Shown here: positions 1 through 64,000 of the stretch, one piece after another | How the letters are laid out: every line of letters starts with the position of its first letter | How positions within the stretch are numbered: position 1 is the stretch's first letter | DNA from: Bordetella sp. FB-8 | GTDB taxonomy: Bacteria > Pseudomonadota > Gammaproteobacteria > Burkholderiales > Burkholderiaceae_B | Assembly: GCF_000382185.1 (NCBI RefSeq) | Contig: NZ_KB907784.1 | Span: 2,009,633 to 2,073,632, forward strand | Reading direction: 5' to 3' | DNA length: 64,000 nt | The notes under the pieces: model-generated | The model's input: only the letters and a program-made list of their open reading frames with translations | Told to the model about the DNA's origin: nothing | Database searches by the model: none | Position numbers and translations under genes: made by a program

Positions 1-1
1 T

Positions 2-859
2 CGCCGCATCAAGGAAATGGAAGATTCCCTCGGGGTGCGGCTACTTGACCGCACGACGCGCTCCGTGGCCTTGACCGAGGCGGGGCGCTGCCTATACGAA
101 TCGGCCACGCCGCTGATTTCCGCTCTGGACGACGCCGTGTTCAACAGTGTCCGGCAGGGTCGAGGCGAACATGGTGCGATCTGCATTTCGACTCTTAGTA
201 GTGCCGCCTTCTCCGTCGTGCCTCAGGCCCTGGAGGCCTTTCGCATGCGCTTCCCCAACATACGCATACAGATCATCGACGACACGGGGCGCCGGGTCAC
301 CGACAACGTTCTGGACCGCTACTGTCTGTTCGCGTTGACCACGCTAGGCTTTCAGCACAGCGATCTGCACGTGGAGCCTATCGTCATGGATCCCTACGTT
401 CTAGTCCTTCCCAGGGGCGTGCTGCCCCAATCAAAACGTGGCATGAACTGGGTCGATCTGCATCAGATCGGGACGCATGGCATCACGCTCACCGGTCTGC
501 GTAAGACCAGCGCCAACCGGCAGCAAATCGATCAGGCGCTTCGGGCCGTCGGAATCGAAGCCCCTTGGTTCGATGAGGTAGAAAACATACCCGCTATGTT
601 GGGCCTGCTGAGACAGGGGAAGGCCGCCGCGGTCATGCCAGACCTTGCGTTAGGAGCCTGCCGCGATTGGGATCTGGTTTCAATTGCGCTGAAAGCACCG
701 GTGATCGCGCGCGAGATCGGCCTCATCCGCAGAAAAGATACGAGCCTGACTGAGCCGGCCCTATACCTGTGGAAGCAGTTGCGACAAGCGCTGCAAGTCC
801 ATCGCACGAGTTCAGCATCGAGACGGCTGCGTACCGGGCGCCAGCCTCCATCGCGATGA
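2..859 (+). CDS. LysR-family transcriptional regulator (5' end outside window)
   Basis: This is the C-terminal bulk of a LysR-type regulator. The reading frame is open from base 2 (RRIKEMEDSLGVRLLDRTTR), which is the end of the winged helix-turn-helix, so the true start lies upstream of the window. After the linker helix ending near TEAGRCLYES comes the periplasmic-binding-like effector domain, starting at about residue 55 of the visible part (GAICISTLSSAAFSVVPQAL). The C-terminus ends in an Arg/Ser-rich tail with no recognised function. LysR regulators usually control a divergent neighbour, which would lie outside the window, so target and inducer cannot be inferred. Assignment to the family is secure. 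Confidence 0.9.
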   Translation, partial: RRIKEMEDSLGVRLLDRTTRSVALTEAGRCLYESATPLISALDDAVFNSVRQGRGEHGAICISTLSSAAFSVVPQALEAFRMRFPNIRIQIIDDTGRRVTDNVLDRYCLFALTTLGFQHSDLHVEPIVMDPYVLVLPRGVLPQSKRGMNWVDLHQIGTHGITLTGLRKTSANRQQIDQALRAVGIEAPWFDEVENIPAMLGLLRQGKAAAVMPDLALGACRDWDLVSIALKAPVIAREIGLIRRKDTSLTEPALYLWKQLRQALQVHRTSSASRRLRTGRQPPSR

Positions 860-1038
860 ATTTCAACGTCGCGCTCTTCAATTCAGTGCTGTAGCACTCC
901 CCTCAAGAGGGCTTCTAAGCCGTCGATTCTAGAAAATCCTCAATCTTGGGTGCACATCAGACGTTCGGCCGAGTAACAGGCCGCTCCCGGATTTTGCCTT
1001 GCGCAGTTCTCTTGCGCCATCAGCGAAGACATTCGGCC

Positions 1039-1341
1039 CTATGCTGCCCTGATCAGTTTGATCGCGCGCTCAGGGCACGCCGTCACGCAAAGGCCGCACG
1101 AGCGGCAGGCGTTCGCGTTCGGCGTGTAGGCAACTTTCATTCCATGCACGCGCAGCTTGAGGCGATGCATCAAATCGAGTCCGAGATAATCGTCCTGGGC
1201 GATGCGCCGGATCTCGAACACGTTCTCGGGGCAGACTTCCAGGCAACCGCCCTTGCCTTCGCAACGCTTTAAGTCGATGACCGGCGCAATCACGCCCGGC
1301 TTCTGTTTGCAGTCGGACGTGGACCCATCGCGCATGTTCAT
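1039..1341 (-). CDS. 4Fe-4S ferredoxin-type protein
   Basis: A protein of about 100 residues with two ferredoxin-like cysteine clusters: CEGKGGCLEVCPENVF near residues 28-43, and CRSCGLCVTACPERAI near residues 79-94. Each has the C-x2/5-C-x2/3-C-P pattern, so one or two 4Fe-4S clusters are expected. The first cluster has an enlarged first spacing (C-x5-C), so cluster number is uncertain. The start was chosen at 1341 because its ATG overlaps the stop of the upstream small membrane gene by 4 bases (ATGA), indicating translational coupling. It is the last gene of a three-gene operon headed by an ECF sigma factor, suggesting a redox or stress role. The electron partner is unknown. Confidence 0.85.
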   Translation of the reverse strand: MNMRDGSTSDCKQKPGVIAPVIDLKRCEGKGGCLEVCPENVFEIRRIAQDDYLGLDLMHRLKLRVHGMKVAYTPNANACRSCGLCVTACPERAIKLIRAA

Positions 1342-1646
1342 TCTCCCGCGCGCCGGTCGCGGCCCGATCGCCATGCCGTCTGGAAATGCTCCCGTTCTTC
1401 GGGCGTCATGGCTTCCCATTTGCGCCAGTGGCGCCGTCCGTGCCAGCCGCCGTGTCCTCGGAAACCGCCGAACAGGATGCGGCTCAGCACCAGCAGGCCC
1501 AGCGCATGCATGAAGTCGATCGTATGGACGCCGACGAACAGGGCCGGGATCACCCAGTTCCATAGCATCATCACCAACCACCCGAGCACGCCGATGGCGA
1601 CCACCATGAGCAGCGCTTTACTTGCACACTTGATTCGACAATTCAT
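1338..1646 (-). CDS. Small membrane protein between ECF sigma factor and ferredoxin
   Basis: A 102-residue protein not assigned to a named family. Residues about 12-60 form two hydrophobic segments (ALLMVVAIGVLGWLVMMLW and the stretch around FMHALGLLVLSRILF). They are followed by a Gly/His/Arg-rich hydrophilic tail (GGFRGHGGWHGRRHW) and a short acidic helix beginning MTPEEREHFQ. The gene lies 12 bases after the ECF sigma gene and overlaps the ferredoxin gene by 4 bases, so the three are almost certainly cotranscribed. Its position makes it a candidate membrane sensor or anti-sigma factor for the sigma factor, but no zinc anti-sigma motif (HxxxCxxC) is present. Function is therefore inference only. 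Confidence 0.75.
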   Translation of the reverse strand: MNCRIKCASKALLMVVAIGVLGWLVMMLWNWVIPALFVGVHTIDFMHALGLLVLSRILFGGFRGHGGWHGRRHWRKWEAMTPEEREHFQTAWRSGRDRRAGE

Positions 1647-1658
1647 CTGTCGGCTCCT

Positions 1659-2240
1659 TTAAATATCCAGATCGTCATAAATGGTTTGCAGCCGGGCTCG
1701 CAGATGCAAGACTGCGTAGCGTTTGCGTGCGAGCAGCGTATTGAGCGCGACCCCGCTTTCGCTCGCCATGTCTTTGAAGGACCGGCCTTCCAGTTCGTGC
1801 GCGACGAATACCTCGCGTTGATTGGCCGGCAACTCATCGAGCGCGTCCTGCAAGGTCTTGAGCAATAAGGTTCGGGCGTAGACGGCTTCCGGGCCCGTGT
1901 CGTATGCCGGCAGGATGAGGTCCAGGCGATACTCGTTGCTGGCATCGTCATCGGCCTGCGGCAGATCCGCCAGAGGCTGTTCTCTCTTTTTGCGGAAACG
2001 GTCGATGATGCGATTGCGCGCAGCACGGAAAAGCCACGCGCTCGCCTGCTCTATCGGCGAGGGAAGCCGGTAGGCCTGCACAAATTCGTGAAAGACATCC
2101 TGCAGGATATCTTCGGCATCTTCAGGGTCGCGTATTCGGCGCCGGATGAAATTGACGAGCCTTGCCCGCTCACGCACCACGGTCGCGGTGATGTCGCTGT
2201 CTCGGTCGATCGTCGTGTGCGAGGTGGGCGGCGGTTCCAT
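1659..2240 (-). CDS. ECF-type RNA polymerase sigma factor
   Basis: A 193-residue sigma-70 family factor of the extracytoplasmic-function group. Region 2 is visible at about residues 25-85, with core-binding and -10 recognition helices (DAEDILQDVFHEFVQAYRL, then ASAWLFRAARNRIIDRFRKK). Region 4 lies at about residues 130-180, with the typical LPANQREVFVAHELEGRSFK and a helix-turn-helix around SGVALNTLLARKRYAVLHLR. Length and domain content match ECF factors. It heads an operon with a small membrane protein and a ferredoxin. No obvious GGAAC-type autoregulated promoter was recognised in the 99 bases before the start. The stimulus is unknown, although the ferredoxin suggests a redox or metal signal. 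Confidence 0.92.
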   Translation of the reverse strand: MEPPPTSHTTIDRDSDITATVVRERARLVNFIRRRIRDPEDAEDILQDVFHEFVQAYRLPSPIEQASAWLFRAARNRIIDRFRKKREQPLADLPQADDDASNEYRLDLILPAYDTGPEAVYARTLLLKTLQDALDELPANQREVFVAHELEGRSFKDMASESGVALNTLLARKRYAVLHLRARLQTIYDDLDI

Positions 2241-2339
2241 GTGCCTGAAGACGTTTCAGGAACGCGAATATTGTGGCGAGCGTGGGAAATCTTTCCTTGG
2301 CCAGCCGATTGCCTGCGCAGCGCCCGCCTACTTCACGGC

Positions 2340-3182
2340 TTAATCCACCGACCGGGTAAGCGCCGCTTCCATCTCAAGCCGTGCGTCTTCGATGTCGTCC
2401 AGCAACGCATCGAGCGCCACGGGACTCGTGTCGATCTCGACGTGCCCGGTCAAGGCCACACCGACGTGCAGTCCGCCGCGCTCGAACAGCTCCCATATCT
2501 CTTTGCCGTAATGGGTGGTGAGAAGCGGGGGCGCGGTCTGGCCGAAGAAGATTTTGAGGTTGTCTACATCGCGCTCGAGCATCGCGCGGGCCTCGAGGTT
2601 GCCGGCGGCGTTGACGGCCTGCGGCAGGTCGATGATGACGGGGCCGTCGGCGGCCAGCAGAATGTTGTATTCCGAAAGATCGCCGTGGATCAGCCCGGCG
2701 CACAGCATGCGCACCACCTGATCGAGCAGCCGGGCATGCAGATCCAGGGCCAGGGTCTCGGTCATTGGCGCATCGCCCAGCCGGGGCGCGACGTCGCCGG
2801 CCTCGTCGGTGACCAGTTCCATCAGCAGCACACCGTCGGTGCAGATGTAGGGCTGCGGCACGCGCACGCCGGCGTTGGCCAGCAGGAACAAGGCATCGAC
2901 CTCGGCCGTCTGCCAGAGTTTTTCCTGCACCTGGCGGCCGTAACGGGTGCCTTTTTCCAGGGCGCGCGCTTCGCGGCTGTTTTTGACCTTGCGGCCGTCC
3001 AGATACGACGCGGCCTGCCGGAAGCTGCGCTGCTTTACGTCTTTGTAGACCTTGGCGCAACGCACGGACTCGCCGCAGCGCACTGTGTATACCGTGGCCT
3101 CTTTGCCGCTCATCAGTTGACCGAGTACTTCGTCGATGAGACCTTCCTGGAGCAGCGGCATGAGCCGCTTGGGCGTCTTCAC
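2340..3182 (-). CDS. RIO-type serine/threonine protein kinase
   Basis: An atypical protein kinase of the RIO1 family, about 280 residues from a GTG start at 3182 (VKTPKRLMPLLQEG). The frame stays open far upstream, but that extension is low-complexity and unlike the family. Visible motifs are the nucleotide loop GKEATVYTV near residue 25, the catalytic loop HGDLSEYNILL (Asp as base, Asn for metal) and the metal-binding segment IIDLPQAVN replacing the usual DFG. Bacterial RIO kinases are known but their substrates are mostly unidentified. The gene stands alone, tail-to-head with the sigma operon on the same strand. The exact start is uncertain. Confidence 0.88.
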   Translation of the reverse strand: MKTPKRLMPLLQEGLIDEVLGQLMSGKEATVYTVRCGESVRCAKVYKDVKQRSFRQAASYLDGRKVKNSREARALEKGTRYGRQVQEKLWQTAEVDALFLLANAGVRVPQPYICTDGVLLMELVTDEAGDVAPRLGDAPMTETLALDLHARLLDQVVRMLCAGLIHGDLSEYNILLAADGPVIIDLPQAVNAAGNLEARAMLERDVDNLKIFFGQTAPPLLTTHYGKEIWELFERGGLHVGVALTGHVEIDTSPVALDALLDDIEDARLEMEAALTRSVD

Positions 3183-3413
3183 GCGGTTTCCGGCAAAGGC
3201 CGGTTCGCGCACGAACGGCCGGAGTGGTGGGGAAAATAGTTCATGCACGATTATAGAGGCTAGGTGCACGTAGACCTGAAAGGCCTGATGCGCGTTATCT
3301 TGCAAACAATTGAATTCCGGGCGATCTTTCGTGAACGCATAGACCCTATATCCGCCGTATCCGACGGTGGAATCGACAGAGATGGGCAATCGGCTCTCGC
3401 CCGCCGGATATCT

Positions 3414-3427
3414 TTGACCTGGGTCAA
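3414..3427. promoter_or_regulatory. FNR/Anr-type palindromic operator candidate
   Basis: The sequence TTGACCTGGGTCAA is a perfect inverted repeat (TTGACC, 2-base centre, GGTCAA). It has the spacing of the FNR/CRP-superfamily site TTGAT-N4-ATCAA, with C/G at the variable position. It lies upstream of the fabI remnant and 366 bases before the proton ATPase start. Cognate FNR-type control of those genes is inference. No -10/-35 pair was firmly identified. The rest of 3183-3480 shows no gene. Confidence 0.5.
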
Positions 3428-3480
3428 CTACCGAATAGTCAAATGGATCGATAGTTTCCTGGCCGCCAGGCGCATATGAG

Positions 3481-3699
3481 GGCACGCGCTTTCGCCCGGG
3501 GCCTCTGAAAACACATGCCGCGTTGGGCAACGGCCGCTTCGACGAACTGCTGGAACGAACGCGGTAGCGCGCGCCGAGGCACCAACTGGCCGATATCGAG
3601 GACGTCGGCAATGTTGCCGCATGTCTTGACCGCAACACGGCCGCCGCTTTGACCGGCAATATCGAATTCATCGACCGTCGCTACCACTCAGCCGGCTGA
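3481..3699 (+). pseudogene. Decayed 3' remnant of enoyl-ACP reductase gene fabI
   Basis: Read in one frame, this segment gives PGPLKTHAALGNGRFDELLE, an in-frame TAG at 3565, then RAPRHQLADIEDVGNVAA, and ends near IEFIDRRYHSAG with TGA at 3697. This matches the conserved C-terminal third of FabI (GPxxTxAAxG...F...L, then IEDVGNxAAFL...G...D). The upstream two thirds are missing: sequence before 3481 no longer resembles the family in this frame. The internal stop, the missing NAD-binding region and the loss of the usual DGG make it non-functional. FabI paralogues of this kind occur beside PHA-synthase-like and P-type ATPase genes in other betaproteobacteria, which fits the two genes downstream. 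Confidence 0.8.
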
Positions 3700-3793
3700 C
3701 GGCAATCTGTCGATGGCTTGGGGATGAATCGCTTTGATCCTGGATCGCGTCCCGGCCGGGCGCGGTGAAATGGCTCTCATGGGAGGAATTGAC

Positions 3794-6271
3794 ATGACGC
3801 AGGAACAGGCGGCGCAGCAAGAGCACGGGATCGAGACCAAGACTTCGATTGGCCCGCAAGTCCAAGGGCTGACCGAGGCCGAGGCGGCCAGGCGGCTTGC
3901 CCAATATGGTGAAAACGTGCTCATCGAGCATCATGTAACCTTGTTTGGACGACTCGCTCGCTTTTTTTGGGGACCCATTCCGTGGATGATCGAGATCGCC
4001 GCGTTGCTCTCGGGTTTTTTGCAGCATTGGGCTGATCTCGCAATCATCCTGGCGATGCTGTTTGTTAATGCGGGGGTCGGGTTTTGGCAGGAGTTCAAAG
4101 CCGACAATGCGATCGCCCTGCTCAAGCGGCGACTCGCGCTGCAGGCGCGGGTTCGTCGCGACGGCGTCTGGAAGGACGTTCAGGCGCGTTTGCTCGTTCC
4201 AGGCGACTTGGTGCTTGTCAAGCTCGGCAATGTAATACCGGCCGATCTGAAGCTTGTGGGGGGCGCCTATCTGAGTGTCGACCAGGCCGCGTTGACAGGC
4301 GAGTCACTGCCTGTGGACAAAAAAGTCGGCGACGACGCCTATTCCGGATCCGTCGCGAAGCAGGGCGAAATGAGCGGCGAGGTGACGGCAACCGGAATGA
4401 ACACCTATTTCGGAAAAACCGCCAGCCTTGTCGAGCAGGCCGGAAACATCTCCCACTTTCAGCGCGCAGTGCTGCGCATTGGCAACTTTCTGATCATGAT
4501 GACGATCGGTTTGGTGCTGGTGATCGGACTGGCCGCGTTGTTTCGTCGCGACCCGTTGGTTGAAACCATTCAGTTTGCACTCATATTGACCATCGCTTCC
4601 ATTCCTGTCGCATTGCCGGCGGTGCTCTCGGTGACCATGGCGATCGGTGCCGAACGACTTGCGGCATTGAAAGCGATTGTCTCGCGTCTGGTCGCCATCG
4701 AAGAAATGGCCGGCATGGACGTGCTGTGCAGCGACAAAACCGGCACGCTGACCAAGAACGAACTCAAGCTCGGGGAGATAGAGCCCGCTCAGGCAGTCGA
4801 GTCAGAGGCCGTCTTGTTGGCGGCGGCGCTCGCCTCGCGCCGCGACGCGCCCGACGCCATCGACGCGGCCATCTTCGCCGGCATGCCATCCTCAATGTCC
4901 ACGAAGCAGTACACGATAGAAAGCTTTCAGCCCTTCGATCCGGTCGCCAAACGAGCCCAGGCGCAGGTCGAATACGAGGGCCGCCGCTTCAAGGTCACCA
5001 AGGGCGCACCGCAGGTCATCGTCGACCTTTGCCATCCCGCCGACAACGCACGACGCGCGATTGCGGCAAGCATCGAACGGGCCGCGTCCAGAGGTTTTCG
5101 CACCTTGGGTGTTGCCCAGACCGACGACTCGGGTGAATGGCGTTACTTGGGGCTGATTCCCTTGTCCGATCCGCCGCGTGACGATTGTGCACAGACAATC
5201 GCCATAGCCCGGGAAATGGGCGTCGACGTCAAAATGGTGACGGGCGACCACGAAGCGATTGCAAAGGAGATAGCGGGCCAGCTCAAGCTGGGGCAGAACA
5301 TCGTTGTGGCCGATTCGGTGTTCGAGCACGAAAACGAGAGCGAACAGCTTGAGCGTATCGTCGCCGCGGACGGGTTTGCGCGTGTTTTTCCGGAACACAA
5401 GTTCAAGATCGTCAGGGCGCTGCAAGGCGCCGGCCACATAGTCGGAATGACCGGCGATGGCGTGAACGACGCTCCGGCGTTGAAGCAGGCTGACGTCGGT
5501 ATCGCGGTAAGCGGGGCGACCGACGCGGCGCGTGCTGCGGCGGACCTGGTGTTGACCGCGCCGGGTTTGTCGGTGATCACGACGGCCATAAAGGAGGCGC
5601 GCCAGATCTTCGAGCGCATGACCAGTTATGCGATCTATCGCATCGCGGAAACAATCCGCCTGCTGCTTTTCATGACGGCAAGCATCCTGCTTTTTAACTT
5701 CTATCCGGTCACGGCGATCATGGTCGTGCTGCTCGCGCTGCTCAACGATTTGCCGATCATGATGATCGCTTACGACAATGCACCCTTTGCGATGAGGCCC
5801 GTACGGTGGGACATGGCAAAGGTATTGACCATTGCCACAGCGCTGGGTATCTACGGCGTGCTTGAGAGCTTTGTGCTGTTCTGGATCGTGCGCGACTACC
5901 TCGCCTTGCCGCTGCCGCTCGTGCAGGCATTAATCTTTCTGAAATTGCTCGTGTCGGGCCACATGACGATCTATCTGACGCGCAATAAAGGCCTGGTCTG
6001 GCAACGCCCCTGGCCAAGCCTGAAGCTTGTCGTGCCTTGTGAAATGACCCAGGTCGTCGGTACGTTGGTCGTCGTGTACGGCTGGTTCATGGCGCCAACC
6101 GGCTGGGGGTATGCGTTGCTTGTTTGGGCTTATGCCCTGGTCTCGTTCGGTATCGCGAGTGCGCTCAAGATCGGGGTGTACAAGCTCCTGGACTATCGCG
6201 CGGCTCTTCAGTCCCGTCATTTGACTCGCGTGGAGCAACGCTTGACACCCCACTCGACAAAGCTGCGCTGA
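3794..6271 (+). CDS. P3A-type (plasma-membrane H+-ATPase-like) cation ATPase
   Basis: An 825-residue P-type ATPase. The start at 3794 was chosen because GGAGG lies 7 bases upstream (3782-3786); an in-frame ATG at 3734 lacks this. Visible in order: N-terminal cation-ATPase domain, the actuator TGES loop (168-171), TM4 with PVALP, the phosphorylation site DKTGT (Asp 314), the hinge TGDGVNDAP, and four or more C-terminal membrane helices. Low similarity to Ca2+ pump TM motifs and the short C-terminus place it with proton-exporting P3A enzymes, which expel H+ at ATP cost. It is followed 63 bases later by a PHA-synthase-like hydrolase gene, probably in one transcription unit. Ion specificity is family inference. 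Confidence 0.9.
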   Translation: MTQEQAAQQEHGIETKTSIGPQVQGLTEAEAARRLAQYGENVLIEHHVTLFGRLARFFWGPIPWMIEIAALLSGFLQHWADLAIILAMLFVNAGVGFWQEFKADNAIALLKRRLALQARVRRDGVWKDVQARLLVPGDLVLVKLGNVIPADLKLVGGAYLSVDQAALTGESLPVDKKVGDDAYSGSVAKQGEMSGEVTATGMNTYFGKTASLVEQAGNISHFQRAVLRIGNFLIMMTIGLVLVIGLAALFRRDPLVETIQFALILTIASIPVALPAVLSVTMAIGAERLAALKAIVSRLVAIEEMAGMDVLCSDKTGTLTKNELKLGEIEPAQAVESEAVLLAAALASRRDAPDAIDAAIFAGMPSSMSTKQYTIESFQPFDPVAKRAQAQVEYEGRRFKVTKGAPQVIVDLCHPADNARRAIAASIERAASRGFRTLGVAQTDDSGEWRYLGLIPLSDPPRDDCAQTIAIAREMGVDVKMVTGDHEAIAKEIAGQLKLGQNIVVADSVFEHENESEQLERIVAADGFARVFPEHKFKIVRALQGAGHIVGMTGDGVNDAPALKQADVGIAVSGATDAARAAADLVLTAPGLSVITTAIKEARQIFERMTSYAIYRIAETIRLLLFMTASILLFNFYPVTAIMVVLLALLNDLPIMMIAYDNAPFAMRPVRWDMAKVLTIATALGIYGVLESFVLFWIVRDYLALPLPLVQALIFLKLLVSGHMTIYLTRNKGLVWQRPWPSLKLVVPCEMTQVVGTLVVVYGWFMAPTGWGYALLVWAYALVSFGIASALKIGVYKLLDYRAALQSRHLTRVEQRLTPHSTKLR

Positions 6272-6334
6272 CGGGGCCTTGCATAGATATTCATGCTGGC
6301 ACTGTGCCGGCGCGTCGATCGAAAGTACACAGTC

Positions 6335-7450
6335 ATGCCAAAAAAATCCTCCGTCAAGTCTTCCGAGATCTCGCTTCTGAGCGTGCCCGCCTTCTGGCCG
6401 ATGGTGATGGCCAAAGCGCTGATCGACCAGGAGCGCGAGCTTTATGCAAAGAATCTCAAGTTCATTGGCGAGGAGGTCAAGATCCACGGGCAGTTGCGCC
6501 CCAAGCTCGCAACGCCGAACCAGGTTCGTCTGGATTTGCGCACCATGACGTTGCGCGATTATGGCTCGCCAGGGTCTGGCATTCCGACATTGGTGAATGC
6601 GCCATACGCTGGCCACACGGCCATGATCGCCGACTATCAGGCAGGACAAAGTCTTATCGAAACGCTGCTGGCCAACGGTGTCGGCCATGTGGCGCTGACC
6701 GACTGGAAGTCGGCGACGATCGACATGAAAGATCTGGAAATTGACAACTATCTTGCGGAACTTGTTGTCGCAATCGACGATCTGGGCGGGCGAGTCAATC
6801 TCGTGGGGCTGTGCCAGGGTGGATGGACCTCGGCGATGATCGCATCGCGTTTTCCCGACAAGGTCAACGCGCTGGTTCTTGCGGGCTCGCCGATTGATAC
6901 CGATGCCGGCAACGGCCCGATCCGGCGCCTGGTGCATGAATCTCCCTTGTCGTTTTACGAGGAACTCGTGGCGCTGGGAAGCGGTCTGATGGAAGGCCGA
7001 TTCATGCTGCAAGGGTGGAAGAACATGCACCCCGTCGAGCATTATGTGCAGGACCAGATCGATCTTTACGAGCATATCGACGACCCGGGGTATCTTGCGA
7101 AGGAGGAGGCATTCGAGAGCTGGTATGAAAATCCGATCGATTTGCCCGGGCGTTGGTATTTGCAGGCGATCAGGCAGCTATTTCAGGAAAACCGGCTGGT
7201 CAAAGGCGAGTTCGTCGGGCTTGGCCGCAAGCTCAGCCTGCGCGACATAAAATGCCCGGTTTATTTGCTCGCCGGTGCCGCGGACGATATTACGACGCCT
7301 GAGCAGGTTCTGGACACACGTAAGTACGTCGGGACATCTGCGCATCGGGTTGTTTCGAAGACGGTGCCTGGAGGGCACATAGGCTTGTTCATGGGCGCGC
7401 GTACGCTCAAAGAATATTGGCCCGACATCGCTCGATGGATTGCGCGGTAA
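6335..7450 (+). CDS. PHA synthase/DUF3141-like alpha/beta-hydrolase
   Basis: A 371-residue alpha/beta-hydrolase. The nucleophile elbow is VGLCQGG, with cysteine instead of serine, as in polyhydroxyalkanoate synthases and some intracellular depolymerases. The other triad members are visible as Asp in AGAADDITTPEQ and His in PGGHIGLFMG near the C-terminus. At about 370 residues it has the size of class III PhaC subunits or PhaZ-like enzymes. The start at 6335 has GAAAG nine bases upstream; an in-frame ATG at 6293 lacks a ribosome site. Its neighbours, the proton ATPase and fabI remnant, resemble hypoxia-linked PHA clusters. Whether it synthesises, degrades or merely binds polyester cannot be told from sequence. 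Confidence 0.75.
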   Translation: MPKKSSVKSSEISLLSVPAFWPMVMAKALIDQERELYAKNLKFIGEEVKIHGQLRPKLATPNQVRLDLRTMTLRDYGSPGSGIPTLVNAPYAGHTAMIADYQAGQSLIETLLANGVGHVALTDWKSATIDMKDLEIDNYLAELVVAIDDLGGRVNLVGLCQGGWTSAMIASRFPDKVNALVLAGSPIDTDAGNGPIRRLVHESPLSFYEELVALGSGLMEGRFMLQGWKNMHPVEHYVQDQIDLYEHIDDPGYLAKEEAFESWYENPIDLPGRWYLQAIRQLFQENRLVKGEFVGLGRKLSLRDIKCPVYLLAGAADDITTPEQVLDTRKYVGTSAHRVVSKTVPGGHIGLFMGARTLKEYWPDIARWIAR

Positions 7451-7631
7451 TTGTTCCTCGGCTATCGGGCCTTGCAGCCCAAAAATGTAATGCGCTCCAA
7501 CCGATCCGCGTGGGGAGAAAAGTGCGGAATCGCGATTGACGTGACTCGGGCATGGAATGGATCAGCGCATGTTTATTGTTTCTCCATGAATATGCGATGA
7601 TCTGCAACGAGGTTTTCCAGGAATTCCAGGT

Positions 7632-8219
7632 ATGAAATCGGAAAGACTGCAGGCATTTACCGACGGCGTCGTGGCGGTCATCATCACCATCATGGTGCTG
7701 GAAATGCATCCTCCGCATGACGTGACGTTTCAGGCCTTGTTCGCGCTGTGGCCGGTCTTCATGTCCTATGTTCTGAGCTATATCTACGTCGGTATCTACT
7801 GGAACAACCACCATCACTTCGCCCACCTGATCCGCGAGGTCACGGGCGGCATCCTCTGGGCCAATCTCGGCCTGCTGTTCTTTCTGTCGTTGGTGCCGTT
7901 CACCACGGCATGGGCTGGAGAGCACGGCTTTGCGCCGCTGCCCACGGCGCTGTACGGCGCCTCGCTATTGGCTACCGCGCTCGCCTGGAACGTGTTCCAG
8001 GCCACCATCATGCGTGCGCAGGGCGAGGCGTCAGTGATGAAGCAGGCCTTGGGTGCCGACTGCAAGAGCAAGGTCTCGCCCTTGCTCTACCTGGCCGGCA
8101 TTGCGCTGGCCTTTGTGGCGCCGATGGTGTCCTATCTGCTGTATGCCCTGGTGGCCGCGCTGTGGATCATTCCCGACCGCCGGGTCGAACGTTTTCTCAG
8201 GACGTTCGAGCGCAACTGA
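7632..8219 (+). CDS. TMEM175-family (DUF1211) potassium channel-like protein
   Basis: A 195-residue membrane protein. The N-terminal helix carries the family signature FTDGVVAVIITIMVLE at residues 9-24, corresponding to the FSDG motif of TMEM175 channel subunits. About five to six hydrophobic segments follow. A His-rich loop (WNNHHHFAHL) sits after helix 3, as in bacterial homologues. Bacterial TMEM175 proteins form tetrameric K+-permeable channels. The gene is preceded by 181 bases without a recognised gene and appears monocistronic. It ends shortly before the convergent DUF1697 gene. Confidence 0.85.
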   Translation: MKSERLQAFTDGVVAVIITIMVLEMHPPHDVTFQALFALWPVFMSYVLSYIYVGIYWNNHHHFAHLIREVTGGILWANLGLLFFLSLVPFTTAWAGEHGFAPLPTALYGASLLATALAWNVFQATIMRAQGEASVMKQALGADCKSKVSPLLYLAGIALAFVAPMVSYLLYALVAALWIIPDRRVERFLRTFERN

Positions 8220-8260
8220 ACGCGCGCCTGGCCGCTTTGCCCAGGCTCGCCGCTGTGCCG

Positions 8261-8773
8261 CTACGTCTGCGCCGCCCACTGCGCCAGCGTGGCGATGGTG
8301 TTGATGTTGCGGGCCGTGCCGTCGCGCGCGGCGGGTATCTTCAGCTTCGAATTCGCCATGCCTTGGCCGTAGTGGACATAGATCTCGCGCTTGCCGGGGG
8401 CGACCTTCTCGTCGTTGCGGCCCGAGATGCTCTCGATCAGGTCCTCGGGCGGCGCCTTGTCCAGGAAGATGGCAACGGTGCGGTTGGGCGCCTCGCGCGC
8501 GAACGGATTGGCATCGAGCACCGCGGCCATTTCCGCGGCAGTGCGCACCACGACGCCGACCGGTTTGCCGGCATAGTCGTGCAGGGCCGCAGCCAGCGCC
8601 GCCTTGATCGCGTCGGCGCTGGCCTGGGCGTGAAAGACCACATTGCCGCTGGCGATGTAGGTGCGGACGTTGGAAAAACCCAGGGCTTCGCACTGAGCCT
8701 TGAGTTCGCTCATGGGCAGCTTGCCCGTTCCGCCGACGTTAACGGCGCGCAGCAGGGCGACATAGGCGGTCAT
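8261..8773 (-). CDS. DUF1697 family protein
   Basis: A 170-residue protein of the DUF1697 family, recognised from its start MTAYVALLRAVNVGGTGKLP, followed by TYIASGNVVFH and, towards the end, NSKLKIP. No catalytic role has been established for the family. The ATG at 8773 was chosen over the in-frame extension to 8809 because the family begins exactly here. Its start lies inside the 3' end of the upstream glycosylase gene (35-base overlap), so the two are probably cotranscribed and translationally coupled. Confidence 0.85.
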   Translation of the reverse strand: MTAYVALLRAVNVGGTGKLPMSELKAQCEALGFSNVRTYIASGNVVFHAQASADAIKAALAAALHDYAGKPVGVVVRTAAEMAAVLDANPFAREAPNRTVAIFLDKAPPEDLIESISGRNDEKVAPGKREIYVHYGQGMANSKLKIPAARDGTARNINTIATLAQWAAQT

Positions 8774-10280
8774 GGTGTTTTTCCTTTCTTGGCGCGTGGG
8801 TCGCAGCAAGTGGCTGATGCAGGCAGTTCCATAGATTGATCGTGGCGTAGCTGCGCCACGGGCTCCATGTCTGGGCCAGTGTGCTGATTTGCTTGGGAGT
8901 GCGGGGCGCCAGGGCTTTTTTAATCCCGATGTCCGTCGGCAGGAAGGCGTCGGGCCAGGCCATTGCGCGCAGGGCGATGTACTGGGCGGTCCAGGGGCCT
9001 ATGCCCGGTAGTTCCAGCAGCTTCTGCATTTCGCGTTCGGGCTGCGAGCCGGGTCCGAAGCCGATCTCTTGCGCGGCCAACGCCTGGGCCAGCGCGCGTA
9101 GGGTCCGCGCGCGCGTTCTGATGATGCCCAGCGGGCCCATGTGGCTCTCGATGTCGCCGTTCAGGGCGAGGATGCGCTCGGGGGAGGGGAATACATGGGA
9201 CAGGCCTGGGATGGCGGTCTGCACGGGCGTGCCGTAGCGGTCCACGACCCGGGCGGTCAGAGTGCGGGCGGCCCCGACGGTGATTTGCTGGCCGAGCACC
9301 GCCCGGACTGCCATTTCGAAGGGGTCGAAGCTGCCGGGCAGCCGCGTTCCGAGCACCTGCAGGCCTGGCGCCAGGCTGTTCATCGCGCTCAGTCCCTCGT
9401 GCACGGCCGCGGGGTCGCAGCCCAGGTCGAACAGGTGCCGCACGCGCGCCAGCACCGGCGCAAGCACGGGAAGCAGCGACACCGATACCTCGAGGTCCAG
9501 GGCTCTTTTTTTGGGCAGATGCTTCACACGGATCCAGCCCGAATGCGATTTGCCGTCATGCCCGGCAAGGGCGACGGCCCTGGCGTAGGCGCCGTCCTGG
9601 ATGACTTCCACCCCAGGTATGGCGCGCAACGCCAGAAATGCAAGCATGGCGTCCCATTGGTAGGGAGGCCGGTAGCTCAGCGTCAGGTTGATCTGCGCCG
9701 CCGATTCCACCTGCTTTTCTTTGCGGCGGCGTAGGGCCGAGGGCACGAGCCGATACTGGCGCTTGAATAGGGCGTTAAAGCGTCTGAGGCTGCCGAAACC
9801 CGCGGCCATGGCCACATCGACGACGGACAGCTCGGTGTCGGTCAGCAGGTTCTTGGCCAGAAGCAGCCGGCAGGTCTGCGTGTACTGGATGGGCGTGACG
9901 CTGAACTCGGCGGCGAACACCCGGCGCAGGTGCCGGTCGGTGCAACCGAGCCGGCGCGCAAGTTCTTCCAGCGAGCTATCGCTGCCGCAGTTGTCCTCCA
10001 GCAGCCTGGCCGCGCGCCTGGCAAGCGATGCCGAAGCGTCGATCGGCGCATTGCCCGGGGCCAGCTCCGGACGGCAGAGCAGGCAGGGCCGGTAGCCTGC
10101 CTGCTCTGCCGCCGCGGCCGTCCGGTGGAACGAGCAGTTCTCGAACTTGGGGACTTTTGCGCTGCAGACCGGGCGGCAGTAGATGCCCGTCGACGACACG
10201 GCGACGAAGAACCGTCCGTCGAATCTCGCATCCTTTGCCTTGAGTGCGGCATACCAGGCATCGCGATTGTCGTCGGCCAT
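8739..10280 (-). CDS. alkA: Ada/AlkA-type DNA-3-methyladenine glycosylase with AraC domain
   Basis: A 513-residue multidomain DNA repair protein. Residues about 1-75 form an Ada-type zinc domain with YCRPVC and CLLCRPE. Residues about 85-180 are an AraC helix-turn-helix (LEELARRLGCTDRHLRRVF). Next come an AlkA N-terminal domain and an HhH-GPD fold (LLELPGIGPWTAQYIALRA) with the catalytic Asp in FLPTDIGIK. It excises alkylated bases, and the N-terminal half could sense methyl phosphotriesters and regulate transcription. The start at 10280 has GGAG nine bases upstream. The Ada O6-methyltransferase domain is absent. The C-terminal tail runs 35 bases into the next gene. Confidence 0.9.
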   Translation of the reverse strand: MADDNRDAWYAALKAKDARFDGRFFVAVSSTGIYCRPVCSAKVPKFENCSFHRTAAAAEQAGYRPCLLCRPELAPGNAPIDASASLARRAARLLEDNCGSDSSLEELARRLGCTDRHLRRVFAAEFSVTPIQYTQTCRLLLAKNLLTDTELSVVDVAMAAGFGSLRRFNALFKRQYRLVPSALRRRKEKQVESAAQINLTLSYRPPYQWDAMLAFLALRAIPGVEVIQDGAYARAVALAGHDGKSHSGWIRVKHLPKKRALDLEVSVSLLPVLAPVLARVRHLFDLGCDPAAVHEGLSAMNSLAPGLQVLGTRLPGSFDPFEMAVRAVLGQQITVGAARTLTARVVDRYGTPVQTAIPGLSHVFPSPERILALNGDIESHMGPLGIIRTRARTLRALAQALAAQEIGFGPGSQPEREMQKLLELPGIGPWTAQYIALRAMAWPDAFLPTDIGIKKALAPRTPKQISTLAQTWSPWRSYATINLWNCLHQPLAATHAPRKEKHHDRLCRPAARR

Positions 10281-10369
10281 CGATGTTTTCTCCATAGGCT
10301 GGACTCTATCGGTCATGCGCGCATTTTTCCCGCCATTTTCGGACATGAGGGCGCATGGGGGAAACAGCC

Positions 10370-10735
10370 TTACGCATCGCCCAGCAAGAGCGCGTTCAAG
10401 TGGACCCCCGAGGCCGCGTTGGCAAAGCCGTCGAAACGGCCTTGGGCCAAAGCCTGCGCGGCGGCCATGAAGCCGCCCCAGGCCGAACGCGCCAGTCCTC
10501 CCCCGACGCTGACGCGGCGCACGCCCAGGGCGGCGAGATCATCGAGCGTAAAGGGCGAGACGCTCCCGACCAGGACGTTGACCGGCTTGGGGGACACGGC
10601 CCCGACCACGGCCTCGATCTGTTCACGGGTCTGGATCCCTGGCGCATACAGGCAGTCGGCCCCGGCGTGCGCGTAGGCCTTCAAGCGCGTCAGCGCATCG
10701 TCCAGATCGGGAACGCCGGCCACGAAGTTCTCGGC
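10370..10735 (-). pseudogene. 5'-truncated isocitrate lyase/PEP mutase family gene
   Basis: The frame encodes about 120 residues matching only the C-terminal half of the isocitrate lyase/phosphoenolpyruvate phosphomutase family: AENFVAGVPDLDDALTRLKA, then GADCLYAPG, KPVNVLVG and the C-terminal LGVRRVSVGGGLARSA. Homologues are about 250-280 residues and carry the catalytic KxCG and metal-binding Asp/Glu residues in the N-terminal half. Here only nine codons precede GTG 10723 before an in-frame TGA at 10748-10750, so that half is lost. The break lies near 10735, about 55 bases before the divergent isochorismatase-type gene. The product would be inactive. Confidence 0.8.
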
Positions 10736-10789
10736 CCATCCGCTATTTCACACTAAAATTCCGGGACCCGAACTTTCAGGCTTGCAGCC

Positions 10790-11341
10790 ATGACTACGCA
10801 GATCGATCGTCTCAATACCGCGCTTGTCGTGATCGATCTTCAGAACGGCGTCGTGGCACACGCCTATCGGCGCGACCAGGTGCTGGGCACGGTCAACGCG
10901 CTGGTCCAGCGCGCGCGGCGCGCGCGCGCGCCGGTTGTCTGGATCCGCCATGGCGACGAGGATTTGAAAGCGGGCAGCCGGGCGTGGGAGATCGCAGCCG
11001 AACTGGCCCCCGCGCCGGACGAGGTGATCGTCGAGAAGCGCTACCGCGATGCATTCGAAGGCACCGATCTTGAACAGGTGTTCTCCAGGCTGGGCGTGGG
11101 CAAGCTCTTCGTGGCCGGCGCCGAGACGGACATGTGCGTGCGCTCGACCCTGCACGGCGCGCTTGTGCGCGGCTACGATGCCATCCTGGTCGGCGATGCG
11201 CATACGACGATAGACAGGACGCAGGAAGGCGTGCCCGACCCGCAGGGGGTGATCAATCACACCAATTTGTACTGGAGCAATCAAAGGGCGCCGGGGCGCT
11301 CGGGCGGGGTGATCCAGAGTGCGGACGTCGATTTCGAGTAG
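10790..11341 (+). CDS. Isochorismatase-family cysteine hydrolase
   Basis: A 183-residue cysteine hydrolase of the isochorismatase/nicotinamidase superfamily. The catalytic triad is visible as Asp in LVVIDLQNGVV, Lys in IVEKRYRDAF and the nucleophile Cys in GAETDMCVRSTLHGA. Length is typical. Substrates range from isochorismate to nicotinamide and various amides, and nothing in the neighbourhood fixes the substrate here. A TRIC-type channel gene follows 32 bases downstream and may be cotranscribed. Confidence 0.88.
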   Translation: MTTQIDRLNTALVVIDLQNGVVAHAYRRDQVLGTVNALVQRARRARAPVVWIRHGDEDLKAGSRAWEIAAELAPAPDEVIVEKRYRDAFEGTDLEQVFSRLGVGKLFVAGAETDMCVRSTLHGALVRGYDAILVGDAHTTIDRTQEGVPDPQGVINHTNLYWSNQRAPGRSGGVIQSADVDFE

Positions 11342-11373
11342 CGCGCCGGTTTGCGCGTAAAAGGAAGTGCATC

Positions 11374-12006
11374 GTGCATCCCCATGTCCACGCGGTCTAT
11401 GCTTTTCTCGACCTGACCGGAACCTTCGCGTTTGCCGTCAGCGGCGCGGTCGCCGCGCGGCAGAGGCGGCTTGATCTGTTCGGCATCGCGACGGTCGCGT
11501 TCATGGTGGCCTGCGGCGGGGGCATCGTGCGCGATGTCTGTATCGGCGCGACGCCCCCGGTCGGGCTTTCGAACTGGCACTACCTGGCGGTTTCGCTGGT
11601 GGCGTCGGCGCTCACGATCATTGCCTATCCGCAGGTGCGGCGCCTGCGCCAGCCGGTGCTTTTCTTCGATGCCATCGGGCTGGGTCTGTTTGCCGTATCG
11701 GGCGCCGAGAAGTCGCTGGTGTACGGGCAGAGCGTCGAACTCGCAATTCTGCTGGGCACGGTGAGTGCGGTCGGCGGCGGCGTGATGCGCGACGTGGTTC
11801 TTTCGCGCGTTCCCGCCATCCTTGAACGTGATATCTACGCCCTGGCCGCGCTGCTGGGCGCGGCGGTGCAGGTGGGGTTCATCTATGTAGGCTGGATAGA
11901 CTGGTGGACGCCGTGGTTCGCCACGGCCGTGTGCGTCGTGGTGCGGCTCGCATCGCTGTATTTCGGCTGGCGCCTGCCGGTGTTCGCAGACGGCGCAAAG
12001 CGGTGA
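11374..12006 (+). CDS. Trimeric intracellular cation channel (TRIC/UPF0126) family protein
   Basis: A 210-residue membrane protein with two copies of a three-helix unit plus a seventh helix. Each unit has the family signature: GGGIVRDVCIG in the first, GGGVMRDVVLS in the second. Prokaryotic TRIC proteins are homotrimeric, K+-permeable channels. Translation probably starts at the GTG at 11374, preceded by AAGGAAG. No ATG in frame fits, and the longer upstream frame overlaps the isochorismatase gene. It ends 13 bases before the convergent pyruvate kinase stop. Confidence 0.88.
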   Translation: MHPHVHAVYAFLDLTGTFAFAVSGAVAARQRRLDLFGIATVAFMVACGGGIVRDVCIGATPPVGLSNWHYLAVSLVASALTIIAYPQVRRLRQPVLFFDAIGLGLFAVSGAEKSLVYGQSVELAILLGTVSAVGGGVMRDVVLSRVPAILERDIYALAALLGAAVQVGFIYVGWIDWWTPWFATAVCVVVRLASLYFGWRLPVFADGAKR

Positions 12007-12019
12007 CCCGCCGGCTGGC

Positions 12020-13462
12020 TCATTGCACTGGCAGGATCTTCATGCCGTTGGTGCCGCCGCTGTCCCGGTAGACGTCCCCTTTGGTCAGTATGACCCAATC
12101 GCCGGCTTGCACCAGCCCGCGCTGCTTCAGTTCCTCGATCGCCGCATCGCTCAGTTGCGCCGGATCGTAGGCGGCCGGATCGAAGGGCACGGTGTACACC
12201 CCGCGAAAGAGCGCGACGCGGTTCTGCGTGGCGGGGTGCGGGCTGTAGCAGTAGATGGGTATGCCCGAACGTATGCGCGACATGATGAGCGGCGTATGGC
12301 CGCTTTCGGTCATGGCGATGACGGCCTTGACGCTGCGAAAGTGATTGGCCGCGTACATCGCGGCCAGTGCGATGGTCTCATCGCAGCGCGAGAAGGTTTC
12401 CTCCAGCCGATGGTGCGAATGCGTGGTCGAGGGGTTCTTCTCGGCGCCCAGGCAGACGCGGGCCATGGCCTCGACGGCCTCGATGGGGTATTGCCCGGAA
12501 GCGCTTTCGGCCGAGAGCATGACGGCGTCGGTGTAGTCCAGCACCGCGTTGGCCACGTCGGAAACTTCGGCGCGCGTGGGCAGGGGGCTGGAGATCATCG
12601 ACTCCATCATCTGCGTGGCGGTGATGACCATCTTGTCCAGGGTGCGGGCGTGCTGGATGATGCGCTTCTGGATGCCGACCAGCTCCGCGTCGCCCACTTC
12701 GACGCCCAGGTCGCCGCGTGCCACCATGACGCCGTCGCTGGCGCGTATCAGCGAGTCCAGCGCCTCGTCGTCGGCTACGGCTTCGGCTCGCTCGATCTTG
12801 GCGATGATCCAGGCCTGGCTGCCCGCGGCGCGCACCAGCGCCCGCGCTTGGTCGATATCCGAGCCGTAGCGCGGAAAGGACACGGCCACGTAGTCCAGCT
12901 GCAGATCGGCGACGATCTTGATGTCGGCGCGGTCCTTGTCGGTCAGGCTGGGCGCCGACAGGCCGCCGCCGCGGCGGTTGATGCCTTTGTTGTTAGACAG
13001 CGGTCCGCCGATCGTGACGGTGGTGTGCACGCAGTCCGCGCCCACGCTGTCCACGCGCAGCACCACGCGGCCATCGTCCAGCAGCAGCTCGTCGCCGGGA
13101 CGGCAGTCATGCACCAGTTCCGGGTATTCGATGCCCACGATATCGGCGTTGCCCGCATCGTGGGGGTGGCTGTTGGACAAGGTGAAGGCCGCGCCGACCT
13201 TGAGCGTTACCTTGTCCTGGGCAAAGCGCGCGATGCGTATCTTCGGCCCTTGCAGATCGCCCATCAATGCCACGAAACGTCCATATTTGGCGGCGGCTTC
13301 GCGCACCCGCTGCGCGCGCTCGCGATGGTCGTCGGCGCTGCCGTGCGAGAAGTTCAGGCGGGCCACATCCATGCCCGCGCGAACCAGCGCTTCGATGCGT
13401 TCAGGCGACGAGGTTGCCGGGCCCAGCGTGGCGACGATTTTGGTACGGCGCAGTACGGTCAT
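12020..13462 (-). CDS. pyk: Pyruvate kinase
   Basis: A 480-residue glycolytic enzyme converting phosphoenolpyruvate and ADP to pyruvate and ATP. Visible motifs are the N-terminal RRTKIVATLGPATSS, the substrate-binding RLNFSHG, LMGDLQGPKIRI, and the metal-binding MVARGDLGVEVG, followed by the allosteric C-terminal domain (SGHTPLIMSRIRSGIPIYCY). The length equals that of Burkholderiales enzymes. The ATG at 13462 overlaps the stop codon of the upstream cysteine-cluster gene by 4 bases, so the pair is translationally coupled. Confidence 0.96.
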   Translation of the reverse strand: MTVLRRTKIVATLGPATSSPERIEALVRAGMDVARLNFSHGSADDHRERAQRVREAAAKYGRFVALMGDLQGPKIRIARFAQDKVTLKVGAAFTLSNSHPHDAGNADIVGIEYPELVHDCRPGDELLLDDGRVVLRVDSVGADCVHTTVTIGGPLSNNKGINRRGGGLSAPSLTDKDRADIKIVADLQLDYVAVSFPRYGSDIDQARALVRAAGSQAWIIAKIERAEAVADDEALDSLIRASDGVMVARGDLGVEVGDAELVGIQKRIIQHARTLDKMVITATQMMESMISSPLPTRAEVSDVANAVLDYTDAVMLSAESASGQYPIEAVEAMARVCLGAEKNPSTTHSHHRLEETFSRCDETIALAAMYAANHFRSVKAVIAMTESGHTPLIMSRIRSGIPIYCYSPHPATQNRVALFRGVYTVPFDPAAYDPAQLSDAAIEELKQRGLVQAGDWVILTKGDVYRDSGGTNGMKILPVQ

Positions 13463-14205
13463 GACAATCCTTTGGGGAAGAAATCGCGGATATCGGCGAC
13501 ATCCATTTCACCGATCTGCGCGGCCAGAAGATGCGGCACGCGCGCGTCGAACAGCGGGATGGGAACCAGGTGGTCGGGCTGGAGCTCGCAGAGTTTGTCG
13601 GAAGGGGCCATGCTCAGGCAACTGCGGCACACCATGGGGCGATGCGCGTAGATCGCGCATTTGCCGCCTTTGCCGGGAGGCAGGCTGGGTTCCGCGGCGA
13701 GAAACGGGCAGGGCCAGGCGTAGCTGTGTCCCATATCGGGCCGGGTCGAAGCGGCCGATGTCTCGTTGCGTCCGGGGCTGACCTGGGACGGCGGCGTTTC
13801 CGGAGCGACGCCAATGGCCTTGCCGATCAGTTCGGCTTCGACGCGGGTGATGGTCACGGGCGTATAGCAGCAGTGCGAACAGTGGCTGGTCATGCAGGCA
13901 GACAGGGGCTGCGCGATCTGGTTCAGCCGCTCTGTCAGTTCGCGCAGCCAGGCCATGCGGGTTTCGCGCGGCAGGTTTTCGTCCTGCGTGGCCTTGACCA
14001 GTACGGACAGGGTCGAGCGGTCCTCAGCCAACCGCTGCCGGACTTTTTCCACCTGTCCGGGGGCATAGGCAAGGGCCTGTTCATAAGCTTTACGCAGCGC
14101 TTCGGGCAGGATGGATGCGCTTTGCGCGACCTTCGCGTCGGATTGTTCACGATTCGCGGCAAAAATCTTTTCGATCTGTGCGATCGTCAATACCGGTTCT
14201 TGCAT
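13459..14205 (-). CDS. YkgJ-like cysteine-cluster protein
   Basis: A 248-residue cytoplasmic protein with a putative zinc- or iron-chelating cysteine cluster: CMTSHCSHCC at about residues 104-113, then CPFL, CAIY and RPMVCRSC. This arrangement is the YkgJ/CxxCxxCC family signature. The N-terminal 100 residues are a helical region rich in Gln/Glu/Arg. The start MQEPVLTIAQ at 14205 is preferred over an in-frame extension to 14241. It overlaps pyk by 4 bases. The function of the family is unproven. Confidence 0.85.
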   Translation of the reverse strand: MQEPVLTIAQIEKIFAANREQSDAKVAQSASILPEALRKAYEQALAYAPGQVEKVRQRLAEDRSTLSVLVKATQDENLPRETRMAWLRELTERLNQIAQPLSACMTSHCSHCCYTPVTITRVEAELIGKAIGVAPETPPSQVSPGRNETSAASTRPDMGHSYAWPCPFLAAEPSLPPGKGGKCAIYAHRPMVCRSCLSMAPSDKLCELQPDHLVPIPLFDARVPHLLAAQIGEMDVADIRDFFPKGLS

Positions 14206-14292
14206 GGTTTCTCGTGAGTGGGGGCGGAAGACCAGGGGCACATTCTAGGGTCAAGCCACGGCTGACTGCATCAAGGGTGTACCCGTGCCGGA

Positions 14293-15225
14293 TCAGGCCG
14301 GAGTGCAGATGCGCCGGTTGCGCCGCGCATGGCAATCGTAGTGCCATACCACCACGTGTGGCAGGCCGGCGATGTGCTCGGCTTGCGCCAACTCGCTTTC
14401 AATGTATTCGGTGATGCCCAGCTCGACCAGCGCGCGGCGCTTGAATTCGGCTGCCGGGATGTCCAGTGACGGCCGCAGCAGCAGGCGGGACGGCGCCAGT
14501 CCGTGGCGGGCCAGCCAGGCTTCGGTACGGTCGCGGTCTTTTTCCAGCCGGCCTGAAACGATGAGATCGCCGCTGCGCCAGTCGGGATGCGGCGCCAGGG
14601 CCGGCAGGCGGTCGCGCGCGGCCAGCGCGGCCTGCAGGTCGCTGGTGTACAAGGCCGCCGGTACGTCTTCCAGGAACACCCCGTCCAGGTCGAAGGCGGT
14701 GAGCCAGCAGGCCAGGTCGTCGTGGCCGGTACGGTCGGGCGAGGTGGGGGCCAGTTGCGAACGCTCCCAGGCAAAGAGATAGCGCTCGCCTGCCTGCAGC
14801 TTGGCACCGTAATAGTCGGGCACGTGCCGGCTCAGGTCGTCCCAGCAAACCACCATGAGATCCACGTGGGCGCCGCGCTCTTGCAGCGCATGTCGGACGC
14901 GCTCTAGCGTATGGCCCTTGCCGGCCACGTCTTCCACCAGCAGCAGGCGCGCGGTGCGGTGCGGCGGCAGGTTGTGCAAGCGCACCGTGCCGGCGGCTCT
15001 GTCATAGTAGGCTGTGCCATGCGCGATGCCGGTCATCTGGCTGAGCATGGTGGCCAGGTATAGACCGCCGCGCGCCAGGCCGACAATGGCGTCGTAGCGG
15101 CAGGCCATGACTTCGCGTCGATGGTGCAGCGCGATGTTCTCAATGTCCTGGTACGAGAACCAGCGGCGCCGTTCGCCGCCGAGGTCCACGAGCGTGCCGA
15201 TGGGAAAGTGGGGGGCGGGATGCAT
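14293..15225 (-). CDS. Phosphoribosyltransferase-HAD hydrolase fusion protein
   Basis: A 310-residue two-domain protein. Residues about 15-150 are a type I phosphoribosyltransferase, with IVGLARGGLYLA and the PRPP loop LLLVEDVAGKGHTLE. Residues about 170-300 look like a HAD phosphatase: FDLDGVFLED with the two Asp of motif I, then VSGRLEKDRDRTEAWL corresponding to motif II, and a Lys at EFKRRAL. Such a fusion could convert a base to a nucleotide and dephosphorylate it, but the substrate is unknown. It is transcribed divergently from a small cysteine-containing hypothetical gene, with 50 bases between the starts. Confidence 0.8.
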   Translation of the reverse strand: MHPAPHFPIGTLVDLGGERRRWFSYQDIENIALHHRREVMACRYDAIVGLARGGLYLATMLSQMTGIAHGTAYYDRAAGTVRLHNLPPHRTARLLLVEDVAGKGHTLERVRHALQERGAHVDLMVVCWDDLSRHVPDYYGAKLQAGERYLFAWERSQLAPTSPDRTGHDDLACWLTAFDLDGVFLEDVPAALYTSDLQAALAARDRLPALAPHPDWRSGDLIVSGRLEKDRDRTEAWLARHGLAPSRLLLRPSLDIPAAEFKRRALVELGITEYIESELAQAEHIAGLPHVVVWHYDCHARRNRRICTPA

Positions 15226-15275
15226 GGCCTGGTATGCGGTTTGGATTACGATGTTGGTCTTTCGTGCACGTAGCC

Positions 15276-15677
15276 ATGCATTCTAGTCTTCCTATACGTA
15301 CTGCCTGCCCGCCCGGCGCCTGCGCCTGCGGCCGCGAAACGCTGCTGGCCGATCCGCGGGCGGACCAGCGCGTATTGCTGTTGACCAAGGCGGAAGAAAA
15401 CAAATTGGTAGAGCGTCTGGAAAGCGTCGAAACCCTGGCTGAACTGCGGCGTATGCAGGTCAGGATGCAGGACCTTTTGGGCCTGGTGGTGCGTATCGCG
15501 CCGGGTCCCAACGAAGTGCACACGATGCGCGGCTTCGAGATCCGCATCGAGGACATGCCGGGGCTGTGCAGCAAGACGCGCCAGGCCATCCCGGCGGCCA
15601 TACGGCGCGGCCTGCAACGCCGACCCGAGATCGCCTACGCGTTGCTGAACGAGCGTGATCTGCTGGCCGATGCCTGA
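15276..15677 (+). CDS. Conserved-looking small protein with N-terminal CxxxxCxC motif
   Basis: A 133-residue protein I do not recognise. The N-terminus contains ACPPGACACGRE (Cys 11, 16 and 18), a possible metal-binding knuckle. The rest is helical, with many charged residues and a basic segment (TRQAIPAAIRRGLQRR). The start was set at 15276 rather than 15234 because the earlier codons overlap the divergent promoter region. It is followed 44 bases downstream by an esterase gene with its own AAAAGGAG ribosome site. Coding potential is supported by length and codon usage only. Confidence 0.65.
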   Translation: MHSSLPIRTACPPGACACGRETLLADPRADQRVLLLTKAEENKLVERLESVETLAELRRMQVRMQDLLGLVVRIAPGPNEVHTMRGFEIRIEDMPGLCSKTRQAIPAAIRRGLQRRPEIAYALLNERDLLADA

Positions 15678-15721
15678 GGATTGCCGCGCTGCGCGACGCG
15701 CCCCGGAAAAGGAGATTCGCA

Positions 15722-16513
15722 ATGTCCGACCAAGCAAACAATCCGGCCAGCGCCGCGGCGCCCGAGGTAGCGACGCCCGACGTAGCGACGCCCGACGCGA
15801 AATCCGGCACCTACGTGCTCGTTCACGGCGCCTGGCACGGCGGATGGTGCTGGGATGTTGTCGCGCGGATATTGCGCACGCACGGCCATCGGGTGTTCAC
15901 GCCGACACTGACCGGGCTCGGCGAGCGAGCCCACCTGCTTACGCCCCAGACCGGTCTTCAGACATTCATTCAGGACCTCGTCGACGTGCTCGATCACAAC
16001 GACGTGTCCAATGCGATTCTCGTGGGGCACAGCTTCGGCGGACTGTCCCTCATCGGTGCCGCCGACCGCGTGCCGCAGCGTATACGCCAGCTGGTTTTCC
16101 TGGATGCGATGGTGCTGTCCAACGGCGAGTCGGCTTTCTCGGGCCTGCCCGCCGACGTCGTCGCCAAACGCACCAGGCTGGCGATGGAAACCAGCAACGG
16201 GCTGACGGTGCCGGTGCCCCCGGCGCGCGCCTTCGGTGTGTTCGATCCCGAACAGGTGGCATTGATCGAGCGCCATTGCACCCCGCATCCGTTCAAGACC
16301 TTTACCGATCCCATGGTCTTGCAGGGGCCGCCAGGCGGCACGCTGCCCAAGGTTTACATCCAGTGTGTCGATCCCATTTATGCGCCGCTGCAGGACAGCC
16401 GCGACTTCGTCAGGACACGTAAGGATTGGGCATGGGACCAGATCGCGACCGGGCACGACGCCATGCTCAGCGCCCCCGCGGAGCTGGCCGATAAACTGCT
16501 GGCGTTCGCGTAG
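15722..16513 (+). CDS. Alpha/beta-hydrolase, methylesterase/hydroxynitrile-lyase-like
   Basis: A 263-residue serine hydrolase. The oxyanion segment VLVHGAWHGGWCWD, the nucleophile elbow VGHSFGGLS and a C-terminal TGHDAMLSAP with the catalytic His are clear. The Asp is expected near YIQCVDPIYAPLQD. This family includes plant salicylate methylesterases and bacterial esterases acting on small esters. The first about 28 residues are an Ala/Pro/Asp-rich extension containing a repeated PDVATPD unit, absent from homologues. Ribosome site AAAAGGAG precedes the start. Confidence 0.87.
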   Translation: MSDQANNPASAAAPEVATPDVATPDAKSGTYVLVHGAWHGGWCWDVVARILRTHGHRVFTPTLTGLGERAHLLTPQTGLQTFIQDLVDVLDHNDVSNAILVGHSFGGLSLIGAADRVPQRIRQLVFLDAMVLSNGESAFSGLPADVVAKRTRLAMETSNGLTVPVPPARAFGVFDPEQVALIERHCTPHPFKTFTDPMVLQGPPGGTLPKVYIQCVDPIYAPLQDSRDFVRTRKDWAWDQIATGHDAMLSAPAELADKLLAFA

Positions 16514-16524
16514 GAATCCGTTTT

Positions 16525-16560
16525 CACAAAAACAGCGGGGCCGGTCTGCCCGGCCTCGCT
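16525..16560 (-). terminator. Rho-independent terminator of the opgGH operon
   Basis: On the minus strand, AGCGAGGCCGG, a short loop, then CCGGCCCCGCT form a stem with one mismatch, followed directly by GTTTTTG. This is a classical intrinsic terminator just beyond the opgH stop at 16586. It also lies in the convergent gap behind the esterase gene. Confidence 0.75.
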
Positions 16561-16585
16561 GCCTGCTTAGCGCGACTGCCGGCGG

Positions 16586-19042
16586 TCAGGGGGCTGCATC
16601 GGGCCCGCCCTTGATCCATGCCAGGCGATGCAACTGCGCCATGGCGATGGGGTCATCCAGCAGCTTCAGGCGCTGCGGTTCCGACAGGCCGTCCAGATAC
16701 TCGGCGGCCTGGTAGACCAGCGCGCGGCGCGCGGCCAGGTTGGCCGGAACGGGACGGTGGCGGGCGGTGCCCATGGCGCAGGCCATGGCATTGACCACCG
16801 GGTCGCAAACGGCGTCGCCGAAGGTGGGATCCTCGTTGCGATGGTCGCGCGCGGCATGCGTGTACAGGTGCGTGTCCTGCAGCTCCCGGGGTGGGCGGGT
16901 TTCTTCGGGTATGCGAAACAGGTTGTGCCGGATGCTCTTGAGGCCGGGAGCGAGCCGGCTGGAGTACACCGACAGCGGGATGATGAGCAGCCAGGCCGCC
17001 AGGATGGGAATCATCCACGTCAGGAAGATCGGGTTGAGCCAGGCTACCAGCGAGGCCCAGGCAATGCCCAGCAAGGTCTGCGAGGCATGCCGGCGGATGG
17101 ATTCGCCCCAGGGCGTGTCCTGCGCGTCGCGGTGGGGCGAGACCCACTTGGCCTTCAGGCCCAGGTAGGCCGCCACCACGAAGCGGGTGTGAAAGATCAT
17201 GCGTACGGGCGCGAGCAGCATCGAGAACACGACTTCGAGCAGCATGCTCTGCAGCGCCTTGATGCGGCCGCCGTAGTCCTGCGGATCGCGGAACCAGATC
17301 CGCAGCAGGGCCAGCACCTTGGGCAGGAAAAGCAGCACGAACGTGGTGGAAAACAGTGCGATGGCCTTGTCCGGATGCCATTGCGGCCAGATCGGGAACA
17401 GCTGGCGCGGCTCGATGAAATATTGCGGCTCGGTCAGCGTGTGCACCGCCAGCAGCGCGGTGGACAGCACCATGAAGAGGAACCACAGCGGTGCTGACAG
17501 GTACGACATCACCCCGGTAAGAAACACCGCGCGGTGCACCGGGTGAAAGCCGTCGATCAGGAACAGCCGGAAGTTCATCAGGTTGCCGTGGCACCAGCGC
17601 TGGTCGCGCTGCAGCTCGTCGAGCAGGTTGGGCGGCAGTTCTTCGTAGCTGCCCGGCATATCGTAGGCGATCCAGACGCCCCAGCCGGCGCGGCGCATCA
17701 ACGCGGCCTCGACGAAGTCGTGCGACAGGATGGCGCCGGCGAACGAACCCTTGCCCGGCAGCGGCGCAAGAATGCAATGCTCCATGAAAGGCGCCAGGCG
17801 GATGATGGCGTTGTGTCCCCAGTAGTGCGACTCGCCCAACTGCCAATAGTGCATGCCCGCAGTGAACAGGGGGCCGTAGACGCGCGTGGCGAACTGCTGG
17901 ATGCGCGTGTAGAGGGTATCCATGCCGCTGGCTTGCGGCGCGCTCTGGATGATGCCGGCCGTGGGGTTGGCTTCCATCAGCTGCACCAGCGACTTGAGGC
18001 ATTCGCCGGTCATGACGCTGTCGGCGTCCAGCACCACCATGTACTGATAGTGCGCGCCCCAGCGGCGGCAGAAGTCGTCGATGTTGCCGCTCTTGCGCTT
18101 GACGCGGCGGCGGCGGCGGCGGTAGAAAATGCGGCCGAAGCCGCCCACTGTCTTGCACAGTTGCAGCCAGGCCTTCTGCTCCTGGATGCAGATATCTGCT
18201 TTGTAGCTGTCCGACAGCACGAAGACGTCGAAATTGCTGAGCGAATCGGTGCGGGCGAGCGATTCGTAGGTGGCGCGCAGGCCGGCGAAGACGCGCGCGA
18301 CGTCTTCGTTGCAGATAGGCATGACCAGGGCGCAGCGCGCGCCTTTCTCCGGCAGCGGCGCGTCGGACAGGCCGCGCGCGCAGATGCTGTAGCGGTCACG
18401 GCCGATCATGAGCTGCAGAAAGCCCATCATGGCCGTCCAGAAGCCGGAAGAGACCCAGCCGAACAGCAGCGCGAAAAGAATGAGGATCAGGATTTCCAGC
18501 AGATTGCCGCCCTGGTAGGGCAGCACGCCCTTCATATACCAGGTGGCCACGGCGGTCTGCGCGGTCACGCCCGCGAGCAGCACCAGGCGGCGCCGGCTGC
18601 CGGCGCGGCGCCAGGGCGCGCCGTCGTCGTCGCGCAAGATGGCGCGGGTGATGGGCGGGGCGGGCGGCGGGCCGTTGCGCAGGCGCCGCCACATGCGCAC
18701 CAGCGGATTGGTCACCCAGGGCACGGGCGCCAGGGACGAGCGCGCGTGCGGCGGCATGGCCGCGATCTCGGCACCCGAGGCATCGCTGTGCATGACGCCC
18801 GCAGCCAGCGGGCCTGCGCCTACGCCCAGCATGAGCCGCTGGCCTTCCGAGGCCATGGACGGTTCGGTGACCGTGCCGTGCTGGCCTATGGCTTCATGCA
18901 GCGCCGTCCAGGGGTCTTCGCCCCGGCAGACGGCCTGTTCGATCTGGCGTTCCAGTACCTGGCGCTGGGCCTCGGGCAGGGGCAGGTGCTGGATGTAGCC
19001 GTGGATCAGGCCGCGATCGGCCTCACTTGGCTTCAGGCTCAT
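16586..19042 (-). CDS. opgH: Glucans biosynthesis glucosyltransferase H
   Basis: An 818-residue inner-membrane family 2 glycosyltransferase that polymerises UDP-glucose into the backbone of osmoregulated periplasmic glucans. There is a cytoplasmic N-terminal region, two TM helices around residues 145-210, a catalytic domain with the D-x-D type [14 protein letters not shown] and the processive-synthase motif QRDQRW, then five or so C-terminal TM helices. Length is close to E. coli OpgH (847). The start overlaps the opgG stop by 20 bases, giving the usual opgGH order and coupled translation. A terminator follows. Confidence 0.95.
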
Positions 19043-20864
19043 TTCTGCTGGGCGGCATTTGATAGGACCAGGTTTCCGACAGGGTGGTCTGGCCGCTGGT
19101 GAGCGAGGCGCGCATTTCGACCGGCTTGGCCGGATCCTTGACGTTCACACGCAGGGTCAGCCTGCGCCCGCCCGTAATGGGGTTGGGGCGCACCGAATTT
19201 TCGACGATCTGGCCGTTTTCGTTGGACCAGACGTTGGCGGTGACCGTCGCGTCGGCCGGCAGGTTCTCCAGCGAGGGGCCGACGAAGTCGACGATGAAGG
19301 TCGTGCTGCCGTCGCTGCGGCGGATCAGGTCCGGACCCTTGACTTCGTCGCGCGAGCGGCGCGTCTGCATGACCCAGGCCAGCGGCGTGTCGTGGATGCG
19401 CTGGTTGTTCAGCGTCCAGGTCATGCGGTAGCGCACGTCCAGCGGCACGCCGGGCTTGGGCTGCGCATCCGGCACCCAGAAGGCCACGATATTGTCGTTG
19501 GTCTCGTCGGGCGTGGGGATCTCGACCAGCTGCACGCTGCCCTTGCCCCAGTCGCCGACGGGCTGGATCCACAGGCTGGGACGTTTTTCGTAGTGGTCGT
19601 CGAGGTCTTCGTAGTTGTGGAAGTTGCGCGCGCGCTGCAGTAGGCCGAAGCCGCGCGGATTTTCCATGGCGAAGGCGCTGACGGCCAGCCGCTTCGGATT
19701 GTTCAGCGGACGCCACAGCCATTCGCCGTTGCCCGTATGCATGGCCAGCCCGTCCGAATCGTGCATCTCGGGCCGGTAGTTGACCGTGGGCGACGGCTGG
19801 TTGGAGCCGTACAGGAACATGCTGGTCAGCGGCGCGATGCCCAGGCGGCCGACATGTTCGCGCAGATAGATGCGCGCCTTCACGTCCACCACGGTGTCGA
19901 TGCCAGGGTGGAAGGTGAAGCGATAGGCGCCGCTGGCGCGCGGCGAATCGAGCAGCGCGTAGACGATGATGTCGGAGGCGTTCTTGGCGGGCTTGACGAT
20001 CCAGAACTTGCGAAATGCCGGAAATTCCTCGCCGGAAGGCAGCGCCGTGTCGATGGCCAGGCCGCGGGCCGACAGGCCGTAGGTCATGCCGCGGCCGATC
20101 ACGCGGAAATAGCTGGCGCCCAGGAACGAGGCCATCTCGTCATTGGGCTTGAGCGCGCTGTTGACCGGGTACAGGATCTTGAAGCCGGCAAAACCCAGGC
20201 CCTTGAGCAGCTTGGGGTCGATCTTCAGGTCGCCATAGTTGAAATCGTCCGGATCGAACTTGATCGGATGCACGGCGCCGTGCTCGTCGACTTCGTTGAT
20301 CTGGACGGGCACATTGAAATGCATGCCCTCGGGGTAGAAACCGAGGTGAAAGGGCGAATCGTCGTCACGCCAGTGCGAGCGGTCTTCGCGGAACTGCACG
20401 TTCTGGTAATTGGCGTACTTCAGGTCCTGCAGTTTTTCGGGCAGGTTGGGCGTGGGCTGCCTGTAGCGTTCCGAGGCAAGGTGGTGGGCCATGTTCTCCA
20501 CTTCGGAAAAGGCGAAGTGGACGGCGGGTTTGGCGGCTTCCGATTCAGCCTTGCGCGCAGCGGGCTTGGTTGCGGGTTTGTGCTCGGTCTGGGGGTGCGG
20601 CTTGGCCTGGGCGGGCTTGGTCTCTGTCCGCTTAGCCTCGACCGGCCTGGGTCTGGGCTTGGGCGACTCGGGCTTGACCGCCGGCTTGGCCGGTTCGGGC
20701 GGGACCTCGATGCGGATGACCTGCGCATTGGTGGTATCAACGTGCGGCATGGGAGGCTGCGCAGCTTGCGATTGCGCGTAGGCCGTTCCGGTCAGCAGGG
20801 CGGCGAAAACAAGACTGGCGATCGGAATACTGCCGCGGATGCGGCGGGCAATGGAAAAGGTCAC
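19023..20864 (-). CDS. opgG: Glucans biosynthesis protein G, with extended Pro/Lys linker
   Basis: A periplasmic protein required for branching or release of osmoregulated glucans. A GTG start at 20864 gives 613 residues with a signal peptide ([19 protein letters not shown], cleavage near residue 30). An upstream GTG at 20915 would add 17 residues and weaken the signal. Residues about 55-113 are a linker rich in Pro, Lys and Ala (for example [20 protein letters not shown]) resembling TonB-type spacers. The MdoG domain starts about residue 115. E. coli OpgG is about 511 residues, so the extra length is the linker. The gene heads the opgGH operon. Confidence 0.93.
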
Positions 20865-21004
20865 GGCGTGGAGCCTTTTGCGAAAAACAAAATAAGCAAG
20901 GTGGGATTTTTGCACAGACGGCGGCTACAGGTGCGGCAAGGCCCTGGACGCAGGTTTGCCGGGGCGCCCGCCGTGCTGCCCCGGGATGATACTCCGCTCC
21001 GGGA

Positions 21005-21727
21005 TCAGCGCGAAGTGGCGCCCGGCGCCCGGCGCCAGACGCGCCAGAGCAACAGACACAGCAGGCCGCAGCCGAGCAGGGCCAGCGCGCCGGCATAGAT
21101 GGGCAGCAGGCGGCCGGCGCCTTGCAAGGTGGCCGCTAGACTGCCTTTCAGGGCGATGGGGGCCACGATGATGGCAAAAGCCAGCAGGATGCCGCCGATG
21201 GCAAGCAGGAACAGCGCCATCCAACCCAACTGCGGGACGGTCGCGCGGCCGGGGGAGGGGGCGGCGCGCGCCGGGGCGGCCTTGGCCGCCTTGGCCGGAT
21301 TGTCAGCTTTGCCGGCAGCGCGCGATTTGGCCTTGGGTTCGGCCGGGCGCGGCGAGGCCAGACGGACCAAGCCCTGCCAAAGTCCCGGCGCGGCGGCCAG
21401 GCTACCGAAGCCGGCCAGGGCTCCCAGCAGGGCTTCGGGCGAGATCGGACGCGGGCCGGCAAGCCAGCCCGATGTTTGGCCCAAGCCCGGCCAGGCGCCC
21501 AGGTGGCCGTAGAGCGCGTGGCCCAGCCCGTAAAGGGCGGCTAATGCGGCGGCGATCACGGCCAGCACCGTCACGGCGCTGGCCGCATCCTGGGCGCGCC
21601 GGCTAATGGGCATCAGCATGACCAGAGCGAGTATCTTCAGGCTCAGCCAAGTCGCCGTGGCCAACAAGGCGGCGCCGGCCAGCGACAGCGCAAAGCCAAA
21701 GAGAAAGCGGGTGAGAAACAGCAGCAT
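21005..21727 (-). CDS. Hypothetical inner-membrane protein
   Basis: A 240-residue protein I do not recognise. It has hydrophobic segments at the N-terminus (LLFLTRFLFGFALSLAGAAL and a second just after), around AVTVLAVIAAALAALYGLGH, and two at the C-terminus (LGWMALFLLAIGGILLAFAI; LLPIYAGALALLGCGLLCLL). Between them lies an Ala/Lys/Pro-rich cytoplasmic stretch (about residues 125-165). The start MLLFLTRF at 21727 is preferred to 21748 by its closeness to the first helix. It lies upstream of opgG on the same strand with a 140-base gap. No function is inferred. Confidence 0.7.
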   Translation of the reverse strand: MLLFLTRFLFGFALSLAGAALLATATWLSLKILALVMLMPISRRAQDAASAVTVLAVIAAALAALYGLGHALYGHLGAWPGLGQTSGWLAGPRPISPEALLGALAGFGSLAAAPGLWQGLVRLASPRPAEPKAKSRAAGKADNPAKAAKAAPARAAPSPGRATVPQLGWMALFLLAIGGILLAFAIIVAPIALKGSLAATLQGAGRLLPIYAGALALLGCGLLCLLLWRVWRRAPGATSR

Positions 21728-21811
21728 GGAACTCTGAGTCGCCTGCAAGGGGCGGCGGGCGGCATGACCTTAGCACATTGCGCGGACGGCCCCTCTGGGT
21801 ATTGGCAGGCG

Positions 21812-22879
21812 TTAGGCCGACATCTCTGCGCACAGCCGTCGCATCAGGTCTGCGGCAGGCAGGGCGCGCGACAGGCGAAAGCCCTGGCCGGCCCATTGCG
21901 CGGCGAAGTCGGCGCTGCCCCGGGCCTTGGCGGCTGCGTGCAGGGCCTTGCCCGCGTCGTAGACGATGGGATAGTCGGGCAGGGTTGGGCACCCGGGGGC
22001 CGCGCCCAAGGCGGTGAGCCGGTTGGCAAAGCCGCGCGCGGGGCGTCCGGAAATCGACCGCGTCATCACGGTGGTCCGGGAACTGTCCTGCGCCAGCAGG
22101 GCCTGCCGGTAGGCGGCATCGGCGCCCGATTCGGGGCACGAGACGAAGGCGGTGCCTAGTTGCGCGGCTTGCGCGCCCAGCGCCCGCGCCGCGGTGATGC
22201 CCGCGCCGTCCATGATGCCCCCGGCTGCGACCACCGGCAAAGGCAGGCGTGCGGCCAGCAGGCGCGTCAGCGCCAGGGTGCCAAGTTGTTCGTCGGGGCC
22301 GTCGGGCTCGAAGATGCCGCGATGGCCGCCGGCCTCGATGCCCTGTGCCACGATGGCATCGATGCCGGCCGCCGCGATGCGGCGGGCCTCCTCCAGGCTG
22401 GTGGCGCTGGCCATCAGGTAGCAGCCGGCCGCATGCAGGGCGTCGATGCGCTGGGCCTCGGGCAGACCGAAATGAAAGCTCACCACTGCCGGGCGTTCGT
22501 CGAGCAGCATGTGCAGCATGTCCTCGTCGGCTACGAAGCTGGTGTAGATCTCGCGCAGTTGCGCCGGCGGCTGCGCGCCGAATTCGGCGAAGCAGGGCGC
22601 CAGGTAGTCGATCCAGGCGCGCTCGCGTTCGGCGTCGGCCTGGGCCGGCCTGTGGCAGAAGAGGTTGACGTTGAAGATGCCCTGCGTGAGCGCGCGGGTT
22701 TGCCTGATGGACTCGCGCGCGGCGGCTGCGTTCATCGCGGCCACGCCCAGCGATCCCAGGCCGCCGGCGTTGCTTACCGCGGCAGCCAGCGCCGGGGTGC
22801 TCGTGCCGGCCATGGGAGCCTGGATGATCGGCTGGCGCAGGCCCAGGCGGGCGGTCAGGGATGTGGTGGTCTGGGTCAT
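21812..22879 (-). CDS. Nitronate monooxygenase (2-nitropropane dioxygenase family)
   Basis: A 355-residue FMN-dependent TIM-barrel enzyme. The N-terminal [19 protein letters not shown], the phosphate-binding [11 protein letters not shown] with the catalytic His, [12 protein letters not shown] and [11 protein letters not shown] are all typical of class I nitronate monooxygenases, which oxidise alkyl nitronates to carbonyl compounds plus nitrite. Length matches the family. It appears monocistronic. A 181-base inverted-repeat element lies just upstream of its start, between it and a divergent metallophosphoesterase gene. Confidence 0.9.
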
Positions 22880-22927
22880 GCAATCACGTTAGCGGCTCGG
22901 ACCCGGATGCGCAAGTTGGGTTAGCCT

Positions 22928-23108
22928 AGGGCCTGGTGACGCTAAAAGGCGTCGCACATGTGCATCCCAACGCGCACCTGGCAAGGTGCGAAGCGCAGCC
23001 GTAGCGGTACTGCGGCGAGCATTGGCAACGCGGCCAGGCGCGCGTTGGGATGCCTACCCTTTGGGTTAGCCGGCCAGCGCGCGGCTCCTTTTAGCGTCAA
23101 CAGGCCCT
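22928..23108. repeat. 181-bp MITE-like element with 22-bp terminal inverted repeats
   Basis: The ends, 22928-22949 and 23087-23108, are inverted repeats matching at 21 of 22 positions (AGGGCCTGGTGACGCTAAAA... and its complement). Inside are a second 14-base perfect inverted repeat (22962-22975 with 23040-23053, GCATCCCAACGCGC) and a small hairpin CACCTGGCAAGGTG. There is no open frame of note. The structure is that of a miniature inverted-repeat element or structured extragenic repeat. It ends 6 bases before the start codon of the metallophosphoesterase gene. Confidence 0.75.
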
Positions 23109-23114
23109 GATGTC

Positions 23115-24275
23115 ATGGCTTTGAGTCGTTCGTCTTTTTTCCTGCGTTTTGTCATTCTCAGTGTGGTCGGGCATGCGTATGTCGGCCTGCGCCTGATTCC
23201 CGACGCGCCTGTCGGCGCAGCGGCGACGACGGGTGCCTGGCTGTGGCTGCTGCTGTCCTGCGTGCTGATCCCGCTGGGCATGCTCAGCCGCCGCGCATCG
23301 CATCCGCGGCCCTGGGGCGAGGCGGCGGCCTGGATCGGCCTGTTGGCGCTGGGGTTTTTCTCGTCGCTGTTCGTCTGCACCGTACTGCGCGATGCCGTGC
23401 TGCTGGCCGCCTGGGTCGCGGCGCTGCTGGGCGCGCATGTGCCCATGCCGCAGTTGCGCGCCCTGTCGGCCTTGCTGGTTCCGGCGCTGGCCTTGCTCGG
23501 TAGTGTCGTAGGGTTTGCTAACGCACGCAGGTTAGCGCGCGTGGTGACGGTGAGTGTGCCCATCGCCGGACTGCCTGATGCGCTGGAGAATTTCACCATC
23601 GTGCAGATCAGCGACGTGCATGTTGGGCCGACGATCAAGTCGGGTTATGTGCGCGCCATCGTCGAAGCGGTGAATGCCGAGCGCCCGGACATGATCGCGA
23701 TCACGGGCGACGTGGTCGACGGCAGCGTCGAGATGCTGTCGGCGCATACACAGCCCCTGGCCGACCTGAGCGCGCCCCATGGGGTGTACCTGGTGACGGG
23801 CAACCATGAGTATTACTCGGGAGCCTCGGCCTGGGTACGGGAATTCCGCCGCCTGGGCTTGCATGTGCTGATGAACGAGCATGTGGTCGTCGGGCCGCAC
23901 GGACACGATGTGGTGGTGGCCGGGATCACCGACTACACCGCCGGCTCGCACGACGCGCAGCAGCGCAGTGATCCGGTCCGCGCCCTGGCGGGTGCGCCGG
24001 CGGGCGCCGCGGTCAAGTTGCTGCTCGCGCACCAGCCGCGCAGCGCGATAGCGTCAGCTCCCTTGGGTTACACGCTGCAGCTATCCGGTCATACCCACGG
24101 CGGGCAGTTCTTCCCGTGGGGGCTTTTCGTGCGCATGCAGCAGCCTTTCACGGCAGGGCTGTACCGGCACCAGGGGATGTGGTTGTATGTGAGCCGCGGA
24201 ACGGGGTACTGGGGGCCGCCCAAGCGGTTGTGGGCGCCTTCGGAGATCACGCGGATACGGCTGGTGCGGGCTTGA
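23115..24275 (+). CDS. Membrane-anchored metallophosphoesterase
   Basis: A 386-residue protein with four or so N-terminal TM helices (residues about 8-140), followed by a calcineurin-like phosphoesterase domain. Metal ligands are visible in VQISDVHVGPT, AITGDVVDG, VTGNHEYYSG, LLLAHQP and LSGHTHGGQFFPWG. Members of this group resemble YkuE-type UDP-diacylglucosamine hydrolases, but substrates vary. The first ATG, at 23115, has no convincing ribosome site because the repeat element ends 6 bases before it, so the true start or expression may differ. Confidence 0.88.
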   Translation: MALSRSSFFLRFVILSVVGHAYVGLRLIPDAPVGAAATTGAWLWLLLSCVLIPLGMLSRRASHPRPWGEAAAWIGLLALGFFSSLFVCTVLRDAVLLAAWVAALLGAHVPMPQLRALSALLVPALALLGSVVGFANARRLARVVTVSVPIAGLPDALENFTIVQISDVHVGPTIKSGYVRAIVEAVNAERPDMIAITGDVVDGSVEMLSAHTQPLADLSAPHGVYLVTGNHEYYSGASAWVREFRRLGLHVLMNEHVVVGPHGHDVVVAGITDYTAGSHDAQQRSDPVRALAGAPAGAAVKLLLAHQPRSAIASAPLGYTLQLSGHTHGGQFFPWGLFVRMQQPFTAGLYRHQGMWLYVSRGTGYWGPPKRLWAPSEITRIRLVRA

Positions 24276-24282
24276 AGTCCCG

Positions 24283-25800
24283 CTACGGTGCGGGCTTTGC
24301 CCATCCCTTGGCGTGCTCCACCGCCTGCTTCCAGCGGGCCATGCGCGCCTCACGCCTGTCCGCCGACCAGGCAGGCTCGAAGCGGCGCTCGGCTTGCCAA
24401 TGGCCGGCGAGTTCGTCCTGTGACGACCAGAAACCGACGGCCAATCCGGCCAGGCCTGCGGCGCCCAGCGCAGTCGACTCCAGCACGCGCGGCCGCACCA
24501 CTGGCACGCCCAGCAGATCGGCTTGCATCTGCATGAGCAAGTCGTTGCGCGCCGCGCCGCCATCGGCGCGCAGTTCGGACAGGGCGATGCCGCTGTCGGA
24601 CTGCATGCAGTCCAGCAGCTCCGCGCTTTGCAGTGCGATCGATTCCAGCGTGGCGCGCGCGATGTGCGCGCGCGTCGTGCCGCGCGTCATGCCTACCAGC
24701 GTGCCGCGGGCGTAGGGGTCCCAGTGCGGTGCGCCCAGGCCGGTGAAGGCGGGCACCAGGAAGACATCGTCGGTGTCGGCCACCTGCGCGGCCAGCGCGC
24801 CGACTTCGTCGGAACGGGAAATGATCCCCAGCCCGTCGCGCAGCCATTGCACCGAAGCGCCGCCCATGAACACGCTGCCTTCGAGGATGTAAGTGGCCTG
24901 CCCGTGCTGCGCGGGCGAACCCGTCCAGCCCAGGGTGGACAGGAGCCGGCTGCGCGAGGCGACGGGCTGCGCGCCGACGTTCATGAGCATGAAGCAGCCG
25001 GTGCCGTAGGTGTTCTTGACCATGCCGGACTCGAAGCATGCCTGTCCGAACGTGGCGGCCTGCTGATCGCCCGCCGCGCCGGCGATCGGGATGGCGCCGC
25101 CCAGCAAGGCGGGCAAGGCATGGCCGATGATGCCGCTGCTGGGCGCGATCTGCGGCAGCACGCTGCGCGGGATATCCAGCAGCGCGAGTATCTCGTCGTC
25201 CCAGTCGCGTTTGCGCAGGTCGTAGAGCATGGTGCGCGATGCATTGCTGTCATCGGTGCTGTGCACCGCGCCGCCGGTCAGCTGCCATGCGAGCCAGGTG
25301 TCGATGGTGCCGAAGGCCAGCTCGCCGCGCTCGGCCGCGGCGCGCGCGCCGGGCACATGGTCCAGCAGCCAAGCCAGTTTGGTGCCCGAGAAATAGGCGT
25401 CCACGATCAGGCCGGTGCGCTCCTGCAGCCAATCCGCATGGCCGTCCAAACGCAGTTTTTCGCAGAAAGCGGCGGTACGGCGATCCTGCCACACCAGGGC
25501 ATGCGCCACCGGCCGGCCGGTGGCGCGTTCCCACAGTACGGTCGTTTCACGTTGGTTGGTGATGCCGATGGCCGCGATGTCCGAGGCTTGCGCGCCGGCG
25601 TTGGCCAGAGCCCCGCGCGCGGTTGCCAGTTGGGTCTGCCAGATTTCCATCGCGTCATGCTCGACCCAGCCGGGCTGCGGATAGTGCTGAGGGAACTCGC
25701 GCTGGTCGAGGCCGCGCATGCGGCCTTCTCGATCAAAGACGACAGCCCGGGAGCTGGTGGTGCCCTGGTCCAGCGCGAGGAGGAATTGCCCTTGAACCAT
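24283..25800 (-). CDS. glpK: Glycerol kinase
   Basis: A 505-residue FGGY-family kinase phosphorylating glycerol to glycerol 3-phosphate with ATP. Motifs: the N-terminal [66 protein letters not shown] and the ATP-site [16 protein letters not shown]. Start MVQGQF at 25800 fits the family; the in-frame extension to 25920 runs into the upstream MFS gene. No glpD, glpF or glpR is nearby. The 38-base gap from the MFS gene suggests cotranscription with it. Confidence 0.96.
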
Positions 25801-25838
25801 GGCGGCCTGCCTTCTGGGTTGATTTGACCGTGGTCGGA

Positions 25839-27293
25839 TTAGCCGTGCTTTCTGCCCAGGCTCAGATGCGAGCCGGCCCTCGCGGGCAGCCGCAGAAAGG
25901 AAAAATACGACGCCATGCACAGTACGCCGATGATGACGAAACCGGCCAGGGCGTCGGAGGAGGCGAGCGAAGTGCGGCTATGCAGCACCATGCTGGCGTG
26001 CAGGGTGACGGCGGCTACGCCCACACCCAGGCTCACGCCCAACTGCTGAGCCATGGCGGAAAAGCTGCTGGCGCTGCTCATCTGCTCCTGGGTGATGTCG
26101 GCATAGGTCAGCGTGTTGACGCCGGTGAACTGCAGCGAGCGGAAGAACCCGCCCAGGAGCAGGATCAGGATCATCAGCCAGGCCGGCATGTGCGGCGTGA
26201 ACAGGGCGCATACGATCACGAAACCGCCGGTGAGCAGCGCGTTGACGGTCAGCACGCGGCGAAAGCCGAAGCGTTCCACGATGGGCGTGGCGACGAATTT
26301 CATCAGCAGCGACCCGGCCGCGCTGGCGAAGGTAATAAGGCCAGCCTGAAAGGGCGTCATCCCGAAGCCCACCTGCAGCAGCATGGCCAGCAGAAAAGGC
26401 ATGGCTCCCACGGCAAAGCGGCACAGATTGCCGCCCAATACCGAGATGGCGAACGTGGGCTTGTCCAGCAGCGCCAAGTCGATGATGGGATGGGGCGCAC
26501 GGCGGGCATGCAGCACGTAGAGCCAGCCGCAGGTCAGGCCGACGGCCAGCAGCAGACTCGGCTGCGACCAGTCCGACACGGCCTGGCCCAGCGATTCGAA
26601 GGCGCTGACCAGCGTGGCCAGACTGATGCCGCTCAGGACGAAGCCAATGCCGTCGAGCTTGTGGGTATGTTCTTCGCGGATTTCCTGGATGAAGCGCAAC
26701 ACCATGACGATGCCCAGGATGCCAAAGGGGATGTTGATCAGGAAGATCCAGTGCCACGACATGTAGGTGACCATGAAGCCGCCTATGGGTGGCCCGATCA
26801 CCGGCCCGAGCAGGGCGGGCATGGACAGGAAGGACATGGCGCGCAGCAGGTTTTCCCTGGGCACGATGCGCAGGAGGATGATCCGCCCCACCGGGACCAT
26901 CATGGCGCCGGCCATGCCCTGCGCGATGCGCGCCAGCACCAGCTGCGCCAGGTTTTGCGAGAGCGCGCAGGCGACCGAGCTGAGCGTGAACAGGGCGATG
27001 GCCGCGACAAACACCCGGCGTGCGCCGTAGCGGTCGGCGGCCCAGCCGCTGACAGGCACGAATACGGCCACGGCCAGCAGGTAGGAGGTGATCGCCACGT
27101 TCAGCCGCACCGGCGTGGATCCCAGGCTCGCGGCCATGGCGGGCAGGGCCGTGGCGACTACGGTGGAGTCCAGCATCTGCATGAACAGCGCGCACCCCAC
27201 GATGAAGGGGATCATGCGCGCGGCCCGGGCCGCGCGTGCCGCGTTCTGGTCGGAGCGGGCGGACAGGACGGCGGTGGTGGGCTCGGCGGACAT
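25839..27293 (-). CDS. EmrB/QacA-type MFS drug exporter (DHA2, 14 TM)
   Basis: A 484-residue multidrug transporter. Motif C-like [19 protein letters not shown], motif A-like [13 protein letters not shown] and the TM1 motif [13 protein letters not shown] are visible, together with about 14 hydrophobic segments, as in DHA2 proton-driven exporters. The start at 27293 is an ATG; an in-frame TTG at 27305 is possible. The gene ends 38 bases before glpK. Substrate unknown. No adaptor (EmrA-like) gene is adjacent. Confidence 0.9.
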
Positions 27294-27442
27294 GGAAAGC
27301 AGCAACGGCTGGCGGGAGTGGGCACGATTGTAACGCTGGCGCCGGGTGCGTCTTGAGGGCCCTCTTTGCGGCCGTGCAGTAAACTTCGTTCATGATTCCC
27401 TGGCAGCCCGGGCTGCCGCGACAAACCAGAGCAATTGCCGCC

Positions 27443-27631
27443 ATGGCCAAAAATTACGAATCCGAAGCGACCCAGTTCATCAAGGCCTACAAGGTACAGC
27501 ACCCCGACACCGAGCGCCGCCAGCTCGAAGGCCGCGCCCGTCTGTGGGACAAGGAACAGGACGCTGAACTGCAGGAAGGCTTTCGCCAGGCCCGCGTGCC
27601 GCAGAAGCCTTACGTGTACCAGGCCGACTGA
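27443..27631 (+). CDS. DUF3460 family small protein
   Basis: A 62-residue, highly charged protein (MAKNYESEATQFIKAYK..., ending PQKPYVYQAD) of the DUF3460 family, common in Burkholderiales and nearly always found immediately upstream of scpA and panC, as here (20 bases to scpA). The function is unknown. The start at 27443 was chosen over 27392 because the family begins MAKNYES. Confidence 0.9.
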   Translation: MAKNYESEATQFIKAYKVQHPDTERRQLEGRARLWDKEQDAELQEGFRQARVPQKPYVYQAD

Positions 27632-27651
27632 GCCGCCCGCTCCAAGCGCCC

Positions 27652-28551
27652 ATGTCCGGCAACCTCCTGCCCGGCAGCGCCGCGATTGCGGGCGACAACC
27701 TGGCTGCGCTGATCGAGCCGCCGGTCGACACCACGCCCGACGTGATCGACTCGGTGGCCTTCGCGCGGCTGTACGGCGAGCCGCTGTTTCAACTGCCCAA
27801 CGACCTGTACATTCCGCCGGATGCGCTCGAGGTCTTTCTGGAGGCTTTCGAAGGCCCGCTGGACCTGCTGCTCTACCTGATCCGCAAGCAGAACTTCAAT
27901 GTGCTCGATATTCCCATGGCGGATGTCACGCGGCAGTACCTGTCGTATGTGGAACAGATCCGCGAGCACAATCTCGAACTTGCCGCCGAGTACCTGCTCA
28001 TGGCCGCGATGCTCATCGAGATCAAGTCGCGCATGCTGCTGCCGGTCAAAAAGAGCGATACCGGCGAGGAACCCGAAGACCCGCGCGCCGAACTGGTGCG
28101 CCGCCTGCTCGAATACGAGCAAATGAAGCTCGCGGCGCGCAAGCTCGACGCCCTGCCTCAGATTGGCCGCGATTTCGCGCGCAGCCAGGCGGTGGCCGAG
28201 ATCAGCGTCGAGCGCATGATGCCCGAGGTCGACGTCGTCGACCTGCGCGCAGCCTGGGCCGACATCATGAAACGCGCGCGGCTTAACCAACACCACCAGA
28301 TCACGCGCGAGCAGCTGTCGGTGCGCGATCACATGACCCACATCCTGCGCCGCCTGAACGAGGTGCGCTTCATCGAATTCGGCGAACTGTTTCTGGAGCG
28401 CGTGCGCGAAGGCGCGCCTGTCGCCGTCGTCGTGGTGCACTTCATTGCCATGCTCGAACTGGCGCGCGAGTCGCTGCTCGAGATTACCCAGGCCGAACCC
28501 TACGCGCCCATCTACGTGCGCCTGGCTTACACCAGGGCCGTCGCGGCCTGA
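27652..28551 (+). CDS. scpA: Segregation and condensation protein A
   Basis: A 299-residue kleisin that bridges SMC heads and recruits ScpB for chromosome condensation. The N-terminal kleisin segment FEGPLDLLLYLIRKQNFNVL, then AEYLLMAAMLIEIKSRMLLP, and the C-terminal winged helix (VRFIEFGELFLERVREGAPV) are clear. The first about 60 residues precede the core, and this N-terminal extension is usual in betaproteobacteria. ScpB is not in this window. It lies in the DUF3460-scpA-panC operon. Confidence 0.93.
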   Translation: MSGNLLPGSAAIAGDNLAALIEPPVDTTPDVIDSVAFARLYGEPLFQLPNDLYIPPDALEVFLEAFEGPLDLLLYLIRKQNFNVLDIPMADVTRQYLSYVEQIREHNLELAAEYLLMAAMLIEIKSRMLLPVKKSDTGEEPEDPRAELVRRLLEYEQMKLAARKLDALPQIGRDFARSQAVAEISVERMMPEVDVVDLRAAWADIMKRARLNQHHQITREQLSVRDHMTHILRRLNEVRFIEFGELFLERVREGAPVAVVVVHFIAMLELARESLLEITQAEPYAPIYVRLAYTRAVAA

Positions 28552-29448
<897 letters not shown>

Positions 29449-29460
29449 TCCGACGGGGCG

Positions 29461-29506
29461 GCCCGCGAGCCTGCCTAGGCCGACGCGCGCATGGGCGGGC
29501 TTTTTT
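29461..29506 (+). terminator. Rho-independent terminator after panC
   Basis: GCCCGC at 29461 pairs with GCGGGC at 29495-29500, followed directly by six T residues. The intervening bases may form a second stem. It lies 13 bases after the panC stop and closes the scpA-panC operon. Confidence 0.65.
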
Positions 29507-29607
29507 CTTGTCTTCGCTTGGTCGGAAAAGCGCGCTGCGCGCGCGCAGCGGCAGGCGCCGCCATCATGGCGCATGCCACACTTGCCTTTCCGATAAGGGA
29601 GGGTGCT

Positions 29608-29859
29608 ATGCCATGCAATAAAGCAGCGGGGCTTGCCTGCTCACCGCGGCTGGACAGGCTGTCGGTGCGCGAGCGCGAGCTTGTCTACCACTATGCGCGC
29701 GGCCTGCCCAACAAAGTGGTCGCCATCGATTTTCAGATTTCCGAACGCACGGCCGAGGCGCATCGCGCGAGCATCTTTCGCAAGATGGGCGTGCGCAGCG
29801 CACTGGAACTGGCGTGTTGCATTTGTCCGCACCGCCCCCGTCCGGAAGATGAAACCTGA
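29608..29859 (+). CDS. Stand-alone LuxR-type helix-turn-helix protein
   Basis: An 83-residue protein made only of a LuxR/FixJ-type DNA-binding domain: LSVRERELVYHYARGLPNKV, AIDFQISERTAEAHRASIFR and KMGVRSALEL are the four helices. No receiver or autoinducer domain is present. The ATG at 29608 has AAGGGAGGG upstream. An in-frame start at 29491 would cross the terminator and is unlikely. It is convergent with a lipoprotein gene 4 bases away. Homologous mini-regulators can act as constitutive dimers, but the target is unknown. It ends in a Cys/Pro-containing tail. Confidence 0.8.
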   Translation: MPCNKAAGLACSPRLDRLSVRERELVYHYARGLPNKVVAIDFQISERTAEAHRASIFRKMGVRSALELACCICPHRPRPEDET

Positions 29860-29863
29860 GGCC

Positions 29864-30649
29864 TTACGGGCAGTTGGGCAGCGGCTGCTTGGACAGTTCG
29901 TCGATGGGATCGAGATCAGGCTGGCGGGTCAGGGTGTAGTTCAGCGTGAGCGTACGTCCCTGGAATGTCCTGATGCTCAGCACATTGTCGGACGAAGCCA
30001 GCAATTCGGCCTGCGGGTTGTTCCGCGCATCGAGCAGCAGCACATGGGCAGGATGGTCGCCGGCGACGTTCCAGCAGCCTTGCTGGGCTTGCGGCGCGTC
30101 GGGCTGGCTCCCCTGGTTGGCCAGGTAGGTGGCGCGGCTGCGCCAGCGGCCATTGGGCCCCAGCGTGAGCGTGATGCGCTGGGCCGCGCATTGCGCAGAC
30201 GGCGATGGGCAGGCAATGGTGCCGACGAAGGTTTCGGCTTGCGGCAGGAAGGCGCGCTGGCTCGGGTGGTCCAGAGGGGCGGGGGCGGTGGCCGCGCCCT
30301 CCTTCATTCGGGCGTTGGCGCCGGCGGCGGGTATGGACGGAACGGGCGGGACCGAAGTGCCCGCCCCGGGCGCGGCGCCGGTGGCGGCCTGCGCGCCGTT
30401 GTCCGCCTCCGGCTGTTGCTTGTCCGGCGTGAAATTCAGGGGAATCTGGACCTGCGAGGGGGCCTGCGACAGCATGGAGTGGCTGACGCCGCCCTGCGCC
30501 TGGTAGGTGGCGTCGGTGCTGGAATTGGCAGACTGCTGGGCGTAATAGTCGGGGCTGCGCATTTGGGCGCAGCCGGTGGTCAGCAGCGCGCCGCTGAACG
30601 CCGTCGCGAGTATCAGGGTGCGCAGGATGGGCAGGGAAGAAAAAGGCAT
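29864..30649 (-). CDS. NlpE-like lipoprotein
   Basis: A 261-residue lipoprotein. The signal peptide ends in the lipobox LTTGC (Cys about residue 28). Then follow a Gln/Ser/Pro/Ala-rich linker (residues about 30-130) and a C-terminal domain resembling the NlpE/copper-resistance N-terminal fold: FVGTIACPSPSAQC, then ITLTLGPNGRWRSRATYL, with a GCWNVAGDH and a late ELSKQPLPNC. In NlpE the CxxC senses surface contact and copper; here the cysteines are spaced CPSPSAQC. Start MPFSSLPI at 30649 was chosen since it begins the signal peptide. Confidence 0.7.
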   Translation of the reverse strand: MPFSSLPILRTLILATAFSGALLTTGCAQMRSPDYYAQQSANSSTDATYQAQGGVSHSMLSQAPSQVQIPLNFTPDKQQPEADNGAQAATGAAPGAGTSVPPVPSIPAAGANARMKEGAATAPAPLDHPSQRAFLPQAETFVGTIACPSPSAQCAAQRITLTLGPNGRWRSRATYLANQGSQPDAPQAQQGCWNVAGDHPAHVLLLDARNNPQAELLASSDNVLSIRTFQGRTLTLNYTLTRQPDLDPIDELSKQPLPNCP

Positions 30650-30814
30650 GAAAGAGTCCGGAAAGCGCGCGGCGGCGTGGGGGCGGCCAGGGTGCTCGGT
30701 CAAAGGCCGAGCGATGGATCGCAGTGTATCGGTATGGGGATTTTACGCACTTGGCATGGGGCCGTCATGGTGTGCGGACTGCGGGCCGGTTTGTCTTTGT
30801 GACGGCATGGCGTG

Positions 30815-31573
30815 ATGTCGATTTACTTCGCATGGCAAATCCTTCATGGCGGGCAGGCCTGGGCCGCGGCGCTGGCGGGGCTTTTCGGGCTACCGGCAGG
30901 TTGGGCGCTCGGCGCTCTGGCGCGCGTGCTGCCGCGCCGGATCGAGCGTGCTTGGCAGGAGCCTGCCGACGGCGCCGCGCCGGATGCGCCGCCCTTCTCG
31001 GACTGCGTGCGGGCCGATTGGCGCCTGGACGCCCGCAGCGGCGCCATGGCCCTGCTGACGGGCCTGGCGTTCGCCGCCTGCGTGTGGCGTCTGGGGGTCA
31101 CGCCGGCCGCGCTGTGCGGCATGGTCTTTGTCGCGGCGCTGATCTCGCTGGCCTGGATCGATGCCCAGACCCGGTTGCTGCCCGACGCGCTGACCCTGCC
31201 CTTGCTCTGGCTGGGCCTGCTGGTCAATCTGCACGGCGCTCTGGTTTCCCTGCCCTCGGCTGTGCTGGGGGCGGCCGCGGGCTACCTGTTCCCTTGGACG
31301 GTCTATCACCTGATGCGCTGGCGCACTGGCCTGGACGGAATGGGGTATGGCGATTTCAAGCTGATGGCTGCGCTGGGTGCCTGGTTCGGCCTCGCGGCGC
31401 TGCCCTGGCCGTTGCTGGGCGCGGCGTTGGCTGCCTCGGCGGCTGGCTTGTGCCTGCGCTTGGCGGGACGTCTGCAGCGTGGGCAAGCGCTGCCTTTCGG
31501 CCCTTATCTGGCGGCAAGCGGTATCCTGATGTTCCTCGGTGAGGTCCCCGTGGGCCATTTCCCCGCGACATAG
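30815..31573 (+). CDS. pilD: Prepilin peptidase (type IV leader peptidase), short form
   Basis: A 252-residue aspartic membrane protease that cleaves type IV prepilin or pseudopilin leaders. The two catalytic Asp motifs are present: WIDAQTRLLPD and GMGYGDFKLMAALGAW, separated by TM helices. The N-terminal cytoplasmic cysteine domain (two CxxC pairs) of typical PilD enzymes, which supports N-methylation, is absent: the stretch between the first helix and SGAMALLTG is short and has only one Cys. Upstream pilB and pilC, the usual partners, are not present. coaE and zapD follow, as in other Burkholderiales. Confidence 0.88.
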   Translation: MSIYFAWQILHGGQAWAAALAGLFGLPAGWALGALARVLPRRIERAWQEPADGAAPDAPPFSDCVRADWRLDARSGAMALLTGLAFAACVWRLGVTPAALCGMVFVAALISLAWIDAQTRLLPDALTLPLLWLGLLVNLHGALVSLPSAVLGAAAGYLFPWTVYHLMRWRTGLDGMGYGDFKLMAALGAWFGLAALPWPLLGAALAASAAGLCLRLAGRLQRGQALPFGPYLAASGILMFLGEVPVGHFPAT

Positions 31574-31595
31574 GCATGAGATGGAAAAAACCAGG

Positions 31596-32237
31596 ATGTT
31601 GAACATAGGTTTGACCGGCGGCATCGGTTCGGGTAAGTCGCGGGTGGCGGATCTGCTGGCGCAGTGGGGGGCCGCGATCATCGATACCGATGCGATCGCA
31701 CATGCGCTCACGGCGCCGCAAGGGCAGGCCGTGCCGGCATTGCGCGAGGCTTTCGGCGAACAGGCCGTGACTGCCGAAGGCGCCTTGAACCGCGCGTGGA
31801 TGCGCGAGCTGATATTCCGCGATCCCGCAGCGAAGGCGCGTCTGGAAGGCATCCTGCATCCCCTGATTAGCCGGTGCGCCCGCGAGCAGGGCGAGCGTGC
31901 CCGGGGAGCCTACCGGGTGTTCGTCGTGCCGCTGCTGGTCGAATCCGGGCGCTGGCGCGACAAAGTCGACCGCATCTGCGTGGTCGACTGCGATCCCGAG
32001 ACTCAGGTTTCCAGGGTAGGCCAGCGCAGCGGGCTGACGCCGGACGGCATACGGGCTATCATGGCGGCACAGTCCACGCGTGAAGGCAGGCTGCAACGGG
32101 CGGACGACGTCATCCTTAATGACGGCGCCACTTCTCCCGCCTTGCTGCACGAGCGGACCAAGATCATGCATGATCGTTGGATCGCTCTGGCCGCGATATT
32201 GGGTACTGCCCCCGGCCGGCTGGCGTCCGCCTCATAA
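31596..32237 (+). CDS. coaE: Dephospho-CoA kinase
   Basis: A 213-residue P-loop kinase catalysing the last step of CoA synthesis. The P-loop is LTGGIGSGKS at residues 6-15, followed by IIDTDAIAHAL and VPLLVESGRWRDKVDRI. Start MLNIGLTGG at 31596 matches homologues; an in-frame ATG at 31581 is possible. The gene lies between pilD and zapD, a conserved Burkholderiales order. Confidence 0.95.
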   Translation: MLNIGLTGGIGSGKSRVADLLAQWGAAIIDTDAIAHALTAPQGQAVPALREAFGEQAVTAEGALNRAWMRELIFRDPAAKARLEGILHPLISRCAREQGERARGAYRVFVVPLLVESGRWRDKVDRICVVDCDPETQVSRVGQRSGLTPDGIRAIMAAQSTREGRLQRADDVILNDGATSPALLHERTKIMHDRWIALAAILGTAPGRLASAS

Positions 32238-32299
32238 TTCCGGACCTGCGCCTAGCCACCGCGCAAGGCCCATCGGCCGTCATTAAGGGCTTGCGGCGA

Positions 32300-33052
32300 G
32301 TGACTCTTTACGAATATCCCTTCAATGAGCGTGTCCGGGCCTATCTCAGGCTGGAGTTTCTGTTCGACAGATTGCTCTTCCTGGTTCGCGGCGACGACAT
32401 GCGCGAGCACCAGATCGCGGTTTCGACGCTGTTCGACGTGCTCGACGTGCTCGAGCGCACGGACGTCAAGGGCGCCATTCTGCAAGACCTTGAACGCCAG
32501 CGCGCGGCACTGGCGCCCTTGCGCGACCATCCCGGCGTTGCGCAGGACGTGCTGCAAGGCATGCTGGGCGACATGGAGCGCGTCGTCGGCGTGTTGACCG
32601 CGCAGGGCAAGATCGGCCAGGCTCTGCGCGAAAACGAATGGCTCACCAGTTTGCGCGGCCGCCTTTCGGTGACCGGCGGGGCTACTCAGATGGACATGCC
32701 CTCGTTTTATGCCTGGCAGCACAAGCCCACTGAGGTGCGACGTGCCGACCTGGCGCGCTGGATCGACTCCCTCATGGGACTGTGCGAGGGGCTGGCCCTG
32801 GCGCTGAGGATGCTGCGCGAAAACGGCGCCAAGAGTCAGGCGGTGGCCGAGCAAGGCGCCTATCAGCAGATGCTGGGCGGCAAGCAGCACCAGTTGCTGC
32901 GCGTCTGGGTCGATCCGGCACAGGGCGTGTTCCCCGAGATCAGCGCCAACAAATACATGATCTGGATCCGCTATGCCACGCAGGACGGCGAACTCAAGCC
33001 GCAGCCCGTGGCGCGCGACGTGCCTTTCAGCATGTCGCTCTGCTCCGTCTAG
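32300..33052 (+). CDS. zapD: Cell division protein ZapD
   Basis: A 250-residue FtsZ-bundling protein (DUF1342). It begins LYEYPFNERVRAYLRLEFLF, the family hallmark, and continues with the helical domain and the C-terminal SMSLCSV. The GTG at 32300 with AAGGG upstream is the likely start; longer readings run into coaE. It is convergent with the hemerythrin gene. The usual yacG neighbour is missing. Confidence 0.93.
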   Translation: MTLYEYPFNERVRAYLRLEFLFDRLLFLVRGDDMREHQIAVSTLFDVLDVLERTDVKGAILQDLERQRAALAPLRDHPGVAQDVLQGMLGDMERVVGVLTAQGKIGQALRENEWLTSLRGRLSVTGGATQMDMPSFYAWQHKPTEVRRADLARWIDSLMGLCEGLALALRMLRENGAKSQAVAEQGAYQQMLGGKQHQLLRVWVDPAQGVFPEISANKYMIWIRYATQDGELKPQPVARDVPFSMSLCSV

Positions 33053-33080
33053 GGGCTGTTGAGCTGAGCGACGGCGGGCC

Positions 33081-33521
33081 CTAGGCGGGCTGGCGCGGTG
33101 CAAACGCGATGGGCGCGCCGCCGAAGCGGTTCTTGCTGCGATAGGCGGCCACGGCCGAGTCCATGTAATGCACGTGCTCGGGTAGCCAGCGGTCCAGTTC
33201 GGCGCAGAGCGACTGCACCAGGTTCGCCATGCCGACCACGTCGTCGTTTTCAATCACCCAGCCTTTGACCTCGGCCAGGGATTGGAGCACTGCGGCGTGT
33301 TCGTCGAGGTGGCAGACCGCATCGTCGTTACCCTGCATGCGGCGCAGATCCTCGTCTTCGGCGGCGAAATGGGCTGCGCAGTGCCGGGCCAGCGCATCCA
33401 GGGCGGCAACGACCTCCTGCCGGTTGCGCGTCTGTGCCAGATGCTGCGACAGGCGGTGCAGTTCGGCGTGGTCCTGGTCCAGCCGCGGATCGCCCAGGGC
33501 GAGGTTGGATTCGGCGTGCAT
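33081..33521 (-). CDS. Bacteriohemerythrin-like protein
   Basis: A 146-residue four-helix protein with the hemerythrin di-iron ligands partially visible: DQDHAELHRLSQHL, HCAAHFAAEDEDL, LDEHAAVL and LPEHVHYMDSA. It probably binds O2 or senses oxygen/iron. The gene begins 3 bases after the stop of the MutT/ThiE gene, so it is cotranscribed with it. In many Burkholderiales yacG lies here instead. Confidence 0.88.
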   Translation of the reverse strand: MHAESNLALGDPRLDQDHAELHRLSQHLAQTRNRQEVVAALDALARHCAAHFAAEDEDLRRMQGNDDAVCHLDEHAAVLQSLAEVKGWVIENDDVVGMANLVQSLCAELDRWLPEHVHYMDSAVAAYRSKNRFGGAPIAFAPRQPA

Positions 33522-33524
33522 GGT

Positions 33525-34532
33525 TCAGATTATCGCGCGTATACCGGCGATGCCGTGCGCGCCGTGTGCGCGGGCGATGGCGCGCGTTGCCTCGGACTGG
33601 CCACCCAGGGCGAACACCGGCAGCCCCGCATCGCGCAAGCCTTCGGCAAATCCAGCCCAGCTCAGCTCGGGCTCGCCCGGGTGCGAAGGCGTGGCCAGCA
33701 CGGAGCCCAGCACGGCAAAGTCGGCGCCGATCCTGCGCGCATGCGTGATGTCGCCCTGCGTGTGGGCAGAGACGCCCACCAGCGCGTCCGAAGGCAGGTC
33801 CGGCCGGTCTTGCATTACGACCGCGTCCGCGCTGCGCAGATGCACGCCATCGGCTTCATGCCACCACGATGCGGGGTGCGTGCTGTTGATCAGCAACCGC
33901 GCGCCTGCGATGCGGCAGCGTTCGCGCATCTGTATGAACGCGGCGCGCAACGATTCGGCGCCGGGACCCTCCGGCCAGTTCGGCTCGCGCAGTTGCACCA
34001 GCTTCAGGCCGCCGGCCAGGGCCACGTCGAGCCGCTGCAGGAAGGAGGGCAGATACGACGGCGACCCGATGGCCGAGATGCCATAGGTTGTGGGTAGCTG
34101 CAGCCAGCGCAGCGGCGGGATGGTGGCGGGCAGGACCCGGCCGTCGGGCTTGTCCGGATCCAGGTCGTGGCCCTGGCGCAGCGCGTCGGCCAGCGCCTGG
34201 GCGGGCTCGACCCAGCGCAGTTGCTGGTTTTCCAGACCGGCCGGCTCGCCTTCCCAGGCCGTGACCTGGCAAAAGGCCAGGCGCACCGTACTGTGGGGGT
34301 AGTGGTGAACGTAGGTGACCCAGGGCCAGGCCTGGGTGACGCGGATGCCGATTTCTTCATGTAGTTCGCGCGCTAGGGCTTGCAGCACGGTTTCGCCGGG
34401 CTCGAGCTTGCCGCCGGGCAGCTCCCACCATCCCGGCCAGGGCTTGTCTTCGGGGCGCTGGCCCAGCAGCAGCGAGCCGTCGCCGCGCAGGAGAAGGCCG
34501 GCGGCGACGTCGATGATCTTGCGGTCGGTCAT
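33525..34532 (-). CDS. Nudix hydrolase (MutT) fused to ThiE/TenI-like domain
   Basis: A 335-residue two-domain protein. Residues about 8-130 carry a Nudix box, GGKLEPGETVLQALAREL plus HEEIGI, which binds Mg2+ and hydrolyses nucleoside diphosphate-type substrates such as 8-oxo-dGTP. Residues about 155-335 resemble thiamine-phosphate synthase (VQLREPNW, LLINSTHP, ADGVHLRS, GVSAHTQ, FAVLGSVL), without clear evidence of activity. The same fusion occurs in many proteobacteria. The true thiE is elsewhere (51920). It follows the DUF815 gene by 11 bases. Confidence 0.88.
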   Translation of the reverse strand: MTDRKIIDVAAGLLLRGDGSLLLGQRPEDKPWPGWWELPGGKLEPGETVLQALARELHEEIGIRVTQAWPWVTYVHHYPHSTVRLAFCQVTAWEGEPAGLENQQLRWVEPAQALADALRQGHDLDPDKPDGRVLPATIPPLRWLQLPTTYGISAIGSPSYLPSFLQRLDVALAGGLKLVQLREPNWPEGPGAESLRAAFIQMRERCRIAGARLLINSTHPASWWHEADGVHLRSADAVVMQDRPDLPSDALVGVSAHTQGDITHARRIGADFAVLGSVLATPSHPGEPELSWAGFAEGLRDAGLPVFALGGQSEATRAIARAHGAHGIAGIRAII

Positions 34533-34543
34533 GGGTGGGGAGA

Positions 34544-35410
34544 TCAGGCGTGGCGCGCCGCCCAGTCGCGCGCGAACTGGTAGGCCACGCGGCCCGAGCG
34601 CGAGCCGCGCTCCAGTGCCCACTGCAGCGCCTCGGTGCGCGAGGCGTCGATCTGGTCGGCGGGGCAGCCGAGCTCGCCCAGCCAGTGACGGACGATGTCC
34701 AGGTAGTCGTCCTGCCGGAACGGATGGAAGGACAGCCACAGGCCGAAGCGCTCGGACAGGGAAATCTTTTCCTCCACCGTCTCGCCGGGATGTATCTCGC
34801 CGTCGGCGCTGTGCGTGGCCTGCAGGTTCTCGCTCATGTATTCCGGCATCAGGTGGCGCCGGTTGGACGTGGCGTAGATCAACACATTTTCGCCCGACGA
34901 GGACACCGAGCCGTCCAGTACCGACTTGAGCGCCTTGTAGCCGGCCTCGCCTTCCTCGAAGGAGAGGTCGTCGCAAAAGACGATGTAGCGCTCGGGGCGG
35001 ACCGCGACCAATTCGACGATGTCGGACAGGTCGCCCAGGTCGGATTTGTCCACCTCGATCAGGCGCAGGCCCTGGCCGCCGTAGGTGGCCAGCATGGCCT
35101 TGACCAGTGAACTCTTGCCGGTGCCGCGCGCGCCGGTCATGAGCACGTTGTTGGCCGGCCTGCCTTGCAGGAACTGGCGGGTATTTCGGTCGAGGATGTC
35201 TTTCTGGCGTTCGACGTGCTGCAGATCGGACAGTTCGATGCGGGCCACGTGGCGCACGGCATCGAGCCAGCCGCGCACGCCGCGCTTGCGCCAGCGATAG
35301 GCGTGCGCGTTCCAGTCGATCTCGGGCGGCGCGGCGGGCAGCCAGGCCTCGAGTTGAGCCAGGACGCGCTCGGCGCGTTCCAGCAGATGAGAGAGGTCGT
35401 AAGAATCCAT
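34544..35410 (-). CDS. DUF815 family ATP-binding protein
   Basis: A 288-residue AAA+-like ATPase of the DUF815 family. The Walker A is GARGTGKSSLVKA, and Walker B is IVFCDDLSFEEGEAGYKALK. A possible sensor region is LIYATSNRRHL. The role is unknown; the gene sits between argJ and mutT in many betaproteobacteria, as here. It is followed by the mutT fusion with an 11-base gap. The ATG at 35410 is preceded by repeat-like sequence (35434-35495), so the promoter is unclear. Confidence 0.88.
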   Translation of the reverse strand: MDSYDLSHLLERAERVLAQLEAWLPAAPPEIDWNAHAYRWRKRGVRGWLDAVRHVARIELSDLQHVERQKDILDRNTRQFLQGRPANNVLMTGARGTGKSSLVKAMLATYGGQGLRLIEVDKSDLGDLSDIVELVAVRPERYIVFCDDLSFEEGEAGYKALKSVLDGSVSSSGENVLIYATSNRRHLMPEYMSENLQATHSADGEIHPGETVEEKISLSERFGLWLSFHPFRQDDYLDIVRHWLGELGCPADQIDASRTEALQWALERGSRSGRVAYQFARDWAARHA

Positions 35411-35433
35411 GGTGCTACCCGAGCGAGGCGCCA

Positions 35434-35495
35434 GGCCGCCCTAAGGTGAGCGACAAGCGCCCCCTGGCGGGCCGCGAAAACGAAGTGTGAGTGGG
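35434..35495. repeat. Degenerate copy of a Burkholderiales-type extragenic repeat
   Basis: The strand shown begins GGCCGCCCTAAGGTGAGCGA and contains CGCCCCCTGGCGGGC, GCGAAAACGAAGTGT. It aligns, with differences, to the complement of 42724-42787 in this window. Sequences of this kind recur between genes in Bordetella and relatives (general knowledge, not checked here). It lies in the 100-base gap between argJ and the DUF815 gene. Confidence 0.5.
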
Positions 35496-35510
35496 CGGGG
35501 CCATTTACTA

Positions 35511-36737
35511 TTACGAGCGGTAGTCGGCGTTGATGCTCACGTACTCGTGCGAGAAGTCGCAGGTGTACACGGTTTCGCTGGCGTGGCCGCGGCCCAGCGA
35601 AATGCGCATGGAGATCTCGGACTGCTTCATGATGCGCTGGCCTGTTTCTTCCTTGTAGGACGGTGCGCGGCCGCCGTCGCTGGACACCAGTTCGTCGCCC
35701 AGCCACAGTTTGACCTTGTGGGCGCTCAGGTCGGCGATGCCGGCGTAGCCGATGGCCGCGAGGATGCGGCCCAGATTGGGGTCCGAGGCATAGAAGGCGG
35801 TCTTGACCAGGGGCGAGTGCGCCACCGAGTAGGCCACCTTGAGCGCTTCGTCCTGGTCGCCCGCCTCATCGACGTGGATGGTGATGAACTTGGTGGCCCC
35901 TTCGGCGTCGCGCACGATCTTCTGCGCCAGGTCCAGTGCGGCCGCGGTGAGCGCGTGCGAGAGGGCGGCGTAGTTCGCGTCGTATTCGGACTCGATCCAC
36001 AGGCCCGACCGGCCGGTGGCCATGATGATGAACGAGTCGTTGGTCGAGGTGTCGCCGTCGACGGTGATGCGGTTGAAGGACCGGTCGGCGATCTGCTTGG
36101 CCAGCCTGGTCAGCAACGGCTGGGAAATGCCCGCGTCGGTGGCCAGAAAGCTGAGCATGGTGGCCATGTTGGGGCGGATCATGCCGGCGCCCTTGCTGAT
36201 GCCGGTGATGCTGATCATCTTGCCGTGGATGTCGAGCCGCTGTGAGTGAATCTTGGGCTGGGTGTCGGTGGTCATGATGCCGTGCGCGGCTTCGGCCCAT
36301 CCCTTGGCGCTCAGCCTGGCGATGGCGTCGGGCAGGCCGGCGATCAGGCGGTCCACCGGCAGGGGTTCGAGGATCACGCCAGTGGAAAACGGCAGCACCT
36401 GCTCGGCCGGTACGCGCAGCAATTTGCCCAGCGCCTCGCAAGTTTGGGTCGCCGCGTGCAGGCCTTCCACGCCGGTGCCGGCGTTGGCGTTGCCGGTGTT
36501 GATGACCAGGGCGCGGATGGGGCCGGCTGCGGCCAGGTGCTCCTGGCATATCTGCACGGGGGCGGCGCAGAAGCGGTTGCGCGTGAACACGCCGGCCACG
36601 GTGCTGCCCTCGGACAGGCGAAATACGGTGAGATCGCGGCGGTTGGCCTTGCGTATGCCCGCCTCGGTGACGCCGATTTCGACGCCGGGAACGGGGAAGA
36701 TATCGGACAGGGGGGGAATCTTCAGGTTGACGGCCAT
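35511..36737 (-). CDS. argJ: Bifunctional glutamate N-acetyltransferase/amino-acid acetyltransferase
   Basis: A 408-residue enzyme of the cyclic arginine pathway, transferring acetyl from N-acetylornithine to glutamate. The conserved self-cleavage region [17 protein letters not shown] has the nucleophilic Thr after ATM... in family alignments. [18 protein letters not shown] and the C-terminal [16 protein letters not shown] are typical. Length matches. Downstream lies the DUF815-mutT block, the usual Burkholderiales arrangement. Confidence 0.95.
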
Positions 36738-36812
36738 GGCCTCAATCTCGCGGTGCGGGTGTGTTGAAAGGGGCGCCCATTATCTCACCCCCGGCGGCGG
36801 CTCGCGGCGGGT

Positions 36813-37820
36813 TCAGGGACCGATGCGTATGGTAGCGGCATCCACAATGCCAGCCTGGCGGTTATCGAGCATCAGGCGCACCGTGCCGTCGGGCGCCTGC
36901 AACACCGAACTGCCGGCCTGCACGTCGCTGTGGTTCTTATAGTGCGCCGTGCGGCCGCGCGGCGGCGTGAACAGGAGGTCGCCCGGTTGCGCGCCCGGCA
37001 CGTTCAGCGCGGTGGCGGCCCGGGTGCCCGCAGGGTAGCTTACCTCGCCCAGCCTGGTCTGCCGGGCCAGCAGGCCCTTGAACGAGACGATCCGCAATTG
37101 CGGGCCGACGACGACGTCGGCTTTGAGCAGGGCGAAATGCGCGATCTTGGCGGCTTCGCTGCCGTCGGTGCTCAGCAGCCAGTTCTGCGGATCGTCCCGG
37201 CTGCGGGCCAGCCAGGTGCCCATGGGCAGGGGCTGGCCTTCCAGTTTGTTGCCCTCGGCCAGGTGGCAGTCGGCAAAGCGCGGTTTGCCGTCGTGCCCGA
37301 TGGCCAGGTCCACCGGATGCCTGTGGGTGCAGAGCCAGCCTTGTACGGTCTGGTCGGCCTCGAGCGTGACCGACCAGGATTCACGCGCAGGCGTGTCGGC
37401 GCTGACGTGGCGCCGTATTTCGCGCACCTGCAAGCCGTCCACCTTGACCGCCTGCGGGAATTGGGCCCGCGCGAAGGTGTCGGGCTTGCCGGGTTGGCGC
37501 AGATGCAGGAGGGTGCCGGCCGGCATGGCGACACCGGCCACGGTCTGCTCCTTGTGCAGCACGTCGCGGCGGGCCTGGGCCTCGCGCGCCGCGCGCTGCT
37601 CGGCCAGCCACGACGTGGCCAGGTGATAGGGATAGATGCCGCCGACCACGGCCAGGCCGGCCATCAGCCCCGCGCTCAGCCAACGGCGCTCGAGCAGCCA
37701 TAGGCGAGACATGGGCGCGATGGCCAGCCAGACGATCCATGTCAGCAGCGTGCTCAGGCAGGCCAGCGAGATCGCCAGATAGATGTAGTGGTTGCCCCCG
37801 GGCAGCAAGACGGAAATCAT
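36813..37820 (-). CDS. Hypothetical membrane-anchored protein
   Basis: A 335-residue protein without a recognised family. It has two or three N-terminal TM helices (residues about 10-35, YLAISLACLSTLLTWIVWLA; about 53-72) and then a large soluble, probably periplasmic, domain with two Cys (CTHRHP; ADCHLAEG). Start MISVLLPGG at 37820. Upstream neighbours are marR and the aromatic operon (divergent), downstream is argJ. No function is proposed. Confidence 0.7.
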   Translation of the reverse strand: MISVLLPGGNHYIYLAISLACLSTLLTWIVWLAIAPMSRLWLLERRWLSAGLMAGLAVVGGIYPYHLATSWLAEQRAAREAQARRDVLHKEQTVAGVAMPAGTLLHLRQPGKPDTFARAQFPQAVKVDGLQVREIRRHVSADTPARESWSVTLEADQTVQGWLCTHRHPVDLAIGHDGKPRFADCHLAEGNKLEGQPLPMGTWLARSRDDPQNWLLSTDGSEAAKIAHFALLKADVVVGPQLRIVSFKGLLARQTRLGEVSYPAGTRAATALNVPGAQPGDLLFTPPRGRTAHYKNHSDVQAGSSVLQAPDGTVRLMLDNRQAGIVDAATIRIGP

Positions 37821-37877
37821 GGCGCACTCATTGTATGAGCCAATCGCCGCCGTGCGCGGGCTGACGGTCAACCGGAC

Positions 37878-38366
37878 CTAGGCTTGGTCCCGATGCGACA
37901 CCACTTGCAGCTTGAGATCGCCCAGCGCCTTGAAAAGCGCGCCACGGGTGGCTTCGGGCAGGCCGTCGAACATGGCCTTGACCCATTCCTCATGGGCGCG
38001 GGCCATGCGGGCGAAGATTTTGCGGCCCTGCGGGGTGAGCTTGAGCACCGAGCTGCGGCGGTCGGACTCGACCTTGGCGCGCAAGACCAGCCCTTCTTTT
38101 TCAAGCTGGTCGGCGATGCTGGTGATGTTGCCGTTGGTCACCATCATGTGGCGCGAGAGTTCGCCCATCTTCATGCCCTTGGGCGCGCGCTGCAGCTGAG
38201 CCATCAGGTCGAAGCGGGGCAGCGTGGTGTCGAATTCGGTGCGCAGGCGGCCGCGGATGTCGCCCTCGATCAGGTTGGTACAGGTCAACAGCCTCAGCCA
38301 CAGGCGCAGGGCGTGGTGGTCGTCAGGGGCGGCGCGGCTTTCCAGATCGGGGGCGGGTGTCGTCAT
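37878..38366 (-). CDS. MarR-family regulator of the divergent aromatic-CoA operon
   Basis: A 162-residue winged-helix regulator. Helix-turn-helix and wing are visible as MGELSRHMMVTNGNITSIAD and LVLRAKVESDRRSSVLKLT with the Asp-Arg-Arg wing of MarR proteins. It is transcribed divergently from the CoA-dependent aromatic operon, with 190 bases between starts, an arrangement typical of MarR repressors released by an aromatic-CoA ligand (BadR/HcaR-like logic; inferred). Candidate operators lie in the gap. Confidence 0.92.
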   Translation of the reverse strand: MTTPAPDLESRAAPDDHHALRLWLRLLTCTNLIEGDIRGRLRTEFDTTLPRFDLMAQLQRAPKGMKMGELSRHMMVTNGNITSIADQLEKEGLVLRAKVESDRRSSVLKLTPQGRKIFARMARAHEEWVKAMFDGLPEATRGALFKALGDLKLQVVSHRDQA

Positions 38367-38405
38367 ATGGGCATCGGCTGGGGAGAAATCCCGGGTTTTT
38401 CGACA

Positions 38406-38430
38406 GGTACTTTAAATCTAAACTTGTACC
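38406..38430. promoter_or_regulatory. Candidate MarR operator 1
   Basis: An imperfect palindrome: GGTAC at 38406 and GTACC at 38426-38430 flank TTTAAATCTAAACTT. The core TTTAAATCTAAACTT recurs in altered form (TTTGAAACCTAAACTA) at 38483-38498. It lies 40 bases from the marR start, where a repressor could control both divergent promoters. Identification rests on symmetry, repetition and context only. Confidence 0.5.
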
Positions 38431-38480
38431 CTGCGCCAGTGAGGCGCAAATCTGTTGCGGGCTGGGTTTTTGGCGTATAT

Positions 38481-38500
38481 TATTTGAAACCTAAACTATT
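38481..38500. promoter_or_regulatory. Candidate MarR operator 2
   Basis: TATTTGAAACCTAAACTATT has A/T-rich half sites resembling the first site (WTTKAAAYCTAAACTW shared). It is 57 bases before the monooxygenase start and overlaps a likely promoter region. Two similar sites in one divergent gap suggest repressor dimers at each promoter. Not experimentally supported. Confidence 0.45.
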
Positions 38501-38556
38501 TTCCGGCCCTGATGTCTGGCCGCCAATCGCGGCGCATCGTCTACGGAGTGTATGCA

Positions 38557-40905
38557 ATGAAAATCGTCTGCCTGGGCGGAGGCCCTGCCGGCTTGTATTT
38601 CGGCCTGTTGATGAAGCTGCAGAATCCGGCCAACGAAGTTACCGTAATCGAACGCAACCGGCCTTACGACACCTTCGGCTGGGGCGTGGTGTTCTCCGAC
38701 GCCACCATGCAGAACCTGGCCGAGGCAGACCCGGTTTCGGCCAAGACCATCGTCGATGCCTTCAGTCATTGGGACGACATCGACATCCACTTCAAGGGCC
38801 GCACTATCCGCAGCGGCGGCCACGGCTTCATCGGCATCGGTCGCAAGCACATGCTCAACATCCTGCAGGCCCGCTGCGAGGAAGTGGGCGTCAAGCTGGT
38901 ATTCGAGAGTTTGGTCGAAGACGACCAGAAAGTCGCCATCGACTACGATGCCGACCTGGTGATCGCGTCCGACGGCCTGAACAGCGGGGTGCGCAAGCGC
39001 TACGCCGATACCTTCAGGCCCGACATCGACACGCGCCGCTGCCGTTTCGTGTGGCTGGGCACCACCAAGGTGTTCGATGCCTTCACCTTCGCCTTTGTCC
39101 AGACCGAGCACGGCTGGTTCCAGGCCCACGCCTATCGTTTCGAGGACGGCCTGTCGACCTTTATCGTCGAAACGCCCGATGAAACCTGGCAGGCCGCCGG
39201 CCTGGAACACATGAGCCAGGAAGACGGCATAGCCTACTGTGAAAAACTCTTCGCGCCCTGGCTCGATGGCCACAAGCTCATCAGCAATGCCGGGCACCTG
39301 CGCGGCTCGGCCATCTGGATTCGCTTTCCGCGCGTCATCTGCAATAGCTGGGTGCGATGGAACGAGCTGGCCACCCCGCGCGGCATGCGGCAGGTCCCCG
39401 TGGTGCTGATGGGCGACGCCGCCCATACCGCGCACTTCTCCATCGGCTCGGGCACCAAGCTGGCACTGGAAGACGCTATCGAGCTGGCCCGCTGTCTGCG
39501 GCGCGCCCCCGAGCTGCATGCCGGCCTGGCGCACTACGAAGAAGTGCGCAGCGTGGAAGTCCTGAAGATCCAGAACGCGGCGCGCAATTCCACGGAATGG
39601 TTCGAGAACGTGGCGCGCTATGCCAGCCTCGAACCCGAGCAGTTCGCCTATTCGCTGCTGACGCGGTCGCAACGCATCTCGCATGAGAACCTGCGCCTGC
39701 GCGACGCGGCCTGGCTGGAGGGCTATGAGTCCTGGATCGCCAGGCACGCCGGCCTCGATGCCCAGCAGGCCGAGCGGCCGCCGCTGCCAATGCTCACGCC
39801 CTACAAAGTGCGCGGCGTCACGCTGTCCAACCGCGTCATCATGTCGCCCATGGCCATGTATTCGTGCGTGGACGGCGTGCCAGGCGATTTTCACCTGGTG
39901 CACCTAGGCAGCCGCGCCATGGGTGGAGCAGGCTTGGTCATGGTGGAAATGACCTGCGTCTCGCCGGACGCGCGCATCACCCCGGGCTGCCCCGGACTGT
40001 GGAACGATGCGCAGGCCGAGGCCTTTGGCCGCATCGTCGAGTTCGTGCACGGCAACAGCAATGCGCGCATCGGCATACAGCTGGGCCACGCCGGCCGCAA
40101 GGGTTCCACGCGCCTGGGCTGGGAGGGCATCGACCAGCCGCTGCCCGCGGACAACTGGCCCTTGATCGCGCCCTCGGCCCTGCCGTATATCGAGGGCATC
40201 TCGCAGGTGCCCCGGGCGGTCACGCGCGCCGACATGGATCGCGTGCTCGAAGACTTTGTCGCCGCCGCCAGACGCGCCGCCGCGGCGGGGTTCGATTGGC
40301 TCGAACTGCACTGCGCCCACGGCTACCTGCTGTCGACCTTCATTTCGCCGCTGACCAACCTGCGCACCGACGAGTACGGTGGCAGCCTGGAAAACCGCCT
40401 GCGCTTTCCGCTGGAAGTCTTTCATGCAGTGCGCGCCGTCTGGCCCGAGCACCTGCCCATGTCGGTGCGCATCTCGGCCAACGACTGGGTCGAGGGCGGC
40501 ATCACGCCCGACGACGCGGTCGCGATCGCCCGCGCCTTCAAGACCGCCGGCGCCGACATGATCGATTGCTCGTCGGGCCAGGTGAGCCGCGAAGAAAAAC
40601 CCGTGTACGGCCGCATGTTCCAGACCCCGTTCGCCGACCGTGTGCGCAACGAAGCCGGCATTGCCACCATCGCCGTGGGCGCCATCTTCGAAGCCGACCA
40701 TGTCAACGGCATCATTGCTTCGGGCCGCGCCGACCTGTGCGCCCTGGCGCGTCCGCACCTTGCCGACGCGTCCTGGACGCTGCGCGAGGCCGCCCGCGTG
40801 GGTTATGCCGACGTGAACTGGCCCAAGCAGTACTTCGCCGCCAAGCGCCAGCTCGAAACCAATTTCGCGCGCGCCGCGGCCTACGCCACGCTGGACATCA
40901 AATGA
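38557..40905 (+). CDS. Salicylyl-CoA 5-hydroxylase / 2-aminobenzoyl-CoA monooxygenase-reductase
   Basis: A 782-residue bifunctional flavoenzyme. The N-terminal part (about 1-405) is an FAD monooxygenase with [24 protein letters not shown] and [18 protein letters not shown]. The C-terminal part (about 412-782) is an old-yellow-enzyme-like FMN reductase with [27 protein letters not shown] and GVGAIF-like FMN contacts. This architecture is known for 2-aminobenzoyl-CoA monooxygenase/reductase and for salicylyl-CoA 5-hydroxylase. It would hydroxylate and, with the reductase, dearomatise the CoA thioester. It is the first gene of the operon and overlaps the SDR by 4 bases. Confidence 0.9.
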
Positions 40906-41711
40906 GCGCGGCCCCGGATCAAGCCCTGGCCGGCCGCCATGCCCTGGTCACGGGCGGCGCACGCGGCATAGGCCTGGCCTGCGCCAAAGCCCTGCTGGCG
41001 CGCGGGGCCAAGGTCACGCTGCTGGGCCGGGGTCGCGAGTCTCTTCAGGCCGCCCAGGCCGAATTGATCGCCTCCGAGTCCACCGCGCCGGGCCGAGTCG
41101 GCTTCGTGTCCGCCGATATCGCAGACATGGCTTCGGTGCAGGCTGCCTTCGAACACGCCGCGCAGCAATCCGGCCCGGTCCATATCCTGGTCAACAATGC
41201 CGGACAGGCCGCCAGCCAGCCCTTCGCGCGCACAGACGCCCGGCTCTGGCGCGACATGATGGCCGTGAACCTGGACGGCACCTTCCATTGCATGCAGGCC
41301 GCGCTGCCCGACATGCTGGCCGCCGGATGGGGCCGCATCATCAACGTCGCCAGCACCGCGGGCCTGATCGGCTACGCCTACGTCAGCGCCTACGTCGCAG
41401 CCAAACATGGCGTCATCGGCCTGACCCGCTCGGTCGCCTTGGAGGTCGCCAGCAAAGGCGTCACCGTCAACGCGGTGTGCCCCGGCTACACCGAGACCGA
41501 CATTGTGCGCGACGCGGTCGCCAACATCGTGCGCAAGACCGGCATGAGCGAGGATCAGGCCCGCGCCAAGCTGGCCGAGCGCAATCCTCAAGGCAGACTG
41601 GTGCAGCCCGACGAAGTGGCCGACGCCGTCGCATGGCTTGCGCTGCCCAGCGCCGCCAGCGTCAACGGCCAAGCCATCCCGGTGGACGGCGGCGAGGTGA
41701 TGGCAGGCTGA
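40902..41711 (+). CDS. SDR-family (3-hydroxyacyl-CoA dehydrogenase-like) oxidoreductase
   Basis: A 269-residue short-chain dehydrogenase. NAD(P) motif [12 protein letters not shown], catalytic Ser in NVASTAG and Tyr-x3-Lys in YVAAKHG are all present. FabG-like, likely oxidising a 3-hydroxyacyl-CoA in the ring-degradation route. Its ATG overlaps the preceding stop (ATGA). Confidence 0.88.
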
Positions 41712-41870
41712 TTAATGCAAGGGCAATGAGATGATGCAAGTCTGCGGGGTATCGGGCCGGGACCGAGCCGACCGAATTGTTCCGCGAGGGCCACATCCGA
41801 TGTCCTGCGGACGACTCAAGAACTCAAACAGACAGCGCAGCACGAAATCGAAGAGACGACAGGAAAGACC

Positions 41871-42722
41871 ATGACAGAAACCGAACACACCATGAAGCAC
41901 CACAAGCGCGCCTTGGCGCACTACACGCCCCGCAATTTCCTGTGGCAAGTCTCCGACGACCATAAAGTCGCCACCATTACCCTGAACCGTCCCGACCGCA
42001 AGAACCCGCTCACCTTCGACTCCTATGCCGAGTTGCGCGATCTTTTCCGCTCCCTGGTCTACGCCACCGACATCAAGGTCGTCGTGATCGCAGGCGCCGG
42101 CGGCAACTTCTGTTCCGGTGGCGACGTGCACGAGATCATCGGCCCGCTCACCCAAATGAGCATGCCCGAACTGCTAGCCTTCACCCGCATGACCGGCGAC
42201 CTGGTCAAGGCCATGCGCGCATGTCCGCAGCCCATCATCGCCGCGGTCGACGGCGTATGCGCCGGCGCCGGCGCCATGATCGCACTGGCCTGCGACATGC
42301 GCCTGGGCACCCCCACGGCCAAGACCGCTTTTCTCTTCACGCGCGTCGGACTTGCGGGCGCCGACATGGGCGCTTGCGCACTGCTGCCGCGCATGATCGG
42401 GCAGGGTCGCGCCAGCGAGCTGCTCTACACCGGCCGCGCCATGTCCGCCGAGCAAGGCAGCGCCTGGGGTTTCTTCAATGCCCTGCATGCATCGGAAGAG
42501 TTGGCCGACGCCGCCTCCAAGCTGGCCGCGCAGATCGCCGCCGGCCCCACCTTTGCCCACGGTGTAACCAAGAAGCTGCTGCACCAGGAATGGAACATGG
42601 GCGTGGACGAGGCCATCGAAGCCGAAGCCCAGGCGCAGGCCCTTTGCATGGCCACCAAGGACTTCCATCGCGCCTACCAGGCCTTCGTGGCCAAGCAGAA
42701 GCCGATATTCGAGGGAGATTAG
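41871..42722 (+). CDS. Enoyl-CoA hydratase/isomerase family protein
   Basis: A 283-residue crotonase-fold protein. The oxyanion-hole segments [12 protein letters not shown] and [16 protein letters not shown], and [15 protein letters not shown], are clear. It probably hydrates or hydrolyses an unsaturated CoA ester in the pathway. GGAAAG precedes the start. The 159 bases before it hold no gene. A repeat follows it directly. Confidence 0.9.
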
Positions 42723-42723
42723 G

Positions 42724-42787
42724 ATGAGCACCCCCAGGTTCACTACGTTTACCGCCCCCATTGGGGGCTCAGCCTCCTTCGGGCGGC
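42724..42787. repeat. Extragenic repeat between hydratase and dehydrogenase genes
   Basis: It begins ATGAGCACCCCCAGGTTCAC, contains the hairpin GCCCCCATTGGGGGC and ends CTTCGGGCGGCC. It is the inverse-oriented relative of 35434-35495. It fills the space between the hydratase stop and the dehydrogenase ribosome site, inside an operon. Confidence 0.6.
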
Positions 42788-42802
42788 CGTGCGGAGGCTG
42801 AT

Positions 42803-43972
42803 ATGCGCGACGCTAGCTGGCTGGCCTGGCCTTTTTTCGACGACGCGCATCGTGCGCTGGCGCACGATTTGGACGCCTGGTGCGAAAAAAACCTGGTCCA
42901 TGTGGACCATCACGACACCGATGCCGCCTGCAAGCGCCTGGTGCGCGCTCTGGGCGAAGCCGGTTGGCTGCGCTACGCCGTGCCCGCCGGCCCGCACGGG
43001 GCCTGGGGCGGCAAATTGCCCCAGGTGGATTCGCGCTCGATCTGCATCCTGCGTGAAACCCTGGCGCGCTTTGAGGGACTGGCCGACTTCGCCTTTGCCA
43101 TGCAGGGCCTGGGCAGCGGCGCGATTTCGCTGATGGGATCGGACGAACTGCGCCTGCGCTACCTGCCGCGCGTGGCGCGCGGCCAGGCCATCGCCGCCTT
43201 TGCCTTGTCCGAGCCCGACGCCGGCTCGGACGTGGCCGCCATGGCGTGCCAAGCGCGTCTGGATGGCGACCACTATGTGCTCGACGGCCAGAAGACCTGG
43301 ATATCCAACGCCGGCATCGCCGATTTCTACTGCGTGTTTGCGCGCACCGGCGAGGCGCCCGGCGCGCGCGGCATCAGCGCCTTCGTGGTCGAGGCCGGCA
43401 CACCCGGTTTTACCGTGGCCGAGCGCTTTGACCTGATCGCACCGCACCCCCTGGGCCGCCTGCACTTTGAAAACTGCCGCATTCCCGCCGGTCAGCGCCT
43501 GGGCGATGCCGGCCAGGGATTCAAGCTGGCCATGATGACGCTGGATATTTTCCGCGCCTCGGTGGCCGCCGCCGCGCTGGGCTTCGCGCGCCGCGCGCTG
43601 GACGAAGGCCTGCGCCGGGCGCGCAGCCGCCCCCTGTTCGGCCAGACCCTGGCCGACCTGCAGTTGACGCAGGCCGCGCTGGGCGACATGGACACGGCCA
43701 TCGACGCTTCGGCGCTGTTGACTTACCGCGCCGCCTGGCAGCGCGATGTCCAGGGCACGCGGACCACGCGCGAGGCCGCCATGGCCAAGATGACCGCCAC
43801 CGAGTCGGCGCAGACGGTGATCGACCGCGCGCTGCAGATGTTCGGCGGGCTGGGCGTGGTGTCGGGCGTGCCCGTCGAGAAGCTCTACCGCGAGATCCGC
43901 GCGCTGCGCATCTACGAGGGCGCGACCGAGGTGCAAAAGCTCATCATCGCGCGGGAACTGCTCAAGACCTGA
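42803..43972 (+). CDS. Acyl-CoA dehydrogenase
   Basis: A 389-residue FAD-dependent dehydrogenase. [28 protein letters not shown] and the C-terminal FGGLGVVSG and [10 protein letters not shown] with the catalytic Glu are typical of medium/short-chain family members. Start MRDASW at 42803 has GGAGG 5 bases upstream. The likely substrate is an alicyclic acyl-CoA from the ring-reduction product (inferred from context). Confidence 0.92.
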
Positions 43973-44025
43973 ACGCAAGCGCCTGCGGCCGCGGCGCAGC
44001 GGCCACCAAGGAGGAGAATCGAGCC

Positions 44026-45672
44026 ATGGAAAGATCCGCACATATCGACACGTTTGCCCGCGACCACCTGCCGCCGCCCGAGGAATGGCCCGAGATCCTC
44101 GACAGTCCGGATACGCGCTACCCCGCGCGCTTCAATTGCGCGGTCGAGCTGGTCGATGCCATCGTGGCGCGAGGCATGGGCGAACGCGTGGCCCTGCGCT
44201 GGCGCCAGGACGGCAAACCCGCGTCCATGACCTATGACGCGCTGCGACGCCTGAGCAACCGTATCGCGCATGTGCTGACCGAGGATCTGCAGCTGGTGCC
44301 GGGCAACCGCGTGCTGCTGCGCGGCCCCAACAATGTCATGATGGCTGCGACCTGGCTTGCGGCGATCAAGGCGGGCCTGGTCACCGTGCCCACCATGCCG
44401 CTGTTGCGCGCCAAGGAACTCAAGCAGTCGATATCCAAGGCCGAGATACGCACTGTGCTGTGCGACGCGCGCCTGAAGGACGAAGCCCTGGCCTGCATGG
44501 ATCCCGGCAACGAGCACTACTGCGCCGGGCTGGAAAAAATGGGGGTGTTCAACGACGCCGCGGCCGACGCGATCGATGCCCTGGCGACGAATAAGTCCGA
44601 CGACTACACCGCCTGCGACACGGCGGCCGACGATGTCTGCCTGATCGCCTTCACCAGCGGCACCACGGGCGCGCCCAAGGGCTGCATGCACTTTCATCGC
44701 GATGTGCTCGCCATGTGCGATCTGTTCCCGCGCCATGTCATCGCGCCGCAGGCCGACGATATTTTTTGCGGCACGCCGCCCCTGGCATTCACTTTCGGCC
44801 TGGGCGGCCTGCTGTGCTTTCCGCTGCGCGTGGGCGCATCCACCGTGCTGTCCGAACGGCTCACGCCCGATTTGCTGTTGGCCGAGATCCAGGATTTTCG
44901 CGCCAACATCGTTTTCACCGCACCTACTTTCTATCGCCAGATGGCGGCGCTGGCAGGCAAATACGACATCCGCTGCCTGAACAAGAGCGTATCGGCCGGC
45001 GAGGCCCTGCCCGATGCCACGCGGCAGCTGTGGAAGCAGGCCACGGGCATCGAGATGATCGACGGCATAGGCGGCACCGAGATGATCCACGTGTTTGTCT
45101 CCAGCCCCCCCGACCAGGTACGGCAAGGCGCTATCGGCAGGGTCGTGCCCGGCTACGTCGCCCGGGTGGTCGGCGACGATATGCAGCCGGTGCCCAACGG
45201 AACGCCCGGCCGCCTGGCGGTCAAGGGACCCACAGGCTGCCGCTACCTGGCCGACGAGCGCCAGCGCAAGTTCGTGCAGCAGGGCTGGAACCTGCCCGGC
45301 GACACCTTCGTGCAGGACCAGGACGGCTATTTCTTCTACCAGGCGCGCAACGACGACATGATCATCTCGGCCGGCTACAACATCTCCGGTCCTGAGGTGG
45401 AAGACGCCCTGATGCGGCACGAGGCGGTGGCCGAGTGCGGCGTGGTGGGCAAACCCGACGACGAGCGCGGCCAGCTGGTCAAGGCCTTCGTGGTGCTCAA
45501 GCCGGGCTACGAAGCCACGCCCGAATTGGCCGCACGGCTGCAGGATTTCGTCAAGGCCACGGTCGCGCCCTACAAGTATCCGCGCGAGATCGAATTCATG
45601 GCTGCGCTGCCGCGCACCGAAACCGGCAAGTTGAAACGCTATACCTTGCGCCAAGGCGGCGTCTCGCTCTGA
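44026..45672 (+). CDS. Aromatic acid-CoA ligase (2-aminobenzoate/benzoate-CoA ligase-like)
   Basis: A 548-residue adenylate-forming enzyme. P-loop-like IAFTSGTTGAPKGCM, GGTEMIHVF, and the C-terminal catalytic Lys region ETGKLKRYTLRQ are visible. Length and sequence resemble the benzoate/2-aminobenzoate-CoA ligase group, which activates the acid as its CoA thioester with ATP. It lies in the same operon as the hydroxylase-reductase, defining the entry step. The preferred acid is inferred. AAGGAGGAGA is a strong ribosome site. Confidence 0.9.
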   Translation: MERSAHIDTFARDHLPPPEEWPEILDSPDTRYPARFNCAVELVDAIVARGMGERVALRWRQDGKPASMTYDALRRLSNRIAHVLTEDLQLVPGNRVLLRGPNNVMMAATWLAAIKAGLVTVPTMPLLRAKELKQSISKAEIRTVLCDARLKDEALACMDPGNEHYCAGLEKMGVFNDAAADAIDALATNKSDDYTACDTAADDVCLIAFTSGTTGAPKGCMHFHRDVLAMCDLFPRHVIAPQADDIFCGTPPLAFTFGLGGLLCFPLRVGASTVLSERLTPDLLLAEIQDFRANIVFTAPTFYRQMAALAGKYDIRCLNKSVSAGEALPDATRQLWKQATGIEMIDGIGGTEMIHVFVSSPPDQVRQGAIGRVVPGYVARVVGDDMQPVPNGTPGRLAVKGPTGCRYLADERQRKFVQQGWNLPGDTFVQDQDGYFFYQARNDDMIISAGYNISGPEVEDALMRHEAVAECGVVGKPDDERGQLVKAFVVLKPGYEATPELAARLQDFVKATVAPYKYPREIEFMAALPRTETGKLKRYTLRQGGVSL

Positions 45673-45685
45673 AAAGGGAGTATCC

Positions 45686-46135
45686 ATGCAGCAAGAGGCA
45701 GGCAAGCCTTACCTCAGCGAAACGCAGGTACGCTTCCGGCACTGCGATCCAGCCGGCATCGTGTTCTATCCGCGTTATTTCGAAATGATCAACGACTTTG
45801 TCGAGGCGTGGTTCGACAAGGCGCTGGAACACTCCTTTCATAGGCTGTTGACCGACATGCATCTGGGTATTCCCACGGCCTCGATCCAGTGCGACTTCAC
45901 CGCGCCCAGCCGCTGGAACGACGTGCTGCGCCAGGAGCTGACGCTGCGACGCATCGGCGGGTCTTCGATCAATTTCGATGTGCGCTTCATGGGCAGGGAC
46001 GATGCGAGTCAGCGCCTGGCCGCCAATGCCACGTTGGTCTTCGTCGACGTTCAGAGCGTTCGCCCCGCGCCCATGCCGCGCGAATTGCGCGAACGCATGG
46101 CTGCCTATCTCGTGCCTGCCGCGCCGGCGGCCTGA
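45686..46135 (+). CDS. 4-hydroxybenzoyl-CoA thioesterase-family protein
   Basis: A 149-residue hot-dog thioesterase. RFRHCDPAGIVFYPRYFEM holds the catalytic Asp of the 4HBT family. It could release CoA from dead-end thioesters and recycle the cofactor. The ATG lies 13 bases after the ligase stop, with AAAAGGGAG upstream. Confidence 0.9.
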   Translation: MQQEAGKPYLSETQVRFRHCDPAGIVFYPRYFEMINDFVEAWFDKALEHSFHRLLTDMHLGIPTASIQCDFTAPSRWNDVLRQELTLRRIGGSSINFDVRFMGRDDASQRLAANATLVFVDVQSVRPAPMPRELRERMAAYLVPAAPAA

Positions 46136-46163
46136 TTTCAATTTCCTTCAACAGGACGAAGTA

Positions 46164-46574
46164 ATGAATATTCTGCAACCCCCGGATTGGCTGCCTCCCA
46201 AGGGCTACTCCAACGGCATCATGGTCGAGATGACCGTCGGGTCCAGGCTGGTCTTGGTCGGCGGCCAGATAGGCTGGAACGGCCAGCAGCAATTCGAGAC
46301 CGACGATTTCGCCGGGCAGGTGCGCCAGACGCTGGAGAACATCGCTGCCGTGCTGAGGGAGGCGGGTGGCGGGCCGCAGCATATGGTGCGCATGACCTGG
46401 TATGTCAAGGACAAGCAGGAATACGTGGCTTCGTATCCGGCCGTCGGCAAACACTACCGCGAGGTGATGGGGCGCAATTTCCCGGCCATGACGGCGATCG
46501 AGGTGGCCGATCTGGTCGAGGATCGCGCCAAGGTCGAGATCGAAGTCACGGCAGTGATCCCGCAGGGCGGCTGA
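46164..46574 (+). CDS. RidA-family reactive imine/enamine deaminase
   Basis: A 136-residue protein of the RidA (YjgF/YER057c/UK114) family: the N-terminal PPDWLPPKGYSNGI, LVGGQIGWN, TLENIAAVLREAGG and VRMTWYV match. The C-terminal IEVTAVIP follows. RidA proteins hydrolyse enamines/imines to ketones plus ammonia. As the last gene of an operon with an aminobenzoyl-CoA-type oxygenase it may remove the amino group after ring reduction. This link is an inference, but it favours 2-aminobenzoate over salicylate as the substrate. Confidence 0.88.
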   Translation: MNILQPPDWLPPKGYSNGIMVEMTVGSRLVLVGGQIGWNGQQQFETDDFAGQVRQTLENIAAVLREAGGGPQHMVRMTWYVKDKQEYVASYPAVGKHYREVMGRNFPAMTAIEVADLVEDRAKVEIEVTAVIPQGG

Positions 46575-46578
46575 CGCC

Positions 46579-48054
46579 TCAGCTCATGGCGATTTCGCCG
46601 TCCTGGCCTATCCCGACTTTGCCGCCGGGGTAGTCTTCGCGGAATTCACGCTGCTTGTGGCCCACGCGGATGCGCACCCCGCTGTGGATCGTCTTCCTGG
46701 CAGCCACATAGGCATCGGGCTTGGGCTGCAGGGCCGCGATCAGTTCGGCCTCTTCGGCCTTCAAGGCCTCCAGGTCGGTGAAAGTCTGCTTGTAGGTCTT
46801 GCGCGCCCGGTCACCGATGCCGTCGACGTCCTTCTGCGGGTTGGCGTGCAGGAACATCACCACCTTTTCCAGTTTTGCCTGCTGCTCGGCGAGGCCCTGG
46901 CGTTTTTGCTGCAATGCGGTAAGGTGAGCATGCGCGCGCGGGTCCAGGCCCACCTCGATGTCGGTTTGCACGGCCCCTGTCGAACCGATGACGCCTGATT
47001 GCACGGACGTCATGGCGCGGACGCGTCCGCCAACGATGATGCCGTTCTGTCCGCCCGGGGGGCCGACCACCACGCTGTCTCCGGAATCGACGAAGCACTG
47101 GCGTATTTCGCGTTCGGCCGCCACCATCTGGGCCGCCTCGATCTCGGCGTGCAGGATGAAGCGCGCCTTGACCATGCCGCCGCTTACCAGGCGGGCCGCG
47201 CGGGATTGCTCCTGGCCGTCGGTGGAGACGGTCTCGGTCATGCCGATGATCCCGCCATTGACCGTGATATTGCCCCCGGCATGAACCTCGGCGGCTTCGA
47301 TGGTGCCCGAGACGAAGACGTCGCCCGTGACGCGCACCATCATGCCGGCGAGGATGTCGCCTTTGACCCGTAATGTGCCGTCGAAGTCGATATTGCCGCT
47401 GTTCAGGTCGACCGCCTCGATCTCGACCAGAGATGCGACCGACACGCCGCGCGGCATGACCTTGGGAGCGCCGGCAATCTCGGCGACCAGCAGGTCGGGA
47501 TCTTCCGCGGACGGTTTGGCGCCGGGCAGAGGCAGGGCAAAGGGCGGGTCTTCGATTTTTGCAGGGTCGAGCACCTTGCCGGTGATGTCGAAACCGGGCG
47601 TGCCCGGTACGGCTGGCGTGCGGCGCATGAGCGGTGCACCCGGCTTGACCAGGATCAGGCTACCCATATTGCGATAGTCGATGCGGGCATAGGTGCCATC
47701 GTCCTGTCCGTCGTTCTCGTCGTTCTCGTCGTCCTCGTCGTGATGCTGCCGGGGGGATTCGATCAGGCTGGTGAAGAAGGCGGACTTGCCGGCAACGGGC
47801 TTCCGTCCTGCCGCAATGCGGGTACTTAGGCCGTCGTGGCGTTCGACCGCCTGGCGCAGGGCATCGTCCAGGATGCCGGCCACCACGCCGCGGCCGGCCA
47901 GCGCGGCCCGCACCTGCGCTTCGGTGACGGCCTGGCCGCCGCGCGGCGGTTCGACGAAAAGAGTGGCGCTCATGCGGTCATCCTCGATATGCAGTTCGAA
48001 ACTGCCATCGATCAGGTCGTCCGTGGAGGAATCTACGGGCGGGACGGCGGACAT
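46579..48054 (-). CDS. DUF342/FapA-family protein (copy 1)
   Basis: A 491-residue cytoplasmic protein. N-terminal segment, then an acidic stretch (about residues 105-120: EDDENDENDGQDDG). This is followed by YARIDYRNMGSLILVKPG and the DUF342 beta-helix repeats (IDFDGTLRVKGDILAGM, VRVTGDVFVSGTIEAAEV, GGNITVNGGIIGM) and a C-terminal coiled coil (LQQKRQGLAEQQAKLEK). FapA is tied to flagella in some bacteria, but no flagellar genes are nearby. Start at 48054 has AAGGAG. It is convergent with the RidA gene. Confidence 0.88.
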   Translation of the reverse strand: MSAVPPVDSSTDDLIDGSFELHIEDDRMSATLFVEPPRGGQAVTEAQVRAALAGRGVVAGILDDALRQAVERHDGLSTRIAAGRKPVAGKSAFFTSLIESPRQHHDEDDENDENDGQDDGTYARIDYRNMGSLILVKPGAPLMRRTPAVPGTPGFDITGKVLDPAKIEDPPFALPLPGAKPSAEDPDLLVAEIAGAPKVMPRGVSVASLVEIEAVDLNSGNIDFDGTLRVKGDILAGMMVRVTGDVFVSGTIEAAEVHAGGNITVNGGIIGMTETVSTDGQEQSRAARLVSGGMVKARFILHAEIEAAQMVAAEREIRQCFVDSGDSVVVGPPGGQNGIIVGGRVRAMTSVQSGVIGSTGAVQTDIEVGLDPRAHAHLTALQQKRQGLAEQQAKLEKVVMFLHANPQKDVDGIGDRARKTYKQTFTDLEALKAEEAELIAALQPKPDAYVAARKTIHSGVRIRVGHKQREFREDYPGGKVGIGQDGEIAMS

Positions 48055-48187
48055 GCGGTCTCCTTGGGGTCGTCGGCGCATCGGCGATGCCGGCTCTTTT
48101 GAGTATTGTGCCGCCAAATCAAAGCATCGGCATAGGGGCTGATAAGGCGGATTTTTCCTCTCCGAGCCAGGTCAAATGTCAACAAAG

Positions 48188-48206
48188 AAAAAGGCCGTGA
48201 AAGCGG
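48188..48206 (-). terminator. Rho-independent terminator after DUF342 copy 2
   Basis: On the minus strand GCCGCTTTCACGGC folds into a 4-bp stem with a 6-base loop, followed by CTTTTTCTTT. It lies 29 bases after the stop of the upstream DUF342 gene (48235) and separates it from the second copy, so the two genes likely have separate promoters. Confidence 0.55.
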
Positions 48207-48234
48207 CGCAGGGTTGCGCGCGAGATTCCGGACA

Positions 48235-49746
48235 TCAATTGACTGCGATCTCTCCGTTGGCCCCCTGCCGCAGCTTGCCGCCCGGATAGTCTTCCCGGAA
48301 TTCGCGGGCCTTATGGCCTATGCGCGCATTGACGCCGCTGTAGATGCGCTTTTTCACGGCGACATAGGCTTCGGCACGGGGCACCAGAGCCCGGATCAGT
48401 TCCGCTTCCTGCGCGGTGAGCGCGCTCATCTCGGCCAGCGTCTGCCTGAGGGTCTCGCGCGCACGCGCCCCGACATTGTTGACGTCCTTCTGCGGATTGG
48501 CCTGCAGGAACAGAACCAGCTTTTCCAGCTTGGCCTGCTGCTCGTTCAGTTCTTTGCGCTTGCGTTGCAGGACCTGGGCCCGGGCGTCGGTGCGCGGATT
48601 CAGGCCTACCTGAACTTCGGTGCGCACGGCCGACATCGAGCCCAGTACGCCCGAGTGCACCGATATCGTGGCGCGGATGCGTCCACCGACGATAGCGCCT
48701 TTTTGCGAACCTGGCGGGCCGACCACCACGCAGTCGCCGGCGTCAATGAAGCTCTGGCGAATTTCCCGTTCGGCCGCCACAATTTTGCGCGCATCGATAT
48801 GGGCGTGGGAAATGAAGCGCGCCTTGACCGAGCCGTCGCAGACCAGGTGGGCCGCGCGGGACTGCGCCTGGCCGTCGTTGGCGACAGTGTCGGCCATGCC
48901 CACGATGCCGCCGTTGACCGTGATGTCGCCGCCCGCATGAACGTCGGCGGCCTCGATAGTGCCGGCGACGGCGATATCGCCCGTTACGTGGACCCTCATG
49001 CCCGCGACGATATCGCCCCTGACCTTCAGCGAGCCGTCGAAATCGATGTTGCCGGTATCGAGGTTGACCGCATCGACCTCGACCAGGGCGAACACCGATA
49101 CTCCGTGCTCCATGACCTTGGGGGCGCCCGAGATAGCGGCGATCAGCAAGTTCGCGTCGTCCGGGCAGAGCATGACGCCCGCGAGGTGGTCGGCGAAGGG
49201 CTGGTCCTGTATTGGCGGCAGCTCGATGACCTTGCCGGTTATATCGAAGCCGGGAATGCTGGGCACGGCCGGTGTGCGACGCATGAGCGGGATGCCGGGC
49301 GTGACCAATATCAGGTTGCCCAGGTCGCGATAGTCGATGCGCACGTGGGTGTCCTCGTCTTCGTCCTCCACGGCTTCACCAATTTGATCGAGCGGGGATT
49401 CGATCAAATTGGTGAAGGCGGCGGGATGGCCGGGCGTGGGCTCCAAGCCCCTGGCTATGCATACATAAGAGCCGATACCCAGCTCCGCGGTCTGGCGTAG
49501 CGCATCGTCCAGAATGCCGGCCACCAGGCCTCGGGCGGTCATCTCTGCGCGTATCTGCTCTTCGGAAACCGCTGCGCCGCCGTTCAGAGGCGGTTCGATG
49601 GAAACCGATACGGCCATGTGGTCGTTGTCGATATACAGATAGAAGCGGCCATCGAGCGGGACGTCCGACGGCGTATCTGCGGGCAGGCCTTCGAGGCTAT
49701 CGATAGGCAGGCTGTCGGACGGATCCCTAGGCAGATCTGCGGGCAT
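48235..49746 (-). CDS. DUF342/FapA-family protein (copy 2)
   Basis: A 503-residue paralogue of the neighbour, with the same layout: N-terminal domain (about 1-100), acidic spacer (VEDEDEDTHVRIDY), beta-helix repeat core (FDGSLKVRGDIVAGM, VHVTGDIAVAGTIEAADV, GGDITVNGGIVGM) and a Lys/Glu-rich coiled coil. The N-terminus holds a Leu/Pro/Asp-rich stretch of short repeats (LPRDPSDSLPID, LPADTPSDVPLD). It was probably made by tandem duplication. GGAGGATTC precedes the ATG. The function is unknown. Confidence 0.88.
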   Translation of the reverse strand: MPADLPRDPSDSLPIDSLEGLPADTPSDVPLDGRFYLYIDNDHMAVSVSIEPPLNGGAAVSEEQIRAEMTARGLVAGILDDALRQTAELGIGSYVCIARGLEPTPGHPAAFTNLIESPLDQIGEAVEDEDEDTHVRIDYRDLGNLILVTPGIPLMRRTPAVPSIPGFDITGKVIELPPIQDQPFADHLAGVMLCPDDANLLIAAISGAPKVMEHGVSVFALVEVDAVNLDTGNIDFDGSLKVRGDIVAGMRVHVTGDIAVAGTIEAADVHAGGDITVNGGIVGMADTVANDGQAQSRAAHLVCDGSVKARFISHAHIDARKIVAAEREIRQSFIDAGDCVVVGPPGSQKGAIVGGRIRATISVHSGVLGSMSAVRTEVQVGLNPRTDARAQVLQRKRKELNEQQAKLEKLVLFLQANPQKDVNNVGARARETLRQTLAEMSALTAQEAELIRALVPRAEAYVAVKKRIYSGVNARIGHKAREFREDYPGGKLRQGANGEIAVN

Positions 49747-49973
49747 GAATCCTCCTGGGTCGGGCGGCTGGCGCGAGACGATGCGACGGCGCCAGTTTCT
49801 ATTTTGATGCCGCGCTGCATGTCACGGCCGTCCGATTAAAACATCGTTCCGAGCGGGCTTTGCAATTTCTTGCGGACTCAAGCGTCAAGAAAAGTAAGAC
49901 CGCGAGTGCGGCTCGGGCCGTATCGGTTTTTTAGCCACGCATGAAGGCTTTTGGGCGGCGAGATGACTTTTTT

Positions 49974-49987
49974 CCTGTCGCGACAGG
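49974..49987. other. 14-bp perfect palindrome in gene-free gap
   Basis: CCTGTCGCGACAGG is perfectly symmetric and lies in the 277-base gap between the DUF342 gene start and the lipoprotein-like hydrolase end. T residues precede rather than follow it on the plus strand, so it does not read as a terminator on either strand. It might be an operator. Nothing else was recognised in 49747-50023, apart from a weak GC-rich stem followed by T residues near 49915-49932. Confidence 0.4.
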
Positions 49988-50023
49988 TAAGGCCGCCGTG
50001 CGGTAACCGGATATAAAATGGGG

Positions 50024-50626
50024 CTACTTGGATCGGCAGCCGGGCTTGACTGCAAGCAGCCTGGGCCACGCGCGCGCCCAGTCGCCACCGTGCGTCATGC
50101 CTGGCACGAGGTAAACCCGCGCGCACGCGGACCCGGCGCGCTCCACGAATCGTTGAGCGACCCGGGTGGGCACGACCTTGTCGCGCGCACCGCTGAAGTG
50201 AATTTGCGCAATCGCGCCGATGCGCCGCGCATCGTCTATGGGGTCGAGCGATGCCGGCATTGGCGAGACATCGTGGATGCGGTTCACATATTCGCTGTCC
50301 AGATTGCCCGCCACGGTGCGCAGCGTGGCAACGTCATGGCGCCGCGCGGCGATCAACACCGCCACCGCGCCGCCGCCGGAGTACCCGATCAGATTCACGG
50401 GCTGGCCCGGCACGCGCGCGACCAGCCGATCGATCGCGTCGTTCATCGAGGCGATGACCTCAGGCGCGTAGCGCTTGCCCGTCCAGTAGGGAACGGCGCA
50501 TTGCGGGTTCAGTTCCATCGGTGTGAACTGGCAAGGCCGGGCCAGGTACGCCACATTGGGCGCGGGATCGGCCAGCATGCAGCCACCCAAAATGGCGCAC
50601 AGGCACAGGAGGGCGAGTGCGCGCAT
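50024..50626 (-). CDS. Lipoprotein-like alpha/beta-hydrolase
   Basis: A 200-residue probable lipoprotein esterase. The signal sequence LALLCLCAILGGCMLADP ends in the lipobox LGGC (Cys about residue 15). The nucleophile elbow is LIGYSGGGAVAVL, Asp lies in SGARDKVVP, and His in VPGMTHGGDW, a complete triad. The gene starts 7 bases after the hemL stop, so it is the last of the thiD-thiE-hemL unit. Substrate unknown. Family length is shorter than most. Confidence 0.85.
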   Translation of the reverse strand: MRALALLCLCAILGGCMLADPAPNVAYLARPCQFTPMELNPQCAVPYWTGKRYAPEVIASMNDAIDRLVARVPGQPVNLIGYSGGGAVAVLIAARRHDVATLRTVAGNLDSEYVNRIHDVSPMPASLDPIDDARRIGAIAQIHFSGARDKVVPTRVAQRFVERAGSACARVYLVPGMTHGGDWARAWPRLLAVKPGCRSK

Positions 50627-50633
50627 CGAAGAC

Positions 50634-51917
50634 TCAGCGGGCCAGTTCAGCGAACGCCTGCTCCGCCGCGTCGAACGTCGCCTGCAAGACGGCCTGGTCG
50701 TGCGTCGCTGACACGAAGCCGGCTTCGAAAGCCGACGGCGCGAAATGCACGCCGCGATCGAGCATCGCGTGGAAGAAGCGTTTGAACAGCGCGGCGTCGC
50801 AGGCCGACACCGCGTCGAAGGTATCGGGTACTTGGGCGCTGAAATACAGGCCGAACATGCCACCGATGGACTGAGCCGAGAAGGCCACGCCGGCAGCGCG
50901 GGCGCGCGCCTGCAGGCCTTCGGCCAAGCGCGCCGTGCGCTCGCCCAGGGCATCGTAAAAACCAGGCTGGCCTATCAGGCGCAGCGTGGCCAGGCCGGCG
51001 GCCACGGCCACCGGGTTGCCCGACAGCGTGCCGGCCTGATAGACCCCGCCCAGCGGCGCGATGTGCGCCATCAGGTCGGCGCGCCCGCCGAAGGCGCCCA
51101 CCGGCATGCCCCCGCCGATGATCTTGGCCAGCGTGGTGAGATCGGGGCGTACGCCTGTCAGTCCCTGCATGCCTTGCGGCCCGACGCGGAAACCCGTCAT
51201 CACTTCGTCGAAGATCAGTACGGCGCCGTGGCGCGAGCAGAGGTCGCGCAGGCCTTGCAGAAAGCCCGGGCGCGGCATGACCAGGTTCATATTGCCGGCC
51301 ACGGGTTCGACGATGATGCAGGCGATGTGTGCTCCGTGCTGGTCGAACGCGGCCTGTACGGCCTGCAGGTTGTTGTATTCCAGCGTGAGCGTGTGCGCGA
51401 CGAACTCGGGCGGCACGCCGGCCGAGCTGGGATTGCCGAAGGTGAGCAGGCCCGAGCCGGCCTTGACCAGCAGGCTGTCGGAATGGCCGTGATAGCAGCC
51501 TTCGAATTTGACGATCTTGGCGCGGCCGGTGGCGCCGCGCGCCAGCCGGATGGCCGACATGGTGGCCTCGGTGCCCGAGCTGACCAGCCGCACTTGTTCC
51601 ATCGAGGGCATGCGCTGGATCAGGAGCTCGGCCAGCTCGACCTCGGCCTCGGTCGGCGCGCCGAAGGACAGGCCGCCGACGGCGGCTTCCTGCACGGCGC
51701 GCACCACTTCGGGGTGGGCGTGGCCCAGGATGGCCGGGCCCCACGAACCGATGTAGTCGATGTAGCGCGTGCCTTCGGCATCCCATACGTAGGGCCCCTG
51801 TGCGCGCTTGATGAAGCGCGGCGTGCCTCCTACCGAGCGGAAGGCGCGCACGGGCGAATTGACGCCGCCGGGAATGCTGCGGCAGGCGCGATCGAAGAGT
51901 TCGGCGTTGGTGGACAT
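50634..51917 (-). CDS. hemL: Glutamate-1-semialdehyde 2,1-aminomutase
   Basis: A 427-residue PLP enzyme forming 5-aminolevulinate for haem. [58 protein letters not shown] and the PLP-lysine region [17 protein letters not shown] are visible. Start [12 protein letters not shown] at 51917 is chosen over an in-frame extension into thiE. Only 2 bases separate it from the thiE stop. Confidence 0.96.
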
Positions 51918-51919
51918 GC

Positions 51920-52612
51920 TTATTGGTCCGAAGAATTGAAGGGTGTCCGCCAGGAACGCGTGGGCGGGGTCAGAAAGGGCGCCGCGCAGGCCTGCGCGGC
52001 CGCGGTAATGTCCGGGGCTTCGAACAGGGCGCTGATGACGGCGACGCAATCGGCGCCCGACTTGGCGAGGATCGCGGCATGGTTCGGCGTGATGCCGCCG
52101 ATGGCCGCCACCGCCGGACGCGGCAGGGTGCAGCCTTCGACCAGTTCGTGGGCCTGCGTCAGAAGCGAAAGCGGCGCCCGCACGGCCTGTGGCTTGGTGG
52201 GCGAGGCGAACATGGCGCCGAAGGCGATGTAGTCGGGTTCGGCGGCGAGCAGCCGCTGTGCGCGCTCCGGCTCGTTGTAGCAGGATACGCCGATGAGCAG
52301 GTCGGGCCCCCCCTCCTTGCGGACCTGCGCCGGATCGGCGTCGTCGCGGCCCAGGTGCACGCCGTCGGCGCCGATGTCCAGCGCCAGGCGCCAGTGATCA
52401 TTGATGAGAAAGACCACGCCCAGCTCGCGGCACAGCGGCGCCAGGGCCCGGGCCTGCGCCGCGCGCGCTTGCTCGGGAGCGGTCTTGCGGCGCAGCTGCA
52501 GCGCGCTCATGCCGCCGGCCGCAGCCCGGCGCACGGCATCGAGCAGCCTGTCGGTGTCGTCCCATTCGGGCGTGACGCCGTACAGGCCGCGGGGGAATCG
52601 CAAAGCAGTCAT
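51920..52612 (-). CDS. thiE: Thiamine-phosphate synthase
   Basis: A 230-residue TIM-barrel enzyme joining HMP-PP and the thiazole phosphate. [51 protein letters not shown] and [11 protein letters not shown] are typical. Start [15 protein letters not shown] at 52612. It lies between thiD and hemL in one operon. Confidence 0.93.
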
Positions 52613-52640
52613 CAAGGGGCCTTTGCGTCGGGTGCCGGAC

Positions 52641-53456
52641 TCAGCCGCGAGTACCGACGCGGTTCGCAATGCGCTTGCCCATGCCGGGCAGGAAGGCCGC
52701 GGCTATGGCTTGGGCAGCATGCTGCAGCGCCAGCTCGGCGGCGCGCGGGATGTCCAGGCCCCGGGCCAGCAAGGCCGTCGCGGCGGCGGCCACCAGGCCT
52801 CCCGTATCGCTGTTGCGCTCAGGGAGCGCCTGCCAGGGCCAGGCCTGGGTCCGGCCGTCGGGGCCGAGCAGGAGGTTTTCCCGGTGGCCGGGGCGCATCG
52901 GCGCGCCCAGCACAAGGGCCCATTGCGCACCGCCCGCCAGCAGCGCGTGCGCGGGGCTGGGGGAGCCGCCGATATCGATGCTGCCGTCGGCCTGCCACTG
53001 GGCCAGGCGCAGATGCTCGACCACGACCAGCTGCGCCTGCGGCAGCAGCAACTCCAGCGTGGCTGCCAGCAGGTCGTCGGCGTCGTCCTGCTCCGACACA
53101 TCGTCGCCGGCCGGGCCGCGCAGTCCCAGGTGCAGCACCAGGGGCACCTGGCTGTAGTCCGCCGCGATCTGCGCGGCCACGCTGGCGGTTTCGGTGCTGT
53201 ACAGGCCGCCGATTTTGATCGCCTGTACGGGCATGTCTTCCAGCAGGCAGCGCGCCTGGTCGTCGAGCAACTCGGCCGAGACGGGATGGACCTCTTCCAG
53301 GCCGGCGGTGTCCTGCACGGTCAGCGCGGTCACGGCGGCCAGGCCGTGGCAGCCCAGGTTGGCACACGTGACGGCGTCTGCGGGCAGGCCGTCGGCGCCG
53401 GTCGGATCGAAAGGTCCGAAAATGAGCGCCAGGGGAGGGGATGCGGAGGAATTCAC
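52641..53456 (-). CDS. thiD: Hydroxymethylpyrimidine/phosphomethylpyrimidine kinase
   Basis: A 271-residue ribokinase-like kinase. It begins LALIFGPFDPTGADGLPADA, where ThiD enzymes usually have GSDSGGGAGIQAD, so the substrate loop diverges. VTALTVQDTAG, IKIGGLYS and the C-terminal ATP-site region NSDTGGLVAAAATALLA keep the fold recognisable. Together with thiE it supplies the pyrimidine branch of thiamine synthesis. No TPP riboswitch was found in the 119 bases before it. Confidence 0.85.
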   Translation of the reverse strand: MNSSASPPLALIFGPFDPTGADGLPADAVTCANLGCHGLAAVTALTVQDTAGLEEVHPVSAELLDDQARCLLEDMPVQAIKIGGLYSTETASVAAQIAADYSQVPLVLHLGLRGPAGDDVSEQDDADDLLAATLELLLPQAQLVVVEHLRLAQWQADGSIDIGGSPSPAHALLAGGAQWALVLGAPMRPGHRENLLLGPDGRTQAWPWQALPERNSDTGGLVAAAATALLARGLDIPRAAELALQHAAQAIAAAFLPGMGKRIANRVGTRG

Positions 53457-53575
53457 GGGTAATCAGCCGCGTTATGCCGCAGCGTGCTGGCTCGGGTTTA
53501 GGTAAGATCGGCCTTCATTCTAATGGATGCTCCCCGCTGCCAAGGCGATACCGGGGGCTGGAAATAGTGAGAACC

Positions 53576-53740
53576 ATGCGTACCTGGATGTGTTTGATTT
53601 GCGGTTGGGTCTATGACGAGGAGGCCGGTTTGCCCGAAGAAGGCATTCCTCCCGGCACCAAGTGGGACGACGTGCCTCCCAATTGGGTCTGTCCCGAATG
53701 CGGTGCGCGCAAAGAAGATTTCGAACTGATGGAAATCTGA
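53576..53740 (+). CDS. Rubredoxin
   Basis: A 54-residue iron protein with two CxxC-G knuckles, CLICGWVYD and CPECGARKEDF, that bind one Fe. It acts as an electron carrier. It is divergent from thiD, an arrangement common in Burkholderiales. The ATG at 53576 is supported by exact family length. Confidence 0.96.
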   Translation: MRTWMCLICGWVYDEEAGLPEEGIPPGTKWDDVPPNWVCPECGARKEDFELMEI

Positions 53741-53794
53741 TGGTGCCCTGGCGCAGGCCTGTCCTGGCCACGGCGGCATAAAGGCAAAGACATC

Positions 53795-54406
53795 ATGACC
53801 GAAGACACGCACGATACCGAGCCGGACGACCATCGTCCGGCGGCCGGGCCGCCGGCCACGGATTTTTCCAACCAGTTCCTGCTGGCCATGCCTGCCCTGG
53901 TCGACGGCAACTTCGCCGGGTCGGTGGTCTATATCTGCGAGCATACGACGCGCGGCGCACTGGGCCTGATGATCAACCGGCCCACCGATCTTTTGCTGTC
54001 CGCCCTGCTCGATCGCATCGAGATCAAGGTCGAGAGCGCTCCGGCGCGCGACGATACCGTGTATTTCGGCGGCCCCGTGCAGACTGACCGCGGCTTCGTG
54101 CTGCATGCGCCGGCGGGGGAATACAACTCCAGCGTCAAGCTAGGCGAGCTCACGCTCACCACCTCGCGCGACGTCTTGCAGGCCGTGGCCGAAGGCGATG
54201 GGCCGCGGCGCATGCTGGTGGCGCTGGGATATGCCGGCTGGGGTGCCGGCCAGCTCGAATATGAAATAAGCCAGAACGCGTGGCTCAGTGTTGGCGCCGA
54301 CTCGCGGATCATCTTCGACGTGCCGCCCGAGCAGCGCTATCCCGAAGCGCTCAAACTGCTGGGTGTGGACCCGATCATGCTGTCCGGGGGCGCGGGTCAT
54401 GCTTGA
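53795..54406 (+). CDS. YqgE/AlgH family protein
   Basis: A 203-residue protein of the UPF0301 (YqgE/AlgH) family: FLLAMPALVDGNFAGSVVYI, GALGLMINRPTD, YFGGPVQTDRGFVLH and GYAGWGAGQLEYEI are conserved. No biochemical role is established. It lies directly before ruvX, the usual pair. Confidence 0.92.
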   Translation: MTEDTHDTEPDDHRPAAGPPATDFSNQFLLAMPALVDGNFAGSVVYICEHTTRGALGLMINRPTDLLLSALLDRIEIKVESAPARDDTVYFGGPVQTDRGFVLHAPAGEYNSSVKLGELTLTTSRDVLQAVAEGDGPRRMLVALGYAGWGAGQLEYEISQNAWLSVGADSRIIFDVPPEQRYPEALKLLGVDPIMLSGGAGHA

Positions 54407-54414
54407 GTAAAGCC

Positions 54415-54810
54415 ATGATCGAGGAAACATTGCTTGGCTTTGACTTCGGCGAAAAGAAAATAGGCGTGGCCCTTGGCAACACACTTACGCGCCAGGCTCG
54501 TCCGCTCGAAATCATTTTCTCCGAAGTGCGCCAAGCCCGCTTCGGGCGCATCGCCAATCTCATTGGTCAATGGCAGCCGCAGCGTCTGGTGGTCGGACTG
54601 GCGCTGGCTTGCGATGGCGGCGAGCAGCTCGCCACGGCGCGCTGCCGGCGCTTTGCCAACCAGCTCGACGGCCGCTTCGGCCTGCCCGTAATGCTGGTCG
54701 ACGAACGCGGGTCGAGCCTTCAGGCGCAGGACCTGCTGCAAAGCAATGCGCCCGACGACGCCATGGCCGCGATGGTCATCCTGCAGCGCTACCTCGACGC
54801 ATTACCGTAA
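54415..54810 (+). CDS. ruvX: Putative pre-16S rRNA nuclease (Holliday junction resolvase-like)
   Basis: A 131-residue RNase H-fold protein (YqgF/RuvX). LLGFDFGEKKIGVALGNTL carries the first catalytic Asp, VDERGSSLQAQDLL follows, and NAPDDAMAAMVILQRYL holds the last acidic pair. It processes the 5' end of 16S rRNA in other bacteria. ATG at 54415 was preferred; a TTG at 54403 overlapping the yqgE stop is possible. In many Burkholderiales pyrR-pyrB-pyrC follow, but here plsC does. Confidence 0.92.
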   Translation: MIEETLLGFDFGEKKIGVALGNTLTRQARPLEIIFSEVRQARFGRIANLIGQWQPQRLVVGLALACDGGEQLATARCRRFANQLDGRFGLPVMLVDERGSSLQAQDLLQSNAPDDAMAAMVILQRYLDALP

Positions 54811-54872
54811 CGTGACTCGGGGCCGGGTATGATGCAGCGCGGCTGCCTGTCCGCGGCCTCGGAGAAAGCTAC

Positions 54873-55628
54873 TTGAACCTGCTGCGTTTCATCGCACGGC
54901 TCTGCCTGGTCGTACCTTGGATACTCTCGGGCCTGGTGATCATTGCCGTGGTCTATCCCTGGATCTCTCCCGTGCCGACCCGTGCCGCCATCAATCGCTG
55001 GTGGTCGCGCCGCCTGATGCGCCTGTGCGGCATCCGGATTTCCGTGATCGGCCAGGCCCGCATGTCCGGTCCCGTCCTGTGGGTGTCCAACCATGTATCG
55101 TGGATCGACATCTTCGTGGTCAACGCGGTGCGCGCCACGGCCTTCGTAGCCAAGTCCGAGATCCGGGCCTGGCCCGCCATCGGCTGGCTTGCCGCCGGCG
55201 CCGGTACGCTCTTCATCGACCGCGGCCAGCGCCACGCCGTGCACGATATGGGCAGCGCGATTCAGAAGTGTTTCGACAACGGCGAGGCCGTCGGCCTTTT
55301 TCCCGAAGGCACCACCACGCAGGGCTTCGGCCTGCGGCCTTTTTTCGCCAGTCTGTTCGAGCCCGCGCGCCAGGCCGGCGTCGATATCCAGCCTGTGGCC
55401 CTGCGCTTTTATCGCCATGGCGAGCGCAGCAGCTACGCTGCCTTCGTGGGCGAGGAAACCTTGGTGGCGAATCTGTGGCGCGTGCTTGGCGCGACAGGGC
55501 TGTCGGTCGATGTCGTGTTCCTGCCCATCCTGCGCACGGCGCCGGACTCAGCCGGCGAGACGCCCACGCGGCTGCATCTGTCGCACGCGGCGCGCCAAGC
55601 CATAGCCGAACAACTGGCCTATAGATAA
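54873..55628 (+). CDS. plsC: Lysophospholipid acyltransferase (PlsC-type)
   Basis: A 251-residue acyltransferase. One N-terminal TM segment (PWILSGLVIIAVVYPWI), then NHVSWIDIF (the H-x4-D motif), AAGAGTLFIDRG and FPEGTTT. The start is a TTG at 54873 with GGAGAAAG upstream. The stop TAA at 55626 lies immediately before an IS630 element beginning at 55629, so the C-terminus (QLAYR) may have been altered by the insertion. Confidence 0.92.
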   Translation: MNLLRFIARLCLVVPWILSGLVIIAVVYPWISPVPTRAAINRWWSRRLMRLCGIRISVIGQARMSGPVLWVSNHVSWIDIFVVNAVRATAFVAKSEIRAWPAIGWLAAGAGTLFIDRGQRHAVHDMGSAIQKCFDNGEAVGLFPEGTTTQGFGLRPFFASLFEPARQAGVDIQPVALRFYRHGERSSYAAFVGEETLVANLWRVLGATGLSVDVVFLPILRTAPDSAGETPTRLHLSHAARQAIAEQLAYR

Positions 55629-56730
55629 GGCCCATAAATAGTCTGAACTAATTGCTGGCGCTGTGGTCAGATAGCGCATGGAAACCGAAGACGCCCGCCG
55701 GCTCAGCCCGGCCGAACAACACGAGCGCCGCCGCCAGGTCATTCGGGCGTACAAGCGCAAGCTCACCAAGCGGCAGATCGCGCGCGATGTGGGACTGAGT
55801 TATTCAGCCACGTGCAAGATCATCGACCGCTATAACGCTGGGGGCATGGCGGCGCTGGCGCCAGGTCAACGTGGCCGCAGCGCTGGCGACAAACGCGCAC
55901 TGACCGTCGAGCAAGAAGCCACGATCCGTCAGACGATCTGCGACAACCGTCCGGAGCAGCTGAAGATGGAGTTCGCCTTGTGGAGCCGTGCCGCCGTGAA
56001 GGAGCTGATCGAGCGCGACTACCAGATCACCTTGCACCTGCGCTCGGTTGGAAAGTATCTGGCGCGCTGGGGCTTCACGCCGCAGAAGCCCATCAAGCGC
56101 GCCTATGAACAGTCGCCCGAAGCCGTGCGCACGTGGCTGGATGAAACCTATCCTGGCATCGCCGAACGCGCCAAATCAGAGGGTGCGGAGATTCACTGGG
56201 GTGATGAGACAGCGCTGGTGAACACCGATGTGCGTGGCCGCAGTTACGCCCCCAAAGGCAAGACGCCGGTAGCGATGGCAGTGGGTGGCACGCGCCAGAA
56301 GCTGTCCATGCTGGCCAGCGTGACCAACCAGGGCAAGGCGCGCTGGATGATCATCGACGGCAATTTCAATCACGAGAAGCTAATCGAGTTTTTCGAGGCC
56401 CTGGTCGCGGACACCGAGCGCAAGGTGTTTCTGATCCTGGACAACCTGGGCGTGCATCACTGCAAGCCGGTCAAGCAGTGGCTGGCCGAGCATGTCGATC
56501 AGATGGAGGTGTTCTATCTACCCAGCTACAGCCCCGAACTCAATCCGGAGGAACGTCTCAACGCCGATCTCAAACACGTTATCCGTCGCAAGGTACCGGC
56601 ACGCACCAAGGCCAAACTTCGCGCCGCCACCGAAGCACATATGGCCGTGATCGGCAGCGAGCCGGAACGCGTCAAAGCCTACTTTCGCGATCCTCGCGTC
56701 AAGTACGCTGCTTGATACTGTTTAAGGGCC
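55629..56730 (+). mobile_element. IS630-family insertion sequence
   Basis: A 1,102-bp element with imperfect terminal inverted repeats. The left end GGCCCATAAATAGTCTGAAC and the complement of the right end GGCCCTTAAACAGTATCAAG match in most positions. It carries one transposase gene. IS630 elements normally target TA; a clear TA duplication was not seen at these ends, so the exact outer base is uncertain. It lies between plsC and apaH without disrupting a recognised gene, other than abutting the plsC stop. Confidence 0.85.
55678..56715 (+). CDS. IS630-family transposase
   Basis: A 345-residue transposase. N-terminal helix-turn-helix (RKLTKRQIARDVGLSYSATC, residues 28-46) followed by a second winged-helix region. 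The DDE core is HWGDETAL (Asp 176), FLILDNLGVHH (Asp 255) and YSPELNPEERLNADLKH (Glu 291 or 292). The gene is intact and length is typical, so the element may be active. The 49 bases between the left end and the ATG would hold its promoter. Confidence 0.95.
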   Translation: METEDARRLSPAEQHERRRQVIRAYKRKLTKRQIARDVGLSYSATCKIIDRYNAGGMAALAPGQRGRSAGDKRALTVEQEATIRQTICDNRPEQLKMEFALWSRAAVKELIERDYQITLHLRSVGKYLARWGFTPQKPIKRAYEQSPEAVRTWLDETYPGIAERAKSEGAEIHWGDETALVNTDVRGRSYAPKGKTPVAMAVGGTRQKLSMLASVTNQGKARWMIIDGNFNHEKLIEFFEALVADTERKVFLILDNLGVHHCKPVKQWLAEHVDQMEVFYLPSYSPELNPEERLNADLKHVIRRKVPARTKAKLRAATEAHMAVIGSEPERVKAYFRDPRVKYAA

Positions 56731-56762
56731 GAATCAATAGGGTTGACAAGCTCCAGGGACGC

Positions 56763-57593
56763 CTATTCCTGGCCCGGCGCCTGCGATTGCGCGCAGCGTA
56801 TCTGAACCAGCTTGCGGTCTTGCATGCGCATGGCGGTCAGAGCGCCGCCCCATACGCAGCCTGAGTCCAGGCAGATCACGTCCTCGCGCTGGTACAAGCC
56901 CAGCGTGGACCAATGTCCGAACACGATGGTCACCCCGCGCGTGGCCCGCTCGGGTACGTCGAACCAGGGGATCAATCCGGGCGGCCAGGCATCGGGCGCC
57001 ACCTTGGCGCTGAAATCCATATGCCCCTGCGGCGAGCACAGCCGGATGCGCGTGAGCGCGTTGATGATCACCCGCAGGCGTTTGCCGCCCCGATGATCGT
57101 CCGTCCACTGCGCAGGCAGGTTGCCGTACATCTTCTGTAGGGCTTTCTGCCAGTTCGGCCCGCGCAGCACGGCTTGCACCTCCTTGGCCACCGACAGCGT
57201 CTTGGCTACGTCCCATTTGGCCAGCACGCCAGCGTGCACCATCAGGTGGCCGTGCTCGAAGTGGGCCAGGGGCCGGCAGCGCAGCCAGTCGATCAGTTCC
57301 TGGGCATCGGGTGCGTTGAGGATTTCGTCCAGCGTGTCCGACTTGGAGGGCTTGCGCACGCCGGCTGCCGCGGCCAACAGGTGCAGATCGTGGTTGCCCA
57401 GCACGGCCACGCTGCGCGATTCCAGCGAGATGAGCCGGCGCAGCGTGGCCAGCGACTGCGGCCCGCGGTTGACCAGATCGCCCGCGAACCAGAAGAGCGA
57501 ATCCGGGTCGGCGGTGATTTCGGGGTGCGCGAGCAACTGCTCCAGGGGCTGGCAACAGCCCTGCACATCGCCGATCATCCAGATGCTGCTCAT
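56763..57593 (-). CDS. apaH: Symmetrical bis(5'-nucleosyl)-tetraphosphatase
   Basis: A 276-residue metallophosphoesterase hydrolysing Ap4A to two [51 protein letters not shown] and the C-terminal [17 protein letters not shown] are diagnostic. The ATG at 57593 lies downstream of lptG by 43 bases on the same strand. It is convergent with the IS element. Confidence 0.96.
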
Positions 57594-57636
57594 GCCGTTG
57601 CTACCCGTCTACGGACATCGAGAACGCGAGGGTTCT

Positions 57637-58821
57637 TCATGCTGGCGACTTCTTCCAGGGCCAACGGCATGTCGTCAGGTTGCTCAGGATCATCCGGTAT
57701 TCCATGATGGACAGCGCAGCCAGCGCCATCGCCATGGCGCCGATATTGGGTCCGAGCGCCGTCAGCCAGGCCGGCCAGTGGCTGAGCATGCCGATATTGA
57801 GCGCCAACTGATTGAGCATGAAAAACCCCACGCCCAGCAAAATGCCGATGAACACCTTGGCGCCCACGCCGCCGCGCCGCGTCTGCATGAAGCTGATGGG
57901 CGCGGCGATGGTGATCATGACCAGCAGCGTGAACGGGTAGACCGCCTTGCGCCACAGGGCGACGATCTGTCGGTCGGCCTGCAGCTGATTATGGTGCAGG
58001 TAGTTAATGTAGTCGACCAGCGACGCGATGGACATGCGCTCGGGCGTCAGCACGCGGGCCAGCAGCCGCTCGGGGTTGAGCGTGGTATGCAGCACCAGCT
58101 GCGGTTCGGTCGCCACGGTGGCGGGCGCACGCCCCGGTGCGCGGGCATCGGCCAGCGCCTGCGAGGCGTCGGGGTCAATGCGCGTTTCGGTGACCTGGCT
58201 CAAGGTCAGCTCGCCGTTGCCGGTCAGCGTGCCCGAGGCGGCCTGGGCCACCATGCGCAGCTCCAGGTCGGGCGCGAGCTCGTAGACCGTCACGCCGCTT
58301 ACCGCGCCGCTGCCCATCAGGTCCTTGATGTTGATGATGCGCGTGCCCTTCTTGTCGGGCGATGGCTCCTTGAACCAGTAGCCGCTTTGCAGCCGGCCGT
58401 CGCTGGACTGACCGCGCAGCGCCAGGCTGACCTCGCTGTAGCGGGTCTCGGCCTTGGGCGTGATGTATTCGGACAGCAGCAGCGCGCCCGCCATCAGCGG
58501 CACGGTGATCAGCCAGAGCGTGGCCAGAAGGCGCATGCCGCTTACCCCCGAGACGCGCAGGATCACCAGCTCATTGCGCTGGGCCAGGCTTGCCAGGGCC
58601 AGGATGGCGCCGATCAGCAGGCCGATGGGCAGCAGGTCGTAGAGCCGCGCGGGGGTTTCCAGGGCCTGCATATAGAACATGGCCAGGATGGTGAACCTCT
58701 TGCCCACGCCGTCCAGGTCGTCCACCAGGGCAAAGAAGGTGAACAGCCCGAGCAGGGCCAGCAGCACGACCGCGCAGGAGCGATAGATCTCTAGGGCCAG
58801 GTAGCGGCGGGCGGTGCGCAT
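57637..58821 (-). CDS. lptG: LPS export ABC transporter permease LptG
   Basis: A 394-residue permease of the LptBFG complex that extracts LPS from the inner membrane. RYLALEIYRSCAVVLLALLG, LPIGLLIGAILALASLAQRN, LVILRVSGVSGMRLLATLWL, the periplasmic beta-jellyroll and the C-terminal TM pair (FIGILLGVGFFMLNQLALNI) are typical. Start MRTARRYL at 58821. The C-terminal tail (MEYRMILSNLTTCRWPWKKS) is longer and unlike usual LptG ends. lptF, the usual neighbour, is not upstream here: an unrelated dehydrogenase gene is. Confidence 0.92.
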   Translation of the reverse strand: MRTARRYLALEIYRSCAVVLLALLGLFTFFALVDDLDGVGKRFTILAMFYMQALETPARLYDLLPIGLLIGAILALASLAQRNELVILRVSGVSGMRLLATLWLITVPLMAGALLLSEYITPKAETRYSEVSLALRGQSSDGRLQSGYWFKEPSPDKKGTRIINIKDLMGSGAVSGVTVYELAPDLELRMVAQAASGTLTGNGELTLSQVTETRIDPDASQALADARAPGRAPATVATEPQLVLHTTLNPERLLARVLTPERMSIASLVDYINYLHHNQLQADRQIVALWRKAVYPFTLLVMITIAAPISFMQTRRGGVGAKVFIGILLGVGFFMLNQLALNIGMLSHWPAWLTALGPNIGAMAMALAALSIMEYRMILSNLTTCRWPWKKSPA

Positions 58822-58992
58822 GGAGGTCGGGGCTTGTAAGACGCAAAGACGGAAATCGGCACGCAAACTGCGGCGCAATGTGCAAGGTTAACAAATCCTC
58901 GGGCCCAAGCTGTCCCCCGCGGTGAAAACCGCGTTTCAGGCGACCGGGTATCCGAGGATGCCGCTGGCCACGGCTTGGCCGGGGAGCGAGGC

Positions 58993-60024
58993 TTACGAAG
59001 CGCCGAAATCCAGCAGCACCTTGCAGCTCAGACGAGGATTGCGCTCAGCCAGATCGAATGCGCCCTGCACATCGCGAAAGTCCACTTTGTGGCTGATGAT
59101 GCGGCCCGGATCGACCAGCCCTTTTTCGACCCATTCGATCACCTGGGGGAACATTGCGCAGTTCAGGCGCGATGCATACAGCGTGAGCTCCTTCTTGGTC
59201 AGTTCTTGCTGTGCAATGGCCGACGGCGTATTGGAAAAACCCAGTATGCCGATACGGCCGGCCGGCGCGGACAGGCGTACCGCCTCCTCCAGGATGGAGG
59301 GGTGGCATACGGCGTCGTAGATCAGCGTTGGGCCGCCCTGCACGCCGCGTTTGGCCAGGGCTTGTTCCAGCGGTTCGCGCGCGGTGTTGATGATTTCGTC
59401 CTCGGCAGCGCCCATCTGCAGCGCCAGGGCCAGGCGCTCGTCGAAATGATCGGTGATGAAGGCGCGGATGCCGTACACCCGCTTGAGCACTTGCATCAGG
59501 TTCAGCCCCACTGGGCCGGCGCCGTAGATCAATGCCACATCGCTGGGAAAAACGCCGGTGCGGCCGGTGACGTTGGCCGCCACCGCGAAAGGCTCGATCA
59601 CCGAGGCGCTCGAGTCGGACAGGCCTTTGGGCACGACGTAAGCATTGTCCTGCGGCACGCAGGCATACTGGCTGAAACCGCCGTCACGGTGCACGCCGAT
59701 GACCTGCAGGTGGCTGCACACATTGCGTCGGCCGATCAGGCAGGCGTGGCAGCGGCCGCAGCTGATCACCGGATCCACCACCACGGTCTGGCCGATGCGC
59801 GCCGCGTCGACCCCGGGGCCGACGGATACGATGCGGCCGACGAACTCATGCCCGATGACCCGTGGATACGATACGAACGGGTTGTATCCGTGGAAGATGT
59901 GCAGGTCCGAGCCGCAGATGCCGGCATAGCGCACGCGGATGCGCACTTCGCCGTCCCGCGGCTCGGGCATCGGCCGTTCCTGCAGGGCCATGTGTTGAGG
60001 TTGGTCGACGACGACGCTGAGCAT
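58993..60024 (-). CDS. RspB-like zinc-dependent alcohol dehydrogenase
   Basis: A 343-residue MDR enzyme. Catalytic zinc ligands CGSDLH and GHEFVG, the structural zinc motif CGRCHACLIGRRNVC, and the Rossmann motif IYGAGPVGLNLMQVL are present. It resembles RspB/L-idonate- and galactonate-type dehydrogenases. It is the last gene of an operon with a ManD-like dehydratase and a TRAP system, so it probably oxidises a sugar acid. An in-frame TTG at 60030 is an alternative start. Confidence 0.9.
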   Translation of the reverse strand: MLSVVVDQPQHMALQERPMPEPRDGEVRIRVRYAGICGSDLHIFHGYNPFVSYPRVIGHEFVGRIVSVGPGVDAARIGQTVVVDPVISCGRCHACLIGRRNVCSHLQVIGVHRDGGFSQYACVPQDNAYVVPKGLSDSSASVIEPFAVAANVTGRTGVFPSDVALIYGAGPVGLNLMQVLKRVYGIRAFITDHFDERLALALQMGAAEDEIINTAREPLEQALAKRGVQGGPTLIYDAVCHPSILEEAVRLSAPAGRIGILGFSNTPSAIAQQELTKKELTLYASRLNCAMFPQVIEWVEKGLVDPGRIISHKVDFRDVQGAFDLAERNPRLSCKVLLDFGAS

Positions 60025-60054
60025 GTTCAAGGTTCCTTAGGTAGGTTCTAGCGC

Positions 60055-61263
60055 TTACCAGTTCCACATCGAGCCGTCGCGCAGGCGCGCCACGGGCAGG
60101 TAGGCGCGTTCGTAGGGGTATTGGGCGGCCAGGGTTTCGTCGATCTCGACGCCCAGGCCCGGCACTTCGTCCATGACCAGGTAGCCTTGCTCGAAGCGGT
60201 AGTTGTGCGGGAACACCGCGTCGGTGAGCGGGCTGTGCGGCATCAGCTCCTGGATGCCGAAATTGGGCACCCACAGCCCGAAGTTGACGGCCGCCGCCAT
60301 GCACACCGGCGACAGGTCGGTCGCACCGTGAAAGCCGGTGCGTACCTGGTACATCGCCGCGTAGTCGGCGATGCGGCGCACATGGGTGATGCCGCCGGCG
60401 TGGACGATGGTGGCGCGGATGTAGTCGACCAACTGTTCGCGGATCAGTTGATTGCAGTCCCAGATCGCGTTGAACACCTCGCCCACGGCCAGCGGCGTGG
60501 TGGTGTGCTGACGGATCAGCCGGAAGGATTCCTGGTTCTCGGCCGGCGTGGCGTCCTCGATCCAGAACAGGCGATAGGGTTCCAGGGACTTTCCCAGTTG
60601 CGCGGCTTCGATGGGCGTGAGGCGGTGATGGGCATCGTGCAGCAGGTGCGCATCGGGTCCGACGGCCTCGCGCACCTTGCGGAACAACTCGGGCGTGTGG
60701 CGCAGGTATAGCGCGGTGTCCCACGGTTCTTCGGGCGGCAGGCCTTTCTCGGCCGGTTCGTAGTAGCCCTGGGTCTTGCCGACGCCGTAGGTCTTCTCCA
60801 GGCCGGGTACGCCCGACTGCACGCGTATGGCCTTGTAGCCTTCTTCCTGGTGCTTGAGCACCGCATCGACCGCCTCGGCGTGATCGCGGCCGTTGGCGTG
60901 GCCGTACACCATCAACCCGTCGCGGCTCTTGCCGCCCAGGAGCTGGTAGACGGGCATATCGGCCAGCTTGCCCTTGATGTCCCACAGCGCCATGTCGATG
61001 GCGGCGATGGCGGTCATCGTCACCGGACCGCGCCGCCAGTAGGCGCCGCGGTACAGGTATTGCCAGATGTCCTCGATGTTGCGCGGATCGCGTCCGATCA
61101 GGCAGGGGACCACATGCTCCTGCAGGTATGCGTGGACCGCCAGTTCGCGGCCATTGAGCGTGGCATCGCCGAGCCCGTGCACGCCGTCGCTGGTGACCAC
61201 CTTGACGGTGACGAAATTGCGGCCGGGGCAGGTCACGATGATGTCGATGCGTTCGATCTTCAT
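60055..61263 (-). CDS. D-mannonate dehydratase-family enolase (ManD/RspA-like)
   Basis: A 402-residue enolase-superfamily enzyme. [75 protein letters not shown] and FHGATDLSP are the metal-binding and catalytic regions, and the C-terminal RDGSMWNW is typical of ManD. It dehydrates sugar acids such as D-mannonate to a 2-keto-3-deoxy acid; some family members are only weakly active. It starts at ATG 61263. The frame extends upstream as an artefact of the TRAP gene. Confidence 0.93.
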
Positions 61264-61295
61264 GGCAGATGAGAGTGGGACAGGGAGAGTGCGGA

Positions 61296-63152
61296 TCAGA
61301 GAAAGCCGGTCGAGAGCCAGGGCACGAAAACCAGCAGCAGCAGCGCGATGAGCAGCGCGCCCATGTGCGGCCACACCCGCGACATGGCTACATCGGGCGA
61401 TACGCGCCCGATGGCGCAGGCCGCATAGAAGCCCACGCCAAAGGGCGGGGCGAACAGGCCCAAGCCCATGGCGAAGACCGCCACCATCGCGTAGTGGACT
61501 TCGTTCAGGCCGACCAGCCTGGCGATCGGAAACAGGAGGGGGCCGAAGAGCACGATGGCCGGAATGCCCTCCAGCAGGCTGCCCAGCACGACGAAGGCCA
61601 GCGCCGATATCACCAGAAAGCCCAGCTTGCCGCCCGGTACAGCCGTCATGACCGTGACCAGTTCCTGCGCGAAGCCCGATTGCGTCAGCGCCCAGGCCAT
61701 GGTCGTCGCGCAGCCCACGATCAGCAAGATCGCACCCGACAGCGAAGCCGTGTCCAGCAGCATGGGATAGATGCGCCGCCAGTCGAACTGGCGGTAGACG
61801 ACGATGCCCACCAGCACGGTGTAGAAGATGCCGATGGTGGACACTTCGGTGGCGGTGGCGACGCCCTCGACCACCGCCGTGCGTATGATCAGCGGCAGCA
61901 CCAGCGCGGGCAGCGCCTTGAGCAGCAGGCGGCCGATGTCCTTGCGCGGCGTTCTGCGCACGCCGCTCATGTCTTCGCGGCGCGTCTGCCACCACACCAC
62001 GGCCGCCATCAGCAGCGCGCCCACCGCGGCCGGCATCAGGCCGCCAATGAAGAGCGACGTGATGGACACGCCCGTGACGGAACCGACGGTGATCAGTACG
62101 ATGCTGGGCGGAATGGTCTCGGACATTGCCCCGGACGCTGACAGCAGCCCGATCAGGTCGCCTTCGTTGCTGCCGCGCCGCTTCATCTCGGGAAAGAGCG
62201 CCGGCGCCACCGCGGCCATGTCGGCCGCCTTGGCGCCCGAAATGCCCGAGACGATGTACATGGCACCCAGCAAAACATATTGCAGGCCGCCGCGCACGTG
62301 GCCGATCAGGCCGACGAGAAAGCCGATCATCGCGCGGGCCAGTCCGGCCATCTCGATCAACGAGCCCAGAAACACGAACAGCGGCACCGCCAGCAGGATC
62401 AGGTTGGACATGCCTTCTTCCATGCGGCTGGGCACGATCGACATTGGCGTCTGGGTCGAGAAGGCCAGGTAGCACATGGTGGACAGGCCGAAGGAAAAGC
62501 CGATGGGCACGCCGATCACGATGCAGGACACCAGCAGTCCCAGGAAGAAGAAGACCAAATTGATGTTGCCCAGGTCTGACAGAACCGGCGTCAATGCCCA
62601 CAGGCAGGCGCCGCACACGACCATCGCGGTGCCAGTTGCGGCCACCTGTCTGCCGCTGGACTGTTCAATCCAACGGGTAGCGGCCGTCACCAGCATCAGC
62701 ACCGTGCCGACCAGCACGGCGCCGCTGCGCCAGCCTTCGCTCAGGCCCAGCACCGGCGTCGTCACGCCGAAGTCTTCCTGCCAGTGCTCCCATGCGGGCA
62801 GACACAGCATGGCCAGAAAGGCCACCACCAGACTCATGCCCAGCGCTTGCAGCCAGGCGCGCGTGCCGGGAGGGAGGTCCTTGATGAAAGTGGTCAGCTG
62901 CATGTGCGCGCCGCGCCGCAGGGCGATGCATGCGCCCAGCATGGCCAGCCACAGGAACAGGATGCCGGCCAGCTCGTCGGTCCAGACCAGCGGCGCGTCC
63001 AGCACGTAGCGCGAGAAGGTGCCGCTGCCCAGGATCAGGATTTCCGCCACGACGAGTATGGCGGCCGGCACTTCGGTCATCCAGCCCAGCGGCCGGTCGA
63101 GCCGGCGCGCCAGGGATGGGGCGGCACCCCGGGAATCAGTAAGGGAATGCAT
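61296..63152 (-). CDS. Fused TRAP transporter permease (DctQ-DctM)
   Basis: A 618-residue inner-membrane protein with the small DctQ-like domain (about 1-170, four helices, [20 protein letters not shown]) fused to the large DctM-like domain (about 190-618; many helices, [32 protein letters not shown]). It imports an organic or sugar acid using a Na+ gradient with the binding protein encoded upstream (63171). It is cotranscribed with the dehydratase and dehydrogenase. Confidence 0.93.
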
Positions 63153-63170
63153 GGTGCGCCTGTTGGTGCG

Positions 63171-64000
63171 TCAAGCCAGCTTGCCGGAATACTTTTCCAG
63201 CTTGGCCCATACCTGCTCGCCGTACTTTTTCTTCCATTCGGCGTAGAAGCCCGCGCTGCTCAGCATCGTTCGGAAGGGGGTGGGATCGGGCCGGTTGAAC
63301 ACGATGCCCAGCTTGGTGAGCTGAGCCTGGGCTTCGCCGTTGAGCCGGGCGATGTCCTGGCGCTGCTTGAGCGCGGCCGCGTCCAGGTTGCGGGTCAGCG
63401 ATTCCTGCACTTCTTTGGGTAGCGCCTGCAGTATTTTGGCGTTGCCGAAAATGAAATGCCCGTCCCAGGTGTGGCCGGTGAGCGAGCAGTATTTCTGCAC
63501 CTCGTAGAGCTTGGCGCTCTGGATCAGCGTCAGCGGATTCTCCTGGCCGTCGACCACCTTGGTCTGCAGCGCGGAATACAGCTGGCCGAAATCGATGGCG
63601 GTGGGAGACGCGCCCAGCGCCTTGAACATCGAGATCCACATCGGGATGCCGGGCACGCGAATCTTGAAGCCCTTGAGATCCGCGGGCGTGTCGATGGGCT
63701 TGGTGGACGTGGTGATGTTGCGGTAGCCGTTGTCCAGGACCTTGTCGTAGGCATGCAGATTGACCTTGGCCAGCGCGGCGCGCACGTAGTTGCCTAGGTC
63801 GCCGTCCATGGCGGCCCAGACCGTGGCGTAGTCTTTGAAGGCGAACGCCACGCCGTTGATGCCCGCGGTGGGGACCAGCGTCTGCAGGTTGGTGCCGGCG
63901 GTGGACATGATGTCGATCGCACCCGAGCGGGTCTGCGAGATCATGTCGGGTTCGCTGCCGAGCTGGCTGTTGGGGTAGACCTGCAGGTCTACCTTGCCGC
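63171..64000 (-). CDS. TRAP transporter substrate-binding protein DctP (5' end outside window)
   Basis: The frame is open to the window edge and shows VYPNSQLGSEPDMISQTRSG, the typical DctP entry helix, then GFKIRVPGIPMWISMFKALG with the Arg that binds the carboxylate, and TAIDFGQLYSALQTKVVDGQ (the DVYxALQxGxVDGQ-like region). The N-terminal signal peptide is beyond the window. It is the first gene of the sugar-acid transport operon. Confidence 0.92.
   Translation of the reverse strand, partial: GKVDLQVYPNSQLGSEPDMISQTRSGAIDIMSTAGTNLQTLVPTAGINGVAFAFKDYATVWAAMDGDLGNYVRAALAKVNLHAYDKVLDNGYRNITTSTKPIDTPADLKGFKIRVPGIPMWISMFKALGASPTAIDFGQLYSALQTKVVDGQENPLTLIQSAKLYEVQKYCSLTGHTWDGHFIFGNAKILQALPKEVQESLTRNLDAAALKQRQDIARLNGEAQAQLTKLGIVFNRPDPTPFRTMLSSAGFYAEWKKKYGEQVWAKLEKYSGKLA

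Follow-up and report, generated by a model that had tools for sequence, protein, structure and literature searches.

A probable operon for aerobic 2-aminobenzoate breakdown through CoA thioesters in Bordetella sp. FB-8, with a Met-type Rid protein as candidate for the deamination step

Introduction

The locus discussed here raises the question of which aromatic acid is broken down by a compact set of CoA-thioester genes in Bordetella sp. FB-8, and which of the encoded proteins would remove the nitrogen if that acid is 2-aminobenzoate. The genes lie at 37878-46574 of a stretch of 64,000 nucleotides that was analysed as a whole and is termed the window. By its gene content the operon is of an already known type, the 2-aminobenzoyl-CoA (abm) clusters of Azoarcus/Aromatoleum evansii, whose aerobic 2-aminobenzoate clusters were reportedly described by Schuhle et al. 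in 2001. In the literature excerpts consulted on this operon type, no enzyme is assigned to nitrogen removal after ring reduction. Taken together, the evidence indicates that the locus is probably a MarR-controlled operon for aerobic 2-aminobenzoate breakdown by the 2-aminobenzoyl-CoA route, including deamination by a Rid-family protein and ring opening.

Organization of the operon

The operon comprises seven closely spaced genes and a MarR gene transcribed away from them, all recovered by profile matches at the positions listed below, and the gene set named in an earlier sequence-only reading of this DNA (ligase, fusion enzyme, SDR, crotonase, acyl-CoA dehydrogenase, thioesterase, RidA-type protein and divergent MarR) proved to be entirely present.

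37878..38366, minus strand: MarR-family regulator, divergent (PF01047, 44.2 bits, cut-off 24.6)
38480..38499, no strand: likely MarR operator, an imperfect palindrome TTATTTGAAACCTAAACTAT whose idealised version is ATAGTTTAAGCTTAAACTAT (comparison of relatives)
38557..40905, plus strand: fusion of FAD monooxygenase and Old Yellow Enzyme, 2-aminobenzoyl-CoA monooxygenase/reductase-type (NF006101, PF00724, PF01494)
40902..41711, plus strand: short-chain dehydrogenase, SDR (PF00106, 206.6 bits)
41871 or 41892..42722, plus strand: crotonase-family protein, ECH (NF006107, 503.8 bits)
42803..43972, plus strand: acyl-CoA dehydrogenase, ACAD (PF00441, 151 bits; PF02770, 83.2 bits)
44026..45672, plus strand: AMP-forming aryl-CoA ligase, benzoate-CoA ligase-like (PF00501, 225.5 bits)
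45686..46135, plus strand: hotdog-fold (4HBT) thioesterase (PF13279, 50.7 bits)
46164..46574, plus strand: Rid-family protein, Met-type (PF01042, 75.7 bits)

The best Pfam E-values of the operon proteins range from 1.8e-11 to 1.3e-66, far beyond chance, with the exception of the N-terminal half of the fusion enzyme, which matches FAD_binding_3 at only 3e-8. The best start of the fusion gene, which overlaps the SDR gene by 4 bp, is 38557, preceded by GGAG and preferred over 38512. The run stops at 46574, since the following gene (46579-48117) is encoded on the opposite strand.

Proposed pathway

Activation of 2-aminobenzoate to 2-aminobenzoyl-CoA would be performed by the ligase, and the fusion enzyme would then hydroxylate and reduce the ring to give 2-amino-5-oxocyclohex-1-ene-carbonyl-CoA; these first two reactions have already been published for relatives. 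The Met-type Rid protein may subsequently hydrolyse this thioester-conjugated enamine to 2,5-dioxocyclohexane-carbonyl-CoA and ammonia, after which the crotonase would cleave the ring adjacent to the thioester, with 4-oxopimeloyl-CoA as the predicted product, and the final steps would fall to the acyl-CoA dehydrogenase, the SDR and general beta-oxidation enzymes. The thioesterase may release CoA from stalled thioesters, while the MarR protein would probably bind at 38480-38499 and be released by an acid or CoA thioester of the pathway.

Metabolite evidence from Arthrobacter sp. Rue61a is consistent with such a sequence, as a C7H8O4 CoA ester was found there only in anthranilate-grown cells, which according to its authors might be cyclohexanedione-carboxyl-CoA (PMC3534580). 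The enamine product is reported to be unstable below pH 5 (PMC3534580), which suggests that its hydrolysis needs help at neutral pH. For the ring-opening step, an Asp of the crotonase aligns with the Asp of PaaG (4fzw_C); the protein is a candidate ring-opening hydrolase or isomerase.

The ligase scores 354.9 bits against TIGR02262, below the cut-off of 375.25; despite this, it is assigned to the benzoate-CoA ligase class by its nearest relatives, the closest solved ligases in sequence being the benzoate-CoA ligases 4eat, 4rlf and 4rm3 and the anthranilate-CoA ligase 4wv3. Its identity to the ligases of five Aromatoleum-genus loci (L150-L154) is only 55-57%, and characterised aryl-CoA ligases often accept several substrates (PMC8388817). 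These points and the TIGR02262 score would favour a substituted or related amino acid (e.g. N-methyl-, hydroxy- or chloro-2-aminobenzoate) as the true substrate of the same chemistry, a reading that is very improbable, as no extra ring-modifying gene was found inside the operon by Pfam matches and kynureninase, encoded both in this genome and beside clusters of relatives, points to plain 2-aminobenzoate. The kynureninase match of the own genome (336.2 bits, cut-off 246.4) supports 2-aminobenzoate, whereas tryptophan 2,3-dioxygenase (TIGR03036) was not found in this genome, which counts against it.

2-Aminobenzoate or salicylate as the substrate

The fusion enzyme, of which the genome holds one full-length copy, matches NF006101 with 1407.6 bits (cut-off 1078), a family named by NCBIfam as salicylyl-CoA 5-hydroxylase/oxidoreductase. 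This name raises the alternative of a salicylate operon, in which the ligase would form salicylyl-CoA, the fusion enzyme gentisyl-CoA and the thioesterase gentisate, with a gentisate-dioxygenase-like cluster elsewhere completing the route and Rid as a passenger. Such a cluster does exist in the own genome at 2,859,501-2,863,431, where a gentisate-dioxygenase homologue (77% identical to that of L004; 323.7 bits against TIGR02272, below the cut-off of 442.1) is accompanied by FAH, nitrilase-like and GntR genes. Moreover, the fusion proteins of two gentisate-type loci, L004 and L017, are 76% identical to that of the window, and those of L150-L154 are 65-66% identical; L004 and L017 adjoin gentisate-dioxygenase-like genes and share the clade of the window protein. 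The substrate can therefore not be read from the fusion sequence by itself, and an assignment from its phylogeny was dropped. The fusion tree and the Rid tree both carry long-branch warnings, including the join of L010 with Novosphingobium rows. Among the best 60 of 142 structure matches none covers the whole fusion enzyme, all corresponding to one half or the other.

Neither a gentisate-dioxygenase nor an FAH match was found near the window operon, and the gentisate route is not known to require an acyl-CoA dehydrogenase, crotonase or deaminase. All six loci with gentisate-dioxygenase-like genes (L004, L017, L011 and L193-L195, of two origins on the tree) lack, within the stretches examined, ECH, ACAD and Met-type Rid, the three of which are present in the window operon; the label is given by homology, the L004 protein scoring 330.4 bits against TIGR02272 and thus also below the cut-off. 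In the Novosphingobium loci L011, L194 and L195 an unrelated Rid gene (33-34% identity) lies 5-6 kb away, on account of which L011 was counted as a gentisate-dioxygenase locus with Rid; the one of these three proteins that was checked, that of L011, has Asn at the Arg105 position.

Phenotypes of other bacteria point in both directions. Cupriavidus metallidurans CH34, for which abm genes are reported, does not grow on anthranilate and grows well on salicylate (PMC8879955), and an sdgC-annotated gene of Massilia M16 is induced by salicylate (PMC13215587), both in favour of salicylate; the four Massilia-named loci of the present set are of the Rid type. Alcaligenes aquatilis, which bears an sdgC-annotated gene, grows with anthranilate but not with salicylate (PMC6460240); however, its growth need not run via the CoA route, because anthranilate dioxygenase genes are also present (PMC6460240). 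Since the operon is without gentisate genes and the gentisate-type clusters are without Met-type Rid and beta-oxidation genes, salicylate was set aside as first choice and ranked second, as an improbable substrate.

Linkage of the Rid gene to the fusion gene

In the sequence-only reading it was the Rid gene that pointed to 2-aminobenzoate. The 2-aminobenzoate-CoA reading with a Rid step is the best supported, although the claim of novelty and the name RidA are not. When every Rid-family hit at E <= 1e-5 (eight Rid queries) between -12 and +14 kb is counted, Rid occurs near the fusion gene in 85 of the 90 beta-oxidation-type loci, namely 70/72 with full flanks and 15/18 that are truncated, with flanks of <9 kb on the downstream or <3.5 kb on the upstream side. 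The full-flank exceptions are L012 (Streptomyces) and L096 (Rubrivivax). All seven loci with kynureninase or tryptophan dioxygenase genes (tryptophan-to-anthranilate genes) nearby contain Rid, which is also retained in five loci, of two origins, where cupin and FAH genes replace ECH and ACAD, and which accompanies the fusion enzyme in several phyla.

The seven-gene order of the window recurs in Achromobacter (L018, L019), Pandoraea (L023, L025) and Cupriavidus (L022), with no MarR match near the run in any of these five. Four Aromatoleum-genus genomes display, in five loci (L150-L154; one genome twice), the order ABM-SDR-ECH-ACAD-Rid-MarR-ligase-SBP. The Rid step had been presented as a new detail; instead, a Rid gene is regular in such clusters, those of Aromatoleum included. 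In the 2001 A. evansii paper it is said to be given as a translation inhibitor.

As for the sampling, 26 of 200 genomes of the order, the own included, have a fusion gene at E <= 1e-200, and the Aromatoleum genus gave 12 full-length places, 8 of them extended (G001 being L071); no SDR or ECH match was seen beside the fusion gene in the 5.3-kb loci G002, G003 and G010 of this genus. For L030, L060, L075 and L076, longer pieces of their contigs were used instead. L028, the second and different fusion gene of the L165 genome, truncated at 1.7 kb upstream and without a Rid match nearby, was left out of the Rid counts and the fusion tree; with it, the total would rise to 129 through one further truncated locus of the "other" class that has no Rid.

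The Met-type Rid protein

By its PF01042 match and by equivalents of Tyr17 and Glu120, both kept in the alignments, the window protein is a member of the Rid superfamily. It is, however, no ordinary RidA, as the sequence-only reading had called it, this identity being ruled out by Met at the position of the catalytic Arg105 and by a score of 56.5 bits against TIGR00004, the Rid detoxifying-hydrolase model, with a cut-off of 106.25. Among Rid proteins near fusion genes, Met occupies this position in 98/102 (96 by pattern, plus L069 and L177 as shown by alignment) and Arg in 0/102. An alignment of 71 rows, from which the remaining rows with long open frames were omitted, gives Met in 67, Glu in all 71 and Tyr/Phe in 70, the Tyr column being picked by its position in the window protein, as the reference fragment begins after Tyr; a separate alignment gives Met in 66/69. 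The three Rid paralogs of the own genome have Arg there, and Met appears in one of 13 other paralogs (L145), a count that omits the Met-type lineage, L106 (the protein of the window itself) and L131, both of which were wrongly placed in the alignment, and the unplaced L107. In the Rid tree the Met-type proteins are separate from the Arg-type ones.

In RidA, Arg105 is essential for imine hydrolysis and makes hydrogen bonds to substrate carboxylates, and Rid subfamilies without it "presumably" have other functions (PMC4433059). The loss of this essential residue, the presumed other functions of Arg-less subfamilies and the few clusters with no Rid nearby would fit a merely protective or non-catalytic accessory Rid, deamination being spontaneous or due to another enzyme. 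Given that the pathway is right, this variant, which overlaps the preferred explanation, is unlikely: one Rid lineage is very regularly linked to the fusion gene even where the downstream genes differ, the Glu and Tyr/Phe positions are conserved in the aligned rows, and the carboxylate contacted by the RidA Arg (PMC4433059) is not free on the proposed substrate. The exchange of Arg105 for Met is compatible with a CoA-thioester substrate having no free carboxylate, and the Rid protein is a likely candidate for the nitrogen-removal step. Whether the Met-type proteins form a separate functional subfamily of dedicated deaminases for CoA-thioester-borne enamines, with the carboxylate-binding Arg exchanged for Met because CoA masks the carboxyl group of the substrate, is an evenly balanced proposal.

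The regulator and its putative operator

The MarR protein, whose domain match lies above the PF01047 cut-off, reaches no cut-off of the NCBIfam equivalog models. A divergent MarR gene just upstream of the fusion gene is found in 7/128 loci, and any MarR gene nearby in 76/128. Visual inspection revealed the palindrome at 38480-38499 ahead of the fusion gene in seven of the displayed relatives as well. Its core pattern, defined after the sequences had been inspected, occurs once in the window and not in shuffles; the exact pattern is found once in the own genome and in 16/213 loci, among them 13 distinct other loci in which it precedes the fusion gene by about 45-170 bp. An inverted-repeat search of 38367-38556 returned only an unrelated GC-rich palindrome, and a sigma-70 promoter scan gave 0 sites. 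The conserved element is likely to be the MarR operator.

Implications and comparison with known systems

The comparison offers a concrete deamination candidate together with an easily recognised sequence marker, the Met in place of Arg105. If the proposal holds, NF006101 matches that adjoin a Met-type Rid gene would be anthranilate rather than salicylate enzymes, and genome-based predictions of the breakdown of salicylate, a plant signal, would be affected.

The closest likeness is to the A. evansii-type abm clusters, which, as seen in L150-L154, share the fusion enzyme, the ligase, three beta-oxidation-type genes, MarR and Rid, and of which A. evansii itself has two very similar copies (PMC8388817). 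In contrast with L150-L154, the window operon has an additional hotdog thioesterase, a divergent MarR gene instead of one inside the run, and no match to the ABC substrate-binding protein (SBP) gene near the fusion gene; the SBP gene is variable rather than defining, since other clusters of the set, e.g. L169, L170, L174 and L180, also lack a match. The anthranilate genes of Arthrobacter sp. Rue61a share the ligase and the fusion enzyme (PMC3534580). In Rhodococcus erythropolis BG43 a Rid gene likewise adjoins ligase and fusion genes and lies near a 2-heptyl-3-hydroxy-4-quinolone dioxygenase gene, but cupin, FAH and thioesterase genes stand in place of SDR, ECH and ACAD. The salicylyl-CoA 5-hydroxylase (sdgC) route shares the NCBIfam fusion family name, whereas gentisate-type clusters combine gentisate-dioxygenase-like and FAH genes with the absence of Met-type Rid. 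Finally, the Rid protein of the operon shares the PF01042 superfamily with RidA and 2-aminomuconate deaminase, and within this superfamily enamine hydrolysis has a precedent in the catabolism of aromatic amines (PMC6449761). The operon protein differs from RidA in bearing Met for Arg105 and in branching separately from Arg-type members in the Rid tree.

Organization of the operon and its candidate operator

The run of genes, for which the sequence-only reading had proposed a role in the CoA-thioester degradation of an aminobenzoate-like acid, was confirmed by sequence and profile matches as present and exact at its place, and is headed by a divergent regulator.

37878-38366, minus strand: MarR gene, facing the seven plus-strand genes

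These seven genes are arranged in the order fusion (the FAD monooxygenase/Old Yellow Enzyme (OYE) flavoenzyme), SDR, crotonase, acyl-CoA dehydrogenase, AMP-forming ligase, hotdog thioesterase and Rid, and neighbours overlap or lie at most about 180 bases apart. Position 38557, preceded by GGAG, is the best candidate for the fusion start codon, and the run is ended by a convergent gene at 46579. Only one full-length fusion gene is harbored by the host genome of 4.08 Mb. At 46579-49746 on the minus strand, two adjacent genes encoding proteins of 512 and 503 aa appear alike by eye, perhaps representing a tandem duplication.

An AT-rich palindrome (ideal form ATAGTTTAAGCTTAAACTAT; window copy 38480-38499) is located upstream of the fusion gene and is read as a putative MarR site. 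It is common to seven of the relatives compared (loci L018, L019, L020, L044, L168, L169 and L192), and was not clearly seen in the upstream regions of L007, L174 and L081. The core pattern, drawn up after the sequences had been viewed, occurs once in the window versus none in 100 shuffles, and the genome contains one exact copy together with three one-mismatch sites elsewhere, versus one for the reversed control. Exact matches were found in 16 of 213 loci, two being copies of the window's own site; in 13 of the 16 the site precedes the fusion gene by about 45-170 bp, and the remaining one, in L029, lies by the 5' end of a ligase frame. Several loci with the palindrome displayed no MarR match nearby.

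A Rid protein with methionine in place of arginine

The last gene had been named RidA, an identity that could not be upheld, since the residue aligned to the essential arginine is methionine (Met-type Rid). According to the accessible part of one study, RidA and Rid1-3 retain this arginine, a residue that binds the substrate carboxylate and is indispensable to the hydrolysis of imines, while Rid4-7 are devoid of it (PMC4433059). In the 102 Rid proteins encoded close to a fusion gene, the Arg105 position is occupied by Met in 98 and by Arg in none, the exceptions being Ile (L090), Leu (L015, a haloarchaeon), Asn (L011, an unrelated Rid) and Ser (L191). Glu120 is kept throughout a 71-row alignment (71/71), and the Tyr17 position is Tyr or Phe in 70 of the 71. 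Loss of the arginine would be expected, because a CoA thioester offers no free carboxylate. Three paralogs in the same genome (L103, L104, L105) retain Arg, and a fourth match (L107) had no placement in the alignment.

In the Rid tree of 88 proteins, built on few columns and with long branches, one supported set comprises 65 of 67 Met-type cluster proteins, four Met-type homologues and L090, with no Arg-type protein; the actinobacterial Met-type Rids of L013 and L049 fall outside it. The Met mark is not exclusive to fusion clusters, because none of the four homologues (L130, L135, L136, L138) has a fusion gene as its neighbour; that of L136 adjoins a ligase and a MarR gene. In the A. buckelii genome (L157:10257-12746), a gene for a flavoenzyme of OYE plus pyridine-nucleotide-disulphide type is succeeded by a Met-type Rid gene, with cyclase and AraC genes near and a solitary fusion gene about 36 kb away, which is perhaps another use of this lineage.

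Linkage of Rid to the fusion enzyme

The survey covered 128 fusion-gene loci, the window included, derived from plasmids (14), genome contigs (75 of 80, with five other stretches replacing the remaining five), the genus Aromatoleum (eight) and a 200-genome sample of the order (25); L028, one of the five replaced, was left out of the counts though a locus in its own right. Where both a crotonase and an acyl-CoA dehydrogenase homologue were nearby, 70 of 72 full-flank and 15 of 18 truncated loci had Rid; it was present in 2/4 with either homologue alone, in all five cupin/FAH-type loci, and in 7/12 full-flank and 3/14 truncated loci of other types. It was found in neither of the gentisate-dioxygenase-like loci L004 and L017, with only an unrelated Rid in L011, and the Met-type Rid was absent from three further such loci (L193-L195). 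At L007, L030, L060, L075 and L076, Rid lay at or just beyond the stretch end and was found on extension; for L093, L071 and L097, Met-type genes occur elsewhere in the same genomes. Rid is present in all seven loci that have a kynureninase or tryptophan dioxygenase gene in the vicinity.

In the fusion tree (131 proteins, with a long-branch warning for L010 joined with Novosphingobium rows), the gentisate and cupin types each require two origins. Both gentisate-type groups lack the Met-type Rid and both cupin-type groups retain it, so Rid tracks the fusion enzyme, not the ring-opening genes, and accompanies it wherever a substrate with an amino group is likely. The label "gentisate" is given by homology, the L004 protein reaching 330.4 bits where the TIGR02272 cut-off is 442.1. 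This linkage, a correlation among non-independent loci, is the pattern expected of a step on the amino product of the fusion enzyme.

2-Aminobenzoate or salicylate as substrate

Salicylate, degraded via gentisate, is the main rival to 2-aminobenzoate. The gentisate-type fusion proteins of L004 and L017 share 76% identity with that of the window and belong to its clade, and the own genome carries gentisate-dioxygenase-like, FAH, nitrilase-like and GntR genes (G000:C1:2,859,501-2,863,431; L201:5502-9432). This set, located at 2.86 Mb, resembles the neighbours of the Caballeronia L004 fusion gene. That tryptophan 2,3-dioxygenase had no match in the own genome counts against 2-aminobenzoate, though kynureninase is present there. 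In the sections available, C. metallidurans CH34, with reported abm (2-aminobenzoyl-CoA) genes, grew on salicylate and not on anthranilate (PMC8879955), and Massilia M16 responded to salicylate with induction of a gene named sdgC (PMC13215587). Indolepyruvate oxidoreductase genes, IorA- and/or IorB-like, recur near the fusion genes of L004, L006, L049, L064, L085 and L090; at the gentisate-type L004 no CoA ligase match is nearby.

The favoured 2-aminobenzoate route would involve deamination and ring opening. An Asp of the window crotonase aligns with the PaaG Asp (4fzw_C), which we take to be catalytic, ordinary hydratases having Glu in this region instead; because of this alignment, the crotonase may be the ring opener rather than a plain hydratase. 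In Arthrobacter Rue61a grown on anthranilate, the text at hand describes a C7H8O4 CoA ester that might be cyclohexanedione-carboxyl-CoA, and an enamine product unstable below pH 5 and not detected in that work (PMC3534580); therefore, deamination seems to occur in cells. 2-Aminomuconate deaminase, a Rid-family enzyme in the excerpt available, provides a precedent (PMC6449761).

Comparison with the Aromatoleum clusters

The fusion protein matches NCBIfam NF006101, "salicylyl-CoA 5-hydroxylase/oxidoreductase", at 1407.6 bits, while some of the 120 homologues listed bear the JGI name "anthraniloyl-CoA monooxygenase"; the closest among the matches listed is from Bordetella sp. (89% identical). A deep, divergent second clade (L181-L191, 46-54% identity) has a Met-type Rid nearby in 7/11 and any Rid in 8/11, and only L181 has crotonase and acyl-CoA dehydrogenase homologues of the window's type.

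The Schuhle 2001 abstract reportedly gives eight genes per cluster, including a MarR-like regulator and a "putative translation inhibitor", the latter term being an old name of Rid proteins. Two clusters very similar to each other are described for A. evansii in the accessible text (PMC8388817). The order fusion-SDR-crotonase-acyl-CoA dehydrogenase-Rid-MarR-ligase-SBP (ABC substrate-binding protein) was found in L150-L154, from four genomes of Aromatoleum buckelii's genus, one of which (G006) holds two such loci (L150 and L151). Variant clusters occur in two more genomes of the genus (L155, L156), and a solitary fusion gene without SDR or crotonase beside it in five (G001-G004 and G010; L071/L098, L112-L115, L167). 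One TAG was reported in the fusion match of L112 and of L113, which may be just the end stop, because the open frames are 876 and 840 aa long.

The Rid gene, which would have been a new detail according to the sequence-only reading, is thus already part of the L150-L154 clusters; the operon is of a known kind and the presence of Rid is not new. A literature search, with subscription papers mostly outside its reach, disclosed in the texts available no Rid protein assigned to the 2-aminobenzoyl-CoA/anthraniloyl-CoA pathway, and the Met-type Rid as its deaminase is a testable proposal. The window operon is built from the same parts as L150-L154, bar three differences: it lacks the SBP, has a thioesterase in addition, and carries its MarR gene in divergent orientation.
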